Positions 1 through 64,000 of a stretch of DNA of 64,000 nt are shown piece by piece. The first letter of the stretch is position 1; every line of letters begins with the position of its first letter. Where the stretch lies: the NCBI GenBank assembly GCA_028622995.1, contig JAJQJQ010000009.1, positions 3,286,001 through 3,350,000 of the forward strand. Direction: 5' to 3'. The translations under genes were made by a program, and so were the position numbers. The notes beneath the pieces were generated by a model. The model was not told where the DNA came from. It worked only from the letters and a program-made list of their open reading frames with translations, and did no database searches. This DNA comes from Panagrolaimus kolymaensis. Its lineage: Eukaryota; Nematoda; Chromadorea; Rhabditida; Panagrolaimidae.

Positions 1-123
1 TGAATTAAGAAATGTTCTTTAATCCGACTTTCTCAAACAAAAAAAAAACAGTTGTGATATATACAAAAAATGAGTATTGTCACAATTACAGTAAAAATTT
101 GTGATAATCAAAATGTGGTGACT

Positions 124-1908
124 TTAGATTTCTCTATCAATATCCCCTGTATCTTCCCTTGGAATAACTTTAAATGCTGGTCTATCCTTCTTTGGTTTCC
201 ATGTTTCTATTTCACGTTTCATAGCTTTGTTGAAAGTGATACGACCTTCTTCATTTTCATCAAAATCAACAAAATGTATTAGAATTTCAGCTTTTGGAGC
301 CAGTGCTTTCTAAAAATGAATGAATGATAAAAACTATAAAAACTATTTTATATGGAAAACTAAAGTTACCTGCAAAAATGCGAAAAATATTTTAAAATCA
401 AACATTCCTTCAATATCCAAAATATATAATTTTTGGATTTTATTTTTCCATGGAAGTTCTATTAAAGAATTCATTGTTTCATTTGTTACTTGACAACCTT
501 CGATACTAAAATATTATTTCTTTTTTTGATTTAAATAAAAAAAATTTTAAAAAAACATACACTATTTTTTCCAAATTAATTAAAGGAGTCAAAAAATTTT
601 CCAAAGTTATAATATTTCTGTTTTCGTCATATATTTTATAAACATATAAACCCTTGAGGCTTTCGAACTTTGATATTAATTCGAAATTGTTTTGAGATAT
701 ATGTGTAGTAGAGCTAATTTTATTGCACTTCACTATTTTTGGCACCAATAATTCTAATAAAGCTAGTCCATCTGAATCGTCGATATAATATGTATCAGTA
801 ACCCAACAGTTTTTTCCTTTAAAATTTTCCAATTCTATTGATTTATAGGCAAATGTGAATCTATCGTATTCAATGTAATCCACAAATAGATATGGAGCTT
901 TTTTAAAGAAATATTTGCTGCATCGATGTAACTTTTTCATGACATTTTTATTTGTAACTTCAATAATATAATTTATTATTGGTTTTGGTAAACCTTTTTG
1001 ATTGGCGGCTTCAGTTTCTTTATTTGATGGTTCATGGCTTTCAATTTTAGGAATTTCGTAACTTTTTGGTTTTTGAAAATTATATGTTCCGAAATTAATA
1101 CCAACGTCGCAAAGAGCCTTCACATTTTCACCTACATTTTGCTATAAAGTTTAATTTTTTGAAAGAAATTTCAGAGATTTCAAAACTTACTTTTATAAAT
1201 GCTTCAAACAAATACTTATCCAGAGGAATATTTTCTTTTTCAAAAAATTCCAAATAAAAACTATTAAATTTTCTTTTCCATTTAACCTTTAATAATTCTT
1301 CCATTGTTTGTGTCGTTGAGCGGCATTTTCTAGCGCTAAAAAAAAAAAAAAATTAAATCTTTTAAATTTAAAATTAATCCTTACAAAATATTAAAAGCAG
1401 CTGGAACATATTTCAATAAATTTTCAATGGCCACATCTGAACCATCAGGATGGCTAATTCTTACACGTTCTAATTCAAGTTCTTCGACTTTACCCGATTT
1501 TGTTAGAATTTTATATTCTTCATACGATAAATGACCACCTTCGATAATAATTAAGCGGGCATCACATCGCACAATTTTTGGTAATAACAATCGATGACTT
1601 TTATATTTTTCAACACGAACTTCTTGAGTAATCCAAACATTATTAAACAATTCAAATTCATCATCTTCATAAACATCGATGCAATCATCAAAGTTTTCAA
1701 CTTCAAGCCTGCTTTTCTTACAGCTTTCAAAGTTTGCTTTATCAACGATGCAATAAGGAGCTTTCTTATAAAAATATTTACATGAAAAGTAAAGCTTTCT
1801 CATAACTTCGGCATTTGCGTATTTAATGACAAATTTATTCATTTTTGGTGGAAGAGCCAATAATCGTAGATAAGGATTGCCATTAAAGAAAACTATTTTT
1901 GGTTCCAT
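124..1908 (-). CDS. Two-module F-box-like 'CKYF' family protein, 523 aa
   Basis: I read five exons: 1908-1385, 1335-1191, 1141-561, 505-370 and 309-124, with GT..AG borders and one open frame ending TAA at 124-126. Each module begins with a short helical F-box-like stretch around a Lys-Leu...Cys-Lys-Tyr-Phe motif (module 1 near residue 38; module 2 in exon 3, where it reads CSKYFF). A Val-Asp strand and LRR-like text follow. The second module ends with an exon carrying a Trp-Lys-Pro motif, which module 1 lacks. The same module occurs in the genes at 17736-18863, 53454-55662 and 61933-62808, so this is a local family. By analogy with nematode F-box families it may be a substrate adaptor for ubiquitin ligases, but no canonical F-box can be named with certainty. 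The start is the first ATG after an in-frame intron-like AT-rich stretch. The exon structure is well supported; the function is a guess. Confidence 0.72.
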
Positions 1909-2344
1909 ATTCAATAACCTAAATAAAATTAATAAATAAAGTTTATCAACAAAATAAATTTCAACGAATGAAAAAAGCAAAGAAAAATTCGTAAAAGATA
2001 GCTTTTTATTTTGTTGAACTAAATTTGGCAAAAAATGTATTATAGATATTCACAAAAATAACCTCAAAGCATACTTAACCATAGAAAAAAAACAAAATCA
2101 GCCAATTGTAAAGATTCTTATATCAGGAGAAAAAAAAGAGAAACTTTTAGAATGAATTGTAAATTTTGAACGATATAAATATAATTTGTAAATAAAAGCA
2201 TTAAAAAAATTATTATGCTTCGTTTATGCTTTGATTTTGTAATTTCTCTCTTTTTTCTTTTCTTTTTTTTGAAAAAACTAGAGTAAACATTTTCCTTCAC
2301 TTTAATTTGTTCTAACGCGAAAAAAAAATTTAGAACCCTTTTTA
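1909..2344. other. AT-rich intergenic stretch
   Basis: This holds the likely promoter of the minus-strand gene that starts at 1908, plus poly-A and poly-T runs. I see no supportable gene. The open frame on the minus strand at 2118-2351 is low-complexity Lys/Phe text and looks accidental. Confidence 0.6.
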
Positions 2345-2482
2345 TCAGCATCTGCGTTGGACATTTTGATGTAATTTTTTTTTATTCCATTGTTAACTGT
2401 ATTTTTTGTTTAAAATTAATTTAGCAGTTATAAAAATATGTCATCGGCTGAAATTCAAAAGTTTGTAGCTTTTGCATATTAA
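2345..2482 (+). pseudogene. UFL1 5'-end relic
   Basis: An ATG at 2438-2440 is followed by codons for Met-Ser-Ser-Ala-Glu-Ile-Gln-Lys, almost the same as the start of the intact UFL1 at 6985. The upstream text (GCGTTGG.CATTTTG) also matches the DNA just before UFL1. The frame then runs into a TAA about 14 codons in and the likeness ends. No other UFL1 exon follows. It is a copied fragment of the promoter plus first exon. Similar fragments of the 3' end and the middle of UFL1 lie at 17.5 and 23.6 kb. Confidence 0.75.
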
Positions 2483-3770
2483 TAAACGGTATCAAAATTG
2501 GCTTTTTTTCCATTTGTATTCCATGGACTTAAAGAATTGACGCTTAGATCATCATTATTTATTATGAGTTGTCGATCAATAATACATTGATAAATTCCCT
2601 TTTTTTTATTTTGAGGATTTAAAGGAGCTAGTATCAAAGATAAAAAAAAATGCACATCCTATTTTTTTGTTAACTTTAATTTCAAGATTTTATCAAAATT
2701 TTCTTTTTTAAAAACAAAGGTGAAAATTTTTTGTTTTATTTATTGGTTTGAATACTTGAATACAAGAAAAATTTAACAATAAACTCCAGCAAATAAAACT
2801 TGGTTAGGAATATTTTCAGGTCTGGCAATATCGTCACTGTTTTCGCCAGTTTTTTCAATTTGTTCCATTGAAACTATGAAATAAAGGAAAGGATGATTGG
2901 CGATAAATTTTTTAGGAGGTAATGCACTTCTTGGTACTGCACCAAATCCTGTTGCAGCACTAGCTTCAGTTCCATATTCATCAACCTGAAAAAATAAAAC
3001 TTTATAATTGGTTGTTTAAAAATAATTATTAATACTTACGCTTATTGTGGCACTGTGAATAGCTTGATCGATGGCATGCCCTTCATCAAACATCTTTGTT
3101 AAATCAGCCCAATCTTGAAACATTTCGCTGATTCCAATATTTTTTAAAGTATCTTCTAAATCATATTTTGCAGAAATTTTAAATGCTGGAATTGTGACAT
3201 CAATTTTATCACAAATTATTGGACTGAATAAAAAAAAACTTTATTTCTGACCAAAAAATACACAATTAAAATTACCCTTTGGCACATTTCATAAACATCG
3301 AATAATCAAAGGATTGAATTAAAGCTTCCAACCCATCTTTTTTCTTTGGCAAAACTACAAACATGAAAACCCTTTCGCCTTTATATGGAAGTTGAACAGC
3401 TTTCCAATTTTTATCTTCAGCATATTTGATCGTAAAGAAATTTCCAGTCATCATATTCATTTTCCGAGGTGGATTTGAGTGAAAAATGTCTTCTTGCCTT
3501 GGATTAAAACGCTTTTTCCAATTTGCGATAAAATGAATAACGTTTACAAGCATTATGGATGGCGCCGGTGTTAAAGTATCACTGTCAACAAAAGTTTCTA
3601 TTTTTCCTTTTGTTGCATCTTTAACAAAATTGTTGATATCCTGAATTTTTTTTATTAGTTATTGGTAGATATTTGCTTAGGGAAAAACATTGAATTGCGA
3701 TTTTTATGGAAGATTACACCATTATATTCGTAAAAATTCTGACCGAATAAAATTTAATATTTTTTTACTC

Positions 3771-4401
3771 TTATAGCGTAGATTAACGTTATGGACAAGT
3801 TTCAGAATTTTACTCTTACTCATTCTGGAGTTCCACGTCTTCAAAGTTTACAATTTGTAAGTTTTGAAATATCCCAAAGGAAAACTTTTTTTCACAATCC
3901 CGAGTACCAACTTTTTTTCCTATAGGATTAAAGGTAAAAGCCTACTGAAAAATCCTATCGAATAAAAAAAATTTTTTACAGGGGGGAAAAAATACTTTTG
4001 ACCCCTAGAACACGGGTAAAAGCACACGATACAAAAGAAAGTTTATTGAAAGCTTTATGATAAACATTATTTTCGAAGGAAATGTTTTGTAGGAATATTA
4101 AAACAAACATAAAAAAATTATTGGTAAGAATAAAAAAATTATATGCCTTACATATGGCATCATACCAACTCAATATCCATGACACCCGAAATGCATTTAG
4201 ATCTAAAATTTCGAAATATTCAAACTTTTTTTATTTTTGCTTCCAATCATCATTTTTTTATGTAATTTGAGTCGTAAAAACCGAATTTGAAGTCCGTTTG
4301 TTCACTTTTTTTGCTAATTTTTGGAATAATGCATAGCTTAATATGCAAATTTTTATTATCAATAATACCTTTTTGTTTGAAATGTTTTCATATTTTAATA
4401 T
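3771..4401 (+). repeat. Left arm of foldback element
   Basis: This is the reverse complement of 5279-5911 with very few differences seen by eye. Examples are GACGTGGAACTCCAGAATG on the right against its complement near 3820. Confidence 0.85.
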
Positions 4402-5278
4402 ATGTTCAAGATTTTTTACAAATTTTTTTTAATAAAATTTTTTACTATTTTCTCTGCTCTATTTTTTAAAAATGAATCCATAAAAAATAAACTATGCTTG
4501 TGGTTTTGTGAAAAACAATCTTGACCTTGCTAATTATTTTTTTGTTATTTGGTTGATTCACACTTATTTTGTTTTATAAAAAAGAATGCTTTTAATAAAC
4601 ATTCTTCTTGAAGTTCAGGAACTTTGACGAATTTCATGTTGAGGTTTAAAGAAGCAGTTTGAAAACTGACTAATTTCTAATTTATCGTGGGCTATTTATA
4701 GTAATAAAAGAATGCGCGCGCAAAATATCAAAGAATATCAATTCACACCTATTTGTTAGAATCCTCAAAGAAACTTACAAAAGAAGCAAGTAAGGTTTTT
4801 TATAAAAAATTGGGAAATGCCAAAATAAAAATTATTTTGGTTGTAAAAAGATTCCATGATGCCAAAAGCTTTTTTCCAATAGATAAATTACTTTTAAATA
4901 CAACAAAAGAATTAAAAATAATTTTTCAATAATTATAGCTTACAAAAAAGTAACATCAAACATTTATTAAGTTGATTGATGCATAACTTTGAATTTCATT
5001 AGATATCTTTAAAATATTTGTATAAAAATGATGAGGGAAAAACTAACAAATAACGTAAAAAATATTGCTGTATGTTTTTTTTCTTTAAATAGGTTTAAAG
5101 ATGGTAAAACAAAATAAATAAAGTTACAGTTAAAAAAAGCAATTATTCTAAACACAAACATTATAATTATAAATCAACAATATTGAAAAAGATAATTTTA
5201 AATATTGATTTAATTAGGAAATTGACGTAAAAATTCCAGTAATAAATTTACATTTTACGTATAAATAAAAAAAAAATA

Positions 5279-5911
5279 ATATTAAAATATGAAAACATTT
5301 CAAACAAAAAGGTATTATTGATAATAAAAATTTGCATATTAAGCTATGCATTATTCCAAAAATTAGCAAAAAAAAGTGAACAAACGGACTTCAAATTCGG
5401 TTTTTACGACTCAAATTACATAAAAAAATGATGATTGGAAGCAAAAATAAAAAAAGTTTGAATATTTCGAAATTTTAGATCTAAATGCATTTCGGGTGTC
5501 ATGGATATTGAGTTGGTATGATGCCATATGTAAGGCATATAATTTTTTTATTCTTACCAATAATTTTTTTTATGTTTGTTTTAATATTCCTACAAAACAT
5601 TTCCTTCGAAAATAATGTTTATCATAAAGCTTTCAATAAACTTTCTTTTGTATCGTGTGCTTTTACCCGTGTTCTAGGGGTCAAAAGTATTTTTTCCCCC
5701 CTGTAAAAAATTTTTTTTATTCGATAGGATTTTTCAGTAGGCTTTTACCTTTAATCCTATAGGAAAAAAAGTTGGTACTCGGGATTGTGAAAAAAAGTTT
5801 TCCTTTGGGATATTTCAAAACTTACAAATTGTAAACTTTGAAGACGTGGAACTCCAGAATGAGTAAGAGTAAAATTCTGAAACTTGTCCATAACGTTAAT
5901 CTACGCTATAA
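5279..5911 (-). repeat. Right arm of foldback element
   Basis: Mirror copy of 3771-4401. The stretch at 5912-6155, between this arm and the first serpin exon, is non-coding and holds no recognisable serpin exon. Confidence 0.85.
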
Positions 5912-6330
5912 ATTACCCCTAGAACAAGCCATAATTAAATAATTATAGAATTTTCAATTTTCGTGGTGAGACAATTCTGTAACTCGATTTTCGTCTAAAG
6001 ACGCTATAAATCTGAATTAAGATTCGTGATCTACGCATTTTTTTACCCTAGGATCCGACTTTTCAGCCTCGATTAACCATAGATGAGTTTTTTCATGTCC
6101 GCCAGGTATCAATTTGTCCCGAATTAAAAAAAAATTCGATTTTAAATTTAAAAAAATTGCATACTTTGACCAAGAACGTTGGCAATTTCATCAGCTGTTT
6201 TACCATTTGCTCCAGCCTAAACCATTGCAAGGGCATTCGAAATAGAAGCGGGAGAAAAAATTGATGGATTTTTGGAATCTGTGCTTTTCAAATAATTGAA
6301 ACAAAAATTTACTTCGGATTCAAAACTCAT

Positions 6331-6984
6331 AATAAAGTTACTTTTTTTAAATTAATAAAACAACGTTTTCTTTTGATTTTGTACAAAAAAACTGAGAAAG
6401 ATTTTTAAGTAGGTTTGAAACACAATGACCTTCAAATATTAGCTTTGCAAAATACTTTTATACCATACGTGGGCACGGCCAGAAGACAATTTTCGAAATT
6501 TTAGGCTTCATAATTTGGAGCAAAGGGTTTACCCTGTTGATTTTTTTCAAAAAAAATATCCAAAATTTTCGGAATCACCACATCGATTTTTATTTTCTAT
6601 TAGATTTTCTCAAATTTTGCGCTACATAGACCAAAATCCTTGCGCTACATTCTACATAAAAGACGATAATCGTCTGAATCGTCCCCACTTGCCCATGTAT
6701 GTTTTATACCATGCATTTTTTTAATCAGAGGATATTTTTTTGTACTTTTACTTTTTTACAAAACCTTCAAAACCCGAAGACACAGAATAGAAAATTAAAA
6801 AGGCTTTTTTTTAAATACTCCCAAATTTTAATTTTATGTTTAACTCATTTAACATTTTACTCGAAGGTAAAAAATCCCGTAACGAAAATATATTTGAACT
6901 TTATCAGCTGCGTTGGCCATTTTGGAAATAAATCTAATCGTCGCCTTTTTTTAAACTCAGAGCATATATAATTATTTTTAGGAT
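6331..6984. promoter_or_regulatory. Divergent intergenic region between the serpin relic and UFL1
   Basis: It separates the minus-strand serpin start from UFL1 on the plus strand, so it should hold the UFL1 promoter. The segment just before the ATG was also copied to about 2345. I see no clear TATA box; the text is AT-rich throughout. Small open frames near 6515-6971 have no family resemblance and are left out. Confidence 0.45.
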
Positions 6985-9900
6985 ATGTCTTGGGCTGAAA
7001 TTCAAAAGCTTGCAGCTGATTTACAGCGAATTCAATCCACTGAAGCTGCGGAAAAGTTAGTTTCAATTCAAAAACATAAATCAAAACTACAAAAATTGTT
7101 TTTTTGTTTTTTAGACTTTCGGATTCAAATTGCGTTGAAATTATTTCTCGTTTAATTACAACTAAACTCATCGATGTTGTATTTACTTGCGATGGAAAAG
7201 AATATATTACTCGCAAGCATTTGGTTACTGAAATCAAGCATCAATGCGCTGGAGCTGATGGACGAATTGCAATTACAACTCTTGCAGCAAAGTTAAACGT
7301 GGATTTGAAAAATGCTGAGCAGGGAGTGAATGCCTTGGTCAAAAGTTTGCCTAGCACTTATTTGATTTCTGCTGGAGAATTAATTACAGCGTAAGATTTA
7401 AAAAAAATATAAAAGGTTTTTATCTAAAAAAACTTTTTTCCTTTAGTGAATTCATCGATCAACTTTGTACCAAACTCAATAAACTTTTGGATGATGTTGG
7501 CCAACTTTCAATTCTTCATTTAACTAATTTCTGGAACATTCCCATCGAATTTCTTAATCAACATGTGATTTCTGAAGTCGGAAACAAAGTCCATGCTGTA
7601 AAAGACGGGGATCAACTTTACACAAAAAAATTCATTGAGATCCAAAAGGATCGACTCCTTAGTGCCACTCGAGCCACAACTTATTCCACATCTTTAAGTT
7701 CTTATTTTGAAGCGTTAAATATTCCTGAAACACTTTTCTTCAAAATTCTGAATGAACTTTTGGCGAATAAATTATTGAATGGCGAAATTATTGGTTCAAA
7801 AAATTCATTGAAATCCGTTTATGTTCCTGAAGTTCAAAGTGCTTTAGTCAAGCGATATGTTCGAGACACTCTTCTCAGCCAAAGGCATATTTCCAATGAT
7901 AATTTGCGAAAAATGAATGTTCAAACTAATAATGCATTTTTCTCAAAAGTTTTGAGCCCAAATGAATGCTCTCAGTTAATGTATTTGCCGAATATGGTGC
8001 TTCTCAAAGATTTATATATGCAAATTTTCGATAATGTTCAAGGTTTTGTTATTTTTTTCTTTTACTCCTATATTTAATAAACATGAAAATAATTTTAGAA
8101 ATCATGCGTGAGAAAAATTATTGCAACGTCGAGGATGTCATTAACAACATTGCTGAGGGCTTCGAGGAAGAAGATATAAATTCCATAATTGAAATGATGA
8201 TCGCTGAAAATAAAGATTCCAAATGGTATTATCCAGAAAATTCAAACAACAACTTTGTGTTTAATGAAATTATGCTGGAAAAAGCAAAAGGAGTTTTGGA
8301 AAGTTATATTTCTGAAGAAGCAACTCGAATTTTGCCTGAAATGAGAGACGCTTTAAAAGATCAAAAAATCAACAAAGGTGGACATGGCGGTGGTGGAGGT
8401 GGAAAAAATAAAGATGAAGATGTAAGTTTCTAAATAAATTTTTGGCAAAAATGAATAATAATTAGTTTTATTTTAGGATGATTGGGGAAGTGGCGGAGGT
8501 GCAGGAAAAAATAAGAAAAAAGGTGGTGGCGGCGGTAAGAAACCAGCCGCCAGCAAAAAAGCAACCCAAACCAGCGATGGCGATATTTTGAGAAATATTA
8601 TTTCTGGATATTCCTTGGATGAAAATGAAATAATCAGCAAACTTGAAAATTCACCCATTATTCCAACCGAATTAATTCCTGACATTTCTGAAATTCTCTT
8701 GACTCAATGTAACGAAGCTTTTCGAAAACAATTGGAAGCTCAATATTCTGCTGGAGGCGCTGGAATTAAAGAATCTAAAAATGCAATTGAAGGATGCCAA
8801 AAAAAGGTCACTGAATTATATAATAATTTTTGCATATTCGATCAAGGCACCTCAATTTTTGTCGATGAAATTCTTGCTGCTGATTTGCAACAATATTTAC
8901 TTAAAAGTTTTGGAAATGATATTGCTGCTACAGTTTTGAGAAGCTACAGTGACGTTGCTGAAGGGGTAACGTTAACACCAAAAGTTAGTGGAACTTCTTC
9001 AGTTTCTCCACCCTACTTTTTCACTTTTTTTCATTTTTCCCTTATTTTACAGGGGGGACCAAGGGAATTTCCTACTTTAACAGGGGAGACCAAAGGAATT
9101 TTTTTTCTTCAAGAGGGAGTCGAACTTTCGACTTTCTCACAGTCAATGGTACTAACCACTCGACTATAGAAGCTTCAAAGACCTTTGTTTCAAACTTGAA
9201 TATATTGAAATCCAAAAAAAATATAATAACTAATTATTTATTCACAAAAAAGAATAGATTTATTCATGAGTACTGTTGGATAACCTGTTGCCAAAAATGA
9301 AAAAAACCTAAATTATTAATTGCAAATTCTTTTCTCCAACAATGTTCAACGATGTAATCTGCCAATGAAGATCTATGGGTTCCATATCGGGTTTTGTGAG
9401 CAGCTTTAAACTTTTGTCAGCTGCTTTCTATTCCTTGGGTGTAAGCACCATTTTCGGGATTAATAAAATTTTCTGAGTGGTTAACGGTTAAATGAGTATA
9501 GCCTTGTGGAAGTTGATCAATGCGAAAGTATGCACGCCACAAATCACTGATTATTATGGACCCTGGAGCAATTCGAGATTGAATGATAGGAAGAAGGGTA
9601 TCAGCGTTTCGAAGAGGAACAATTTCCATAAAGCAATTAGAAGGATTTTCACGTTCAATACCTCCAAAAATCCATACTTGTTCAGTAATGATTCGTCCTG
9701 AAAAACATAAACCTAATAAACGCTTTGATGGATACAACTAACCTTTATTATATTTCCGTTTAGAAATGACGGTTTCGTCAATTTCAACTACCACTCCGGG
9801 TCCACCAATAACTTTAGGATGGGCAACATAATGATCAACACAAACATCGCGACAGAATTGAAGCCAATCACAAATTGTAGCATCACCAAGATTACTTTCA

Positions 9901-11177
9901 TCTCGACCCATTTCCCAACGAATATTTTTATATTGAACTATTTCACGACTCCACCAATAGACAATTTCAAAAACCTTAAAATAAAAATAAATAAAATTCT
10001 AAGAAGTCTCTAATTAACCTCAATCAGCTTCAAATGTGTACCACTAAAAAATGTATCTTTTAAAAAAGAAACTTCTTTACGACATGAAGTGGTGCGGCAT
10101 CTCCAAACATCAGGTTTGTTGGAACGCTTCTGTAATCGCATCTCTCCAGAACACACACAAATCTTTTTATCAGGAATAATACCCAATTCTTGAAAGCATT
10201 TTACAACTTCTTCTTCATCAGCTAATTGGAGTTTAATAATATCACGATGGCGGAACAATTTTAAATCATTCAAAACAGAAAAAAAAACCATGACGAGAAC
10301 AAATAAATGATAAAAATAAACTCCAGACTATCTTGTTTTTTATGTTTAAATAACCAAAAAAAAAGAAAGACTATAAACAAAAATAGCGCTCCCTTTCAAT
10401 GATATTTGAAAAAGCTCAAACTGACAGATGCGCATCTCGATGATTCATTTAGAAATGCAAGTTTAAAGGTTATAAAAAAACCTTTAGCTTTTGTGGAAAT
10501 TCAAAAAAAATTCCTTTGGTCTCCCCTGTTAAAGTAGGAAATTCCCTTGGTCCCCCCTGTAAAATAAGGGAAAAATGAAAAAAAGTGAAAAAGTAGGGTG
10601 GAGAAACTGAAGAAGTGCCTTAGTTTACATTAATAATTTATATGCTTAAAAACTAATTTTTTTGGATTTGTTTTAGATTCGCGACGAATGCATCCAAAAT
10701 ATCGATGATTCAGTGGCTCGAAAAACAATCAAAGATTTATTTGAAAGTTTAACCAATATCGAAGCTTTCCACGATAAAATCAATCAACTAAATGATTGCG
10801 GTTTAAGAATTACTTCACCTGATAAAAAAACTCGTGAAAATTTAATCAGAAATTATATTCATGAATCCAAACACAAACTTGAAACTCTCAATGATCCACC
10901 TTCAGAACTTTTGGCTTTTATCATTACATTTATTGGACTCAAAACAAATTCAGCCATTTATGCTTCCGGGAAATTCGTTGGTCCATTAATCAAAAAATTA
11001 GCTGAAGTTTGTTCGAAAGATGATGAACCTCTTCCACCGGAAGTTGTTGAACAGCTTACTGAAGCTCAAAGCCTTGTTATAAGCTTAATCAAGAAAAAAG
11101 GCGCCACTGAAAAGGATCCAGATCGAATAAAGTTTAAAGAAATTTTAAGTAATTTGCAGAAAGAGTATCTTAATTAA
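6985..11177 (+). CDS. ufl-1: UFM1-protein ligase 1 homologue (UFL1), 757 aa
   Basis: Six exons: 6985-7055, 7115-7390, 7447-8042, 8099-8421, 8477-8983 and 10677-11177. They join in one frame of 758 codons including TAA; human UFL1 is 794 residues. The N-terminus (MSWAEIQKLAADLQRIQ), the conserved domain that follows, a Gly/Lys-rich linker at about residues 405-450, and the C-terminal helical part are all in family order. UFL1 is the E3-type ligase that transfers UFM1 to targets such as ribosomal protein uL24 at the ER membrane, working with UFBP1/DDRGK1; that is family knowledge. The last intron is 1.69 kb because a Merlin-type transposon (8993-10616) sits in it; the exons on both sides are undamaged. 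Three broken partial copies lie at 2.3, 17.5 and 23.6 kb. Confidence 0.95.
9109..9178 (-). other. tRNA-like sequence with A and B boxes inside the Merlin element
   Basis: Read on the minus strand, this holds TAGTCGAGTGG (like a pol III A box) and, about 30 bases on, AGTTCGACTCC (like a B box). A six-pair stem TTGACT/AGTCGA with loop GTGAGAA would put GAG at the anticodon. The T stem and variable region are too short and mispaired for a working tRNA. It is best seen as a degenerate tRNA-derived piece lying just inside the terminal repeat. Confidence 0.35.
9264..10291 (-). pseudogene. Merlin/ISXO2-like DDE transposase, one nonsense codon
   Basis: Exons 10291-10019, 9974-9743 and 9697-9264 join in frame to 313 codons. 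The N-terminal part has a zinc-ribbon-like Cys pattern (CVCSG...WRCRTTSC). The catalytic residues are Asp in Glu-Ile-Asp-Glu-Thr, Asp in Ser-Asp-Leu-Trp-Arg, and Glu in Gly-Ile-Glu-Ser-Ser. Directly after that Glu, at 9417-9419, a TGA stands where the family has Trp in an E-x-x-W block. The text downstream of the stop is still in family (His-Lys-Thr-Arg-Tyr-Gly..). So this is a very recently inactivated copy, or one base is wrong. It would catalyse cut-and-paste of the 1.6-kb element. Confidence 0.85.
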
Positions 11178-11706
11178 TACTTTATATTCCTTAACTGAAA
11201 AAGGCTATTATAAATCTATTATAAATATTTAATATCGAAAAAAGTTATTATTTAATAGCGAAATATAAAATAAATTATTTTTGAAGAATAAAATATTAGA
11301 GACATCTGTTAACAATGTTAATTTATTAAAAAAATTTAATAAAAAGTTTAAATTTTGCATTCTATTTGTTTATGAAAAATTAATTTGAAATAATTTCTTT
11401 TATGTCTTTTGATCACATATTGTGCTATTTAATTCCTTGCATTTATTTATCAAAGCAAAATATATAACAAATATATTAATACCTCTTTACATTCTTTCAG
11501 TATTTTCTTTTTTTCGTATGATAAGAAAGATAAGCGTAAAAAAATCACGCTATTTCCATAGTGCTTTCACTTGTAAAAAAAACTTGGTGTTAACGAAGAA
11601 GGAAAATAATTGATTGGCCACCATATTTGGAAATTTTTATTTAATGTCGGATAAGCAGCAACAACGGGCAGTAACACCACTAAAAATCCGAGTGCCGCGT
11701 AAAGAT
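11178..11706. other. AT-rich region after UFL1
   Basis: It holds the likely UFL1 3' UTR; AATAAA-like signals occur near 11270-11290 (ATAAAATAAATT, GAATAAAATATT). I see no gene. The last bases, CCGCA at 11707-11711, are the left copy of the target duplication of the next LTR element. Confidence 0.5.
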
Positions 11707-11711
11707 CCGCA

Positions 11712-11894
11712 TGTTGCGGCGATCAGGACACCACAAACAGTATATTGAGATGAGAGAGAGAAATGAGACGACTGTTTTCCAAATACTTTATTCTTACACA
11801 AATGAAACTTTTTAATATTACAAAACAAATGACAATAAAGATATTATGCTAATTTTAGGTTAGAGAAATGAAGATGATCACGAGTGTCGTGACA
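11712..11894 (-). repeat. 3' LTR of the small element
   Basis: Direct repeat of 13703-13885; contains an AATAAAG-type signal on the minus strand. Confidence 0.85.
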
Positions 11895-12260
11895 TTCCCG
11901 GCCAGCGATGAGATGATTGATGGATCATAAAGTATATAGTTGAAATTGGATCATTAAAAGGATCATTCATAGAATTGAATTATAGTGGCATTATAAATAA
12001 GCAAGTTTGATCATGTTGATTGAAGAAGAACATTGATAAGATCATAGAGTATATAAGCGATAATGTTTTTGAAACAAAGAAGAAAAGAAGAGGAATAATT
12101 GAGGTGTTGTGGTTTAAAGTTGATAAAGTTGATGTTTAAGATTTGATGATCGTAAAGTTGATGGTTTAGATGCAGTTGGTTTGAGTTGAAAGTGGCTTGA
12201 GTTGAAAGTTGTTTGATATGTGATTGGTTTGGGATAAATTTGGTTTGAGTTGTGATGATG

Positions 12261-13094
12261 TTATAATGATGATGAAGTTGGTTGATCTTTGCGACGATGT
12301 TTCCAGTTTTGTAAATGATGCTCCAAGAGCCCTTCCCCGCGGCCAGCAAAAAGTGAATTCACATTTTTATGAAATTCAAGTTTGCAAATCGTTTCAAACT
12401 CCGAAAATTCGAGATGTTTTACGATTTCGTTAATTCGATTATCTTGAGGATTTATCCGATTTTTAGGAATATGTCCGATGTATGACCTTGTCCGATCTCT
12501 TGATACTTCGATGTATGGTTCGTTATCGATAAGCTTTAATTGATAGTTTGAAATGCTTTCTTTAGCATCGATAGAATCACGTGGTCTCGTTTCAATGATT
12601 GAAGGGGTTTCTTTTACCTTTTCAAAATTCGCATCAACGTTGGAAGCTTTAGAATCCGATTCGATAACAATTTCTTGGCTTTTTCTAGATGAAACTTTGT
12701 TAAAGTAAATCGTTGCTGGTAATAGCTTCGTTGGATTAATACAATCTGTTTCCATTTCCAATATACTTTCAAGGATATGAAGTTGTTTTATCACTTCGTT
12801 AATGGAATCAAAAAACTTCGGGTTTTTAATCCATTCTTCAATAAGTTGTTTCTCGGAACTTCGGATGTTATCAACCATGGTACTTTCAATTCGTTCAATC
12901 CATTGTATAAAGTAATCGTTTAGTTTCATTACCTTTTCTTTAAGGCGTATGAAGTAAACTTCGAAATCCACCTTTTGTATGGGATTCCATGGAGTTGGTG
13001 TTATGGATAATTCGTTTTGGTACTTTGCTAAGTATTCCATTAGCCATTTATGATCACGATCAAGATTGTGTCTTATTCGATTAAACATTTTCAA
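12261..13094 (-). CDS. Gag-like protein of the small LTR element, 277 aa
   Basis: A single open frame fills the middle of the element, in the same direction as its LTRs. The protein is charged and helical, rich in Lys, Glu and Ile, with an early Trp-rich part (WLMEYLAKY.., YFIQWIERIES). It has no zinc knuckle, protease or polymerase motif. I do not recognise the family; position and size suggest a Gag-type structural protein. The Gly-Arg-Gly-Glu-Gly near its end lies in a locally GC-rich spot. Function is inferred only from context. Confidence 0.55.
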   Translation of the reverse strand: MKMFNRIRHNLDRDHKWLMEYLAKYQNELSITPTPWNPIQKVDFEVYFIRLKEKVMKLNDYFIQWIERIESTMVDNIRSSEKQLIEEWIKNPKFFDSINEVIKQLHILESILEMETDCINPTKLLPATIYFNKVSSRKSQEIVIESDSKASNVDANFEKVKETPSIIETRPRDSIDAKESISNYQLKLIDNEPYIEVSRDRTRSYIGHIPKNRINPQDNRINEIVKHLEFSEFETICKLEFHKNVNSLFAGRGEGLLEHHLQNWKHRRKDQPTSSSL

Positions 13095-13505
13095 GTTTTC
13101 TTATGAGAAATGCAAATATGTATTCGATCGATTAATTCAACGTAGTTGAAAACCGAAAGAATGTTGTTCAAATGTTATGTTTTCGTTTAACAATAGATGA
13201 AATAGCTCAATTATAAGAAGATCTTATCCTCAAACAAGAGCGAAAGCAGTGATTGATAAAGTTGTTTCTTTAACTTTTAATAATATGCTTAAATAACGAT
13301 CAAAATATGCGATTCGCTGATCACAGTGATTTTATAACGTTATAAAAAGAGCGATATTCGATGACTTAACACTTTGGAAAGTCAAAGAATGTAAGATAGA
13401 ATTTTCACCAACAATGAACCAAGCCAACGGTTTTGATGGTCAAAGTTTTAGAAAAATCACGATGTTAAAATAAATAAATGAATTCACTGATTCAAATATA
13501 AATTA

Positions 13506-13625
13506 TTAAGCCAAATGGCGATAAAGGGCCCAAAGGCGATAGAAAAAAAGTTAAGCCAAAAGGCGATAAAGAAGTAAAGAGCCGAAAGGCGATAAAATTG
13601 TTAAAGCACAAGGGCGATAGCAAGT
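13506..13625 (+). repeat. Degenerate short tandem repeat, AAGGCGATA units
   Basis: Four to six loose copies of a unit around GCCAAAAGGCGATAAAG, spaced by about 20-35 bases, lie between the Gag-like gene and the 5' LTR. They may form part of the untranslated leader of the element. Confidence 0.6.
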
Positions 13626-13702
13626 TAAACCCACAAAATAGTACAACCAAGAAGCCCACTTGAAGATTGCACCAGATTGAGTTGAACTGCCAGAGGCACC
13701 AA

Positions 13703-13885
13703 TGGTGCGGCGATCAGGACACCACAAACAGTATATTGAGATGAGAGAAAGAAATTAGACGACTGTTTTCCCAATACTTTATTCTTACACAAATGAAACT
13801 TTTTAATATTACAAAACAAATGACAATAAAGATATTATGCTAATTTTAGGTTAGAGAAATGAAGATGATCACGAGTGTCGTGACA
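13703..13885 (-). repeat. 5' LTR of the small element
   Basis: Direct repeat of 11712-11894. The outer flank is the target duplication CCGCA. Confidence 0.85.
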
Positions 13886-13933
13886 CCGCAAGGAAATAAT
13901 ATTATTCATCGTGATGAAGTTATGTTTAATCTT

Positions 13934-14080
13934 TTAATGGCATTGTCCCTCGAGACAAGATGCGTTTCCTTCAACACAATCTGAATCTGTTTTACAAAAG
14001 TAAAAAGTATGACCAACACCAATACTATTTGTTGATACGGTAACAAAAAGACATAGAAAGCCAACACTCAAAGCCAACAT
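13934..14080 (-). CDS. Small secreted cysteine-rich peptide, 48 aa
   Basis: One exon from ATG (14080) to TAA. The first 18 or so residues are a clear signal peptide (MLALSVGFLCLFVTVSTNS). The mature part has four Cys in the order C-x6-C-x6-C-x4-C with an Asp-Ser-Asp-Cys turn, a spacing seen in small disulfide-bonded secreted peptides. I do not recognise a named family. It begins only 49 bases from the LTR element, whose target duplication lies 44 bases beyond its stop codon. An extra exon downstream is possible but not needed. Confidence 0.6.
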   Translation of the reverse strand: MLALSVGFLCLFVTVSTNSIGVGHTFYFCKTDSDCVEGNASCLEGQCH

Positions 14081-14557
14081 AATTTCCCCAATATTAATAA
14101 TAAAAAAAATTTTTCCATGCTCTTAAATACCATGCATAGCAATAGGTGTCGATTAGAGATAATGGCATAATAAGTAGCATGTAAAAAGAAAGAAAAAAAA
14201 TTCTATTATTTGTTGTAAATATTATTGAAAAATTTTCAAAATCATTTTAATTTTTTATAAGCTTCTGGTTGTTTAAAAAAAAAACGTTTAAAATGTTATA
14301 AAAATATTTTTTAAATATAATAGCAAAAAAAATATTTTTTTAAATGATGCTTTTGTTGTTGCAAAGTAACTATATAACGTTAAAGGAGTAAATAATAGAG
14401 TTTGGTTTTTAAAAAAAATACGACTTTCCAATTAGTCATAATGGCGTTTCCTGGTCACTCGTTGGTTTGTATTATCAGTCTTTTTAGTATTTGATACAAA
14501 ATTTTGACTATCTCTAAAATATTTACTAACAGTAAGATGAGAAGGTTTTTCAAATAT

Positions 14558-16026
14558 TTACTCTTGAAAAGCATCCACAACAGTACCAAGGAATAAAATA
14601 TTTCCATTTTTATCCGAAACAAAATAAAGAAATGAATGATTAGCAGTAAATTTGACTTTTGGTCGGGGTGTGGGACCTCCAGAAACTTTCATAGCTTGTG
14701 ATGTTGTGCATGCAGCCATTTCTGTACCCTTTTCATTAACCTTAAAAACTGTTAAGAATTTTTGTAAAAATTAAATTAAAAATATACTTTGATATAAGCT
14801 TGATGATATGAGGCATAAAGATAAAGCTTTTTTGATTCAGTCATGTTAGAAAAGTCCGCAGCATCTGGATCAAAAGCATCTTTAATGCCAAGATTTTTCA
14901 AAACTTTGATGAGATCCATTTTAAGATTGAATCCGAATTTAGGCATTTTAACCTAAACCAACAAACATTACAAAATTAAAAATAATTTAAATGAAAAAAA
15001 GTTTAACCTGGCAAATACATGTTTTTTTGTTTTTTGCATGTTTAGTTAAAATCGATCCATTCAATTTTTCAATAATTTTTGGCAAACCATAAACACTTTT
15101 TGGCAAAAGTATAAACATCGCATAATCTCCTCCCTTATAATGAATACCAAGGACTTCATAATCAGAGGTTGCTTCATATCGATAATATTTATCGTTAAAA
15201 GAATTCATGTAAAAAACCTTTAAAATGTAAGTATTACGATAAATTAATATTTAAAAAAATATTACTTCACGTGTAATATCTTTTGAAACGTAAAATTTTT
15301 CTCGTTTATCATATGGTCCAGCAGGCATAAAAGGTTCTTGCCATTCACCTAGAAAATATATTGCATTAACAAGTACCAAACGAGTTAATGGATTCAAGCC
15401 ATCTTCAGGCACCATATTTTTTATTAAATTTTTTGTTGCGGATTCAACAAAATTATTAATTTCCTAAAGTTAATTTTAAGATAACTAGTAATTAGCAAAA
15501 TAAATAAAATGTGGATTTAAAAAAAATTATTCTTTTTTCAAACAATATTTCGTATCGGCTAGCTTACCTCTCGAGATCCTTCCACATCATTTTCAAAATC
15601 TAATTGTGAAAATTCTCCCATGTAATATTGTTTAATTGTATCAACAAATTTATCAAAAATCACATAATTTTTTGCAGCAAATATACGATTTACTGTTTTC
15701 AATGTAAATTTTTCATCTTCGCTGCTTTGTAAAAGTTTGAACATTTCAGAGAAATATTCATTAATACTTTCTAGTGATTTACCTAAAAACATAAAAAAAT
15801 AATTAAGAAAATAAAAAAAGAATTCTGTAACACAACCTCCAGCAATAACATCTGTTATTTGTTTTGCTGTATTTCCAGATGCACCATTATATAATATTGC
15901 TAAACCAAGGCTTATGGAAATTGGGGATAAAACTGATGATTTTAATCCTTCCAATTGAGTCTCCCGCAAAAGATTCAATGCAAAATTTGATTGAATTTCC
16001 AAATATTCTGAATCTTGTTCACACAT
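14558..16026 (-). CDS. Serpin (serine protease inhibitor), 386 aa
   Basis: Six exons: 16026-15837, 15782-15568, 15463-15266, 15217-15008, 14952-14788 and 14740-14558, giving 387 codons with the stop, the usual serpin length. Family text includes Leu-Ser-Pro-Ile-Ser-Ile-Ser near residue 35, the Asn-Arg-Ile-Phe-Ala-Ala segment, and the hinge Glu-Lys-Gly-Thr-Glu-Met-Ala-Ala-Cys-Thr at about residues 329-338. Pro-Lys-Val-Lys-Phe...His-Ser-Phe-Leu-Tyr-Phe then closes the fold. There is no signal peptide, so it most likely acts inside cells. The hinge keeps small residues at P14-P8, consistent with an inhibitory serpin; by the usual spacing P1 would be Val (or Lys one position earlier). A dead paralogue lies at 2773-6330. 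Confidence 0.92.
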
Positions 16027-17518
16027 ACTTGAAAGGATACAAAAGTTAATTTAAACTTGTGACACAAAGAAGTTTGTAAATATTAGAAATTATCTGGAAG
16101 AAAAAAACTGAAATTAATTATCTCTTTTTTATCAAAAACGTTCTATAGAATCAAAACAATTTCTATCATTTGTCAAGCATGGAAGCTACGCCAAAATGAT
16201 TCAAAAAATTCATTATGAAATTTTAGTTTTTGGATTGAAAGCAATTAAAGTTTTAATCGATTTCCAATGAAATCAATTACCGAAAGCATAATATAAAAAT
16301 TTATATTTAATCCTAAAAAACACATATCATAAATCTTTGGTAAAGGATTTTATTATATTTTTTATTGTTTAAAATAAAAAAATTGTTTTCTAAAAAAATA
16401 TGACTAAAAAATAGTTTCATGTTTTTATAATCGATTCTTTTTCCTTTTTTGTAATCAATTTTTTTCCATTATTTCTTGAAAAAAAGCTTTAACAATAGCA
16501 TTAGTCATAAAAAATACAATCTGCTTCACAATTCTTTGCCTTTTTCTTTTCAGAAATTGAAAAATAAAAACATTTTTTTTCACTTGGCTGGAAAAATAAA
16601 AAAATTTTCTCCATTGCATGTATGTAAAAAATATATTTCAAGAAATCTTAAAAACAAATTGTTATCCCTTTCCTTTACTAGTCTTCTTTATTAAAATGTG
16701 ATAAAAAAAATGCATTTATATCAAGATGTATGTTGGAAATAATTAAATTTACAAAAGCACTTGAGAAGTTATTATATTACGTTTGGGAAGGCTCGGCTTT
16801 TCTCTTTTCGGTTTCCATGTTTGGAGATGGACTTTCATTGTGCGATAAAATATCTTATTATATTTGAACCAATCTTCGAATTCGTCGAAAAACAATAAAA
16901 TAAATGCCTGGGAGTTTAAGCTTTCTAAAAGAGATTAATGAAAACTAACATAGAAAGAGAAGTAAAAAAAACATGAAAAAAAATTTAAAGTAAAAAAGCA
17001 AAAACATTTGACTTTCAATCGTTTTACTTGCCCAAAATTATTGAGATACTGCAACTTTTCTTTTTTTTAACATAATTAATTTCATTTTTTATTTAAACGA
17101 GACTCAACCCGTGACCTCGTTTTCTTGTTATAAAAGTTTTTTGTTTTTGATCAGTTCAAGCCTTTATTATATCATAAAATTCTTAAATTTCTTTGAAGTA
17201 AAACAATGAAGAAAAATTAGTTCTCAATTAATTAACCCAAAACTTTAACATCGACCATAAATAAATATAAATATTTCAGAAACCACTTTCATCAAGGAAA
17301 AATGTAAAGCGGTCAACAAATTTTATTTTCATTTTTTTAATCAGAAATTGTAAAGAAGGAAAATCAAAAGTTCCAAATTAGCTAATCCAAAACTTTGACA
17401 TCTACATAATGATGGCTATAAAACCTTGCATTTTCTTTTTGATGCTTATTTTCGAAGAGAAAATTTTTAAAAAGATTATAGGTATTTTCTTTCCCGGCAT
17501 TAGCTCATTGTCTTGTTT
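16027..17518. other. AT-rich stretch without a recognised gene
   Basis: About 1.5 kb of low-complexity DNA upstream of the serpin. I see only chance open frames (for example 16476-16694 on the plus strand, Lys/Asn/Phe-rich). Confidence 0.5.
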
Positions 17519-17612
17519 TGATGATTAAGAAAGGCGCATCTTTAGAAGATCCAAATCGAATTAAGTTTAAAGACATTTTAAATAATTAACAAAAAAGTAT
17601 TTTCCTTAATTA
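17519..17612 (+). pseudogene. UFL1 3'-end relic
   Basis: The translated text Ile-Lys-Lys-Gly-Ala..Glu-Asp-Pro-Asn-Arg-Ile-Lys-Phe-Lys-Asp-Ile-Leu matches the last 30 or so residues of UFL1 (about 11090-11177), including the adjoining 3' end. An in-frame TAA replaces a Leu codon near its end, and no upstream exon is present. It is the second of three dispersed UFL1 fragments, all on the plus strand. Confidence 0.8.
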
Positions 17613-17735
17613 AATTTTATGATGCTATTTATTTTAAGTAATATTCGAGATAATAAATATTGAAGATTATCATATGGAGCTTTTTTTTTATCATATGCGT
17701 GTGGTAAAAAGTTATAAATATTGATTTGAGAAAAA

Positions 17736-18863
17736 TCAAATGTTAAAAATTGGAGCTGAATCAACTGGTTTCCACTTTGACAAGAAATTTTCAAGAACTT
17801 TAAAAAAATTCATTTTATATTCAAGATTTTCATTAATGGCATCTAACATTGTTTCAACTCGACCATAATTTGCTACGTGTTTCTAAAAAATATGATACAT
17901 CCATTTAATGAAATGTGAATTAATGAGATTACCGTTAAGAAATTGCAAAAATGATCTGCGCGGAAATTAGTAGAATTCACAGACACTACAAATTCTTGCA
18001 ATTGCACTTTTCGTGACAAGTTAGCTAAACTCTCAGCCGATTTTTCAGTAATTATCAAACTATCACTTCTGAAAATAATTTTTTTTGCTATTATATTATT
18101 TAAAGAAGCAGTCCAACTAATTACTTTCTATCATAGTTGTAACTTGAAATATTTTTTTATCACGATAAAGACAATGAGAATGGTTTTTGAAATTTTTTTG
18201 TAAGTTTTCGAAAGCTTTTGAAAATCCATTCTCTTTATTTTTATTCACGTCTGGGTGTAAAAATGTTGCAACTATGACAAAAAAAATTTGTGCTAATTTG
18301 GACTGCTCTTTTAAGCTTATTTTTTAATACTTTAAATAAAAACGTTGTACACATGGAAAGCTTCTGAACACATCTTCCAGATGGGCAAAGTTTTCGTTAA
18401 TATAAATATTAACATCAATAAATCTAACTGCCAAAAGGTTGCAAGATTCGTTTATGCTATCTATTTCTTTAATTGTTAAATCTTGATTTTTTAATTTTAA
18501 ATATTCTATTCTAAATACACAACTTTGAAGTAATAATGTTGAGAAACAATTCCTGTTTATTGTGTTATCAATATGTAACCTCGAAGTAACAATATAATTC
18601 TTAAGAAAACTTTCGTTTTTAAGAAGTTGTTCATTAATAAAAGTTGAAGTCATCTTTAATGAATTTTCAATATATTGCATTCCATGCCCATTAGTATTTT
18701 TAACAACCAACAAGCTATAACATAACAATTTTTTCTTTGTGGCAAAAAAATATTTGCATGTTTTGTAAAGCTTGTAACTGGCAAGAGGACAATTTGAAAT
18801 ATATTGAATAATAGTAGAGTGAAATGGAAAATTTTGCTTTTCAAAATTCATAAAATCCGCCAT
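17736..18863 (-). CDS. Single-module F-box-like 'CKYF' family protein, 271 aa
   Basis: Exons 18863-18331, 18068-17933 and 17882-17736 join to 272 codons with TGA. The N-terminal part has Phe-Pro-Phe-His-Ser..Ile-Gln-Tyr-Ile and then Leu-Tyr-Lys-Thr-Cys-Lys-Tyr-Phe-Phe, the family signature. The last exon has the family's Phe-Leu-Ser-Lys-Trp-Lys-Pro end. The long second intron (18069-18330) is AT-rich. Upstream, 18864-18907 is open in frame and starts after a usable splice acceptor, so this may instead be the 3' part of a longer gene that includes 19011-20612. Function unknown; an F-box-like adaptor role is a guess. Confidence 0.65.
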
Positions 18864-19010
18864 TTCTAAGCCATGTTTTTCTTCAGTAACTTTATGGTTT
18901 CCAGTAACTTAAAGTCAAACTTTTATTATTTTAAAGGTTTTAAAATCCTCAACTTCTTTGTTTTTTTTTCAACTACTGTGTATTTTGAGGGAAAAAAAAA
19001 ACATCCTTAC

Positions 19011-20612
19011 CACTTAATTCCAAAAGGTTTTCATCATTATCTGTATTATAACTTGAAGATTTAAATGATTCAAAATCACGGTAATAATTTTGAAGAAAAA
19101 ATAATTGTGAACATTCTATTCCATCATACTTTTGAAGCTCGTTGCGATAATTAAAATATATTTGAAGTTTATCATTGCAATCTTTTATTGTTTCACTTTT
19201 TAATCCCTTTATCGTTTTCAAAAATTCAAGCGCTGCATCTTCCGTTAAATTATTAAATTTCATTTCTATTTTAACCATATCAATCAAATATACTTCAACA
19301 TTTTCGTTAATATGATAAAGCTGTTCTATTTCATAATAATATAATTGTCTCATTTCCATGTCCTCAATAAAAAAATGGCAGTAACGTGAGTAAACACTTA
19401 ACATCGCCTAGAAATGTTTAGATATAATATTCCAAGAATATTATTGGGAAAAACACCAAATTAACTCACAACTTTATCATGATTTTCCATATATTTGATA
19501 CATTTTTTCCAAAGATACTTTTCACAAAAATTTTCAGCAAGAGATTGTTCAAAATTTTGCAGAACAAAGTTATAATCAGAGTTTTCTGCTAACAAATTTA
19601 CCAAATTTTGGTAATCGCTTTCCTTTATTTTAGTAAATAACTGGAGGTTCTTCTTGTAAATATTTTTAATTTGAGCAGGCACAGGTGAAGCTTAAAATAA
19701 ATAATTGTTTTTTAACGGAAAAAATTATATATACTTTTTTAAAATTATTAGTATCCTTGATTTTTTGAAAATGTTTTATATTTTCGTTCAAGAAATTATT
19801 CACTTACTCAAGCATTCTTTGTAAATTTGAAAAACAGTACTCAAATAACGATGAGGAAATAAAATGCCATTTCTGATGTTTTCAAGATTATTTTTGTATT
19901 CGCCATTATAGGAAAAGCACCAATCATCTTCATAATAAGGATAAGTTGTGAGTTTGTTAAATTTTCGGCTCTGTAAAAAACCTAATTAGCTTGATAATCA
20001 AAATTTTAACCATAAAAGAAATTTTTTGTTGGTGTCAAATTATGCAATTTTTTACAAGTTTGCTTTAAAATTCATATATTTTTTGGAACTATTCATATCT
20101 TTTTTAAGGGTTTGTGGCAAATAAAAGAATCAAAAAGTTTGATTTGTCTCCTACCTTTTTTGGTAAACAAAAAAACACTTCTCCGTTAGGATTTATATAC
20201 GCTTCTTTTAATAGCGCACTATGGTAGAAATGTGACAAGCCAACGTCATTAAATTTTAAACAAAATTCAACAAACTCTTCCGGAGATTCATTTGACTGTC
20301 GAAAGTGTATTAATTCTGTCCTAAAATTTAAACTTTTTTGTCAGTCAAATTAAAGGAAATAAGGGCTTCGTTTTTGAAGTCACAATCACTACAAATGACC
20401 TATGATATAGTTTTTTTTTTTCACTATTTTTCTTATACTTTGAGAAAAAAACCTGACTTGAACCATAATTCCCATACTCCAGGGACAGCTGTGTAAGTTT
20501 CAACAAACTTAGCAAACCATTTCCTTTTTACTTTAACATCATTACAACCTTTTACTGCTTCACAGAGAATTTTCAAAGCTTGAGAATAGTTTGGAGGAAG
20601 TTTATTAGTCAT
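19011..20612 (-). CDS. Helical-repeat-like protein, 5 exons, 3' end uncertain
   Basis: Exons 20612-20458, 20320-20155, 19970-19808, 19690-19470 and 19407-19011 join in one frame of 367 codons and end one base into the next codon, so at least one more exon is needed. The text is helical and aromatic (Leu-Trp-Lys-Lys-Cys-Ile-Lys-Tyr-Met, then Val-Tyr-Ser-Arg-Tyr-Cys-His-Phe-Phe), which recalls HAT repeats of RNA-processing proteins such as Prp39. That resemblance is weak. The next acceptor that keeps the frame is at 18907, which would run straight into the CKYF gene and make a 653-residue fusion. Otherwise a very short last exon must lie between 18864 and 19004. Confidence 0.5.
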
Positions 20613-21493
20613 TACTCTAAAACAAGAACGAATATAGACGCAAAAATTATTAAGAAAAATGGCTTTTAAATTAGGCGAAGACTGAATTTAAAACATTTTA
20701 CGGAGCAAAAAACTTTGCAAATTTTTTTGACCGCTAAAACAAGGAAGGAAAATTTGATATGTTGTTATGCCTTTTTATTCTTTTTTTTTATGGAACACTT
20801 GCTGTTTTGTGCGTCTTTCATTTCACCATTGCAGCAGGATTTGTCGTTTATTTAAGAGGGAAGAAAAAATTTCACAAAGAAAAAAATCTCGTAGGTTCAC
20901 CCTTTCCAATTAATAATTGAGGTAAAAAAAGAAGGAAAAAAAACACTTATGTTGCTTAAATGGATTAAGCCATAATGAAAAATAATAATAAAAAACTTTC
21001 TTTTCTCAAAGACAATTCACTTGTATCTAAACTGAGTTTGGTTACAAGAAAATACATCGAACGAAAAGAATAACATTTAAAGAAGAATCTTTATTTTCAT
21101 TTGATACTTGAAAGAAATGTTATAAAAAGCGAAACCATTTGGCTAAACCAAATCAGAGGAAGTTTTTTTTTGTAAGTTGGTTGTGGTAAAAAAAAGAAGC
21201 TTTTTTTGCCTCTTAATTGCTATTGTTTCAAAACAATATTTATTTAAAATTTAAGAAAAAGAGAAACAAAATAAAAGTTTAAAAAAAATAAAATGATTTA
21301 AAACTAATATAAAACATTTAAAAAATATTACATTTAAATTTAAGAATTATTTTTATTGACTAAAGTTCGAGGCAGCTGGACGACGAGTGAAGGAAGAATG
21401 CCATCATTTTGTCGTATAACCAACCATATGACTAATTTTCTTCTGTAAAAAATTTCTGATTAGTATTTTGATAATAAAAAAACAAATGAATAA
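20613..21493. other. Intergenic AT-rich stretch
   Basis: A splice-acceptor-like TTTTAG lies just before the ATG at 20612, so an untranslated first exon or a trans-splice site may be here. I see no gene. Confidence 0.4.
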
Positions 21494-21834
21494 CTAACTG
21501 ATGCCTTCTCTTTCTTCCCTTTCTCGGGCTTCAGCTTCACGTCGAAGACGCGCACGTTCATCAGCTTCTGCCTGACGAATACGCGCACGTTCTTCAGCTT
21601 CGAGCAAGCTTTGATTGTTGTCTAAAATCAAAAATAATGGTTATTGACTATTATACATATGCTAAACTAAAGCATGTAGAAGTTAATAAAAAGATAAGAA
21701 TTAGTATAGTTAAAATTACTCTAGTGTTAATTGAGATTGTTTGTGAAAAGATAGAAAGATTAGAAATCACAATAAAAAAGCTTACATTCAACTAAATCCT
21801 TCAATGCTTGAAAAGCATCATAGGGATCATCCAT
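21494..21834 (-). CDS. Short charged coiled-coil protein, 58 aa
   Basis: Two exons, 21834-21786 and 21621-21494, join in frame (ATG to TAG). The start is acidic (MDDPYDAFQALKDLVE). The rest is a highly charged helix with the repeat Ala-Glu-Ala-x-Glu-Arg-Ala-Arg and Arg-Arg-Glu-Ala-Glu-Ala. The third-position bases here are richer in G and C than in the surroundings, which supports real coding. I do not recognise it; it may be the 5' part of a longer gene or a truncated copy. Confidence 0.45.
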
Positions 21835-21978
21835 AGCAGCAAAAAAAATTCAGACAAAGCTTAAAATTTGTTTTTAGTTTCTAGAATTTTAAATTTACGC
21901 GAAAAGAATAAATTTGTGAGCTTTAGATTATATATTAATAAAATAGAAGACAATGGGTAAAGGTATTAGCAATGATGT

Positions 21979-22299
21979 TCCTCGCCCGCCCGCAAGCGAC
22001 GGGCGTAGATATAAAAAAGTAACGGTCGCGAGCGGACAGGGGCGATTTTTAATAAAATTATTTTTTAACTCAGGACATTAAAAAAATTGTCATTTTTTAC
22101 CTCAAAAATCATAAAAAAATGGTCGTTTTTTGCACAAAAACAACAAAAAATAATTTTAACGAAAAAATTCGATCATTAACCGGAAATCTTGAATTTTGAG
22201 AACGGCGGGCGTACAACAGGCGAAAAAAGAATATCTCTAGTGGGCACTGCGCTGGCGCTGGGCGCTTTTTTGGAAATGTCGCGGGTGGCGGGCGGGAGA
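21979..22299. mobile_element. GC-rich MITE-like block
   Basis: In a very AT-rich setting this 320-base block carries GC-rich ends: CTCGCCCGCCCGCAAGCGAC on the left and, read in reverse, TCTCCCGCCCGCCACCCGCG on the right. The two resemble each other as imperfect terminal inverted repeats. The middle is AT-rich and non-coding. It looks like a small non-autonomous DNA element. I cannot define a target duplication. Confidence 0.45.
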
Positions 22300-23608
22300 A
22301 GAGCGGAAAAAATGACAAGGAACAACATTGGTTATTAGAAAACAATACTAATAGCACAAAATAAATTAAATCAGTTGTGAAAAAATAACGAATATTTAGG
22401 AAAACAATAATTTTAATAAAAGATTTAGTAAATCATCCTCAAAAAATAACATGTTTTTAGAAGAAACGAAAAATAAGGCTTACAAGTTATTTAAAAAAAT
22501 ACTTTATCTTTTATGAAAAATATTCTTTTAATCCTTTTCAAAAAAAGAGAAAAGTAGAAGACGCGTCATAAAATTAGATAATGATGATGGGTAACAAATG
22601 ATAGATAAAATGTGAGAATATAAAAAACGAGGGTCTCATCCACCGGAGGCAGATCCTGTGAGGTAAGTAGAGTTTTGAAGTTGGATCAAAAACAAAGGGG
22701 AAAATGAATAAAAATAATTAGCATGAAAGTGTTCATTCTTTTGAAAAAGAAAATCAGAAAGATCATAGGATGAAATAAGATCTAAAAGTTCCAAAGAAGG
22801 CGAAAATTCCAAAGATGCAGAAGAATCTTAAGGATGCAAAAATACTATAGAATTTTAGATACAAAATGAAGAGCGCCTCATAGTTTTTTATCAATCAAAA
22901 CAAGAGAAAATTTGTCGTGCTTATGTCAAACAAAAAGATGTTAAGGTTGGATAGCGAACCTGCTTGTAAAATAAAGTAAATGAAGAAAAAGAGAAGGGGT
23001 AAAAAAATAGCAAAGTTGGAATCAATCAGAATTTTAATGTTTCATTTTTCAAAAAGGGAATATTTAAATGAAAATTTATTATGACGATGAAAAAAGTTTA
23101 AGACATTTGATCGAGATTCAAGTGCAATAATAAAAAGAAAGGTGGAGTTTGGAATAAAGCAACAGAAAATCCGCATTTCTTAGTGTTTTTTTTTACATTG
23201 CAACTATTCATTAGTATCATATCGCTCTTCGTTTAATATTTTTTTCCCGCTTTTGAATCACGTCAGATGTTAAATGCTTTAAGATTACAACAATATTTTT
23301 GTATGCATCGATAAAAAGTCGAAAGAATTTTTAAAAAGCTCTGTTCAATTTTTTTTTTGAAAACAAAAAATCAAAAAGAAAAAAATCATCAAATCTGCCA
23401 TATCAAATGGCACTTAACATGGATTGAATAAAGAAAATATACCACATTATTAACAAAAGTCTGTAAATGAAAAGGAAGACTAGAAATCGCTTGATGCCTA
23501 TTTAGAATATTCACTTACATTTTTTGAGAAAGCATCTGATAAATTGATTTGTTAAAAATATTCAGGTGAGAAAACTATCACCTTCAAGTATAAATTAAAG
23601 CTCAAAAC
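22300..23608. other. Non-coding AT-rich stretch
   Basis: Nothing recognisable apart from short purine-rich runs. A splice-donor-like GAGGTAAGTAG occurs at about 22658, with no exon I can defend. Confidence 0.4.
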
Positions 23609-23843
23609 AATGATTATGGTAGTGGCGGCAATGGAAAAAACAAGAAAAAAGGTGGCGGCGGTGGAAAGAAACCAGCAGCCAACACAAAAGCAACCCAAAC
23701 TAGCGATGGCGATATTTTGAGAAATTTTATTTCTGGGTATTCCTTGGATGAAAATGAAGTAACCAGCAAACTTGAAAATTCACCAAAAATTCCAAACGAG
23801 TTAGTTCCTGAGATTTCTGAAATTCTCCTAAATCAATTTTCAT
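23609..23843 (+). pseudogene. UFL1 middle-region relic
   Basis: It matches UFL1 exon 5 (8477-8710): the Gly/Lys-rich linker, then Ala-Thr-Gln-Thr-Ser-Asp-Gly-Asp-Ile-Leu and on to Glu-Ile-Leu-Leu. Identity is high and the frame is nearly open, but the copy starts and ends abruptly and has no splice context. It is the third dispersed UFL1 fragment. Confidence 0.85.
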
Positions 23844-26800
23844 TTTTTCAGTAGTCTTCGATATTACTATTTTTGTTAGCAAAAACTTAAATTCACCTAA
23901 AATGCTACCATTTTCTGAGATGCACAAGTTTCGTAGTTGCGTGAAATTTTTTAAATATTTAGTGATTTAATTTTACTGTTTTTCTGCCATTTTTCAAATC
24001 TTTTCCCATTAAAGTTTTCACATCCATATAATTTTTTAAATTGGAAATTTTTTTTAACTCGTTTAAACGTCTGTCAAACTTACCATTTTTTGTTTGCAAA
24101 AATGATGGTAATAGAACGTATTAATTTTCATTCAGCTTTTCGTCATCGTTGTACATTAAATTTTTTTGTTCTGCATATTTTTTAGTGCTCAATGATTAAA
24201 TACCAAACTGTTGAAACTTTGTAAATGTTCAAAAGGCGAAAATAAGCAACAACAAAAAAGTTGTTCAAACACTGTTTTCTTTTTGTCGAAAAAATCCTAG
24301 ATCGCGAAGATAGGAAACGATGTTTTTTATACTTCTGCTTTTTCAAAATGAAATAAAAATCAAAGCTAACTATCAAAAAGCACAAAGCTGTTGGCGAAAA
24401 AAGAAAGACATTGTGCATTTTTATTTTATTTTTTTTAATACATTCTTTTATGAGAACTAAAAAATGGTTAGTAAATGCCATAAAAGTAAAAACAACAAAG
24501 GAAAATGCTTTCAAGTTTATTTTGTACTACTGTAGGCATTTGGGTCGTCGTCCAACTATACTTTGTTTTCACTTGTTTACGCCCTCAAAATAATTTCAAT
24601 AAGATTGTTGCTAACAATTAAATTAACCTTTCATTATTCATAGTTTTGTTTACAAAATTTTGAGCTTTTAAACATTGGTTTGTTTTTTTAAATATTTTGA
24701 CACTTTTTTTCATCAACTTGTGGTGCTTCTGTTTTTGTAAGAGTTTATTTACTATTATGTTTTATGCTTTTTAATTCCCGAAGTTTTTGGAATTTTTATT
24801 CAAGTGAAATCATTGATTTTCAAATGCTTGATTTTTTTTACTACTGTTTTTCAACTTCAGAACTTTTTTACAGTCTTTCGTAAATACCTAGCATTTATGT
24901 CTTATCTTTTTTGCCAATTTTAACTTTAAGAATGTATAATTTCTGACTCATTTCTGACTCTTCAGGTACTTGTAAAAAACACACTTTACTCGAAAAATTC
25001 TGTAAGTTCAAAACAAAGAAATCGAAGAAAAAAGAAGAAACGAATCAATTGCAAAAACTTTAAAAATAGTGAAACATTTATAAAAATAAAAGAGAATGAA
25101 ATAAAGTGAGGGGGAAGACATTCGAAAAGCAAGTGATAGCCTACGATATTAACTTAATGAAAAATAAAAATAAAAATAGAAATTTCTGCAAATAAAAAAA
25201 GTAAAAAACAAAGCAAAATATTTGCAAGTTTGTTTTGTTTTTCTTCAAAAAATGTTGGAAAAAAAGGTTCCCGCAATTTAATTTTTTGCAGAAAAAATCA
25301 ACCAACCAACCTCGATGATGATTGACTAGAAAACAAAAAGTAAAGACTCCTCAAAAAGTTGCGCACACACGCGGTTTTTCTTTTTCTTTTTTTTGTAAGA
25401 AAATAAATTTTTTTTGGAAGCAAAAAAACCGAGTCAAGCGTAAGTGAGAGAGGCACCTTATTTTTTTTTGTTATTTCCCCATAGTTTAATCTCAACCAAC
25501 ACAAAGAATTTTTTTCTTTTGTTTTTTTCTTTTTCATTTATTGGCGAGTCGTTGTTAGTTCGAAAGACAAAAAAAAATCATCAGAGGCAAAAAATAAAAT
25601 ATAAATCGAAGAAAGTAGTTAGTAATGGTCGGATGGAAAGAAGAAGGGTAAAACACCTACCTTCCAACCAACCTCCTAATCATCATCAAGAAGTCTGTCA
25701 GGCAACTTATAGCAACTGAGGCAGTCGGCAGTCTATTTGACGACGACGACTCTTTGTTGCTCATTGAGGAGTATGTTTGCGCGGTTCATCAACTCAACGA
25801 TTAGTTTAGTTTTAGTTAGTAAAGTTTATTGCTGTTAAATTGCATTTTGAGTTTTTTCCTTCCTTCCGATGATATTTTTTTCTTTTTTGCTTTTTCTTTT
25901 CATTTTATTATTGACTAAAAAAATATAATAATATTGAAAGGTATAATAATTTTGAGCTTTTGAGCTTCTTTTTTTCCGGTATCATTCATACACAACCAAA
26001 ATCTAATAACTTAAAGAAGCTCATGATTTTTTTAAAGTTTTTGTTTCACTTTTCTTCCATCCGAAAAAGGATAAGAAAACAAAAAAAAATTTATTGGCGG
26101 CAAACTTTTGATTTTTTTTTTGTTAACTCCTTAAATTTTTTGACCCTAACCAGCCACACTATCTATCTCTGTTTTTTTTCGTGTCCACGTTAAGCTTTTT
26201 TCCTTTCCCTTGCCATGAGCCGTTGTCGTCGCTTTGACTGGAAAACACTGATCGTTTGCTTTTATTATTTTTTTGTCGATGTTTTTCATTTCTTATCAAA
26301 CTTCTCTCTCGTGAAAAAAAAAATGAAGAGGAGAGTATATTTTTAAGGATAATGTTTTTAACTATTCAATAAACTTATCAAAAAATAACTTTTAAGCCGC
26401 CTGTGTTTGTGTTAGTTGTATACCACCACCGCCACCATCACCAAAAACGTCGTTGTCGTTGTTGCCTTCTTTCCAATATTTTTCCAAATGTTAAAAAAAT
26501 TGCTGATCATCATCAACAATAATATCGTCGTCACTACACGGACGTACTACCAGCATCAAAAACATAGCAGCATACATTTTTTGTGCCAAGTTAAAAAGAA
26601 ACGAAGAAGCTCCTTCTCTGACTCTCATCGTTGCTGTTGCTGCTGCTTGTGGCTGTTTTTTGCCAAAGCATAAATATATTTTATTCTATTTTATTTTTTT
26701 GTTTATTTGATTGCGCCGCTTCTTCTGCTCCGCCCTCCTTTTTGAGAAAGTGAAAGAAAGTGAAAGAAAGAAAGAGAGATAAATCTTTTTTGTGGATTTA

Positions 26801-26861
26801 TATTTTGATTTAACTCCTCCAAAAAAAATAAATACACAAAAAAGGGTGGCAAAAATTAAAA
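23844..26861. promoter_or_regulatory. Long AT-rich region upstream of the LRR-Ig gene
   Basis: About 3 kb without a convincing gene. The part from about 25700 is less AT-rich and holds runs such as GACGACGACGACTC and a purine block GTGAAAGAAAGTGAAAGAAAG just before the LRR-Ig start, so the promoter and 5' UTR probably lie there. Open frames in this stretch (24182-24514, 25298-25537, 26416-26673) are low-complexity and not accepted. Confidence 0.4.
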
Positions 26862-29800
26862 ATGTTAATATTTTTTGGAGGAAATTTATTTCAATTTTAT
26901 TGTATTTCCTTTGCATTTGCTACAGCTGTAATTATTTCAACAACAGCTACAGATGATTATTCGGGTTTAGAAGCAGCAGTTGCAAACCAAAATTCAGGGT
27001 TAGAATCTGCGGCAGATATAACTTCAAATGAAAATGTTAATTGTCCAAATTCATGTGAATGTTATTTAGATTTTGTTACTTGCATTCGTAAACAACTTAT
27101 TGAAATTCCTCTAAATATTCCAATTTCTACAAAAGTATTGTAAGAAAAATTATTTTACTTTCTTTAGTTTCAATATTTTCTAAACTTTTTTTCTTTTTTT
27201 TAGAAATTTGCATGGTAATCTTATTCAAAATATTTCTATAGACTCCTTTAAATATTTATCTAATTTAACAGTATTGTAAGTAAATTTTTGCTTTAAAATT
27301 TTTTTATTTAAAGTAATCTTTTTTCCTTTTTCAGAAATTTAAGTTCAAATCGAATTGATTTTATGCCATTTGATATTTTTTTATATTTACCTAATCTTAA
27401 ACATTTGTAAGTTTAGTTTATTTATTTTTTTTTGTCGTCGCTTAAAAAATGCTCATAGTTTCAACATTTTGGCTTTTTGGATTATTGCACCTCATAAAAC
27501 TTGATTTATTTTATGTATCTATCGTTTTTTATCATAAAAAAAAAGATTGTCTAAAAACTTTGATTTTATTTTTTTAGAGAACTTCGAGACAATAGACTAA
27601 CGAGCGTGCCTGTTGGACTTCGACAACTGATCACATTAGAAAAACTTGATTTGTAAGTGTATTTTACTTTTTTATTTTATTTTATTTTTTATTGTGTGTT
27701 GTGTATTTTTTTTTATTTGGTGAGAACAAAAAAGAAGATTGTTTTCTCCTTTCATCTTCCACCGATCTTTGGAAGTACTTAGAGCTTCTTTGAAGTCAAA
27801 AAAGGGGTATCTTAAACTTATATACTGCCATGCCAGATGGTTGTCAATCGTTTTGCCCTTATTTTGATGACTTTATTATGGTAGTAATAGCCGAAGATAG
27901 AAGAAGATAGTATTCCAGGTGGTCGTAATATTTTCCCCCATTTTTTTTTGTGGATTCATTGCGCAAAGGCACTATTTTTTCTATAATACTTTTTTATTCT
28001 ATTTTTTTTGGTTGGCAGAAAAAAACGAAAAAAACATGCTCGGATGCATTTTATTTTTTTCATTCAGTGGCGCCACATTGTCGCCTGAGTTAAAAAAAAT
28101 ACAAATGAATAACCAACTCTCAATGGTCAATTTTTTTTTGTTGTTTTTATTTTATTTTTTTCAAAGAATAAAAAAAAGAATCCGAGACAAAAAAGGGAAA
28201 TTTATTTTTAAAGAAAAATGTAACAAAAAAACCAAACAAAATTTATTTGAATTGAATTTTTTTAGAAGGCTGAATAGTATTACTGAAATAAAAGAAAATG
28301 ATCTCATAGAAATATTACAAATAAAAATAGTTGATTTTGGTAAAAATCGAATAAATGGCTGGCCCATCGTTAATTATAATAATTTTAATGAAACTAAATT
28401 AATTTCACTGTAAGTTGAATTTTTTCTTTTATACCTTCTCCATAAATTTTTTAAGATACTGTTACTTTTAATTTTTGACATTTTTTAGTGATCTCGCAAA
28501 TAATGAAATTTACACCCTTCAACCAAATGCATTCCGAATGTTTAGAAAATTATCACATTTAAGATTAGCAAGAAATAGATTGGATAAAATTGAAAGAACT
28601 GCTTTTGGAGATTCACTTAAAACTTTGTAAGTCCAGAATTAAATTTTAAGCTATCATTTTTCATTTTTCCAAACTTTGCATTACTTTTTTCAGAGACTTG
28701 AGCCGAAATAGGATACGTAAAATAGATTCACTTAATTTTGCGTCACAAAGCAAATTGGAAACATTAAACTTAAATCGAAATTTAATAGATGCTTTGGAAC
28801 CGGGTGCATTTCATGGTGTAAATAATTTACAAACTTTAAATTTATCGAGTAATCGGCTGCAATTTATTTCTGAAGGTTTATTTGGTTTAACTAATTTAAG
28901 TAAACTGTGAGTTTCAACTTTTTCACCGACATTCTGTAACTCGAGTTTTTTTTTATTTTTTAGTGACCTAAGTCTCAATGAATTTCGAGTAGTTTCGGAA
29001 AAAATGTGGTCGTATGTAGAAAATTTAAAATGGCTTTCATTATCCAATAATCACATAACCGAATTGACGTCATATGCCTTTCGACCTTTGAATAGATTAA
29101 CTAATTTATCATTAGCTAGAAACCAATTAAAAAGTGTTAGCAAAAAATCTTTTATTGGTTTAAATTTGTTAGAAGAATTGTAAGTTTTTATTTGCTTTTT
29201 TACGTCAAAGAAAAAAAATTAATATAAATAAACTTTGACGACACATTTTTAAGAGACATGTCATCAAACGAATTGGCTGTTTGCGTTGAAGATGGTTCAG
29301 TTCTGCAAAATACTTCGTTAAATACTCTTAAAAAATTGGATTTCTCTGCAAATTTAATTGCCACCATTCCAGCAAATGCATTTCAAGGATTTAAAAATTT
29401 GCTTAGCTTGGATTTGTCTGATAACCCCATAGCAACAATTTTTTCTGGAGCCTTTGATAGTTTAAGGTTGCAAGAATTGTAAGTAGAAAAATTAAACTTT
29501 AATTTTAGAAGCTAAAATTAAAATTTGTAGAAAAATAAGTACATCAGTTTTAATTTGTGATTGTCGAATTTCATGGTTTCCACTTTGGCTACAGTATACT
29601 GGTCTAAATTCTGATCACATCACCGCCAAATGTGACCATCCTTCAAATCTTCGTGAAATGGATGTTCGAAAAATTGAAAATTCCAAACTTCTTTGCGGTA
29701 TTTTCCTTCCATATTTTTTTAACGATGACTTTTGACATTTAATTTTTTTTAGTGAGTCAATCACCTCAATCAAAAATTACTATGCAACCTTTGCCACTCG

Positions 29801-31694
29801 TTATTGCTCAAAATGGCAGAGATGTTCGACTTCATTGTAAAGGGTATGGAGCGGCGCCATTACAAATTCATTGGAAAATATTTGAAAATGATATAGATCG
29901 AATATTGGAAGAAGATTTGAGTTTAAGAATTTATGTCAATCATACTATTGATGGTATTTATTAATTTTCTACCCAAGACCATTTTTCGCTTCGTGACAAA
30001 GAAAAATATTATTTTTAACTTTTTTTTGTGACTATTTCTTTTTGAGAACAAAAAAAACTAATTTTATTTTAAATTTTTTTTAGTGGAAAGTCATGAAAAC
30101 GAATACGCATATAGTGAACTCCTCCTTCGAAATGTGACCGTAACCGATCAAGCTGAATATCAATGTGTAGTTCGAAATCGACATGGCAGCGCATATTCTG
30201 TTCATTCAACCTTGGAAATTCATGACCTTCCTCGATTTATTGCTCTTCCACCAAATGACATAGCAGCAATTTCGGGAGATACCGTATGGATTCCATGCAA
30301 AGCTACAGGAATACCTGAACCAATAATAAGTTATCAAAAAGATATGGAACATATGTTTAATGCAGTTCGAGATAAAAGGGTTTACGTCGCAGATAAAAGT
30401 GATGGACTTTATTTATTGCGGGTAAATAAATATGATGAAGGTGTATATTCTTGCATAGCAACTAATGATGCTGGACAAGCTATAGCTTCCACAAAATTAA
30501 TGGTTTTTGGTATGTTTCTTTGTTTAATAAAAGTTTTTGAAAATTAAAACAAAAAAAAACTAGTGAAATTAAAAAATTATAAAATAAATCACAGATTTTT
30601 TGCTTTAAAAAACTCCAAAGACCAAAATTAAAATAAATTTCTTTGGAAAAAAATTAACCACTTTTTTTCTTCAGAAAATGGTTTCACCAATATTTTAACT
30701 AATACCTCCGTGGAAGAATCCTCTCCATTAATTTTATTTTGTCGTGGAGCTGTCACCGTTCCATTTAACATTCATTGGTATTTAAATGGAACGAGAATCA
30801 TGTCAAATAATAATTCTCTTGGAACCAGTTTTAAAGGTGCCAGTAGTGAAATGCTTGTTGCTTCAAACGTAAGTTTTTTGTTTCATTAAAATTTTTAAAA
30901 AAAACTCGATAAAATTATTGATTTTTTAGTCAAATATTTACAACTCGGGTTATTATCGATGTGAATTGAGAGTGACTGAAAAAGAATTATTGCTTCAAGC
31001 TCAATCGGCTTTTATTACAGTTTATCCACAAAATAATTCTAAAGCTAATGCCATGTTTGTGCCAGCCACAGAAAGTTATTTTACTCAACCACCTAGACCA
31101 ACCCATAATCTTCGAATCGAGACAACAACAAAAATTCCGCCATTTTTGCATATTATTCCACACAAAACCAACATTCCAATTTCAACATCCACAAAACAAT
31201 ATTTTGTTCCAAAATTAACTGCAAAAACTCGAGGTCGAATAAATTTATCAACAACTACAACTTCTTCTTCGCCATCATCAGAAAATCGAGGATTTTTATA
31301 CATAATTTCAAGAGAATTTTTAAAAGAATATCGAAGTTGGAGTTATCCATATCAAATTTTGCTATTATTTTTCATTGCATTCATCGTTTTAATTTTACTT
31401 TTTATTTGCTACTGTGGAATTTGTTTAAAATTGTACCGAAAATTTAAAAAGCGTCGCCAACATTATCGACGTGATTCAAGATCCAATTCATTTCGAACTG
31501 ATTTCAATGTTACCGAACATTTAGTTTTAAAACGATCCATTCAATATCATGAAGAAACATCCATGTCTCCATCATCCACAAATTCAACTTCGTGTACTAC
31601 TTATGCTTCGTTAACGCCCAAAAGTGAATCCATGCATACAGTGGAAACTAAAAGGCATGCCAATGACAAAGCTTCTTTAGTTAAATGTATTTAA
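26862..31694 (+). CDS. sma-10: LRIG-type receptor with LRR and Ig domains (SMA-10-like), 1061 aa
   Basis: Fourteen exons (26862-27139, 27204-27275, 27335-27406, 27578-27652, 28266-28409, 28489-28626, 28694-28906, 28964-29179, 29254-29478, 29531-29697, 29753-29953, 30084-30509, 30675-30868, 30930-31694) join to 1062 codons. Order: signal peptide (1-30), Cys-rich LRR N-cap (residues 61-74, CPNSCECYLDFVTC), about 14 leucine-rich repeats with most exons ending at the same Leu codon, LRR C-cap (478-533), three Ig domains (about 534-820), a linker rich in Thr/Ser, a membrane helix at about 950-973 and an 88-residue basic tail. This is the LRIG layout. C. elegans SMA-10 promotes BMP signalling for body size; LRIG1 in vertebrates restrains receptor kinases. 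Intron 4 is long (613 bases) and may hide one more exon. Confidence 0.93.
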
Positions 31695-31886
31695 TTTTTT
31701 TTATTATTATATTTTTTAGTTATTGCAATTTGAATTTTTTTTCAACGGGTTTATATTTATTATTTATTAGTATAATAAACGGGTAAAGACTTTTTAATAC
31801 AAGATGTAATATATAAATGTGATTTTTTTAAACATTAAAGATGAAAGATTCACAAAAAATAGAATAAGGAAAATAAAACCAAAACT

Positions 31887-32800
31887 TTAGAAATTATAGA
31901 AAAAACAAATGACAACAACAAAAAATAAAATAACTTTTTCGGGCGAATAAAACTTTGCTAAATTGCAATTATCTCCTTCACAACAATATATATAGCCTGC
32001 CCAATCATCATATTCACCATACTTTATTTCAAAAGAATGGTTACCTGTTGTCTAAAATTATAGCTTTTATATACTTATATTCAGCAAGGGTTCGCGTCTC
32101 CGTGAACTAACATACAGAACAAATATACTCCGCTTTTGCAAGGTTAGTTATTCGCGGATACAAAAATTTAGGGGATGCGGACGCGGAGACTACTAAATAG
32201 ATGCAAATATAAAGATTTATTTTTCGTCTCTGCCAAACATTTTTCAAATCCAAAGAAGTATTATAAACAATAAATTTTATTATAAAAATAATTAACCCTT
32301 TTTATAGCTCATATTCATAAATGCCACCGACCTTTCAGATTTGAACTTTTACCTTAAAAATTGCGGTGATAAAAATCACGCAGATACAGAGACACAGAGA
32401 ATTCTCGGAGATAATATTCTCAATGGATGGGGATATTTGGGGTATTTAGACGGGTATACAGGGAAACGCGAACGAACCATTTTCCTGTTATAGCACTTCT
32501 TTTTTTAGAAAGAAAAGGAATAAAACTTACGTTACAATAAATTTTGGCATATGCTAATAAAGGTGTTAAGGAACAGCCTACATAAGATTGCATACATTGT
32601 GCTTAAAATTATCTAGATATTTAATTTAAACTTGAAATAAATCGATTTCATAACTTACGTCGATACTCACAGTTATTAGTATTTAAAATAGCACAAAACC
32701 TATCATGTATAGAGCACGTTTCATGACCTTTATCTGTCTTGCATTTAAGTCCATCTGCAAAACATACGAGGCAAAACGCAACAAGAAGGTAAGTTTTCAT
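31887..32800 (-). CDS. Ly6/three-finger-like small membrane or GPI protein, 125 aa
   Basis: Exons 32800-32659, 32601-32531 and 32051-31887 join to 126 codons with the stop. A signal peptide (about 1-17, ending Phe-Ala-Asp-Gly) is followed by a Cys-rich domain with Leu-Lys-Cys-Lys-Thr at its start and Tyr-Cys-Cys-Glu-Gly-Asp-Asn-Cys-Asn at its end, the classic closing pattern of Ly6/uPAR folds. A hydrophobic C-terminus (VILFFVVVICFF) follows and could be a GPI signal or membrane anchor. Ly6 proteins bind receptors or channels at the cell surface. The 480-base second intron contains GC-richer text (CGCGTCTCCGTG and later GACGCGGAGAC), possibly a relic of a small insertion. The gene converges on the LRR-Ig gene, with about 190 bases between stops. 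Confidence 0.8.
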
Positions 32801-33438
32801 TTTTTTATGGAAAAAATAACCAACTTAATGATTGTTAAAATGATGCTTTTATAATGTTTTTTCTCTTATCAAAAATTAATGTTATGAGGGAATAGCGTAT
32901 TTCTTATCAAGCTAGGAATCTTTATGTTTATACAGCTGATCGATGATTGCTTGCTCAGCTTATTTTGATTTAATTTGTATGAAATTTTCACTTTCCAAAA
33001 AAATCAAAGATGAACTTTAAATTTGGTGTAGAAAATCTTTTAAATTTTGAATAATAACATATTTTTTAGGAATGGAAGTTATCTTTTTTAATAAAAAATT
33101 AAAGCGGGAAAAGAATTTACAATTTTGGTAAAGAAATTTTTTTTTATTCAAACCGATGTCAAATTGAATGGTGAATCTAGAAATAAATGGTCTCAATGCT
33201 CAGGAATTTTTTATGGACATGTAGCACAATATTTGCATATTTCTGAAATAAATTCAAATTTTTTAAACATCGAATAAATTTTTAGTAATATTTATTGAAA
33301 TACAAAAAAACAAATATAAAATTAAAATTTAAAATAATCAAATATAAAATGAAAATACTTTTATATTAAAATTTTCCAAAGTTCTAACCAACCAAAAGGT
33401 ATGAAAACAAACAAAAAATTAAAGTGTAAAAATGTTCA
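32801..33438. other. Intergenic AT-rich stretch
   Basis: Likely the promoter of the Ly6-like gene and the 3' end of the Argonaute relic. No gene seen. Confidence 0.45.
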
Positions 33439-34942
33439 TTAAGCCCAGAAAAGACTTTCTTCAATTGTAGCTTTGAAAACGCCATTGAGATTAGCAAAAC
33501 GAGATTTTTCTTGATCCTCTTCTGCATGATGAATTTGTCGATCATGACCATAGCCAACACGTTGGATGTCATCACCACTATAAAAATAAAACAACATTGT
33601 TAATAAGCACAAAAAAATATGAAAATTTTACCTTCTATTTTTGTTTTGATTAAAATTATTTCGAGCACGTTTGGAAAGATCTGCAGCACTTACAAGTGGC
33701 GATGGTAAAGCAGTTGGTGAAGTAACAATACCATGAGTATAACAAAGGCAATAAGTCAACCATCGGATATGTTCCAATGGGATTACATCTTCTCCTTCCA
33801 AAATATAATAAACCGTGGGATGTGCGGTTCCGATCAATGCTCTTTGAGACACTAGAATGAAGGAATTTGACGGGTAACAATTTTTTCTGAAACACATGTT
33901 CCAGATGGAACATTTTGTTTTGGTGCATTATCGCGGCTATCAATATCTTCTTTGAACAACCGATAAGCAGTAGCTCGATTGGCCATGATAACAGTGAATT
34001 TTACATTTACTTTGTCAAATTCTGGATGTTGTCGCTTCAAATTTTCAATAACGAATTTTAAAATGGACACTTCGTAGATTTTAACCTAAAAATTTAACAA
34101 TAAATTCTACATTAAATAAATTTAAAAAATTAACATACTTTTAGAATTTCACCTTCGGATAAACCGGAACGATAAACAACAATCCATTTAGGATATTTTC
34201 CGCTATTACGATAATAAGCCATAATGGCATTAGTAAATTTTTCAGTTATCAATGTTTCATCAATAATGGTATTTCGAGCTGGAATATATCCAAAGTCGCC
34301 TTTATCCATATTGGCTTTTCCAGCAAAAATATTTGAAGCGAAACCAACTGTAGTTGGATCCAATGTTTCATTATCCGCATTGTTAGTAGTTGAATTACCA
34401 CCAGCTGGATGAGATATATCAATACCAAAAAAGAGAGTGTCCCGCATCATTGATTTTCTAAAATTTAACAATTAAGGTAAGAAACTTTTTTTTCACAATT
34501 TTTAACTTACAAAAAGTCACGATCACCATGTTCTTTAATAAGAGAAGGGTCACTGCTAATATTCCAATTTAGACCTCCAGCTTTTAGATTGAATTTGAAA
34601 ACCAAATTATCGAATAAAGAATGATTAGCTTTTTTAATAGTTTTTGGGCAAATATTTTGGGTTACTAAGCGACTTGATAATTCTTGGTATTTCATGCCAT
34701 GATGAAGATCATCATTATCGCCAATAATTAAAGCGAAATCAAACCCGCGAATTGCTAATTCATTCAATTTTTCAACATCATTACCTTGATGATGCCATTC
34801 AAAGAATTCTAAACTTTTAATACGGACTCCATAAAGTTCAAGGCGGCGTTTAAATTCATCAAAAAAGCGCCTAAACAAACAAAAAAAAATAAAAAGGATT
34901 AAATCTAATTCCAAAAAAAGATTACTTAATTGAATTTATATC

Positions 34943-35047
34943 TGTTGTGCCCACATATTTGGATGTGTCTGGCTCCTGTTACGAAAGTATGTGAAAGTCA
35001 GTGACGCACTCATACTCTCTCGCTTTTGTCTCTCTGTTGTATTTTTG
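34943..35047 (+). repeat. 5' LTR, first part
   Basis: Identical by eye to 44358-44462. The LTR is cut here by the 7.07-kb Mutator-like element; it continues at 42125. The last nine bases, GTATTTTTG, are that element's target duplication. Confidence 0.9.
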
Positions 35048-35325
35048 GGGAGAGAACACTTGCCCGACGGTGTGAAAAAAGTGTGAAAAGTTGCCCGACC
35101 TGGCAAAAAGTAATGAATGACAAGTGTGAAAAAATGAAAAGAGCGTCGGGCAAAAAAAGAAGCTCTTTAAAAGTTTCAAATTTGTGAAATTTTTTATTGA
35201 TTTGTTTCAAAAATATATGCATAAATTTATTTACATTTTAAAACTATTATCGCTCGAATTTAATTACCTTGTTAACCAATTTTATTTTTTAAAAATGTTG
35301 CAATTATTTTTACATTAAAAAAAAG

Positions 35326-38300
35326 CTAAAAAGACACAATTGGCTCAAAATGGTTCCCATTAACATAATCGACAAAAAGAGAAGGAACATTATTTACTGC
35401 TTTAACAACTTTATCTTCCGTCATTGTTAAATGGGGCGCAAAAATAAAGCCGTTGTTACTTGGGTATCTAAACCAAATATTTAGACCAATTAAATCAGAT
35501 AAGCCATGGGCATCGTCGTTTCCGGCCCAAAGCTCCAGTGGTACACCTTCATTTTTGTAAAGCACTTTTAAAATTTCATCACGTTTTCGTTCAAATTCTT
35601 TCACGATTTTTGCGGAACCAATACTATGAATTGTTAATCCATGTTTGATGATATGGTCATAAGTTCTTAATCTTATTTGCCAGTGGTGTCGTTGATTTCC
35701 AGTTAACAATACTGAAGCTGAACGAAAGAAGCAATGTCCATCACCCCTTGCTTTACCTTTTCGAAAAGTCAACGGATTGTACACATTATTCGAAGCGGTT
35801 AATAAAGGAGATTCTTCAACAAGGCTTGGATCTAATCCCAACCGCTTTAAAGATTCTATGATTTGATCTTTTGAAGGAGAATTAAAATAAACGTTAACAT
35901 CATCATTTGGTATTATTCCACCTGGACGAAGTTTTTGATTTTCCTTTTTTTGAGAATTTAACATATTCTTGCTTGCCATAACTCGAAGATTATTTATACC
36001 ATCGACTTTATCCATATCTTGCTGAATTTTTGGTTGAAGTTTAACTTCATCTTCAACCACTTCCACGCTTTCATTTGCCTGAACAGAATTTAAAAGACGT
36101 TTGTTGAAGTTTGATGTTTCTGATTTAATTTTATTTTGAATTTCTGGGGCTTTAAAATTCAAAAAATCTTCTCTTCTTTGTTCACCAGTAAGCTCATCAA
36201 TTAAGGCATTAGCTTCGGTAATAGCTGACCAATCAAAGGGAATGGTTTCATTTAAACTTTCGGACAAAAGTTTTTGAACTCCATTATTTTCTTCATCACC
36301 GACAATATCTGCTTCATAAGTTCTTGATGCTTGTTCATCGAAAGTTTCATTCATCTCCAATTCGACCATTTTTTCGGCATTTTCAATAATTTTGTGTAAA
36401 TCTTTTGATTTTTTAAAATCATAATCTTCATAATCCTCAAATAAATCTTCAGCATTATCAGCTTGCTGTTGAGTAGCAGTTGCTTTTGCGGATTTCATAG
36501 TCATCAAACTTTTGTTACGAACTTCATGTAATAAATAGGAAATACGGGAGCAATGCCTTGCTTGAATTTCCAATAGTTCTTCATCGCTTGCATTCTATAA
36601 AAAGTAACAAATTTTTAAATGTATTTCTCTTTTTTATTGCTTTAACTTACTCTTTCTGAAGCTTCTTCCATAGCTTCAGAATAATGATCTTCATATGAAC
36701 TAATTCTAACTTGAAGTTCCGCATATTTTTTATTTTTGGGCTTTGGTTTGATTTTTCCATCCAAAAATTTCAAAATCCTCGATTCAGTTTTAGAAAACAT
36801 TGTTTGTTGAATTTGTAAAAATACTTTATATTTGGGATTTTTTGGAATAACCATTGGAAGAAAGCTGTGATATCCCTCGCATACATTGGTGTTTCTTTTA
36901 TTGAGATTGAAAAAAGAGAAAGTATTTCCAGCCTTTAATCTTGGAATCCAAGTACGGTTCATATAAGCCACTATTTGCTTCAATTCTTTTGTGGGCCAAT
37001 GTTGAGGATCAACATTTACAGGAACTGGTGGAACTTTACTCAAAACATGTTCCCAAAAAAAAATAGCATCATTTGCAGGAAGCATTGGTAAAGCTAATTG
37101 AAGACGGAACCATCTCCTGATAGAATCGAATTCAGGCTTTCCTTTTTTTCCAGCCATATAATGATCGTAAAGCCCTTTGCTTTTGATTTATCTTAAGAAA
37201 GCCTGGTCGAAATGGAAGAGGCAGCCATATACTTTATCAGCCCCATTGAGTTTTTGAAGGGCATTTAAGAGCCCATTCTCATAATCGCAATGTACACGAT
37301 CAAATTCTGGTTGGATACCATATTCTGCCCATTTTTGTTTTATTACATTTATGATGGTTTCATAAGTTGCTTGATCTTTATTAACCATTGGCGCCATTAA
37401 AAGTACATTCCATTCTTCACCAAATTCTGTTTTAACAAGGCCATGAATATAAAAAGTTTGTGAGAACCCATATGGGGCTGTACTAAATGTAGCGTCACAT
37501 GCTAATGTTTTTGAAGAAGCCATTATCCTAAGTGCTTGTTCAGATGCAAAAACAGCAGTGCCATTATCTTCATATTGCAACCAATCTAATCCTTGCAAAA
37601 GTTTTGAATGCTCTTGTGCAATAGTTCCTGGTATACTTGAAGGTAATAATTTACCATGTAATCTTTGCAATACCTTTTTTACATCAATATATTCTTCAAA
37701 TTCATCTTGAATTTTTTCCATCACAGCTTGTTTGAAGGCCATATTATGGGCATCGATCGGTTTAACATTCCTTAATACATCCTTGCGCATTTGTGTTTTG
37801 ATCTTCCTTAATTTTTGTTCATTTTGTGGAATTGGGCCTTTGCAATTGATTGAATGATTAAGTTCAACATAAAAAATTTGGTTTATCATGTGAGCTTTTG
37901 ATGCATCTTTTGCTTTTCGAGGACAACGATTACAGTGATAATGTACTTTTTTTCCACGACTTTTACTTACTGTATAAGTGAAGAATTCACCTTTAACTTC
38001 TGCAAGCACAGTGGAGTTTTTGAGTCTGATATTTTCAATAATTTGATATGAAACTTTGATACGGCCATCTTTATCTTTTTCGTCTGAATTGCCGATTGCG
38101 CCATTGGTGTTTTGAACATAAACATTATCATTATTTAAATCAATATCATTATCGTCATGATATTCTGCAGCTGGAAGCTTAGGATCAATATTTTCTTTGA
38201 TGGATGGTAAAAAATTTCTAATATTATTCAATAAATCTGGAAATAATTCTTTATTTCCTTCAAGCTCATTTAACAAGCTTCCGGCCATTTTTGCTGTTTC

Positions 38301-40116
38301 AATACATGAATTTTGGAATTTTATGAGTTTTTGTGCAAAAGCTTGGGCTTCTTTATTTTTGATAGCATCCGATGCCGTCGTTTTTAAAGAATTAAAAAGG
38401 CTTGGATTTTGAAATGACAGTTTTTCAGGGACTGTGGAAGAAACAGCACTTTTATCTTCATAGCTTGTATTAGTTAAAAAACTTTCATTTAAACCTTGAT
38501 CCATTTCCATTGATTCTTTTTTTAAAGTTGGAAATAGTAATTTATGAGTTTCTGAAGGTTCGGGAACTGCTGAAGAATCACTAATTTGAGGAGCATTTTG
38601 GGATTCGAAGTCCATTTGAAATTCATCAACAAATTCTAATTTCTTTTGCTTCATTTTATTTTGTTTAGCTGATAAATACTTCTGCAATACGCCACGAACA
38701 GAGCCTTTTGTTACACCATATTTATTGTTTGTAATTTCGTTAATTTCAGTAGCGCATTTTTCATAACGTTTTGATTGATTCGTTCCTTGAAACTTTGAAT
38801 ATTTTTCAAGAACTGGTTCCAGTAAAGGGTCTTCATGAACAGGTAATTTATTGTAAGCTAAAGGTCTCATCCTAATAAACTCTTTTGGTGGAGCATTGAT
38901 TTTTTTAGCAATATAATTAATAGGTTTTTTTTCTTTCATTTTTTGATTATTGGGCTTTTTTATAGAAGATAATTTGCTTGCTTTGTTGTCTGCACCACCA
39001 TAACACTTATATACGAATTCACTATCGTTTTTATCTAAACAATTCTACTATTAATGAAACATTCAAATATTTTTTCTTACCATTATCATTTTTAGAAATT
39101 AATGAATCAAATTTTATTTCAGGTAATTTTGCTTGACCTTTTTGCTCTAAACATGGGGAAATTAAAATAGTCTAAAAACTAAAACATACTAGGTGTAAAT
39201 TCCGGAGTTTGATATGTTTTTTTTATTTTGTCCAATTCATTTAAATCACTTGATTCCTTGGATGAGATTATGGGAGTTTCAGAGGTTTTCTCTTGCTTTT
39301 TTTCAATAAATGGCATTTCAGATTTATTTTTGTGGTCAATGCTATCATTCTAAAAAAAATATATTCACTAACAATTAAAAAGCTTTAATTAAAAAATCTC
39401 ACCATTATTTCATTTTTGTTTTTGATTTTGGTTATTTTTCCAGCAATGATGTTGGGTACTTGCTAAAAATTAACACGATTTTGATAAAACTTAAAAATCA
39501 AAAATCAAAAAAAGCTAAATTTAAGGTTAAACCAAATAGACACATTATGTATTATTTAAATTCTCACCTTTACTTTACTCATAAATGAATCAAATAGTGA
39601 ATGGGATGGTGCCGATCGAGTTCGCTGTTGAACACATTTTCGAATTCTTGACATTCTTCGTTCTTTGACATCCTCTGAATCCTCCTCTTCATTTTCAAGA
39701 ATGAAGGGTTCTTTTGGTTCTTTATGATGGGTTAGCTGGATATCTTTTAAAATTTTGATGCAATTTGGTTTCTGGATTAATGGTTGATTTGTTTGAGCGA
39801 TATCATTTCCACCACTATTTCCTGTTGCATTTCTTACTTGTGCTGCATTTTGTAATAAATTTTGAGCAGCTTCCATTGGATCAATCTTTATACCCTCTTT
39901 GGTTGCTGGTGGTTGTTGAATTAAATGGGAAGAAGATTGAACACATGTATTTCGGGATGAACTTGAAGAGGAAGAAATACGAGAATTTTGAGCAGTTTGA
40001 ATAGGAGGATTATTCATTTCCTTTTTTAAATTCTTAAGGCTTTCCATCATTTGGGTTGGAACTTGAGGATCCAAACCCTTTGAAGATCCATCTTTCGATT
40101 TGCCATAATTAAACAT
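35326..40116 (-). CDS. MULE transposase fused to an OTU protease, 1495 codons with one stop
   Basis: Exons 40116-39568, 39462-39403, 39349-39190, 39146-39081, 39034-36651 and 36594-35326 join to exactly 1496 codons with the final TAG. Residues 1-300 are Ser/Gln-rich and disordered. A Cys/His-rich region around residue 640 (His-Cys-Asn-Arg-Cys..) looks like a FLYWCH-type DNA-binding finger. The MULE core follows: Asp in Cys-Asp-Ala-Thr-Phe (about 792), Asp in His-Cys-Asp-Tyr-Glu-Asn (862), the CxxH motif Cys-Leu-Phe-His (883-886) and Glu in Val-Cys-Glu-Gly-Tyr-His (998). Past an intron in phase 0, the same frame enters an OTU cysteine protease with Gly-Asp-Gly-His-Cys-Phe-Phe (Cys about 1361) and a closing Gly-Asn-His-Phe-Glu-Pro. 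An in-frame TAA (37188-37190, codon 894) breaks it between Asp 2 and the Glu; otherwise the frame is intact. OTU enzymes cut ubiquitin; here it might stabilise the transposase or process the polyprotein (inference). Confidence 0.85.
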
Positions 40117-40436
40117 GGCTAAAAAATATTTAAGCCTTTAAAAAAAAGCAAATCAAAACAAATATACACGATATTTATTTTTATATTGTACTTAAAAATT
40201 TTCTAAATAAATTATTTTTCTTCAAAGAAAAACACTAATGTACAATTTTTTGGTGTGCTTTGCGCAATGCTTTTTTTAAATGTCAAGAAACAAACAATTT
40301 GCCGTCTTTTTTGATCTTTTTATTCGGCTGTCTACTTTGATGAGAATAAAAAAAAACAGTCATTTGCTGAAAAAATTTCCATTTTATTTTTGCTTAAATT
40401 TCTTGGAAATAAAATCGATAATTTGACTGTTTTAAA

Positions 40437-41746
40437 ATGCTCGAATGGATATTGAGGCCAACTACTGGAATTGGTTATGTTGATAGACTTCTTACTCAAT
40501 TCTTAGCATTTTCTTTTATAATCTGTGGCACGTTTATGGGTTATAAAACCTATGGAAAAGGCGGTATTAACTGCTTATCTAAAGCAGATTGGGTTGATTC
40601 ATGGATCGGCTATGCCCTTGATATATGCCTCGTCGAAGGTTCATATGTTGTTTCTCAAAACCATCCACTTCCACCAACATATTCAGAACTTTTGGCGTCC
40701 AAAAAGATAAAATATTATCAAGCAAGTTTAAACTTTTATTTTAATTGTTTCCAAGTTGATTCTTTTAGTGGCATCCTATTCTTCTTATCATTTATGGCGG
40801 GTTTTTGCATCTACCTTTAATCTTTTGGGCATTTGTAAACACTTTTGGCTGTAAGCGTAATAAGTTTTTTTGATGAAATGTATTTAATGATTTTATAGAT
40901 TTTAATTGTGAAGCTTTTTGCAAAGCTACAAAGCAAGTTTTAAAAGGCCCTCACAAGGCTATTCTTTTTCAACGAAATGTAAATTCATTTGGACATAGTT
41001 TATTCGCTCCAGTGCCTGAAAGAAAAAAAAGAAATTGTTGTGTAACTATTTTCATGTAAGTTTAGATAATTATTTTCTAGTAAAAGCTTGAATTTTAGTT
41101 ACCTCTTTAATTTATTGGAAAATAGTTATTTACCCGCCCTTTATTTATTTTTTAAAATTTGGAATCTTTTTAATATTGTTATTGTTGTAAGCTTTTCTTC
41201 ATATAATTCAATGGACTTAAGTGATTTTAAATTTACTTTTAGTTTTTTGCCATTAATATTTTTTTTACTGAAGATGATGAAGATATATTTGGAGTATATA
41301 CAATGGTTGGATTATATTCAAATAAATCAACTGCTTTCCCATCTGTTACAACATGCTCCTTTCTTGTTCGCGAAATTGGCAACTCAGATCTTACAAGTAT
41401 GAGTAAAAAATCCATCGATTGCTCATTGATTTTAAATTATTTATATAAGAAAGTTTACATTTCTTTATGGTTTATTCTCCCAGCATTATTCATAGTAAAC
41501 ACGTGGCAAATTTTAACGTCACATGCAAAGTTGTTTACCAATAAAAGAAGCTATTTAACACGGCTTTTAATATCGGGAGATGTTGTTATTAATGAAAGTA
41601 ATGTAGCAGCTGTGGATGATTTCGTTAAAAGTTTCAACTTGAATTGCCTTTTTGGTATCAAAATGTTGGAACGTACGATGGGTTATTCTTTTGCTGCAAA
41701 AACTGTTGTGCAACTTTTTAATGATTTAAATAAAGCTTGCTATTAA
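40437..41746 (+). CDS. Innexin (gap-junction channel protein) inside the MULE, 371 aa
   Basis: Exons 40437-40721, 40769-40850, 40899-41055, 41099-41186 and 41243-41746 join to 372 codons with TAA and no damage. The first intron has a GC donor (GCAAGT); using it restores the invariant innexin motif Tyr-Tyr-Gln-Trp (93-96). Four membrane helices can be placed. The first extracellular lo­op has two Cys (46 and 64) and the second has two (Thr-Thr-Cys-Ser-Phe and Ser-Ile-Asp-Cys-Ser), as innexins need. Phe-Pro-Ser-Val-Thr-Thr-Cys and Ser-Leu-Trp-Phe also match. It lies between the terminal repeats of the Mutator-like element, opposite to the transposase. Innexins form intercellular channels in invertebrates. 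Intron retention suggests capture as genomic DNA, not from mRNA. Whether it is expressed cannot be told. Confidence 0.88.
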
Positions 41747-42124
41747 TTTTTTTATTTCGCTTTTTCTTCTCTCTTAAATGATCCTTAAAATAAATATTAA
41801 AAACTTTATTATAATTCAACAGCAAAAAAATACACTATCAACAAGCAAAAAATTCCAAACAAGGTATTGGTAAATATTATTAAGAAAAAACAAAAATATT
41901 TTTGACATAATTAGGTAAAACATTAGTCAAAAAACATCGACTAAATCAAAATGTCTAAACCATTTTATTGCTGGAAAATATGGCGAAGTTGCTTTTGGAA
42001 AGAGAAAAGAGAAAATTGCTTTTCAAACTTTCCGCCATTGGCGTTGATGCGCCTTTAGCCAGGTCGGGCAACTTTTCACACTTTTTTCACAGCGTCGGGC
42101 AAGTGAGGGCTCACCGTATTTTTG

Positions 42125-42234
42125 TCTTTCATTCGTCTCATTTCTTGTATTGTAAGCATTGCTGTCTGTGCTGTAATATTGTGTGCAATAAAGCTTTTCT
42201 ATTATTGTTGTGTCTCCTGAACCCGTGCACAACA
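42125..42234 (+). repeat. 5' LTR, second part
   Basis: Identical by eye to 46591-46700; contains GTGCAATAAAGC, a plausible polyadenylation signal for the element. Confidence 0.9.
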
Positions 42235-42255
42235 AATTGGTGGAGATAAAAGAAT
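42235..42255 (+). promoter_or_regulatory. Putative primer-binding site
   Basis: AATTGGTGGAGATAAAAG lies directly after the 5' LTR; the TGG matches the CCA end of a tRNA primer. I cannot name the tRNA. Confidence 0.5.
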
Positions 42256-42479
42256 TGTCCTCGTCCTCAAAGCCTCACTCTGCTTCTGCTACTGCTTCTT
42301 GCTGCTGCTGTGGATCAACCGTCGCTGCTTGTTCTGTTCGTGCAAATCTCAATCGTCTTCAACGTGCTGCTTATTGGTTTGTTCTTCAACTTCTTGATCA
42401 ACTGCTATAACAACCGACGATTTCGCTTCCAACAATTCCGCCGTTCAAGCTTGATATTGCTCGTCCTAACTCTGCTGCT

Positions 42480-44108
42480 ATGTGGATTGAAAGAATCAAC
42501 TACATTTTTGATCTTCATTCGACGCTCACTCAAAAGCAAAAGATTAGTTTAATCATGACTCCTTTGGATGACTCATGCTATGAGAAGGTATCTGCTGCTT
42601 TGCTTCTTACACCAGCCGTCAAAACTGAAAACGATGCAACAACGTACGATGTCAAAGTCCTTCAGAATGTGATGATTCAACTCTTCGACCGTTCTGAATC
42701 GTTGTTTGCTAAACGCTTTGCTGCTCTTCAGATCACGTGGGCTGATCCTGATGATGAACCAATTGCTGTCTTTGGTGCAAGAATCAAACAAGCGACACTT
42801 AATTTCAAAGTTGATGCCTTCGAAGAAAACGAACTTCAAACCTTGCTCCTTATGCTCTCTATGAAGTCAAGAGATCTCGAACCGCTGCGTTATCGAATAC
42901 TCGACAAGCTTGCTGCTAATCCAAAAACGCTATTTGCTGATTGTCTTCAAATTATTGAATCTGCAATTCAAACCAAACGTGAACAAAAGCTGCCTGAAAT
43001 GCAAACAATCAACAATGTCAATCGCCGCCTTCCACGTCCTGGTAAGCATTCGTCAAAGAAAGAAGATAGCAATTCCTCTAGTGATGAATCGTCAAGTGGT
43101 AATTCAACTTCGTCAAGACATACTGGTTATGGTCGATGTTCGGAATGTGGAAAACGCAAATCCAAACGTCATCATAAGCTTTGTGATCGATGTTTCCGCG
43201 CTACCACGAAATGCAACAACTGTCAAAAAGAAGGTCACTTTGCTGTGGAATGCAAAGTCAACGCAAAAACATCAAGCAAAATCTCTGGTAAACATATTAA
43301 CGCTTATCATATCATGTCTGTAATTCGTCCTGCTGGTGATGCTGCCGCTACTGATGTAACTCCTGTTTATGATCGTGCTGTTGCATTAGAGAAAGAAAAT
43401 TATATTGAAATGCTGATGGATACCTCATTCGTCTCTCGAGCAAAAGCTGTTAGTGCTCTCAAAGCTGCTGATTGTGATTATTGTCAAGCATATACTGCTC
43501 TCCGTAGCAATCGTCAAAATAATGCTCTTGGTCCAGATGTTTTCAATGTCTCTGCTCAATCGCCGCCTGCTGCTAGTGCTACTCGTACTCCTCTTGATGC
43601 TCAAGCCATAAGAAAAGAAAGGGGAAAGGGAAGGAAAGTTGCTGCTTTTTCCATTCAAATGTCTGCTGCTGATAAAAAGAAAGCTGATGCTGATGCTATC
43701 ATTGCTGCTTCACCCGACAAATATACACCCGACAAGGATGGATTCTCTGATCTGCTTCGTGGTACTGATCGTGGTCATGCTGTAAACGTTGATACTGGTG
43801 ATTTCGTTGAATTCTGTAAAATAAATGGTGGTAGCAAAACTATTGGAAGAATTGAAGGTCTTAACGAATATGGTAAGTACCAGCTCCTTGATCTCAATCA
43901 ACGTCATCGCTCTGTTGAACCTCATCAAGTGCTTCGCAAATGGACACCGCATGCTGAATACTATTGTCAACCAAATGCTCATGTCAATGTCTTTAGCTGC
44001 TTAAAGAAAAACAATGCTCGCGCTCAACCGTCGAAAAATGCTAAGAAGAAAGTCAAATGGTCAAACGTCGTACATGCAAATGATATCAATGAAGGCAACC
44101 GCCATTGA
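42480..44108 (+). CDS. Gag-like protein of the LTR element, 542 aa
   Basis: One open frame with an N-terminal capsid-like helical region (about 1-180), a Ser-rich linker, and a zinc knuckle Cys-x2-Cys-x4-His-x4-Cys (Cys-Asn-Asn-Cys-Gln-Lys-Glu-Gly-His). A UBA-like segment at about 300-340 follows. An SH3-like stretch near residues 455-505 (Gly-Asp-Phe-Val-Glu-Phe..Gly-Arg-Ile-Glu-Gly) resembles the C-terminal domain of LTR integrases. No protease, reverse transcriptase or integrase core is present. Gag would coat element RNA. The frame is open upstream to about 42408 without an ATG, in text that reads like a normal Gag start, so translation may begin earlier through splicing or a non-AUG codon. 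An overlapping frame at 44014-44346 also looks coding-like (acidic, Met-rich) and could be the remains of Pol. Confidence 0.8.
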   Translation: MWIERINYIFDLHSTLTQKQKISLIMTPLDDSCYEKVSAALLLTPAVKTENDATTYDVKVLQNVMIQLFDRSESLFAKRFAALQITWADPDDEPIAVFGARIKQATLNFKVDAFEENELQTLLLMLSMKSRDLEPLRYRILDKLAANPKTLFADCLQIIESAIQTKREQKLPEMQTINNVNRRLPRPGKHSSKKEDSNSSSDESSSGNSTSSRHTGYGRCSECGKRKSKRHHKLCDRCFRATTKCNNCQKEGHFAVECKVNAKTSSKISGKHINAYHIMSVIRPAGDAAATDVTPVYDRAVALEKENYIEMLMDTSFVSRAKAVSALKAADCDYCQAYTALRSNRQNNALGPDVFNVSAQSPPAASATRTPLDAQAIRKERGKGRKVAAFSIQMSAADKKKADADAIIAASPDKYTPDKDGFSDLLRGTDRGHAVNVDTGDFVEFCKINGGSKTIGRIEGLNEYGKYQLLDLNQRHRSVEPHQVLRKWTPHAEYYCQPNAHVNVFSCLKKNNARAQPSKNAKKKVKWSNVVHANDINEGNRH

Positions 44109-44345
44109 TATCTCGTCAACAAGCCAAGCTGTGTGTACCATGCCCGAAGACGTGTCAATCGATGATTACAAAACGACGACAACTGAAGCTATGGAAATCT
44201 TCGAAGATGCTGTAGAATGGATGGATCCAATGATCATGGAACTCTCTGCTGTTGAACAAGGAAAACTATTCGAACTGGTCCAGAAGGTATGGGTCAAAGT
44301 CAACCGCCGTCAAAGCCAACTTGTTAAGCCTGGAAGTCTCATATA

Positions 44346-44357
44346 AGTGGGAAGGGA
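44346..44357 (+). promoter_or_regulatory. Polypurine tract
   Basis: AGTGGGAAGGGA lies immediately before the 3' LTR, the expected place for plus-strand priming. Confidence 0.7.
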
Positions 44358-44462
44358 TGTTGTGCCCACATATTTGGATGTGTCTGGCTCCTGTTACGAA
44401 AGTATGTGAAAGTCAGTGACGCACTCATACTCTCTCGCTTTTGTCTCTCTGTTGTATTTTTG
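44358..44462 (+). repeat. 3' LTR, first part
   Basis: Copy of 34943-35047; cut by the 2.1-kb OTU element at the same nine bases, GTATTTTTG. Confidence 0.9.
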
Positions 44463-44475
44463 GCAAAGTCCCAAT

Positions 44476-44538
44476 TTTCGGAAAGTGAGAACCGAACGTT
44501 CGGTTTCTAACCGAACGTTCGGTTCTCACTTTCCGAAA
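44476..44538. repeat. Perfect 63-base palindrome near the left end of the OTU element
   Basis: TTTCGGAAAGTGAGAACCG... is followed by its exact reverse complement ending ...CACTTTCCGAAA, with a loop of about four bases. Inside it, the 12-base palindrome CCGAACGTTCGG appears twice. A matching smaller palindrome lies at the right end (about 46535-46566). Confidence 0.9.
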
Positions 44539-45422
44539 GCTTTGACACTTTCGTTGGCAAAACGTTATTTTGTGTATCGTTCGGTTTGATGCTAACGAAC
44601 GAATGTGTTCGGGTTCGATAACCTTATCCATAATTTTTTTTATCAATTTTTTTTGAAATAAATATTTTTAAATTGCTCTTTGAAGATAAAATAAATTGGA
44701 ATAACAATAATATGTACTATTTAAAAAAGGCAGAGGAATAACCAAAGCTGTTGCTAAAGTTTTTTTAAATCACAAAAATATCCCTATCACTATCTTTTCA
44801 TTGAAACAAGTAATTATTTTTTTAAAATCTAGTCGTTTTTATGTTATCACAGATATTAATGAAACAATTTAAAAACTCAATCTGCAGCTTTGATGAAAAA
44901 ACTAATCGATCAAACAAAACCAATTTGTCATAGCTGCATGGTCATTGCTTTAAAGTTTAAACATACAAATGAAACCTTCGATATTTATTACCAAAAATAC
45001 CTATATACGCTTAGTTATATTTTTCTTGTGCATATGTTATTAAATTATAATAAGTGAATTCAATGCAAAACAGTTAAAAAAAGCTCGTTTCCATTAATTT
45101 TTGAGATGCCTTCACTTTTATTTTTTGTTTTTTTTCTCTCTCGCAGTATTTAGAATTGAAAATGGTCTTCTTTTTTCTCTGCTACATCTCAATTGCAAAT
45201 CAAGCGGCATCTTCATTTGTAAGTAAGAATCACATTCGGAAACTAACTTTCAATGGAAGCCCAAAGTTTAAAACAACAGTTTTTTTCTTTCCAAAGATTT
45301 TTTTTATCGAATAAAAAATTTCGGCAAAAAAAATAAAAAAAGAAAGATGTAAACATTTTTATCGAAGCAATGGATAACATTTACCAAAAAAAGATCCGTT
45401 CTTTTTTATTTGATTTGAAAGT

Positions 45423-46259
45423 ATGGAAGAGCAGAATGAAAAAGGAGAAGAGCCGATTTCATCTGAAGATGGTGAGAATCCAATTAAAGTGGCACAAAAA
45501 AGAGATGAACCTTATTTTGGAACAAAACCATCAGATATTGCAGATGAAGATTTTATACCAGTTGAACCAGGGGTAATATTTATTATATCATCTTAAGTTA
45601 GCAATCATTTTTTTTATAGTTTTTTGGCGGCCCCGTAACTCGTCGTTCTTGCTTTTATTATTTGAATCCACCATCAGAAAAATGGTGCAGAAACGTGTGC
45701 ATAAAGTTGGGGTTATCCTTCAAACAATTTCTTCACCCTTCCTTGAATGGAAGAAAACAACCAATTATTATTGAACACTGTAAAATTATTGATTTCTTGC
45801 AAGTTCGTGGCGATGGAAATTGTGGCTATAGAGCGTTAGTGATGTTATTAACTGGATGTGACGATCAACATCCTCTTATGCGACATATTCTTTGTAAATA
45901 TATCCTCGAAGATAGAATCAACTCTAACAGTAAGCTAAAACATTATTTTACAGTTTTTTAAATAATTTTTTTAAGGATTGGAAGGCGTTTATCCAAATAT
46001 GATTGAGGAAGTAACCGCAAAAATTCGTGTTGCACCCAGCGCTGCATTTCCTGAACTTTGGTTAGGCGAAGGTGATCTAGCATTCTTCAGTCGTTTGGTT
46101 GAATGCAATATTATTGTATATTCATCTGAAAATGGAAAATGCATATTACATAATCATTATCAATTTGGTGGACCTTTCGGAACCCAAAATCCTAATCTCC
46201 CCACCTTGTTACTTAGATATTCACCAAGCCATTATTGTCCTCTTTTTGATGTAAAATAA
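45423..46259 (+). CDS. OTU-domain cysteine protease, 247 aa
   Basis: Exons 45423-45572, 45620-45929 and 45976-46259 join to 248 codons. The N-terminus is acidic (MEEQNEKGEEPISSEDGE). The OTU core has Arg-Gly-Asp-Gly-Asn-Cys-Gly-Tyr-Arg-Ala with the catalytic Cys near residue 110 and Pro-Ser-His-Tyr-Cys-Pro-Leu close to the C-terminus with the catalytic His. OTU enzymes remove ubiquitin or related modifiers. It is the only gene in the 2.1-kb element and is related to, but not a deletion copy of, the OTU part of the larger element in the other LTR. The reading frame is undamaged. Confidence 0.85.
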
Positions 46260-46590
46260 ATTAGTAAATTTAAAGTACAAATGTTAAAATTAAGCTTTGT
46301 TTGTATATATGTATTTGTGATCATACTTTGTTTGTATATATTTGTTGAGTTAGTTTATGCATGTAAAATGATAATTTTTAATAAAAATAAATTAATGAAT
46401 CAATAAATAATATTCTGATGGACAAAACAGTTGGAAAACTATAAAAATCAAAAATTTGAAGCAAGCTTTCTGACTGTAAGTTGTTGGAACAAAATGCCAC
46501 TAAATTTGAATCTCCCGCCAAAAAAGAGCTCAACTCTCGGAAAGTGAAAATTTTTTACTTTCCGAAAGATGTAGACCCACCGTATTTTTG

Positions 46591-46700
46591 TCTTTCATTC
46601 GTCTCATTTCTTGTATTGTAAGCATTGCTGTCTGTGCTGTAATATTGTGTGCAATAAAGCTTTTCTATTATTGTTGTGTCTCCTGAACCCGTGCACAACA
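46591..46700 (+). repeat. 3' LTR, second part
   Basis: Copy of 42125-42234; ends in CACAACA and is followed by the target duplication ATATC. Confidence 0.9.
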
Positions 46701-48665
46701 ATATCGATTTCTTCAATAGATGCAGCATGAATGATCGCTAATTTTTTCACAATTGCTGGATAAACAAATTTGTCGATTGTTGTCATTCCAAAAAGGCCGC
46801 TCTTCAAAGTTTTTTGAGAATCTTTAAAAACAATACTTGGTGGAGTTAATAATTTTGCTGGGGCTTTAATCATTCGTCGAGCATCAACACGAACACCAGT
46901 TTCATGAATAAAATCATTGCTATTGACAATTTCAGCTTGATCACGATACTTTTCAATCTTTTCAACATTTGTAAAAGGAAGAATTTGGGATTTTTTGATA
47001 ATCTTTGAGTTCTAAAATAATTCAATGAAAAATTTGTAAAAAAAGTTCAACAAAAAATCTTACTAATTCGTTGCTTTGTTTTGACTTTGGAACTCGTTGA
47101 TTTTCTGGAATTTGAAGTACTTCAAGTGGATAATAATTATCTCCATTCTTGGTTACTTCAATGGCACATGGATTTTTGGGAAATCGAAGTTTGATATTGT
47201 ATCGTTTAAAAAAATATTTTGAAATAGTTACACATTTACCATCAACTGCGAAATTGATGCTGAACAAAAATCTTCTACATACAAAAATAATTAACTGGTT
47301 ATTCTACCTTTCAGCTGAATCAGTTGATAACCGAGCAAAAATAAACATTTTATTATTCTCCAAATGAATGGTTTCCACGCAAAGGCCTAGAAATATAAAA
47401 TAGAAAATATTAAAGAATAAGATAATTGAGAAAAATACCTTTAACAGCATCATTAGCTTTTTTTAAATTCAATCCATTGAAAATATAAGCAATATCACTT
47501 CCAATACTATATTCAATTAATTCTGAGATTGTTCGATGGGCGTAAAATAATTTTTTAGTTGGTAGCAGCTGAACCATCATTTTTTTATCTGCTTCAATAC
47601 ATCTAATTGATCGTGATACACCTTCTTTCAAAAGAAAAGGGGAATGTTCAATTGGCTCGCAACCATTCTTTTCAAAGAATGTGTTTGCGAATGAAAGAAA
47701 ATTATTACTATAAATAAGGGTGAAGTTGGTAAAAGATTGTAAAAGATTAAAATAAAACAAACCTATTCCGTTGCTCCTGATTGAAAACAATTTCCAAGTA
47801 TTGGATAACTGGTTTATCATTTTTTTTCGTCAGTGATATTCAAATTTTCAAAATTTATTTCTCGGGAAAATTTAATGATCGCTGAAGCTTTAGAAATTGC
47901 TCTAAAGTAATCTTTAGCAGCTTTGTCAAAGCTTTCCTGCAAGTTTTTTTTTTGGAGATCTTAAAAAAAAGAAAAGAGATAAAACTTACAACATTAATGA
48001 TTAGTTCTTTTGTTTCACCTTCATTCAAAATTTTGTTTTGAGAAAAAAACATTCTTCCAGAATCATATGCATATTTTGAATCACCTTCATGAATTTTGAA
48101 AAATATGGGATCAGAATAAAGAAGTTTAAAAAATACCGATCAGAGGGCTATTTGCTTTCTTTGAAATTTGACACTGAAACCGATTTTCTTTCTTCATGGT
48201 TTGTAAAAAATTCTTAACTCACTCATTTTTAGTTTGCTTATTTAAATCCACATATGTTCCATTCTTGGTCCAGCCTTTCCATTCAATATCATATTGAAAG
48301 CCTTGCTTTGCTTTGGAAATATCAATTTCGTATCCATTTGTAATAATTTGCATATCTTTTTTTGAGCACTAAACGTTGGCATTAGATAATTCATTAAAGG
48401 CAAATAAATTTGGTTCATGTGTAGGGAGATTGGATGTTGATGAGTCATCACCAGGCGCTTTTCTGCAACCCTAAAAATTTTGTATTATAATTTATCGATT
48501 TATTTTATATATGCAAATGTGAAGTTAACTTACTGGACCAGCGCCTCTTCCACTACTGCCACTTGGTCCTCGACGATAATCACTACCACCACGATAGACA
48601 ATGCCACCACTGCTTCGATAATTTTCATTTAATGGATAATCACGATTATGAAATCGATCAGACAT

Positions 48666-49410
48666 TTTAAAAAATAAATTCTAAAAATTTATAAAACTTT
48701 ATTTGATTTATGAAATAAAGTAATAAATATCAGCAAAATGAGCACGAAGCATGAAAAATAAATTTATTTTTTACAATATTAAACGTGAAAACATAAAAGA
48801 AAATAAAATAAATATTTATAAAGGTGTCTGAAATGCTTTAGGAAATTGCAAAAGTGAAAGAAAAATATTTAGTGAGACTAAAAAAAAAATTTTTTAAAGT
48901 ACAAAAACAATTTAACAGCCAAAAAAGTTATCAAATTTTCTTTAAAAAGCTTATTAAACTTTACAAAGATTTTTGGGAAAGTGAAATGAGGATTCTTTGG
49001 TTTTAAAATAAACAAAAAATTTAAATATTCCTTAACAGTCAACGATTTAAAGATTTGAATCATAAAGTTTAAATTACGAAATGAAAATTCGTATAAATTT
49101 TTTTTTTGGATTTGGTTAATCATCCTTTTTTTTCAAACCATCACCAATACTTTCATAAATAAAATACATTTTTGCGAAAGCCATCTTTTTTTTCTTTTTT
49201 GTTTTGTTTTGCATACTCTTTTTTATGGCAGTCATCGATTGATTTAAAATGAATGAAAAAAGGATATTACTTTAACGGACGATGATTCACACTAGTAATT
49301 TTTTGGTGCTTTTCATCGATTTTGTTTACAACCTAACTTTTGCTTTATAAATCTTTTTTAAAGGTGACTTAAATTTGTAAAAATGGTTTCGTATAAATAT
49401 GCATTTTTAA
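48666..49410. other. Intergenic AT-rich region
   Basis: Lies upstream of the Argonaute start (minus) and should hold its promoter. The minus-strand open frame at 48878-49123 is low-complexity and not accepted. Confidence 0.4.
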
Positions 49411-49695
49411 GTGCAAAAAATGTCAGTGAAGATTTTGCAGTCTTTCTCAAATGAAAAGAAAACATTTCAGGATGATATTGGCATCGCTATACCTTTTAGC
49501 TTCCACCATGGTGTCTATCAAATTGGTTTCGATCAACTTCTTCTTTCATTTTTATCAAAATTTAAAGCTCTCGAAAATATCAGTGAATTAGAATTTTATC
49601 TTTTAGCCTGTGCCACCATCGCCAAATTAAAGTCACATTCACTTGGACTAAGTATATTTTTTTCTTTAGTTTTTGGAGTTTATTTTTGTTTGTGA
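49411..49695 (+). pseudogene. Possible nuclear-receptor ligand-domain fragment
   Basis: The open frame codes for a helical text with Glu-Leu-Glu-Phe-Tyr-Leu-Leu-Ala-Cys-Ala and then Gly-Leu-Ser, which recalls a helix of nematode nuclear-receptor ligand domains. There is no DNA-binding zinc finger and no clear following exon. It could be a relic or an exon of an unrecognised gene. Confidence 0.25.
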
Positions 49696-50205
49696 AAACG
49701 AAAAGTATCAAAAATTTGAGTAAAAAATATTAATTCTTGTCAAAAAAATTGCTCTTCAACATCTTCCTGTAGTTTTTTTAATAATCTTTAGAGAACATGA
49801 AAAGTTGTTTTTAAAAACCAAAAAACATTAATATTTAGTTTAATTACTTCGGAAAAGAATTGGAGCATGCGAGTTGGCAAAATGTCAAAAAGCGCATTCT
49901 TTACAATCAATAGAGCATGGAAAAGAAGAAAGAAAGAGATCTTGGTTGGTCACACTGGCACGTATTTTTCCTTTTGCTTGTCTTTTTTCTTTTATTTATT
50001 GTTGAAAAAAGATAAATAAATAAAGTGTTAAATTAAAAATACACACAATCAATCTTCTTTCTTTTTTAATAAAAGAAGTTTTATTTTTATTCTAAATAAA
50101 AATTTATTTGTGAATTATTGATTGATTGAATATAATAATTTATTTTTTGTGGTGAAAATATTATTCATGCTTTTTCTAGCATCGATTGCAGCAAAATTAT
50201 TATAA

Positions 50206-52705
50206 ATGGGCGATTCTCGTCCAATGTCTTCGGGACAACCAATACCGACACCAAGATTTCGAGTGGTATCGTCGGGTGATGATAGAATTCCTTCCCCATA
50301 TAATAATAATCAACGACCACCAAGACAACCTCTGAATATTAATAATATTAGACAGCCTCCACCACAATCATCAAATGATGGAGGAGGATATTTATATCAA
50401 CAACAACAGCACCATGATAATTTTCATCAAAGGCCTCCTCATCCACCACCTCGAATGCAGTATCAACAACAAGGTTCATTAGATTTTTACACTAACATTT
50501 TTTATGCAAATTTTTACTTTACTAAAATTTATAAAATTTTTAGTTCGACAAGGTTTTCCACCCATGCAAAGAATGCAATACCCACAGCAAATGAATATAA
50601 ATCATCAAAGGATGTCGTCAACAGCATCTCCATCGATGATGATGATGCCACCTCCTCAACATCCCCAACAACCCATGCAGCAGCAGCAGCCTCAAGCTCA
50701 GCAACAAATTCCACAACAACCAAAAATGCCTGATCAAGAACAAACAGAAAATGCAAACAAAGATAAACTTATAAAAGTTTTAAAAGGATTTATTGCATTT
50801 TGTAAAAAGAAAAATGGTGTAAATACTCCAACTTTATTGAATCTTATTGAAGTTAGTTTTTGTTCAAAATTTTTCCAAAAAATAATTTTTACTTTTTAGA
50901 AATATATTCGAAATGAAATAAATGTAATGGATTTTCTACAAAAATATGCTCAAATAGTTGGAGCAAATCCTCAAAATAATTTACAACCCTTTCTTGAAAG
51001 CAATATTGGTTTACTTCGAGCGGATATAGAATCAGGAAAAATTACTTTTGATGGTTTATTTCGTTCACCCAGATTATCAACAGCTGATTCAGTTTCTTCG
51101 CCACAAAGTATGCATGGAGCTTCAACTTCATCACCTCAATCCCAATCACATCCTGGACCTTCGCCTGGGCCTCGTCCAACTTCATCTGGGCCTTCTCCCA
51201 TGATGCAAAGAATATTAAATGAACAACCTGGAAGTGATCCACATCCAAGAATGTCGACAATGAATTATTCGCCTCTAAATCAGCCACCAGCAAGTGCACC
51301 TTCAGCTTTTGAAGCAAGTGTAAGTCGAATTTTGGGAAAGAAAAAATAAATAAATTAAAGAATATATAATTTTTTATTTTAATTTTTAGCATAAAAATAG
51401 TATTTCTGATTCCACTGGAAGTGCATCGCCGTATATGTTTAATCAACCTTCATCAGCATCAACTACAGCGACTATGTCATTTCAATCACAGCCATCCACG
51501 AGTAATTATCAACAACCACAAAGTGGCGGATATAACCCTACTCCAGACCCAGCTGTAACAGCAAAAATAATAAAAACTGAATTAATGGATACTTCAGAAT
51601 CCACGCCACCTGAAACAAAATTTGATATTAAATCAATGCCAATGGAAGTGGATCAAAAGCCTACTCCTCCACCTATTCCAACAACAACAACCTCCGCTCC
51701 AACTGTGCAACCAGATGTAGCATTTAAAGAAATTTCAAGTGAACAAGGCGATGTGGAAATAAGTATATTTGATCGAAAAGCATTTGCAGCAAGAATACAG
51801 CAAAAAATGCCTGAATGTTCTGCATTCGAGGAAGAAGTGCTTACAATGTTATCGAGCCATATTGAAATGAAAATTCGAAGCGTCCTCCATCAAACTGCTG
51901 AAGCCGCTGAACATCGACTTGAGCAACTTCGAGTAAATCCAGCTTTTTCACTTAAAGATGATCCAAAGGCTCAATTGCGAATATTAGAAAGGCAAGAAAA
52001 ATTTCATCAACAAAGGCGCGCGGAAGTTGAAAAGGAAACTTTACTTAAAATGTCCAAAACTAAAACCAGTAAAGATGCAGATATGATGGAAAAAGCAAAA
52101 AAAGTAAATATAAATATATAATTTTTTTGGAAGATTTTGAAAAATAATGGTTTTTAGATTAAAAAAGCTGATGAAGATGCAGTACTTAATCGAGAAGCAA
52201 ATGAAGCGGCAATCGCTGCATTAGGAACAAAGAAAAGAAAATGGCAGGCAGCTCGAGATGGAAATAATCCTTCGTCATCACAAGCAAGTGTAAGGATTTT
52301 TTTTAAAAAGAACAAAATTAGGAAATCAAAAAAACTAAAATTCCTTAGAAAATTTATTAAAATGAAAAAGTTTAGCTTATTTTCGTTAAAAATATTTTAT
52401 TGCCTGCTTTTAAAACAGAATATTTAGTTTTGGTTTTTTAATTTTAAATTTGGTCGAAAAATCCGAAAAAATTATTCAAATTTTCATAAATTAATTGATC
52501 ACAATTTTTTTAGAACTCTCGCCCTCGAGCAAAACAAATAACTATGCGAGATTTAATGTTTGTATTTGAACGAGAACCATTTGCTCAAAATTCTTTAATC
52601 TATCGTAAAATGTTATATGGTCTCATTCCAAATGGAAATGAAAATAATAATGCTACTAAGAAACAAACTAATCAACAAGATGACCAGACTGATCCAAATC
52701 CATAA
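50206..52705 (+). CDS. taf-4: TFIID subunit TAF4 homologue, 677 aa
   Basis: Exons 50206-50473, 50544-50851, 50900-51319, 51390-52103, 52158-52289 and 52514-52705 join to 678 codons. A long Gln/Pro-rich start is followed by the TAFH domain (about 165-245; Val-Met-Asp-Phe-Leu-Gln-Lys-Tyr and Leu-Gln-Pro-Phe-Leu-Glu-Ser). A second Ser/Pro/Gln region follows, then the histone-fold region from about 445 (Phe-Ala-Ala-Arg-Ile-Gln-Gln-Lys, then a charged helix). The C-terminal Arg-Pro-Arg-Ala-Lys-Gln-Ile-Thr-Met-Arg-Asp-Leu-Met-Phe block is highly conserved in TAF4. TAF4 pairs with TAF12 and scaffolds TFIID in the nucleus. The gene looks intact. Confidence 0.93.
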
Positions 52706-53453
52706 AAAAAATGGTAAATTTTTTAATCATTAAATCTAATCAACAAATTTATAAATATTATATTTTTTTTCTTCATTGCTTCTTTCACTTTTTATTCTTT
52801 TTTTATGTACCTTCAAAACATTATTTTTATGGTATCAAAATTATCGTCTTCCTCGTTATCTATATTCGTCCAACAAAAAAAAGAGTACAAATTTGTTTAT
52901 TTGTTTACAAAACAAAAATAAATTAAAATATATTTAATTAGTTAGCGCCCGTCGTCCGGTTTATTTAATAAATCATATTATAATAAAACTATGTTAATCG
53001 TTGTTGTCCTCTTAAAATAATTATTTCTTCTTTGATTAACTAATAAATTACTTTGTTAAAAAATTGTGATAATTAATAAATTAATCTAATCCCATTTAAT
53101 GTGTCATTTAAGGTGCAAAACAAAAATGTTAGAACCAATTTTTTAAAGAAATGAAACAATCTTCTTTTTTTTCTCATCATCCAATCTTGTGTTATTTTAA
53201 AAAAAAACTATATTTTTGTTTCAATTCGTCAAATATAAAAGTAAAGTAAAGTAAACAGAAAGCCACAAGAGAATAACTTGTCTACCATTTTAATGCTTTC
53301 AAGGGAATTGTTAAAGAAAAGAAACAAAACAAAACAAAAATAAAGTTTTGACAATGGAAGAAAAACGAGTCAAATAAATGCCAAAAGCATTTTCCTTGCA
53401 TTTTCTCTCTGTATATATTCTTATTCGATTTTATTATTTTTCATTCTTCTAAA
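52706..53453. other. Intergenic region after TAF4
   Basis: Likely TAF4 3' UTR and the promoter of the next gene. AT-rich with no gene recognised. Confidence 0.45.
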
Positions 53454-55662
53454 ATGGAATCAATAATAATAAAATACACTAAAAATAATATTAAAAAACA
53501 GTGTTTTGCCATTCCAAAATCAATTATTAAATATATTATTGTAAATTCTGATTCCTTTGTTATGCAGAAACTTTACAGAACTTGTAAATATTTTTTCAAT
53601 AAAAATCCATGTTTTATTGTTGATTCAATTAATTTTAATTGGGATTCACATAGATTTGAACTGGAAAAATATGATGATAGTCTTGATCTTTATGAAATAA
53701 AAAATTGGGAGGAAGTCGTCAAAAATATTTGGGTTTCACAGGAAATTCAAACTAGCTGTCCAAGAAACTCAATGCGAGAATTATTTGTGAAAATCTGTCG
53801 ATTTGATGGTTTTAAGATTTCACTCACTTACATCGAATTATTATTTAAAGAATTTAAAATTTTGATTGAATCTTCCAAAAATCTAAAAAGCTTAGATTTG
53901 TTTGATGTCCATATTTACGTTCATGGAAATCAGGAAGGTGGCATTCCAAAGTTCTCTGATTCTAATAACCCTTCTAAAAAAAATTGGAAACAAACTGAAG
54001 GGTATGTTGAATTTTCTTCTTCCCATAATTCCGATGAAAAATGAGCAGAGTTCAAATTTTATTGAATTCAAATAGCTTTATTTAATGTATTTTACATAAA
54101 AATAAGATTCTTGAAAACTTGGATGAGAAAATGTTTATATTTTTTTCATTTCAGGGCTAGAGCTCCACTTGAAGAAATTTTAGTTCTTGCACAGAATATT
54201 TCAAGTTTTAGGTAAAATTTTCTATATATATTTATACTGACGTGTTTTTTTTTTTAAAGTATCCACAAATGTTGGGTAACGGCAAAAACAATGAAAAAGC
54301 CACTTTCAATTCCATGGAAACAAAAACTTAAGAAATTCCTGCTTGAACATATAAAAGGTGGCCTTGATGTTCATCTTTATTTTAAATTCCTTCAGGTAAA
54401 GTGTAGCGGGTTCATTTAAGAAACAAAAGTATTTTTTTAAGAAAAATGTTATTTCTGGCGCTGAGACAAATATATCATTTCGATATAAAAATATGAAAAA
54501 GTTTATCAATTATTTCAAAGAAATTTATAATTCAAAATCTCAAAAATTTGGTAAAACTTGCTGTTCAAAGTTTGAATGTTGTGTAGCAGAAAATTGGTTT
54601 ACGTTATTTTTTAGAAATTTTTTTTTTAAATTTACAAAGGTTTAGTGAAAGATCCAGCAAAGACATTACTTAAAACTAGCTTTGATTTTGATTTAGCAGA
54701 ATCATTTAAATCAAAACCATTAGTTGTGCAAGAACAAACTTTTCCATTTCATTCTTCTTTAATTAATTATATTATTAAAATAGCCAATGGTAAAGTAATG
54801 AGAAAGGTTCAAAATAGTTGCAAATATTTTTTAACCAAACTTCCTTTTCTTATTATTGATAATGTTAAAGAAATCCAGGAAATCAATAAAATGTTACAAA
54901 TTGGCTCAAATATTTTTGCTGTCAACGACGTAATTTTGGAATCAAAATACTTCAAAAATAAAGTTTGGATTTGCAATAAATTTGAATGTTATCGTATTTT
55001 AAAAACAATCATTTCCAAAATTGCTCGATTTGATGCGAGAGAAATTATTTTAAGAACTTCTTTTACTTTGAAAGATATGGAATTTTTAACTCAAACAAAA
55101 AGGATTAAAAAATGGCACTCTGTTAACAAAAATGAGGAGCAAGAAGGGATTGAAAATTATTTATGTTATTTAGTTGGTGCTGAAGATATACGGTACGTTA
55201 GTTTTTTTTATCAATCACAACACCATAACAATTTTTAAACTCCATTTTATCATTTGCAAAGTTCCTTTTCGTCCGATTTGTTTTTTAGTTTAAGTCCTTG
55301 TGTTATAAAGCCTTATACCATGAATAATTTACTTTCAATGCCATGGAATAAAAAACTTAAAAGATTTTGTCTTGAATATATAGATAGCCCTATTAACATT
55401 GAATTGTTTCACACTTTATTACAAGTTAGTTAAATTATTTTTTCTTTCATTTATAATTATTTGCGAAAGACTTTTATTTTAGAAATTGTTGCCACCAAAA
55501 GCGTATGTTAAAATGCTTTTTAGTGGATTCAAAGGTATTGTGGAATATGATACATTATTTTATAATTCATTAAAATTTCTACTTCAAACATGGAAGCCAA
55601 GAAACGAAAAACCAAGCGTTGCCAAATTTACAATAACTTATATAGAAGCTTTGCCAGAATAA
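53454..55662 (+). CDS. Two-module F-box-like 'CKYF' family protein, 570 aa
   Basis: Seven exons: 53454-54001, 54155-54211, 54260-54395, 54442-54550, 54646-55192, 55289-55424 and 55483-55662, in one frame of 571 codons. Module 1 has Leu-Tyr-Arg-Thr-Cys-Lys-Tyr-Phe-Phe, module 2 Gln-Asn-Ser-Cys-Lys-Tyr-Phe-Leu. Each is followed by a short LRR-like exon with Ser-x-Pro-Trp-(Lys/Asn)-x-Lys-Leu-Lys. The last exon carries Leu-Gln-Thr-Trp-Lys-Pro, the family end. Module 2 has no ATG of its own and begins after a splice acceptor that fits the phase of exon 4, so both modules belong to one mRNA, as in the gene at 124-1908. Function unknown; possibly a ubiquitin-ligase adaptor. Confidence 0.75.
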
Positions 55663-56217
55663 CCATTGTGAATCTAAAAAACTTGATAATTTTATTTGAT
55701 ATTTCAACTATTTTTTTTGTTGAATTTAGTCTTGTTTGTAATTTTTATTATTATTTTTACATTTTTCATTTTTTTAAAATTATTATTGCTATGATAAACC
55801 TTTACAACCTACAAATTTACTTTGAAATTGAACTTTTGATCTTTGCAAAAATAAAAAATTTCCTTCCTTTTTTGCTTTTTTTCTCTCTAAATATGACCTG
55901 GAAGCAAAAAGAAAGAAAGACAAAATGGCAAGAGCAAATAACAAATAAATAAATTGATCGCAAGAAAAAGGACAGAAACAACGCGCTGCGTCATCTGATA
56001 GAACTCACATGTTTGTTTCGTTCTTTTGCATTGCAAAAAAAAGAAGTTTTTTTTTGACGAAACGCCTCCGAACAACGAAAGACAGCTTCCTTAAAAATAA
56101 ACTTTAAAAAAAGGAGCGCAGTCTATTTTTATATTTTTTTCAATATCATTCATTTTTATATTTTGATTGGAATTATTTTATTTCCGGCTGTCTTTTTTTT
56201 TAACAGAAAAAATAAGA
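55663..56217. other. Intergenic region
   Basis: AT-rich. A splice-acceptor-like TTTTTTTTTAACAG ends at 56206, twelve bases before the next ATG, so the following gene may be trans-spliced or have an untranslated first exon. Confidence 0.45.
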
Positions 56218-57051
56218 ATGCAACAATATTTGGTTGTATTTATTTCCTTAATAATTTTATATTCTTCCTTTTCTTTTTCTTTCGCTGCTGTGGCGGAAGA
56301 AAGGAAAAATATTGCAAGAAATCCTTTGCGTGAAAATGGTTTAAAAGCGTTATGGAATTTGGAAGAAATGGCTGAATGCCATTTGGGTTACACCGCTTTG
56401 GATTATAATAATTATGGTTGCTGGTGTGGCGTAGGAGGATCAGGAAAACCCGTGGATGACATTGATGAGTAAGCTTATCATTATTTTTTTATGGTTCTTT
56501 GAAATTTAAAAAAAAGTATATATGTAAATTTTTTCTAGATGTTGCATGCGCCATGATCAATGTTATGATGATGCGATAAATCGAGGAGCTTGTTACGATG
56601 TTCCATTTGAATATGTGGAAGATTATAGTTGGAGTTGCCAAAAGAATCCGAATATTAACGATACCATTCATACAAAAGTTTGTAGTTGTTATGGTAAGTT
56701 TGATATTTCTTTAAAAAAAAATTTTGTTCGAAAAAATTCTGAATTTTTTGGCAATTTTTTCATACTTTGCCAAAAAAGCAAAAAAATCTTTCGTTTATTT
56801 AATTTTTTGCTTTTTTAGAACCTCAAAATGCATGCAAAACTGAATTATGTTGGTGTGATAGTATGGTAGTGGAATGTTGGGGCGAATATCACCCACCTTT
56901 GACTAAACCAAAATGCATGCATCCCCGACTTAATGTTCCTAATAATCTTCCAAATAATATTCCATATTCAACTCATCCACTACGAGGCATAATCAATATT
57001 TGGACTTCATCACTTGAATCACTTCGAAAAATTATTAGTTTTATTTGGTGA
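56218..57051 (+). CDS. Secreted phospholipase A2, 212 aa
   Basis: Exons 56218-56468, 56539-56693 and 56819-57051 join to 213 codons. A signal peptide (about 1-24) is followed by the calcium loop Tyr-Gly-Cys-Trp-Cys-Gly (66-71) and the catalytic Cys-Cys-Met-Arg-His-Asp (His 89, Asp 90), with many paired Cys. This is the group I/II-like secreted PLA2 fold, which hydrolyses the sn-2 ester of phospholipids outside the cell with Ca2+. The C-terminus past residue 170 is an extra tail without Cys. Starting at the upstream in-frame ATG (56167) would add 17 residues, but the acceptor-like site between the two favours 56218. Confidence 0.92.
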
Positions 57052-57336
57052 AGAATGAACCATGCATTTAAATAATGGAGGAGAATATGAGTCATACGGG
57101 GAAACAATACCAACAAAAAAACTAACTAAAATTGCATCTACTTATTTTTTAAAGTTCTAAATATTTTTTCTTCTTTATTGAATGCTTGTTTTAATAAATA
57201 TCATAACTAAATTTTTGAATAAATCTAATAGAAAAATTTATAAACAAAAGTTTCTCAGGTTTCAACCAAACAATTTTATTTTTTGAAACTCTTTGTTCAG
57301 TGTATTCTTTTTTGGTAGTCAAGTTTAAATTGCAGA

Positions 57337-58515
57337 ATGGAATATTTAAAAATGTATGATAGCATTGAACAAATAGGACCTTCGACACCTTTTCAATTTC
57401 AAGTAGATTATGACAGAATTTGCGTTTTAATAAATACCAAAAAATTATGGTTGTTTCAAAAGAATTATTATAATATTAAGTACATAGGAAATTTTGATCT
57501 TCATGACAAAAAATGGAATCAAATAAAAGATTATGTTATTTATAAAGAATATGATAGCTCTGGAGATGAAATAGAATGGGAAGAAAATGAGAAAACTAAG
57601 AAGAAAAGATTTCCAAATGGCGAACTATTTGTTTATAATAAAGAAGCAATTATGTTACTTTTTTGTTCAAGAAATAAACCTTTCGTTCATGGTATCGGTG
57701 AATTTGATGAAAAAAATGAAGTATTGAAAAAATGGGAGAATTTTAAGGTTGGTACTTATTATTTTCGGCGCAAAACCCTAAAAATTTGTTGTGAAACTTA
57801 ATTATTAATTATTCAGGTATCGGAAGAAGCAAAAAATGCATTCAAAACAATTAGTTATGCTTCATATATTTTAGTAGATGGAGAATGGAAAAATGGTCAA
57901 AAACTTTTAATTGTTCATGATCAAGGAAAAATTCAATGTTTTGAAATTTTAATTAATTTTGCGTTAAAAGAATGCGAAATAAATTGGATTTGCAAGTTAG
58001 AATGCAAGCAAGGTAGATTTCCGCTGAAAGAACCGATTAGTGCAGCAGTTTGTGGAACAAAATTAATTCTTCAACACGCAAGTAGTGTTTGCGGATTTCA
58101 TTGGTTTAGTGGCGATCTGATTCGCTTTGATTTATTTAAAAACAATGTCGAAGTAATAAAGGTAAAATTAAAAAAACATATTTCAAAGTTTTAATTTAAA
58201 AATTTTTAATTCTAGATAAACGGAAATTTAGATCCGAATGAAATAAATTATCTTCATTTCGATATTCAATCAAATTCGTGGCTACATTTAACTGGGGCAA
58301 TTCAGGATTATGAAGTTGCAGCTAAACCTATTTATTTCGGAAATGTATGGGTTATTGAAAATGCGTTTAGTGATATTCCAAGTTGGAAAAAAACTGATAT
58401 TGAAATTCCTCAAGGAAACCCATTACAACCAATCATCGCAGTTGACATATCTGAAAAATTTATTTATTTTATCGATAAAAATTATGCTGTTTTTAAAATT
58501 GCTTTAAATTATTAA
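57337..58515 (+). CDS. Hypothetical protein, possibly beta-propeller, 351 aa
   Basis: Exons 57337-57747, 57817-58161 and 58216-58515 join to 352 codons. The text is beta-rich, with recurring aromatic strands (Arg-Ile-Cys-Val-Leu-Ile-Asn-Thr-Lys; Lys-Leu-Ile-Leu-Gln-His; Phe-Ile-Tyr-Phe-Ile-Asp-Lys) and an Ile-Gln-Ser-Asn-Ser-Trp block, as in Kelch-like repeats. No signal peptide or membrane helix. I do not recognise the family. The frame is well supported. Confidence 0.7.
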
Positions 58516-58649
58516 TAAAAGCTTTTTGCTTGAAGAAAAAAATGTGGACAAGATGGATATAAATTTAAAAAAAACAATTTTACAGAAATGCAATATAAGC
58601 TTTATTCAAAAAAACCTAATTCTTCTTCGTCACATTTCACAAAAGTGGT

Positions 58650-58910
58650 TTAGTGATTGCAAATTGAAAATGTCTTTTGTAGTTCTGATGGGACTTGATT
58701 AATGCTACGTCGCATGAGCTCTCGTAGGGTTGCTTTACGAGTTTTGAAGTATTCATTAACTGCGGAAGTATCTCGACCTGGTTTTGCATTTCTATAATAA
58801 AGACTGACATTTTGGCTTGAGCTGCAGCTTTTTTGGAATAAATGAAAATTTAAAAAAATACATTGATTCTCAGTTGTAGCTTGAGATAGCAAAGGTTGTA
58901 TCGAAGCCAT
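58650..58910 (-). CDS. Small hypothetical protein, 86 aa
   Basis: A single open frame. The second half is polar and helix-prone with Asn-Glu-Tyr-Phe-Lys-Thr-Arg-Lys-Ala-Thr-Leu-Arg-Glu-Leu, more protein-like than chance frames nearby. No family recognised. It could be an exon of a larger gene. Confidence 0.35.
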   Translation of the reverse strand: MASIQPLLSQATTENQCIFLNFHLFQKSCSSSQNVSLYYRNAKPGRDTSAVNEYFKTRKATLRELMRRSINQVPSELQKTFSICNH

Positions 58911-59429
58911 TAATTAAAAGCAAAATACCAAAGATATGAAGAAAAAAAATGAAAAAATTTGATAAAATATTCAAAAACATTTAAAAATAAATAAAAAATA
59001 TTCCAAAACTATTATCTAAGTGATTGAAAAAATATAAGTTGGAGGTTTTAATAATACATTTAAAATTTTTCTCTGCTTCCTTTATTTTTTTGTTTGTTTT
59101 TAATTATGGATCAGTTTTTGTTTGGAATCACCTTAGCGTTAATAAACACACATTCTCATATATTTATTTACATTCTCAATAAGTCAAATTTCCAACTCAA
59201 AATGAAACTACTTTAAAAAAATTTTATTCAAAATTTTAATGCTTGTTTAAATATGTGCTAATATTTATAAACAAACAAAAAAAAGTAATTAAGTGAAATC
59301 AGAAAAGCCCTTTGTGTAATAATTACTCATCGAATTTGGATGAAAATGAAGAAGCACCAAAACTTTGCTTGGCTGGGTTTAACGATTTTTTTATCGATGT
59401 TGGCATTTTTGATTTCAATAAAAATTTTA
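58911..59429. other. Non-coding AT-rich stretch
   Basis: No gene recognised. Confidence 0.4.
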
Positions 59430-59700
59430 AGACTTTGATCCAATGTCTTTGAACCAAATCAATCACAAATCTTGGATAATATTTAATTTTTTGATTTGCT
59501 TCTTCCAGAATTTTGACAATCTCTTCACAATTTAGTCACTCGTTTGGATTTTTGTGTCAGCACCGTTTAATTAAATCATTTTGATTTTTTAGAAGTTTCT
59601 TTGATGTTTGTAGATTCATATCTTTTTCTGCTGCTTGAAGTTGGATTCCATCCTTGATTGCGAACTTTCCACAAGTTGCTTCTCTTTGGCGTTAAAAAAA
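59430..59700 (-). pseudogene. Protein-kinase C-lobe relic
   Basis: On the minus strand the text reads Leu-Ile-Lys-Arg-Cys-stop-His-Lys-Asn-Pro-Asn-Glu-stop, then Glu-Glu-Ile-Val-Lys-Ile-Leu-Glu-Glu. That is the end of a kinase domain (family: Cys-Trp-His..Pro..Arg-Pro..Phe). The two stops are TGA at 59557-59559 and 59536-59538, the first in place of Trp. No catalytic loop is present, so it is a dead fragment. Confidence 0.7.
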
Positions 59701-59805
59701 ACATTCATTTTTTTTTTGTCCATTTATGAAAAGCTTTTCTCATATTAGTAATTTACCTAAACCAAAATAAAAGTTTATAAGGAAAAGAATTTATTATTAT
59801 ATTAT

Positions 59806-59848
59806 AAATATTAAATATTAAATATTAAATATTAAATATTAAATATTA
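59806..59848. repeat. 7-base microsatellite
   Basis: About six head-to-tail copies of AAATATT. Confidence 0.9.
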
Positions 59849-59879
59849 GTTGTAAAATCAAAATAAATAATACATAAAT

Positions 59880-61182
59880 TTAATTATTACAAAAAGCTTG
59901 AGAACGTTGATATTTGAAACTCGTGTATGCTTTATGTAATAATGACGTTCCAAAAGTTTGAGCCGTACTGTCATTCAACGTTGGAGTAAGAGCAGTAGTA
60001 ACGGTTGACCATGCTTTCTTTGTTAAAGATGAAACCATAGCTTCTTTGATGAGTTTTGCAGCACTGGCATCAATAAATCCATATTCTTGGTGAAGCAAAA
60101 TTCCATGTTTTTTGTTCCAAACATTCAAAATCTTCAATGACAATTCAGTCTAAAAAAAGAAATTAGCTTCGAGGCTTTCATTTGCTTTTAAAAATAAATT
60201 GAATAACAAACTAAAAAGAGGATAAACAAACAAAGTTTTCAATAATTTTATCTCATTTCTTAATGAGTTTTAAAAGTAATTTATAATAAATAATCAAATT
60301 TTTTTAATTTTTCTAATTATTAAGCGATAGGCGACACTTATTTATTCATCAAATGACATAACTTTTTGAAATAACTTTTTTGCTTATATTGCTATTAAAA
60401 ATGAATAAATGTATCATCATCATCAGTTATCCGAAAGTTTTTTATGCTATCAATTAATAAATTCAAATAATAAATTGAAAAAAAAGCAAAAAGTGATAAT
60501 AAGAAATTAGCCAAATATTTTTAAAATAATTTTCTTTCTTTGTTATTTTTCACTTTTAATTTTCATTTTATGCTTTGCGAATGGCCACGTTTATGTTGAT
60601 TGAAATTATTATTTTTAGCAATTTATTATTATTGAATAAGGTTCAAAAAATTTCTTTTCATTATAAATCAAACATAAAAAAAAGAAGACAAAGTAATAGC
60701 GTAATTTACTTTGACATTCTAAGCGTTTTGAAATATTTACAAATTATAAATGTCCATTGCCTTTTCATTTAAAATACAAGATTTTATTAAATTTTTTTGA
60801 TACATATATTTCTAATAAAAGTTTTGTGGATGATTTTTTTAAATATGTTTGTTTATCTCTCTATTTTAATCTGCCATCCAATTTTTTTAAAATGAGATGA
60901 CACTTACATGATGAACATAACGTTTTTTTGCATCTGTAAACTTCGAAAGAGGTTTATTGAAGCAGTCTTCAACACCGACAAAGAAGATGTTATTGATGAA
61001 TTTGGAGAAGGTCCATTCCTTGTTGGCTTCTGACAAGTCACTTTCCAAGAAAAAATATACGAAATGAGGAAATACAGATCCTGGAATATTTCGATGAATA
61101 AAACTTTCAAGATAAATATCATAAATTGATATAGCAGCTAAATTTCCATTTTCAAGACATTTTTCAAGTGCTTCGGAAAAAT
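59880..61182 (-). CDS. Hypothetical protein, two 3' exons, 5' end not found
   Basis: Exons 61182-60908 and 60149-59880 join in frame (181 full codons plus two bases from a missing upstream exon). The text includes Phe-Pro-His-Phe-Val-Tyr-Phe-Phe-Leu-Glu-Ser-Asp and Trp-Asn-Lys-Lys-His-Gly. No family recognised. The 758-base intron between them is AT-rich. A start exon with ATG and a matching donor was not found, so the gene may be broken. Confidence 0.5.
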
Positions 61183-61932
61183 CTAAAAAATTAAATTATT
61201 TCTCGAAAATGTTCTTTCATAATATGGATCATGTGTTTACTTTGAAATTAAGAAGTGCTAGAAATCTTAATGTAAAGTATATGAGAATAAATAAATTTAG
61301 TATCTTGAATCAACCATGCCAAAACAATATAATTGCAATATAAATAATAAGTATTTAATTTTCCATGTTCGTGGACAATTAATTCCAAAATTAACGATAT
61401 CTTTAAACGAAGCGAAAGCATGCGAACTACTATTGAATCTTATAATATCTTTGAACTCTTTAATGTCAAAATTTTTTTAAGGTTCCTTGAATCCTCCTAT
61501 TGCTATTGGGCCTTTGGATCTTTTCCTTGCTATTCGGTTCCTGGATCTCTTTCTTGTTATTGGATAACAACAATTGCTTCCTCAAATAACAAACGACCGC
61601 TCATCAACGTTTCTTTTTTTTGAAATGCAAACGCGATTTTCTTTCCTTGCGCATTCATTCATTTTTTAATGCTATAATTTTTTAATTTTCTTTTGAATTT
61701 TCACACGCATCGTTTCCGAATGACTAACGAACACACAATGAAAATTACTAGGAAGGATATCATATTTAGGCATATTATAAAAGGGATGAACTCAAAGAGA
61801 TTTGGCTAATCTTATTCAAAGGTAGTTGTTATTCCTTTTTCGTTTTCCTTTATTTTATACAAATTTTTTTTTTCAAATATTTAAAAAAACAACACCAAAA
61901 AAATTTATACAACTGCAATAAATAATAACATT
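61183..61932. other. Mostly non-coding; one short open frame and loose repeats
   Basis: A 52-codon plus-strand frame begins at 61316 (MPKQYNCNINNKY..) but has no support. At about 61470-61560, two or three loose copies of a unit around CCTGGATCTCTTTCTTGTTATTGG are seen. Confidence 0.35.
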
Positions 61933-62808
61933 TTATCGGCTCGCGAATGCCTTAATATTAACAGGTTTTCCTTCAATTTCAATAATTTCTTTGATTGAAG
62001 CTTCTATAGTTTCTTTAATTGCGTGTCTGTCTTCACAATAAATAAAAATTGTTGCATGTGGATGAGGATGTAAGGTTGGAGCCAAATTTTCTTTCAGAAA
62101 TTGGCATAACAATGATGGATCAAACGATGGAGAGACAGACCTGACATTTAAATCGAAATAACGAAGTTGTTTTAAGAACCGAATCTCTAAAAGATTTTTA
62201 AGAGTTTGTTTGGTAAAAGTTTCTTGCTCATTGTCAAATCCAATTTTTTCTAGTAATGGAAGCTTTTGAAGGATTGCATCGATTGAAACATTTGTGCCAT
62301 CTAAATAATAAATACTTGAATGCGAAAAAGTAAAATCTCTTATTTTTGAATAATTCGATGCAAGCATTTCAAATTCAGCAAAAGTCAAAGTTAAATCACA
62401 AATTGTTAGCTTGATCAATGAACTTCGATAAATAAAACCCAATAACGAAACTTTAATTTGAAAAAGCTTTAATTCATTTGTAAACCAAAATAAAACTTTC
62501 TTATTCAAATTGAAAATTATTTTATTCCAGGTATTGGTGGATGAAAGTTGAGTTTCAATTAGAAGTGCATCGTGGTCAAAAACAAGAATTTGTTTTTTCA
62601 CAAAAAAATATTTGCAAGTTTGAAATAATTTTTTAAGACCTCCAGGAGAAATGGGTTTGTTGATAATATGAGAAATCACATCAGGAGGCAGTGAAAAATT
62701 TTGTCGTCGAGGCGAAACAAAAGTGTACTTTGAATCTTTTGAAATTGAATCTATTTGGCGCTTGAACATTTCATAAATAGCAAATTTATCAGATGGATCA
62801 ACGAGCAT
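61933..62808 (-). CDS. Intronless 'CKYF' family protein, 291 aa
   Basis: One exon from ATG to TAA. Residues near 50-90 hold the family start Leu-Pro-Pro-Asp-Val-Ile-Ser-His-Ile-Ile and Leu-Phe-Gln-Thr-Cys-Lys-Tyr-Phe-Phe; LRR-like strands follow. The C-terminus (Phe-Ile-Tyr-Cys-Glu-Asp-Arg..Lys-Pro-Val-Asn-Ile) differs from the Trp-Lys-Pro end of the spliced members. The lack of introns contrasts with the other three family genes here and may reflect a different subfamily or retro-copying. Function unknown. Confidence 0.7.
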   Translation of the reverse strand: MLVDPSDKFAIYEMFKRQIDSISKDSKYTFVSPRRQNFSLPPDVISHIINKPISPGGLKKLFQTCKYFFVKKQILVFDHDALLIETQLSSTNTWNKIIFNLNKKVLFWFTNELKLFQIKVSLLGFIYRSSLIKLTICDLTLTFAEFEMLASNYSKIRDFTFSHSSIYYLDGTNVSIDAILQKLPLLEKIGFDNEQETFTKQTLKNLLEIRFLKQLRYFDLNVRSVSPSFDPSLLCQFLKENLAPTLHPHPHATIFIYCEDRHAIKETIEASIKEIIEIEGKPVNIKAFASR

Positions 62809-63652
62809 AATTTGATGAAATTTGGAGAACGAAAAAAAATTCTAAATGCCGAAACAATCTGTATGAAGACAAAAATTCATTTGTTTTTTGTTTTCTTCTA
62901 TATTTTGATACTTAGTTAACGACAAAAATGCCTAGAGAGAAAGTGGTTTTTTTCAAATAATGTAAGGGGGTTTTAACATTTTTTTACCGATAGGGTGCAG
63001 AAAAACTATACATCAAATTAACTTTAAGCCAAATTAACTTTTCTTTAATTTTATTTGTTTCCCTGCATTTTTAGATTATTATGAAAAAGTTTAAAAAACG
63101 GTAAAATGTCCAATTTATTCGAAATTCTTACGAATTTTTAGATAAACTTTGATATTTTTTAAAGTAGTCAAGGATGTTTTCGAATAGCAAAGTCATAAAA
63201 TATATATTAAGCAATTAAGTTTTAAAACTTTCATTGAAAAGTGGCGACAAACATGAATCACAAATATAAGACGCTTTTATTTTTTAAATTGTTTATTAAA
63301 ATTTTTTAAATTTGGTTAGATTTTAAGTGATTTATTCCATTTGAACTGCAAATAATTAAAAAGGATAAAGTTTATTTTTTGTTAAAAAAACAAAAAATTT
63401 AGTAATATTGTTTGTGAAATATCAATTTCGGCATACGATTATATTTAAGACGAAAAAATGATAAGTATGGTTGCAATTTTAAAATTTGTTTGAAAAAGAA
63501 ATATTTTGTTTTTACAAATTTTTTTGTTAGTTTCCAATTGAAAATTGAAGGGGCTGTACCAAGAATTAAAATTTATTATAAACTTTTTATTTAGATCTTT
63601 ATTTCTTCTTAATTTCAAAGCAAATACATTCACCATTTTTGCAGAATGTTTG
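62809..63652. other. Non-coding AT-rich stretch
   Basis: No gene recognised; probably the upstream region of the gene at 62808 and 3' sequence of the edge gene. Confidence 0.4.
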
Positions 63653-63772
63653 CTATATAACTTTACCTTCTTCACGTACAACCAAAGCATTGATATCTTT
63701 CACACACGAAGCACATGTTAAAGGTCGTACTAAAAAAATTAAGATTATTAAAATAAAAAAGTGTTTTACCAT
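63653..63772 (-). other. Alternative reading: small secreted peptide with a stop
   Basis: Starting at the ATG at 63772 in the same frame gives a textbook signal peptide (MVKHFFILIILIFLVRPLT), then Cys-Ala-Ser-Cys. A TAG follows at 63653-63655; beyond it the frame continues with Phe-Cys-Lys-Asn-Gly-Glu-Cys-Ile-Cys. This overlaps the intron of the edge gene. It may be the true gene with one nonsense codon, or coincidence. Confidence 0.3.
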
Positions 63773-64000
63773 ACAATTTCCATCTTTGTTCTTAAATTCA
63801 TAATGATACTTTTGGATGAAGATTTGATAAGCTCGAAGCAAACATTTTGTACCACCTTCAATTGTTTTTTCCGATGACAGCTTTCCGGTGCATTTTTTAT
63901 GCCTGTTTGGTTCGTTGGTAAGTCTGTCGATACCACAGGCTTCTATCATGGCACCTTCCCGGCACAAAGCTTCATCATTGGTCACATAATTAAAAAGTGG
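63718..64000 (-). CDS. Cys-containing hypothetical protein, partial at window edge
   Basis: The frame is open from the window edge to 63770; a donor there and an acceptor at 63730 would give a tiny last exon (63729-63718) ending TAA. Five Cys occur in about 75 residues (Leu-Cys-Arg, Ala-Cys-Gly, Lys-Cys-Thr, Lys-Cys-Leu, Asn-Cys-Met), a pattern seen in secreted nematode domains of the T20D4.11/DUF19 type; this is a loose likeness. The 5' end lies outside. Confidence 0.45.

Follow-up and report, generated by a model that had tools for sequence, protein, structure and literature searches.

Two different MULE-like transposons interrupt the same base in the two LTRs of one retrotransposon of the nematode Panagrolaimus kolymaensis

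Introduction

Among the described systems closest to the case reported here, the maize Mu/MuDR elements show a weak symmetric target consensus around a 9-bp duplication and favour the 5′ ends of genes as well as open chromatin, their hotspot genes being more highly expressed (PMC2774946). The MULEs of animals include Tm1 of root-knot nematodes, which has duplications of 8–10 bp and internally repetitive inverted repeats (PMC3169594), and Muta1 of Aedes aegypti, which has duplications of 8 or 9 bp (PMC5225508). In the excerpts of these two papers considered here, no target consensus is reported for Tm1, and little or no sequence preference for Muta1. A specific repeated target, TA microsatellites, is used by the MuTAnT family of Medicago (PMC4486113). 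Coding MULEs lie inside other elements in only 7% of cases in rice and 9% in maize (PMC3903597). As for accessory proteases, the available part of the report on Ginger1, a group of animal DNA transposons with a transposase of the Gypsy-integrase type, associates Ulp1 with Mutator elements and OTU with Helitrons, and describes an OTU protease part in several Ginger1 elements (PMC2836005). All statements on published systems in this paper refer to such excerpts of the sources cited.

Here we describe a locus in P. kolymaensis in which two DNA elements, termed E1 (7.07 kb) and E2 (2.12 kb), interrupt the 5′ LTR and the 3′ LTR, respectively, of a single retrotransposon at the same nucleotide. The stretch of DNA analysed, hereafter the window, is 64,000 nucleotides long (C8:3286001–3350000). 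E1 and E2 resemble Mu/MuDR in belonging to the MULE superfamily and in having a symmetric target consensus; they differ from it in the consensus itself, in the length of the duplication, and in having hit both LTRs of one retrotransposon rather than genes (PMC2774946). Like Tm1 and Muta1 they are animal MULEs, but they have a clear target preference, whereas these are reported without one; moreover, the words OTU and innexin do not occur in the text of the Tm1 report considered here (PMC3169594, PMC5225508). The inverted repeats of Tm1, compared by description, are rather like those of E3, a third element discussed below (PMC3169594). With MuTAnT, E1 and E2 share a specific repeated target, although not the same one (PMC4486113); Ginger1 elements, several of which have an OTU protease part, are likewise animal DNA transposons, but with another type of transposase (PMC2836005). 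The position of E1 and E2 within LTRs runs against the general habit of MULEs, given the 7% and 9% cited above for rice and maize (PMC3903597). None of the titles and abstract openings covered by our literature search described a pair of DNA elements occupying one base in both LTRs of a single element.

Results

The retrotransposon spans positions 34943–46700 of the window and is bounded at both outer ends by its own 5-bp target duplication, ATATC (34938–34942 and 46701–46705). Its 215-bp LTRs start with TGTTGTG and end with CACAACA. The left part of the 5′ LTR (34943–35046, plus strand), which ends with the 8-bp site GTATTTTT, is identical to the left part of the 3′ LTR (44358–44461, plus strand), and the right part (42124–42234, plus strand) is identical to its counterpart at 46590–46700 (plus strand); the LTRs, which the earlier note described as looking otherwise identical, thus agree at 215 of 215 bases. 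The interior (42235–44357, plus strand, 2123 bp) contains a single gag-like ORF (42411–44108) with a CCHC zinc knuckle that scores barely above the cut-off (21.5 vs 20.8), and no pol ORF was seen in it. With its TG...CA LTRs, short target duplication and gag, and without pol, the element is a non-autonomous retrotransposon of the LTR type. Its interior is 99.4% and 99.1% identical to those of the copies on contigs C13 and C74, respectively. On contig C2 the homologous locus is empty; it aligns with the two flanks, once joined, at 563 of 600 bases and has a single ATATC. Rfam gave no match within 34000–47500 of the window.

The genome searched for further copies comprised 265,843,910 bases in 807 contigs. 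It should be noted that one small contig, C205, duplicates part of C8, including an E1 insertion (loci L021 and L032); some contigs are therefore alternative versions of a single location.

Comparison of copies delimits the target duplications in the window: GTATTTTT lies at 35039–35046 and 42116–42123, to the left and right of E1, and at 44454–44461 and 46582–46589, to the left and right of E2. The earlier note had different DNA elements sitting at the same 9-bp site of both LTRs; the shared base is confirmed, whereas the duplication is 8 bp long. Of the 16 E1 copies, two of which represent one location because of a doubled contig, 14 are flanked by an exact 8-bp duplication, as are all 21 E2 copies examined, while a ninth base matches in only 4/16 and 5/21, respectively. 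The 9-bp duplication GTATTTTTG was rejected; it is GTATTTTT plus a G. The ninth base is apparent because both elements begin with G, as do all 37 copies examined, and the LTR continues with G. Nor is the 9-mer GTATTTTTG rare, as it occurs six times in the window against 2.74 expected, a number reached by 7 of 100 shuffles. The 18-mer CTCTCTGTTGTATTTTTG has six mismatch-free occurrences in the genome, which are the six LTRs of the three young copies of the retrotransposon on C8, C13 and C74. Two of these six exact-site LTRs, both in the window, are occupied at the site; E1 and E2 are absent from it in both LTRs of the C13 copy and both of the C74 copy. Under uniform insertion, the 37 E1 and E2 insertions (E1 at 15 different locations, plus the 22 E2 copies that have both ends) would place 0.00018 insertions in the six exact-site LTRs, which were chosen post hoc, compared with the two seen.

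E1 (35047–42115, minus strand) is a MULE-like DNA transposon with inverted repeats near its ends (52 nt, 96%) and 16 genome copies with both ends, counting twice the place on the doubled contig. Thirteen of the 15 other copies fetched are full length, with 9–11 differences to the window copy over 7,068–7,078 aligned columns and one further gap in eight of them; the remaining two comprise one copy with a large internal deletion and one with 36 gaps. The ORF pieces for transposase, OTU and innexin are open in all 13 full-length copies, and those for innexin in all 15. The deletion copy (L034) has no transposase pieces and keeps the innexin pieces open.

The transposase region of E1 (36642–39044, minus strand) consists of two ORFs, 37188–39044 (618 aa) and 36642–37187 (181 aa). 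The former scores 14.9 bits against the Pfam MULE profile, below the cut-off of 27.6, and the latter has no Pfam match; as the query of a protein search, the larger ORF matched none of 7641 candidates at E ≤ 0.001. An ORF at 35326–36594 (minus strand) includes a putative OTU-like cysteine protease part. Its matches are weak: Pfam PF02338 is sub-threshold for both E1 and E2 in the window (E = 0.063 and 0.081), the OTUD3 match of the E1 part has E = 0.0095, and its predicted structure is of low confidence (pLDDT 47.5). The innexin gene pieces at 40422–40817 and 41243–41746 (plus strand) match PF00876 separately, with 28.2 bits (E = 1.4e-6) and 52 bits (E = 7.8e-14) against a cut-off of 25, while the middle of the family profile has no match. 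This gene (40422–41746) apparently contains introns.

E2 (44462–46581, plus strand) is, by comparison of copies, a deletion derivative of a longer MULE, represented by an 8.1-kb copy on contig C25 (L080), from which it has kept the OTU part and lost the transposase. The OTU-like gene remnant lies at 45424–46256 (plus strand), its extent and putative introns being a reading; the weak Pfam match given above belongs to the piece at 45978–46256. Right ends of E2 number 23 in the genome, and so do its full left ends; 22 of them are paired. The inverted repeats of E2 are short, imperfect and found only near the ends, and are weak as terminal inverted repeats. The contents reported in the earlier note, transposase, OTU and innexin in E1 against OTU only in E2, hold for the innexin of E1 and for the missing transposase of E2; the E1 transposase is split into two ORFs and recognizable as a relative of the E2 one rather than by Pfam, and OTU is weak in both elements.

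In contrast to the E1 transposase, that of the long E2 copy passes the Pfam MULE profile (PF10551) with 33.2 bits against the cut-off of 27.6. The two transposases align in three segments, with 46% identity over 83 residues, 39% over 172 and 30% over 197, and both transposase ORFs of E1 are clearly related to the protein of the long E2 copy; the ends of the elements are different except for GG...CC. E1 and E2 thus represent separate families whose MULE transposases are related. The long E2 copy is assigned to the MULE superfamily by PF10551, and E1 by the alignment of its transposase to that of the long E2 copy; the 8-bp duplication, too, fits the length of about 8–11 bp expected of MULEs. The FLYWCH zinc finger, which precedes the MULE domain in Phantom elements (PMC3169594), had no match in the ORFs tested. 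This absence does not settle Phantom membership, because Phantom is elsewhere listed with none, FLYWCH or SWIM (PMC6446971, in the part considered here). A sub-threshold RYYR-CCHC match (E = 2.9e-4) was seen in the long E2 copy.

The long E2 copy also contains ORF pieces (L080:2103–2828 and 3037–3414, plus strand) that may be read as resembling an envelope-type glycoprotein: a basic stretch is followed by a hydrophobic segment and a coiled region, and a membrane segment lies at the C-terminus. This ORF had no Pfam match above cut-off and no match up to E = 1 in a sequence search of the PDB.

The target preference of E1 and E2 was modelled by symmetric base frequencies over the duplication and four bases on each side, using 12 E1 and 20 E2 insertions. 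These 32 of the 37 insertions exclude the two in the window, which served as the test case, two with imperfect duplications (L022 and L035), and L021, which is the same place as L032. Also unused were a distant, one-ended E1 relative (L036), the one-ended E2 matches L037, L038 and L039, and the second E2 copy on C94. In leave-one-out evaluation of the 32 sites, the true site is, at the median, among the top-scoring 3.1% of positions around it (z −7.95 vs uniform). The preferred target is a symmetric AT-rich 8-mer, approximately A/T, A, A/T, A/T, T, A/T between two outer positions open to any base, and it is frequently preceded by C or followed by G. With the families pooled, LTR position 97, where GTATTTTT lies, ranks first of 208 positions; this rank is kept when four repeat-sharing sites are left out, and also when the model is confined to the duplication or extended to ±12 bases. 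The site is within the top 0.33–0.65% of window positions outside elements. In models of each family separately (duplication only, ±4 and ±12), the site ranks 2, 1 and 10 for E1 and 1, 2 and 2 for E2 when symmetry is imposed, and 3, 1, 3 and 1, 4, 3, respectively, when it is not.

Thus, E1 and E2 are sequence-targeted, as their sites are predicted in held-out data. That their transposases share one target preference is plausible, since they are 30–46% identical in three segments. For two insertions in the LTR, however, sequence preference alone puts the chance of coinciding at only 3.8%, 5.0% or 0.56% (duplication only, ±4 and ±12, the ±12 model being noisier), the last value being near the 0.48% of uniform insertion. 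The earlier note named random insertion sites in other copies as evidence that would refute its observation; the E1 and E2 sites are indeed scattered over the genome, yet far from random in sequence.

A second repeat, a palindromic MITE family of 200 bp, has been hit repeatedly by E2. Its 40–45-bp tip received four of the 20 E2 insertions other than that in the window; one example of the MITE (L010:2098–2297) is 200 bp long, 94% self-complementary, and has TTAA at both tips. The E2 duplications in the tip form two pairs, shifted by 1 bp and 2 bp. We take the four insertions to be separate events, because their duplications are complete and their outer flanks differ, although two of these remain similar for some 70 bases. 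The copy number of the MITE is bounded from below only and is at least in the hundreds (300 candidates; 903 for one flank); for 300–10,000 copies, 0.0018–0.06 insertions in the tip would be expected, compared with the four seen. Without the four MITE sites, the leave-one-out median is 4.1% (z −7.16). The MITE tip serves as an independent replicate of the target preference of E2. The flanks of E1 had no match longer than 17 bases to the MITE. The strong target preference proposed in the earlier note is thus upheld, both by a site that scores highest in the LTR under a model trained without it and by the repeated hits of E2 at nearly identical positions of another repeat.

The retrotransposon family has at least 42 LTRs in the genome, a lower bound, as 40 of 51 candidates were scored in the LTR search. 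Thirty-eight are uninterrupted (34 and four more, one of which aligned only over positions 1–198), three are interrupted, and one, on C60, breaks off at position 63. All three interrupted LTRs are among the six youngest (P = 0.0017). E1 or E2 is found at the shared position in none of the 40 other LTRs of the census (39 readable there, one truncated), which speaks against the suggestion of the earlier note that the DNA elements ride on LTRs. Elsewhere in the family, an older copy has, 40 bp downstream of its 5′ LTR, an inserted element of about 6 kb (L008:711–6664) that is flanked on both sides by TGCTCA and contains a C2H2 finger as well as a Plavaka transposase match below threshold, and one copy has at its 5′ end two tandem LTRs at 7-bp spacing (L015:328–758).

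The third interrupted LTR, the 5′ LTR of the C74 copy, is one of the four other exact-site LTRs. It contains E3 (3345 bp), a multi-copy element, which has made a 9-bp duplication, CACTCATAC, at LTR positions 65–73, 32 bp from the E1/E2 site; the E3 site is not favoured by the E1/E2 target model. In a longer copy of E3, located on C68, the duplication is 8 bp. A transposase-like ORF of this copy is 35% identical to the E1 transposase over 31 residues (E = 3e-4) and has no Pfam match; owing to the shortness of the former match and the lack of the latter, E3 is only tentatively labelled MULE-like. The same copy encodes a retropepsin-type aspartic protease (L081:3066–3776, minus strand; PF13975, E = 2.2e-9; RVP, 3.3e-8), which comes after a hydrophobic, membrane-like segment.

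Discussion

The reading that we favour, with a probability of roughly 75%, is that the retrotransposon came first and that two targeted MULE insertions at one preferred 8-mer followed, the young LTRs probably being open promoters. The first step, insertion of a young LTR retrotransposon, is shown by the 5-bp duplication at its outer ends and by the empty site in the homologue. E1 and E2 then inserted separately at the same preferred 8-bp target, one per LTR, as their two complete duplications show. Their transposases favour a symmetric AT-rich 8-mer, and under a model trained on other insertions GTATTTTT is the best such site in the LTR. Sequence choice by related transposases accounts for the base that was hit; it does not account for one retrotransposon being hit twice. 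Regional attraction to these LTRs is likely, because only 0.00018 insertions are expected under uniform insertion and sequence choice explains only which base is used. An LTR is a promoter. Only the youngest LTRs are hit, and the attraction would probably stem from active promoters in open chromatin, by analogy with maize Mu.

The occupied LTRs might instead be two ordinary insertions that share a place without any regional attraction, found by scanning much sequence. The insertions number no more than two, a finding of this kind could have arisen in any of many repeat families, and the sequence preference itself raises the chance of a shared base. We nevertheless consider coincidence unlikely in view of the 0.00018 hits expected in the six LTRs, even though these were chosen post hoc, of a third element that also lies in one of the young LTRs, and of the replicate of E2 in the MITE tip. 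The assembly could also have stitched together E1 and E2 from different homologous copies of the locus, each insertion being real; a related copy exists on C2, and at least one contig, C205, is doubled with respect to C8. ATATC matches at both outer ends of the retrotransposon, however, 104 bp of LTR tie E1 to the left flank and 111 bp tie E2 to the right flank, and the closest homologue, C2, is empty, which together make stitching quite improbable. For the first and last of these reasons, the assembly chimera between loci considered in the earlier note is likewise unlikely.

That note had also offered gene conversion and a life cycle in which DNA elements ride on retrotransposon LTRs. Reverse transcription can, in principle, carry an insertion from one LTR into both, and riding of this kind, or the spread of one copy by reverse transcription or conversion, would bring elements into both LTRs. 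The same element would then be expected twice, whereas E1 and E2 differ in their ends and contents, so that conversion between LTRs could not have produced one from the other, and a separate duplication flanks each. Moreover, all further copies examined, 15 of E1 and 20 of E2, sit elsewhere, with duplications of their own (imperfect in two), and the four other exact-site LTRs have neither element at the site. Riding or copying is accordingly very improbable, and separate targeted insertion into an existing retrotransposon is the reading that we retain.

The find is unusual, yet it is an extension of known transposon targeting. A broader interpretation, possible but in our opinion doubtful, is that a lineage of animal MULEs, helped by open chromatin, picks fixed spots in mobile elements, such as the LTR promoter and MITE tips, with several families piling on the same base, and that some members or neighbours of this lineage carry host- or virus-type membrane genes, as the innexin of E1, the envelope-like ORF of the long E2 copy and the retropepsin of E3, placed after a membrane segment, may suggest.

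The animal MULEs Muta1 and Tm1 are presented without target preference in the portions of their reports considered here (PMC5225508, PMC3169594), whereas the preference of E1 and E2 predicts held-out sites and is strong enough for two families to have met at one base in sister LTRs. How MULE transposases choose their targets thereby becomes testable at the single-base level, and the case of E1 and E2 illustrates a way for mobile elements to interrupt one another.
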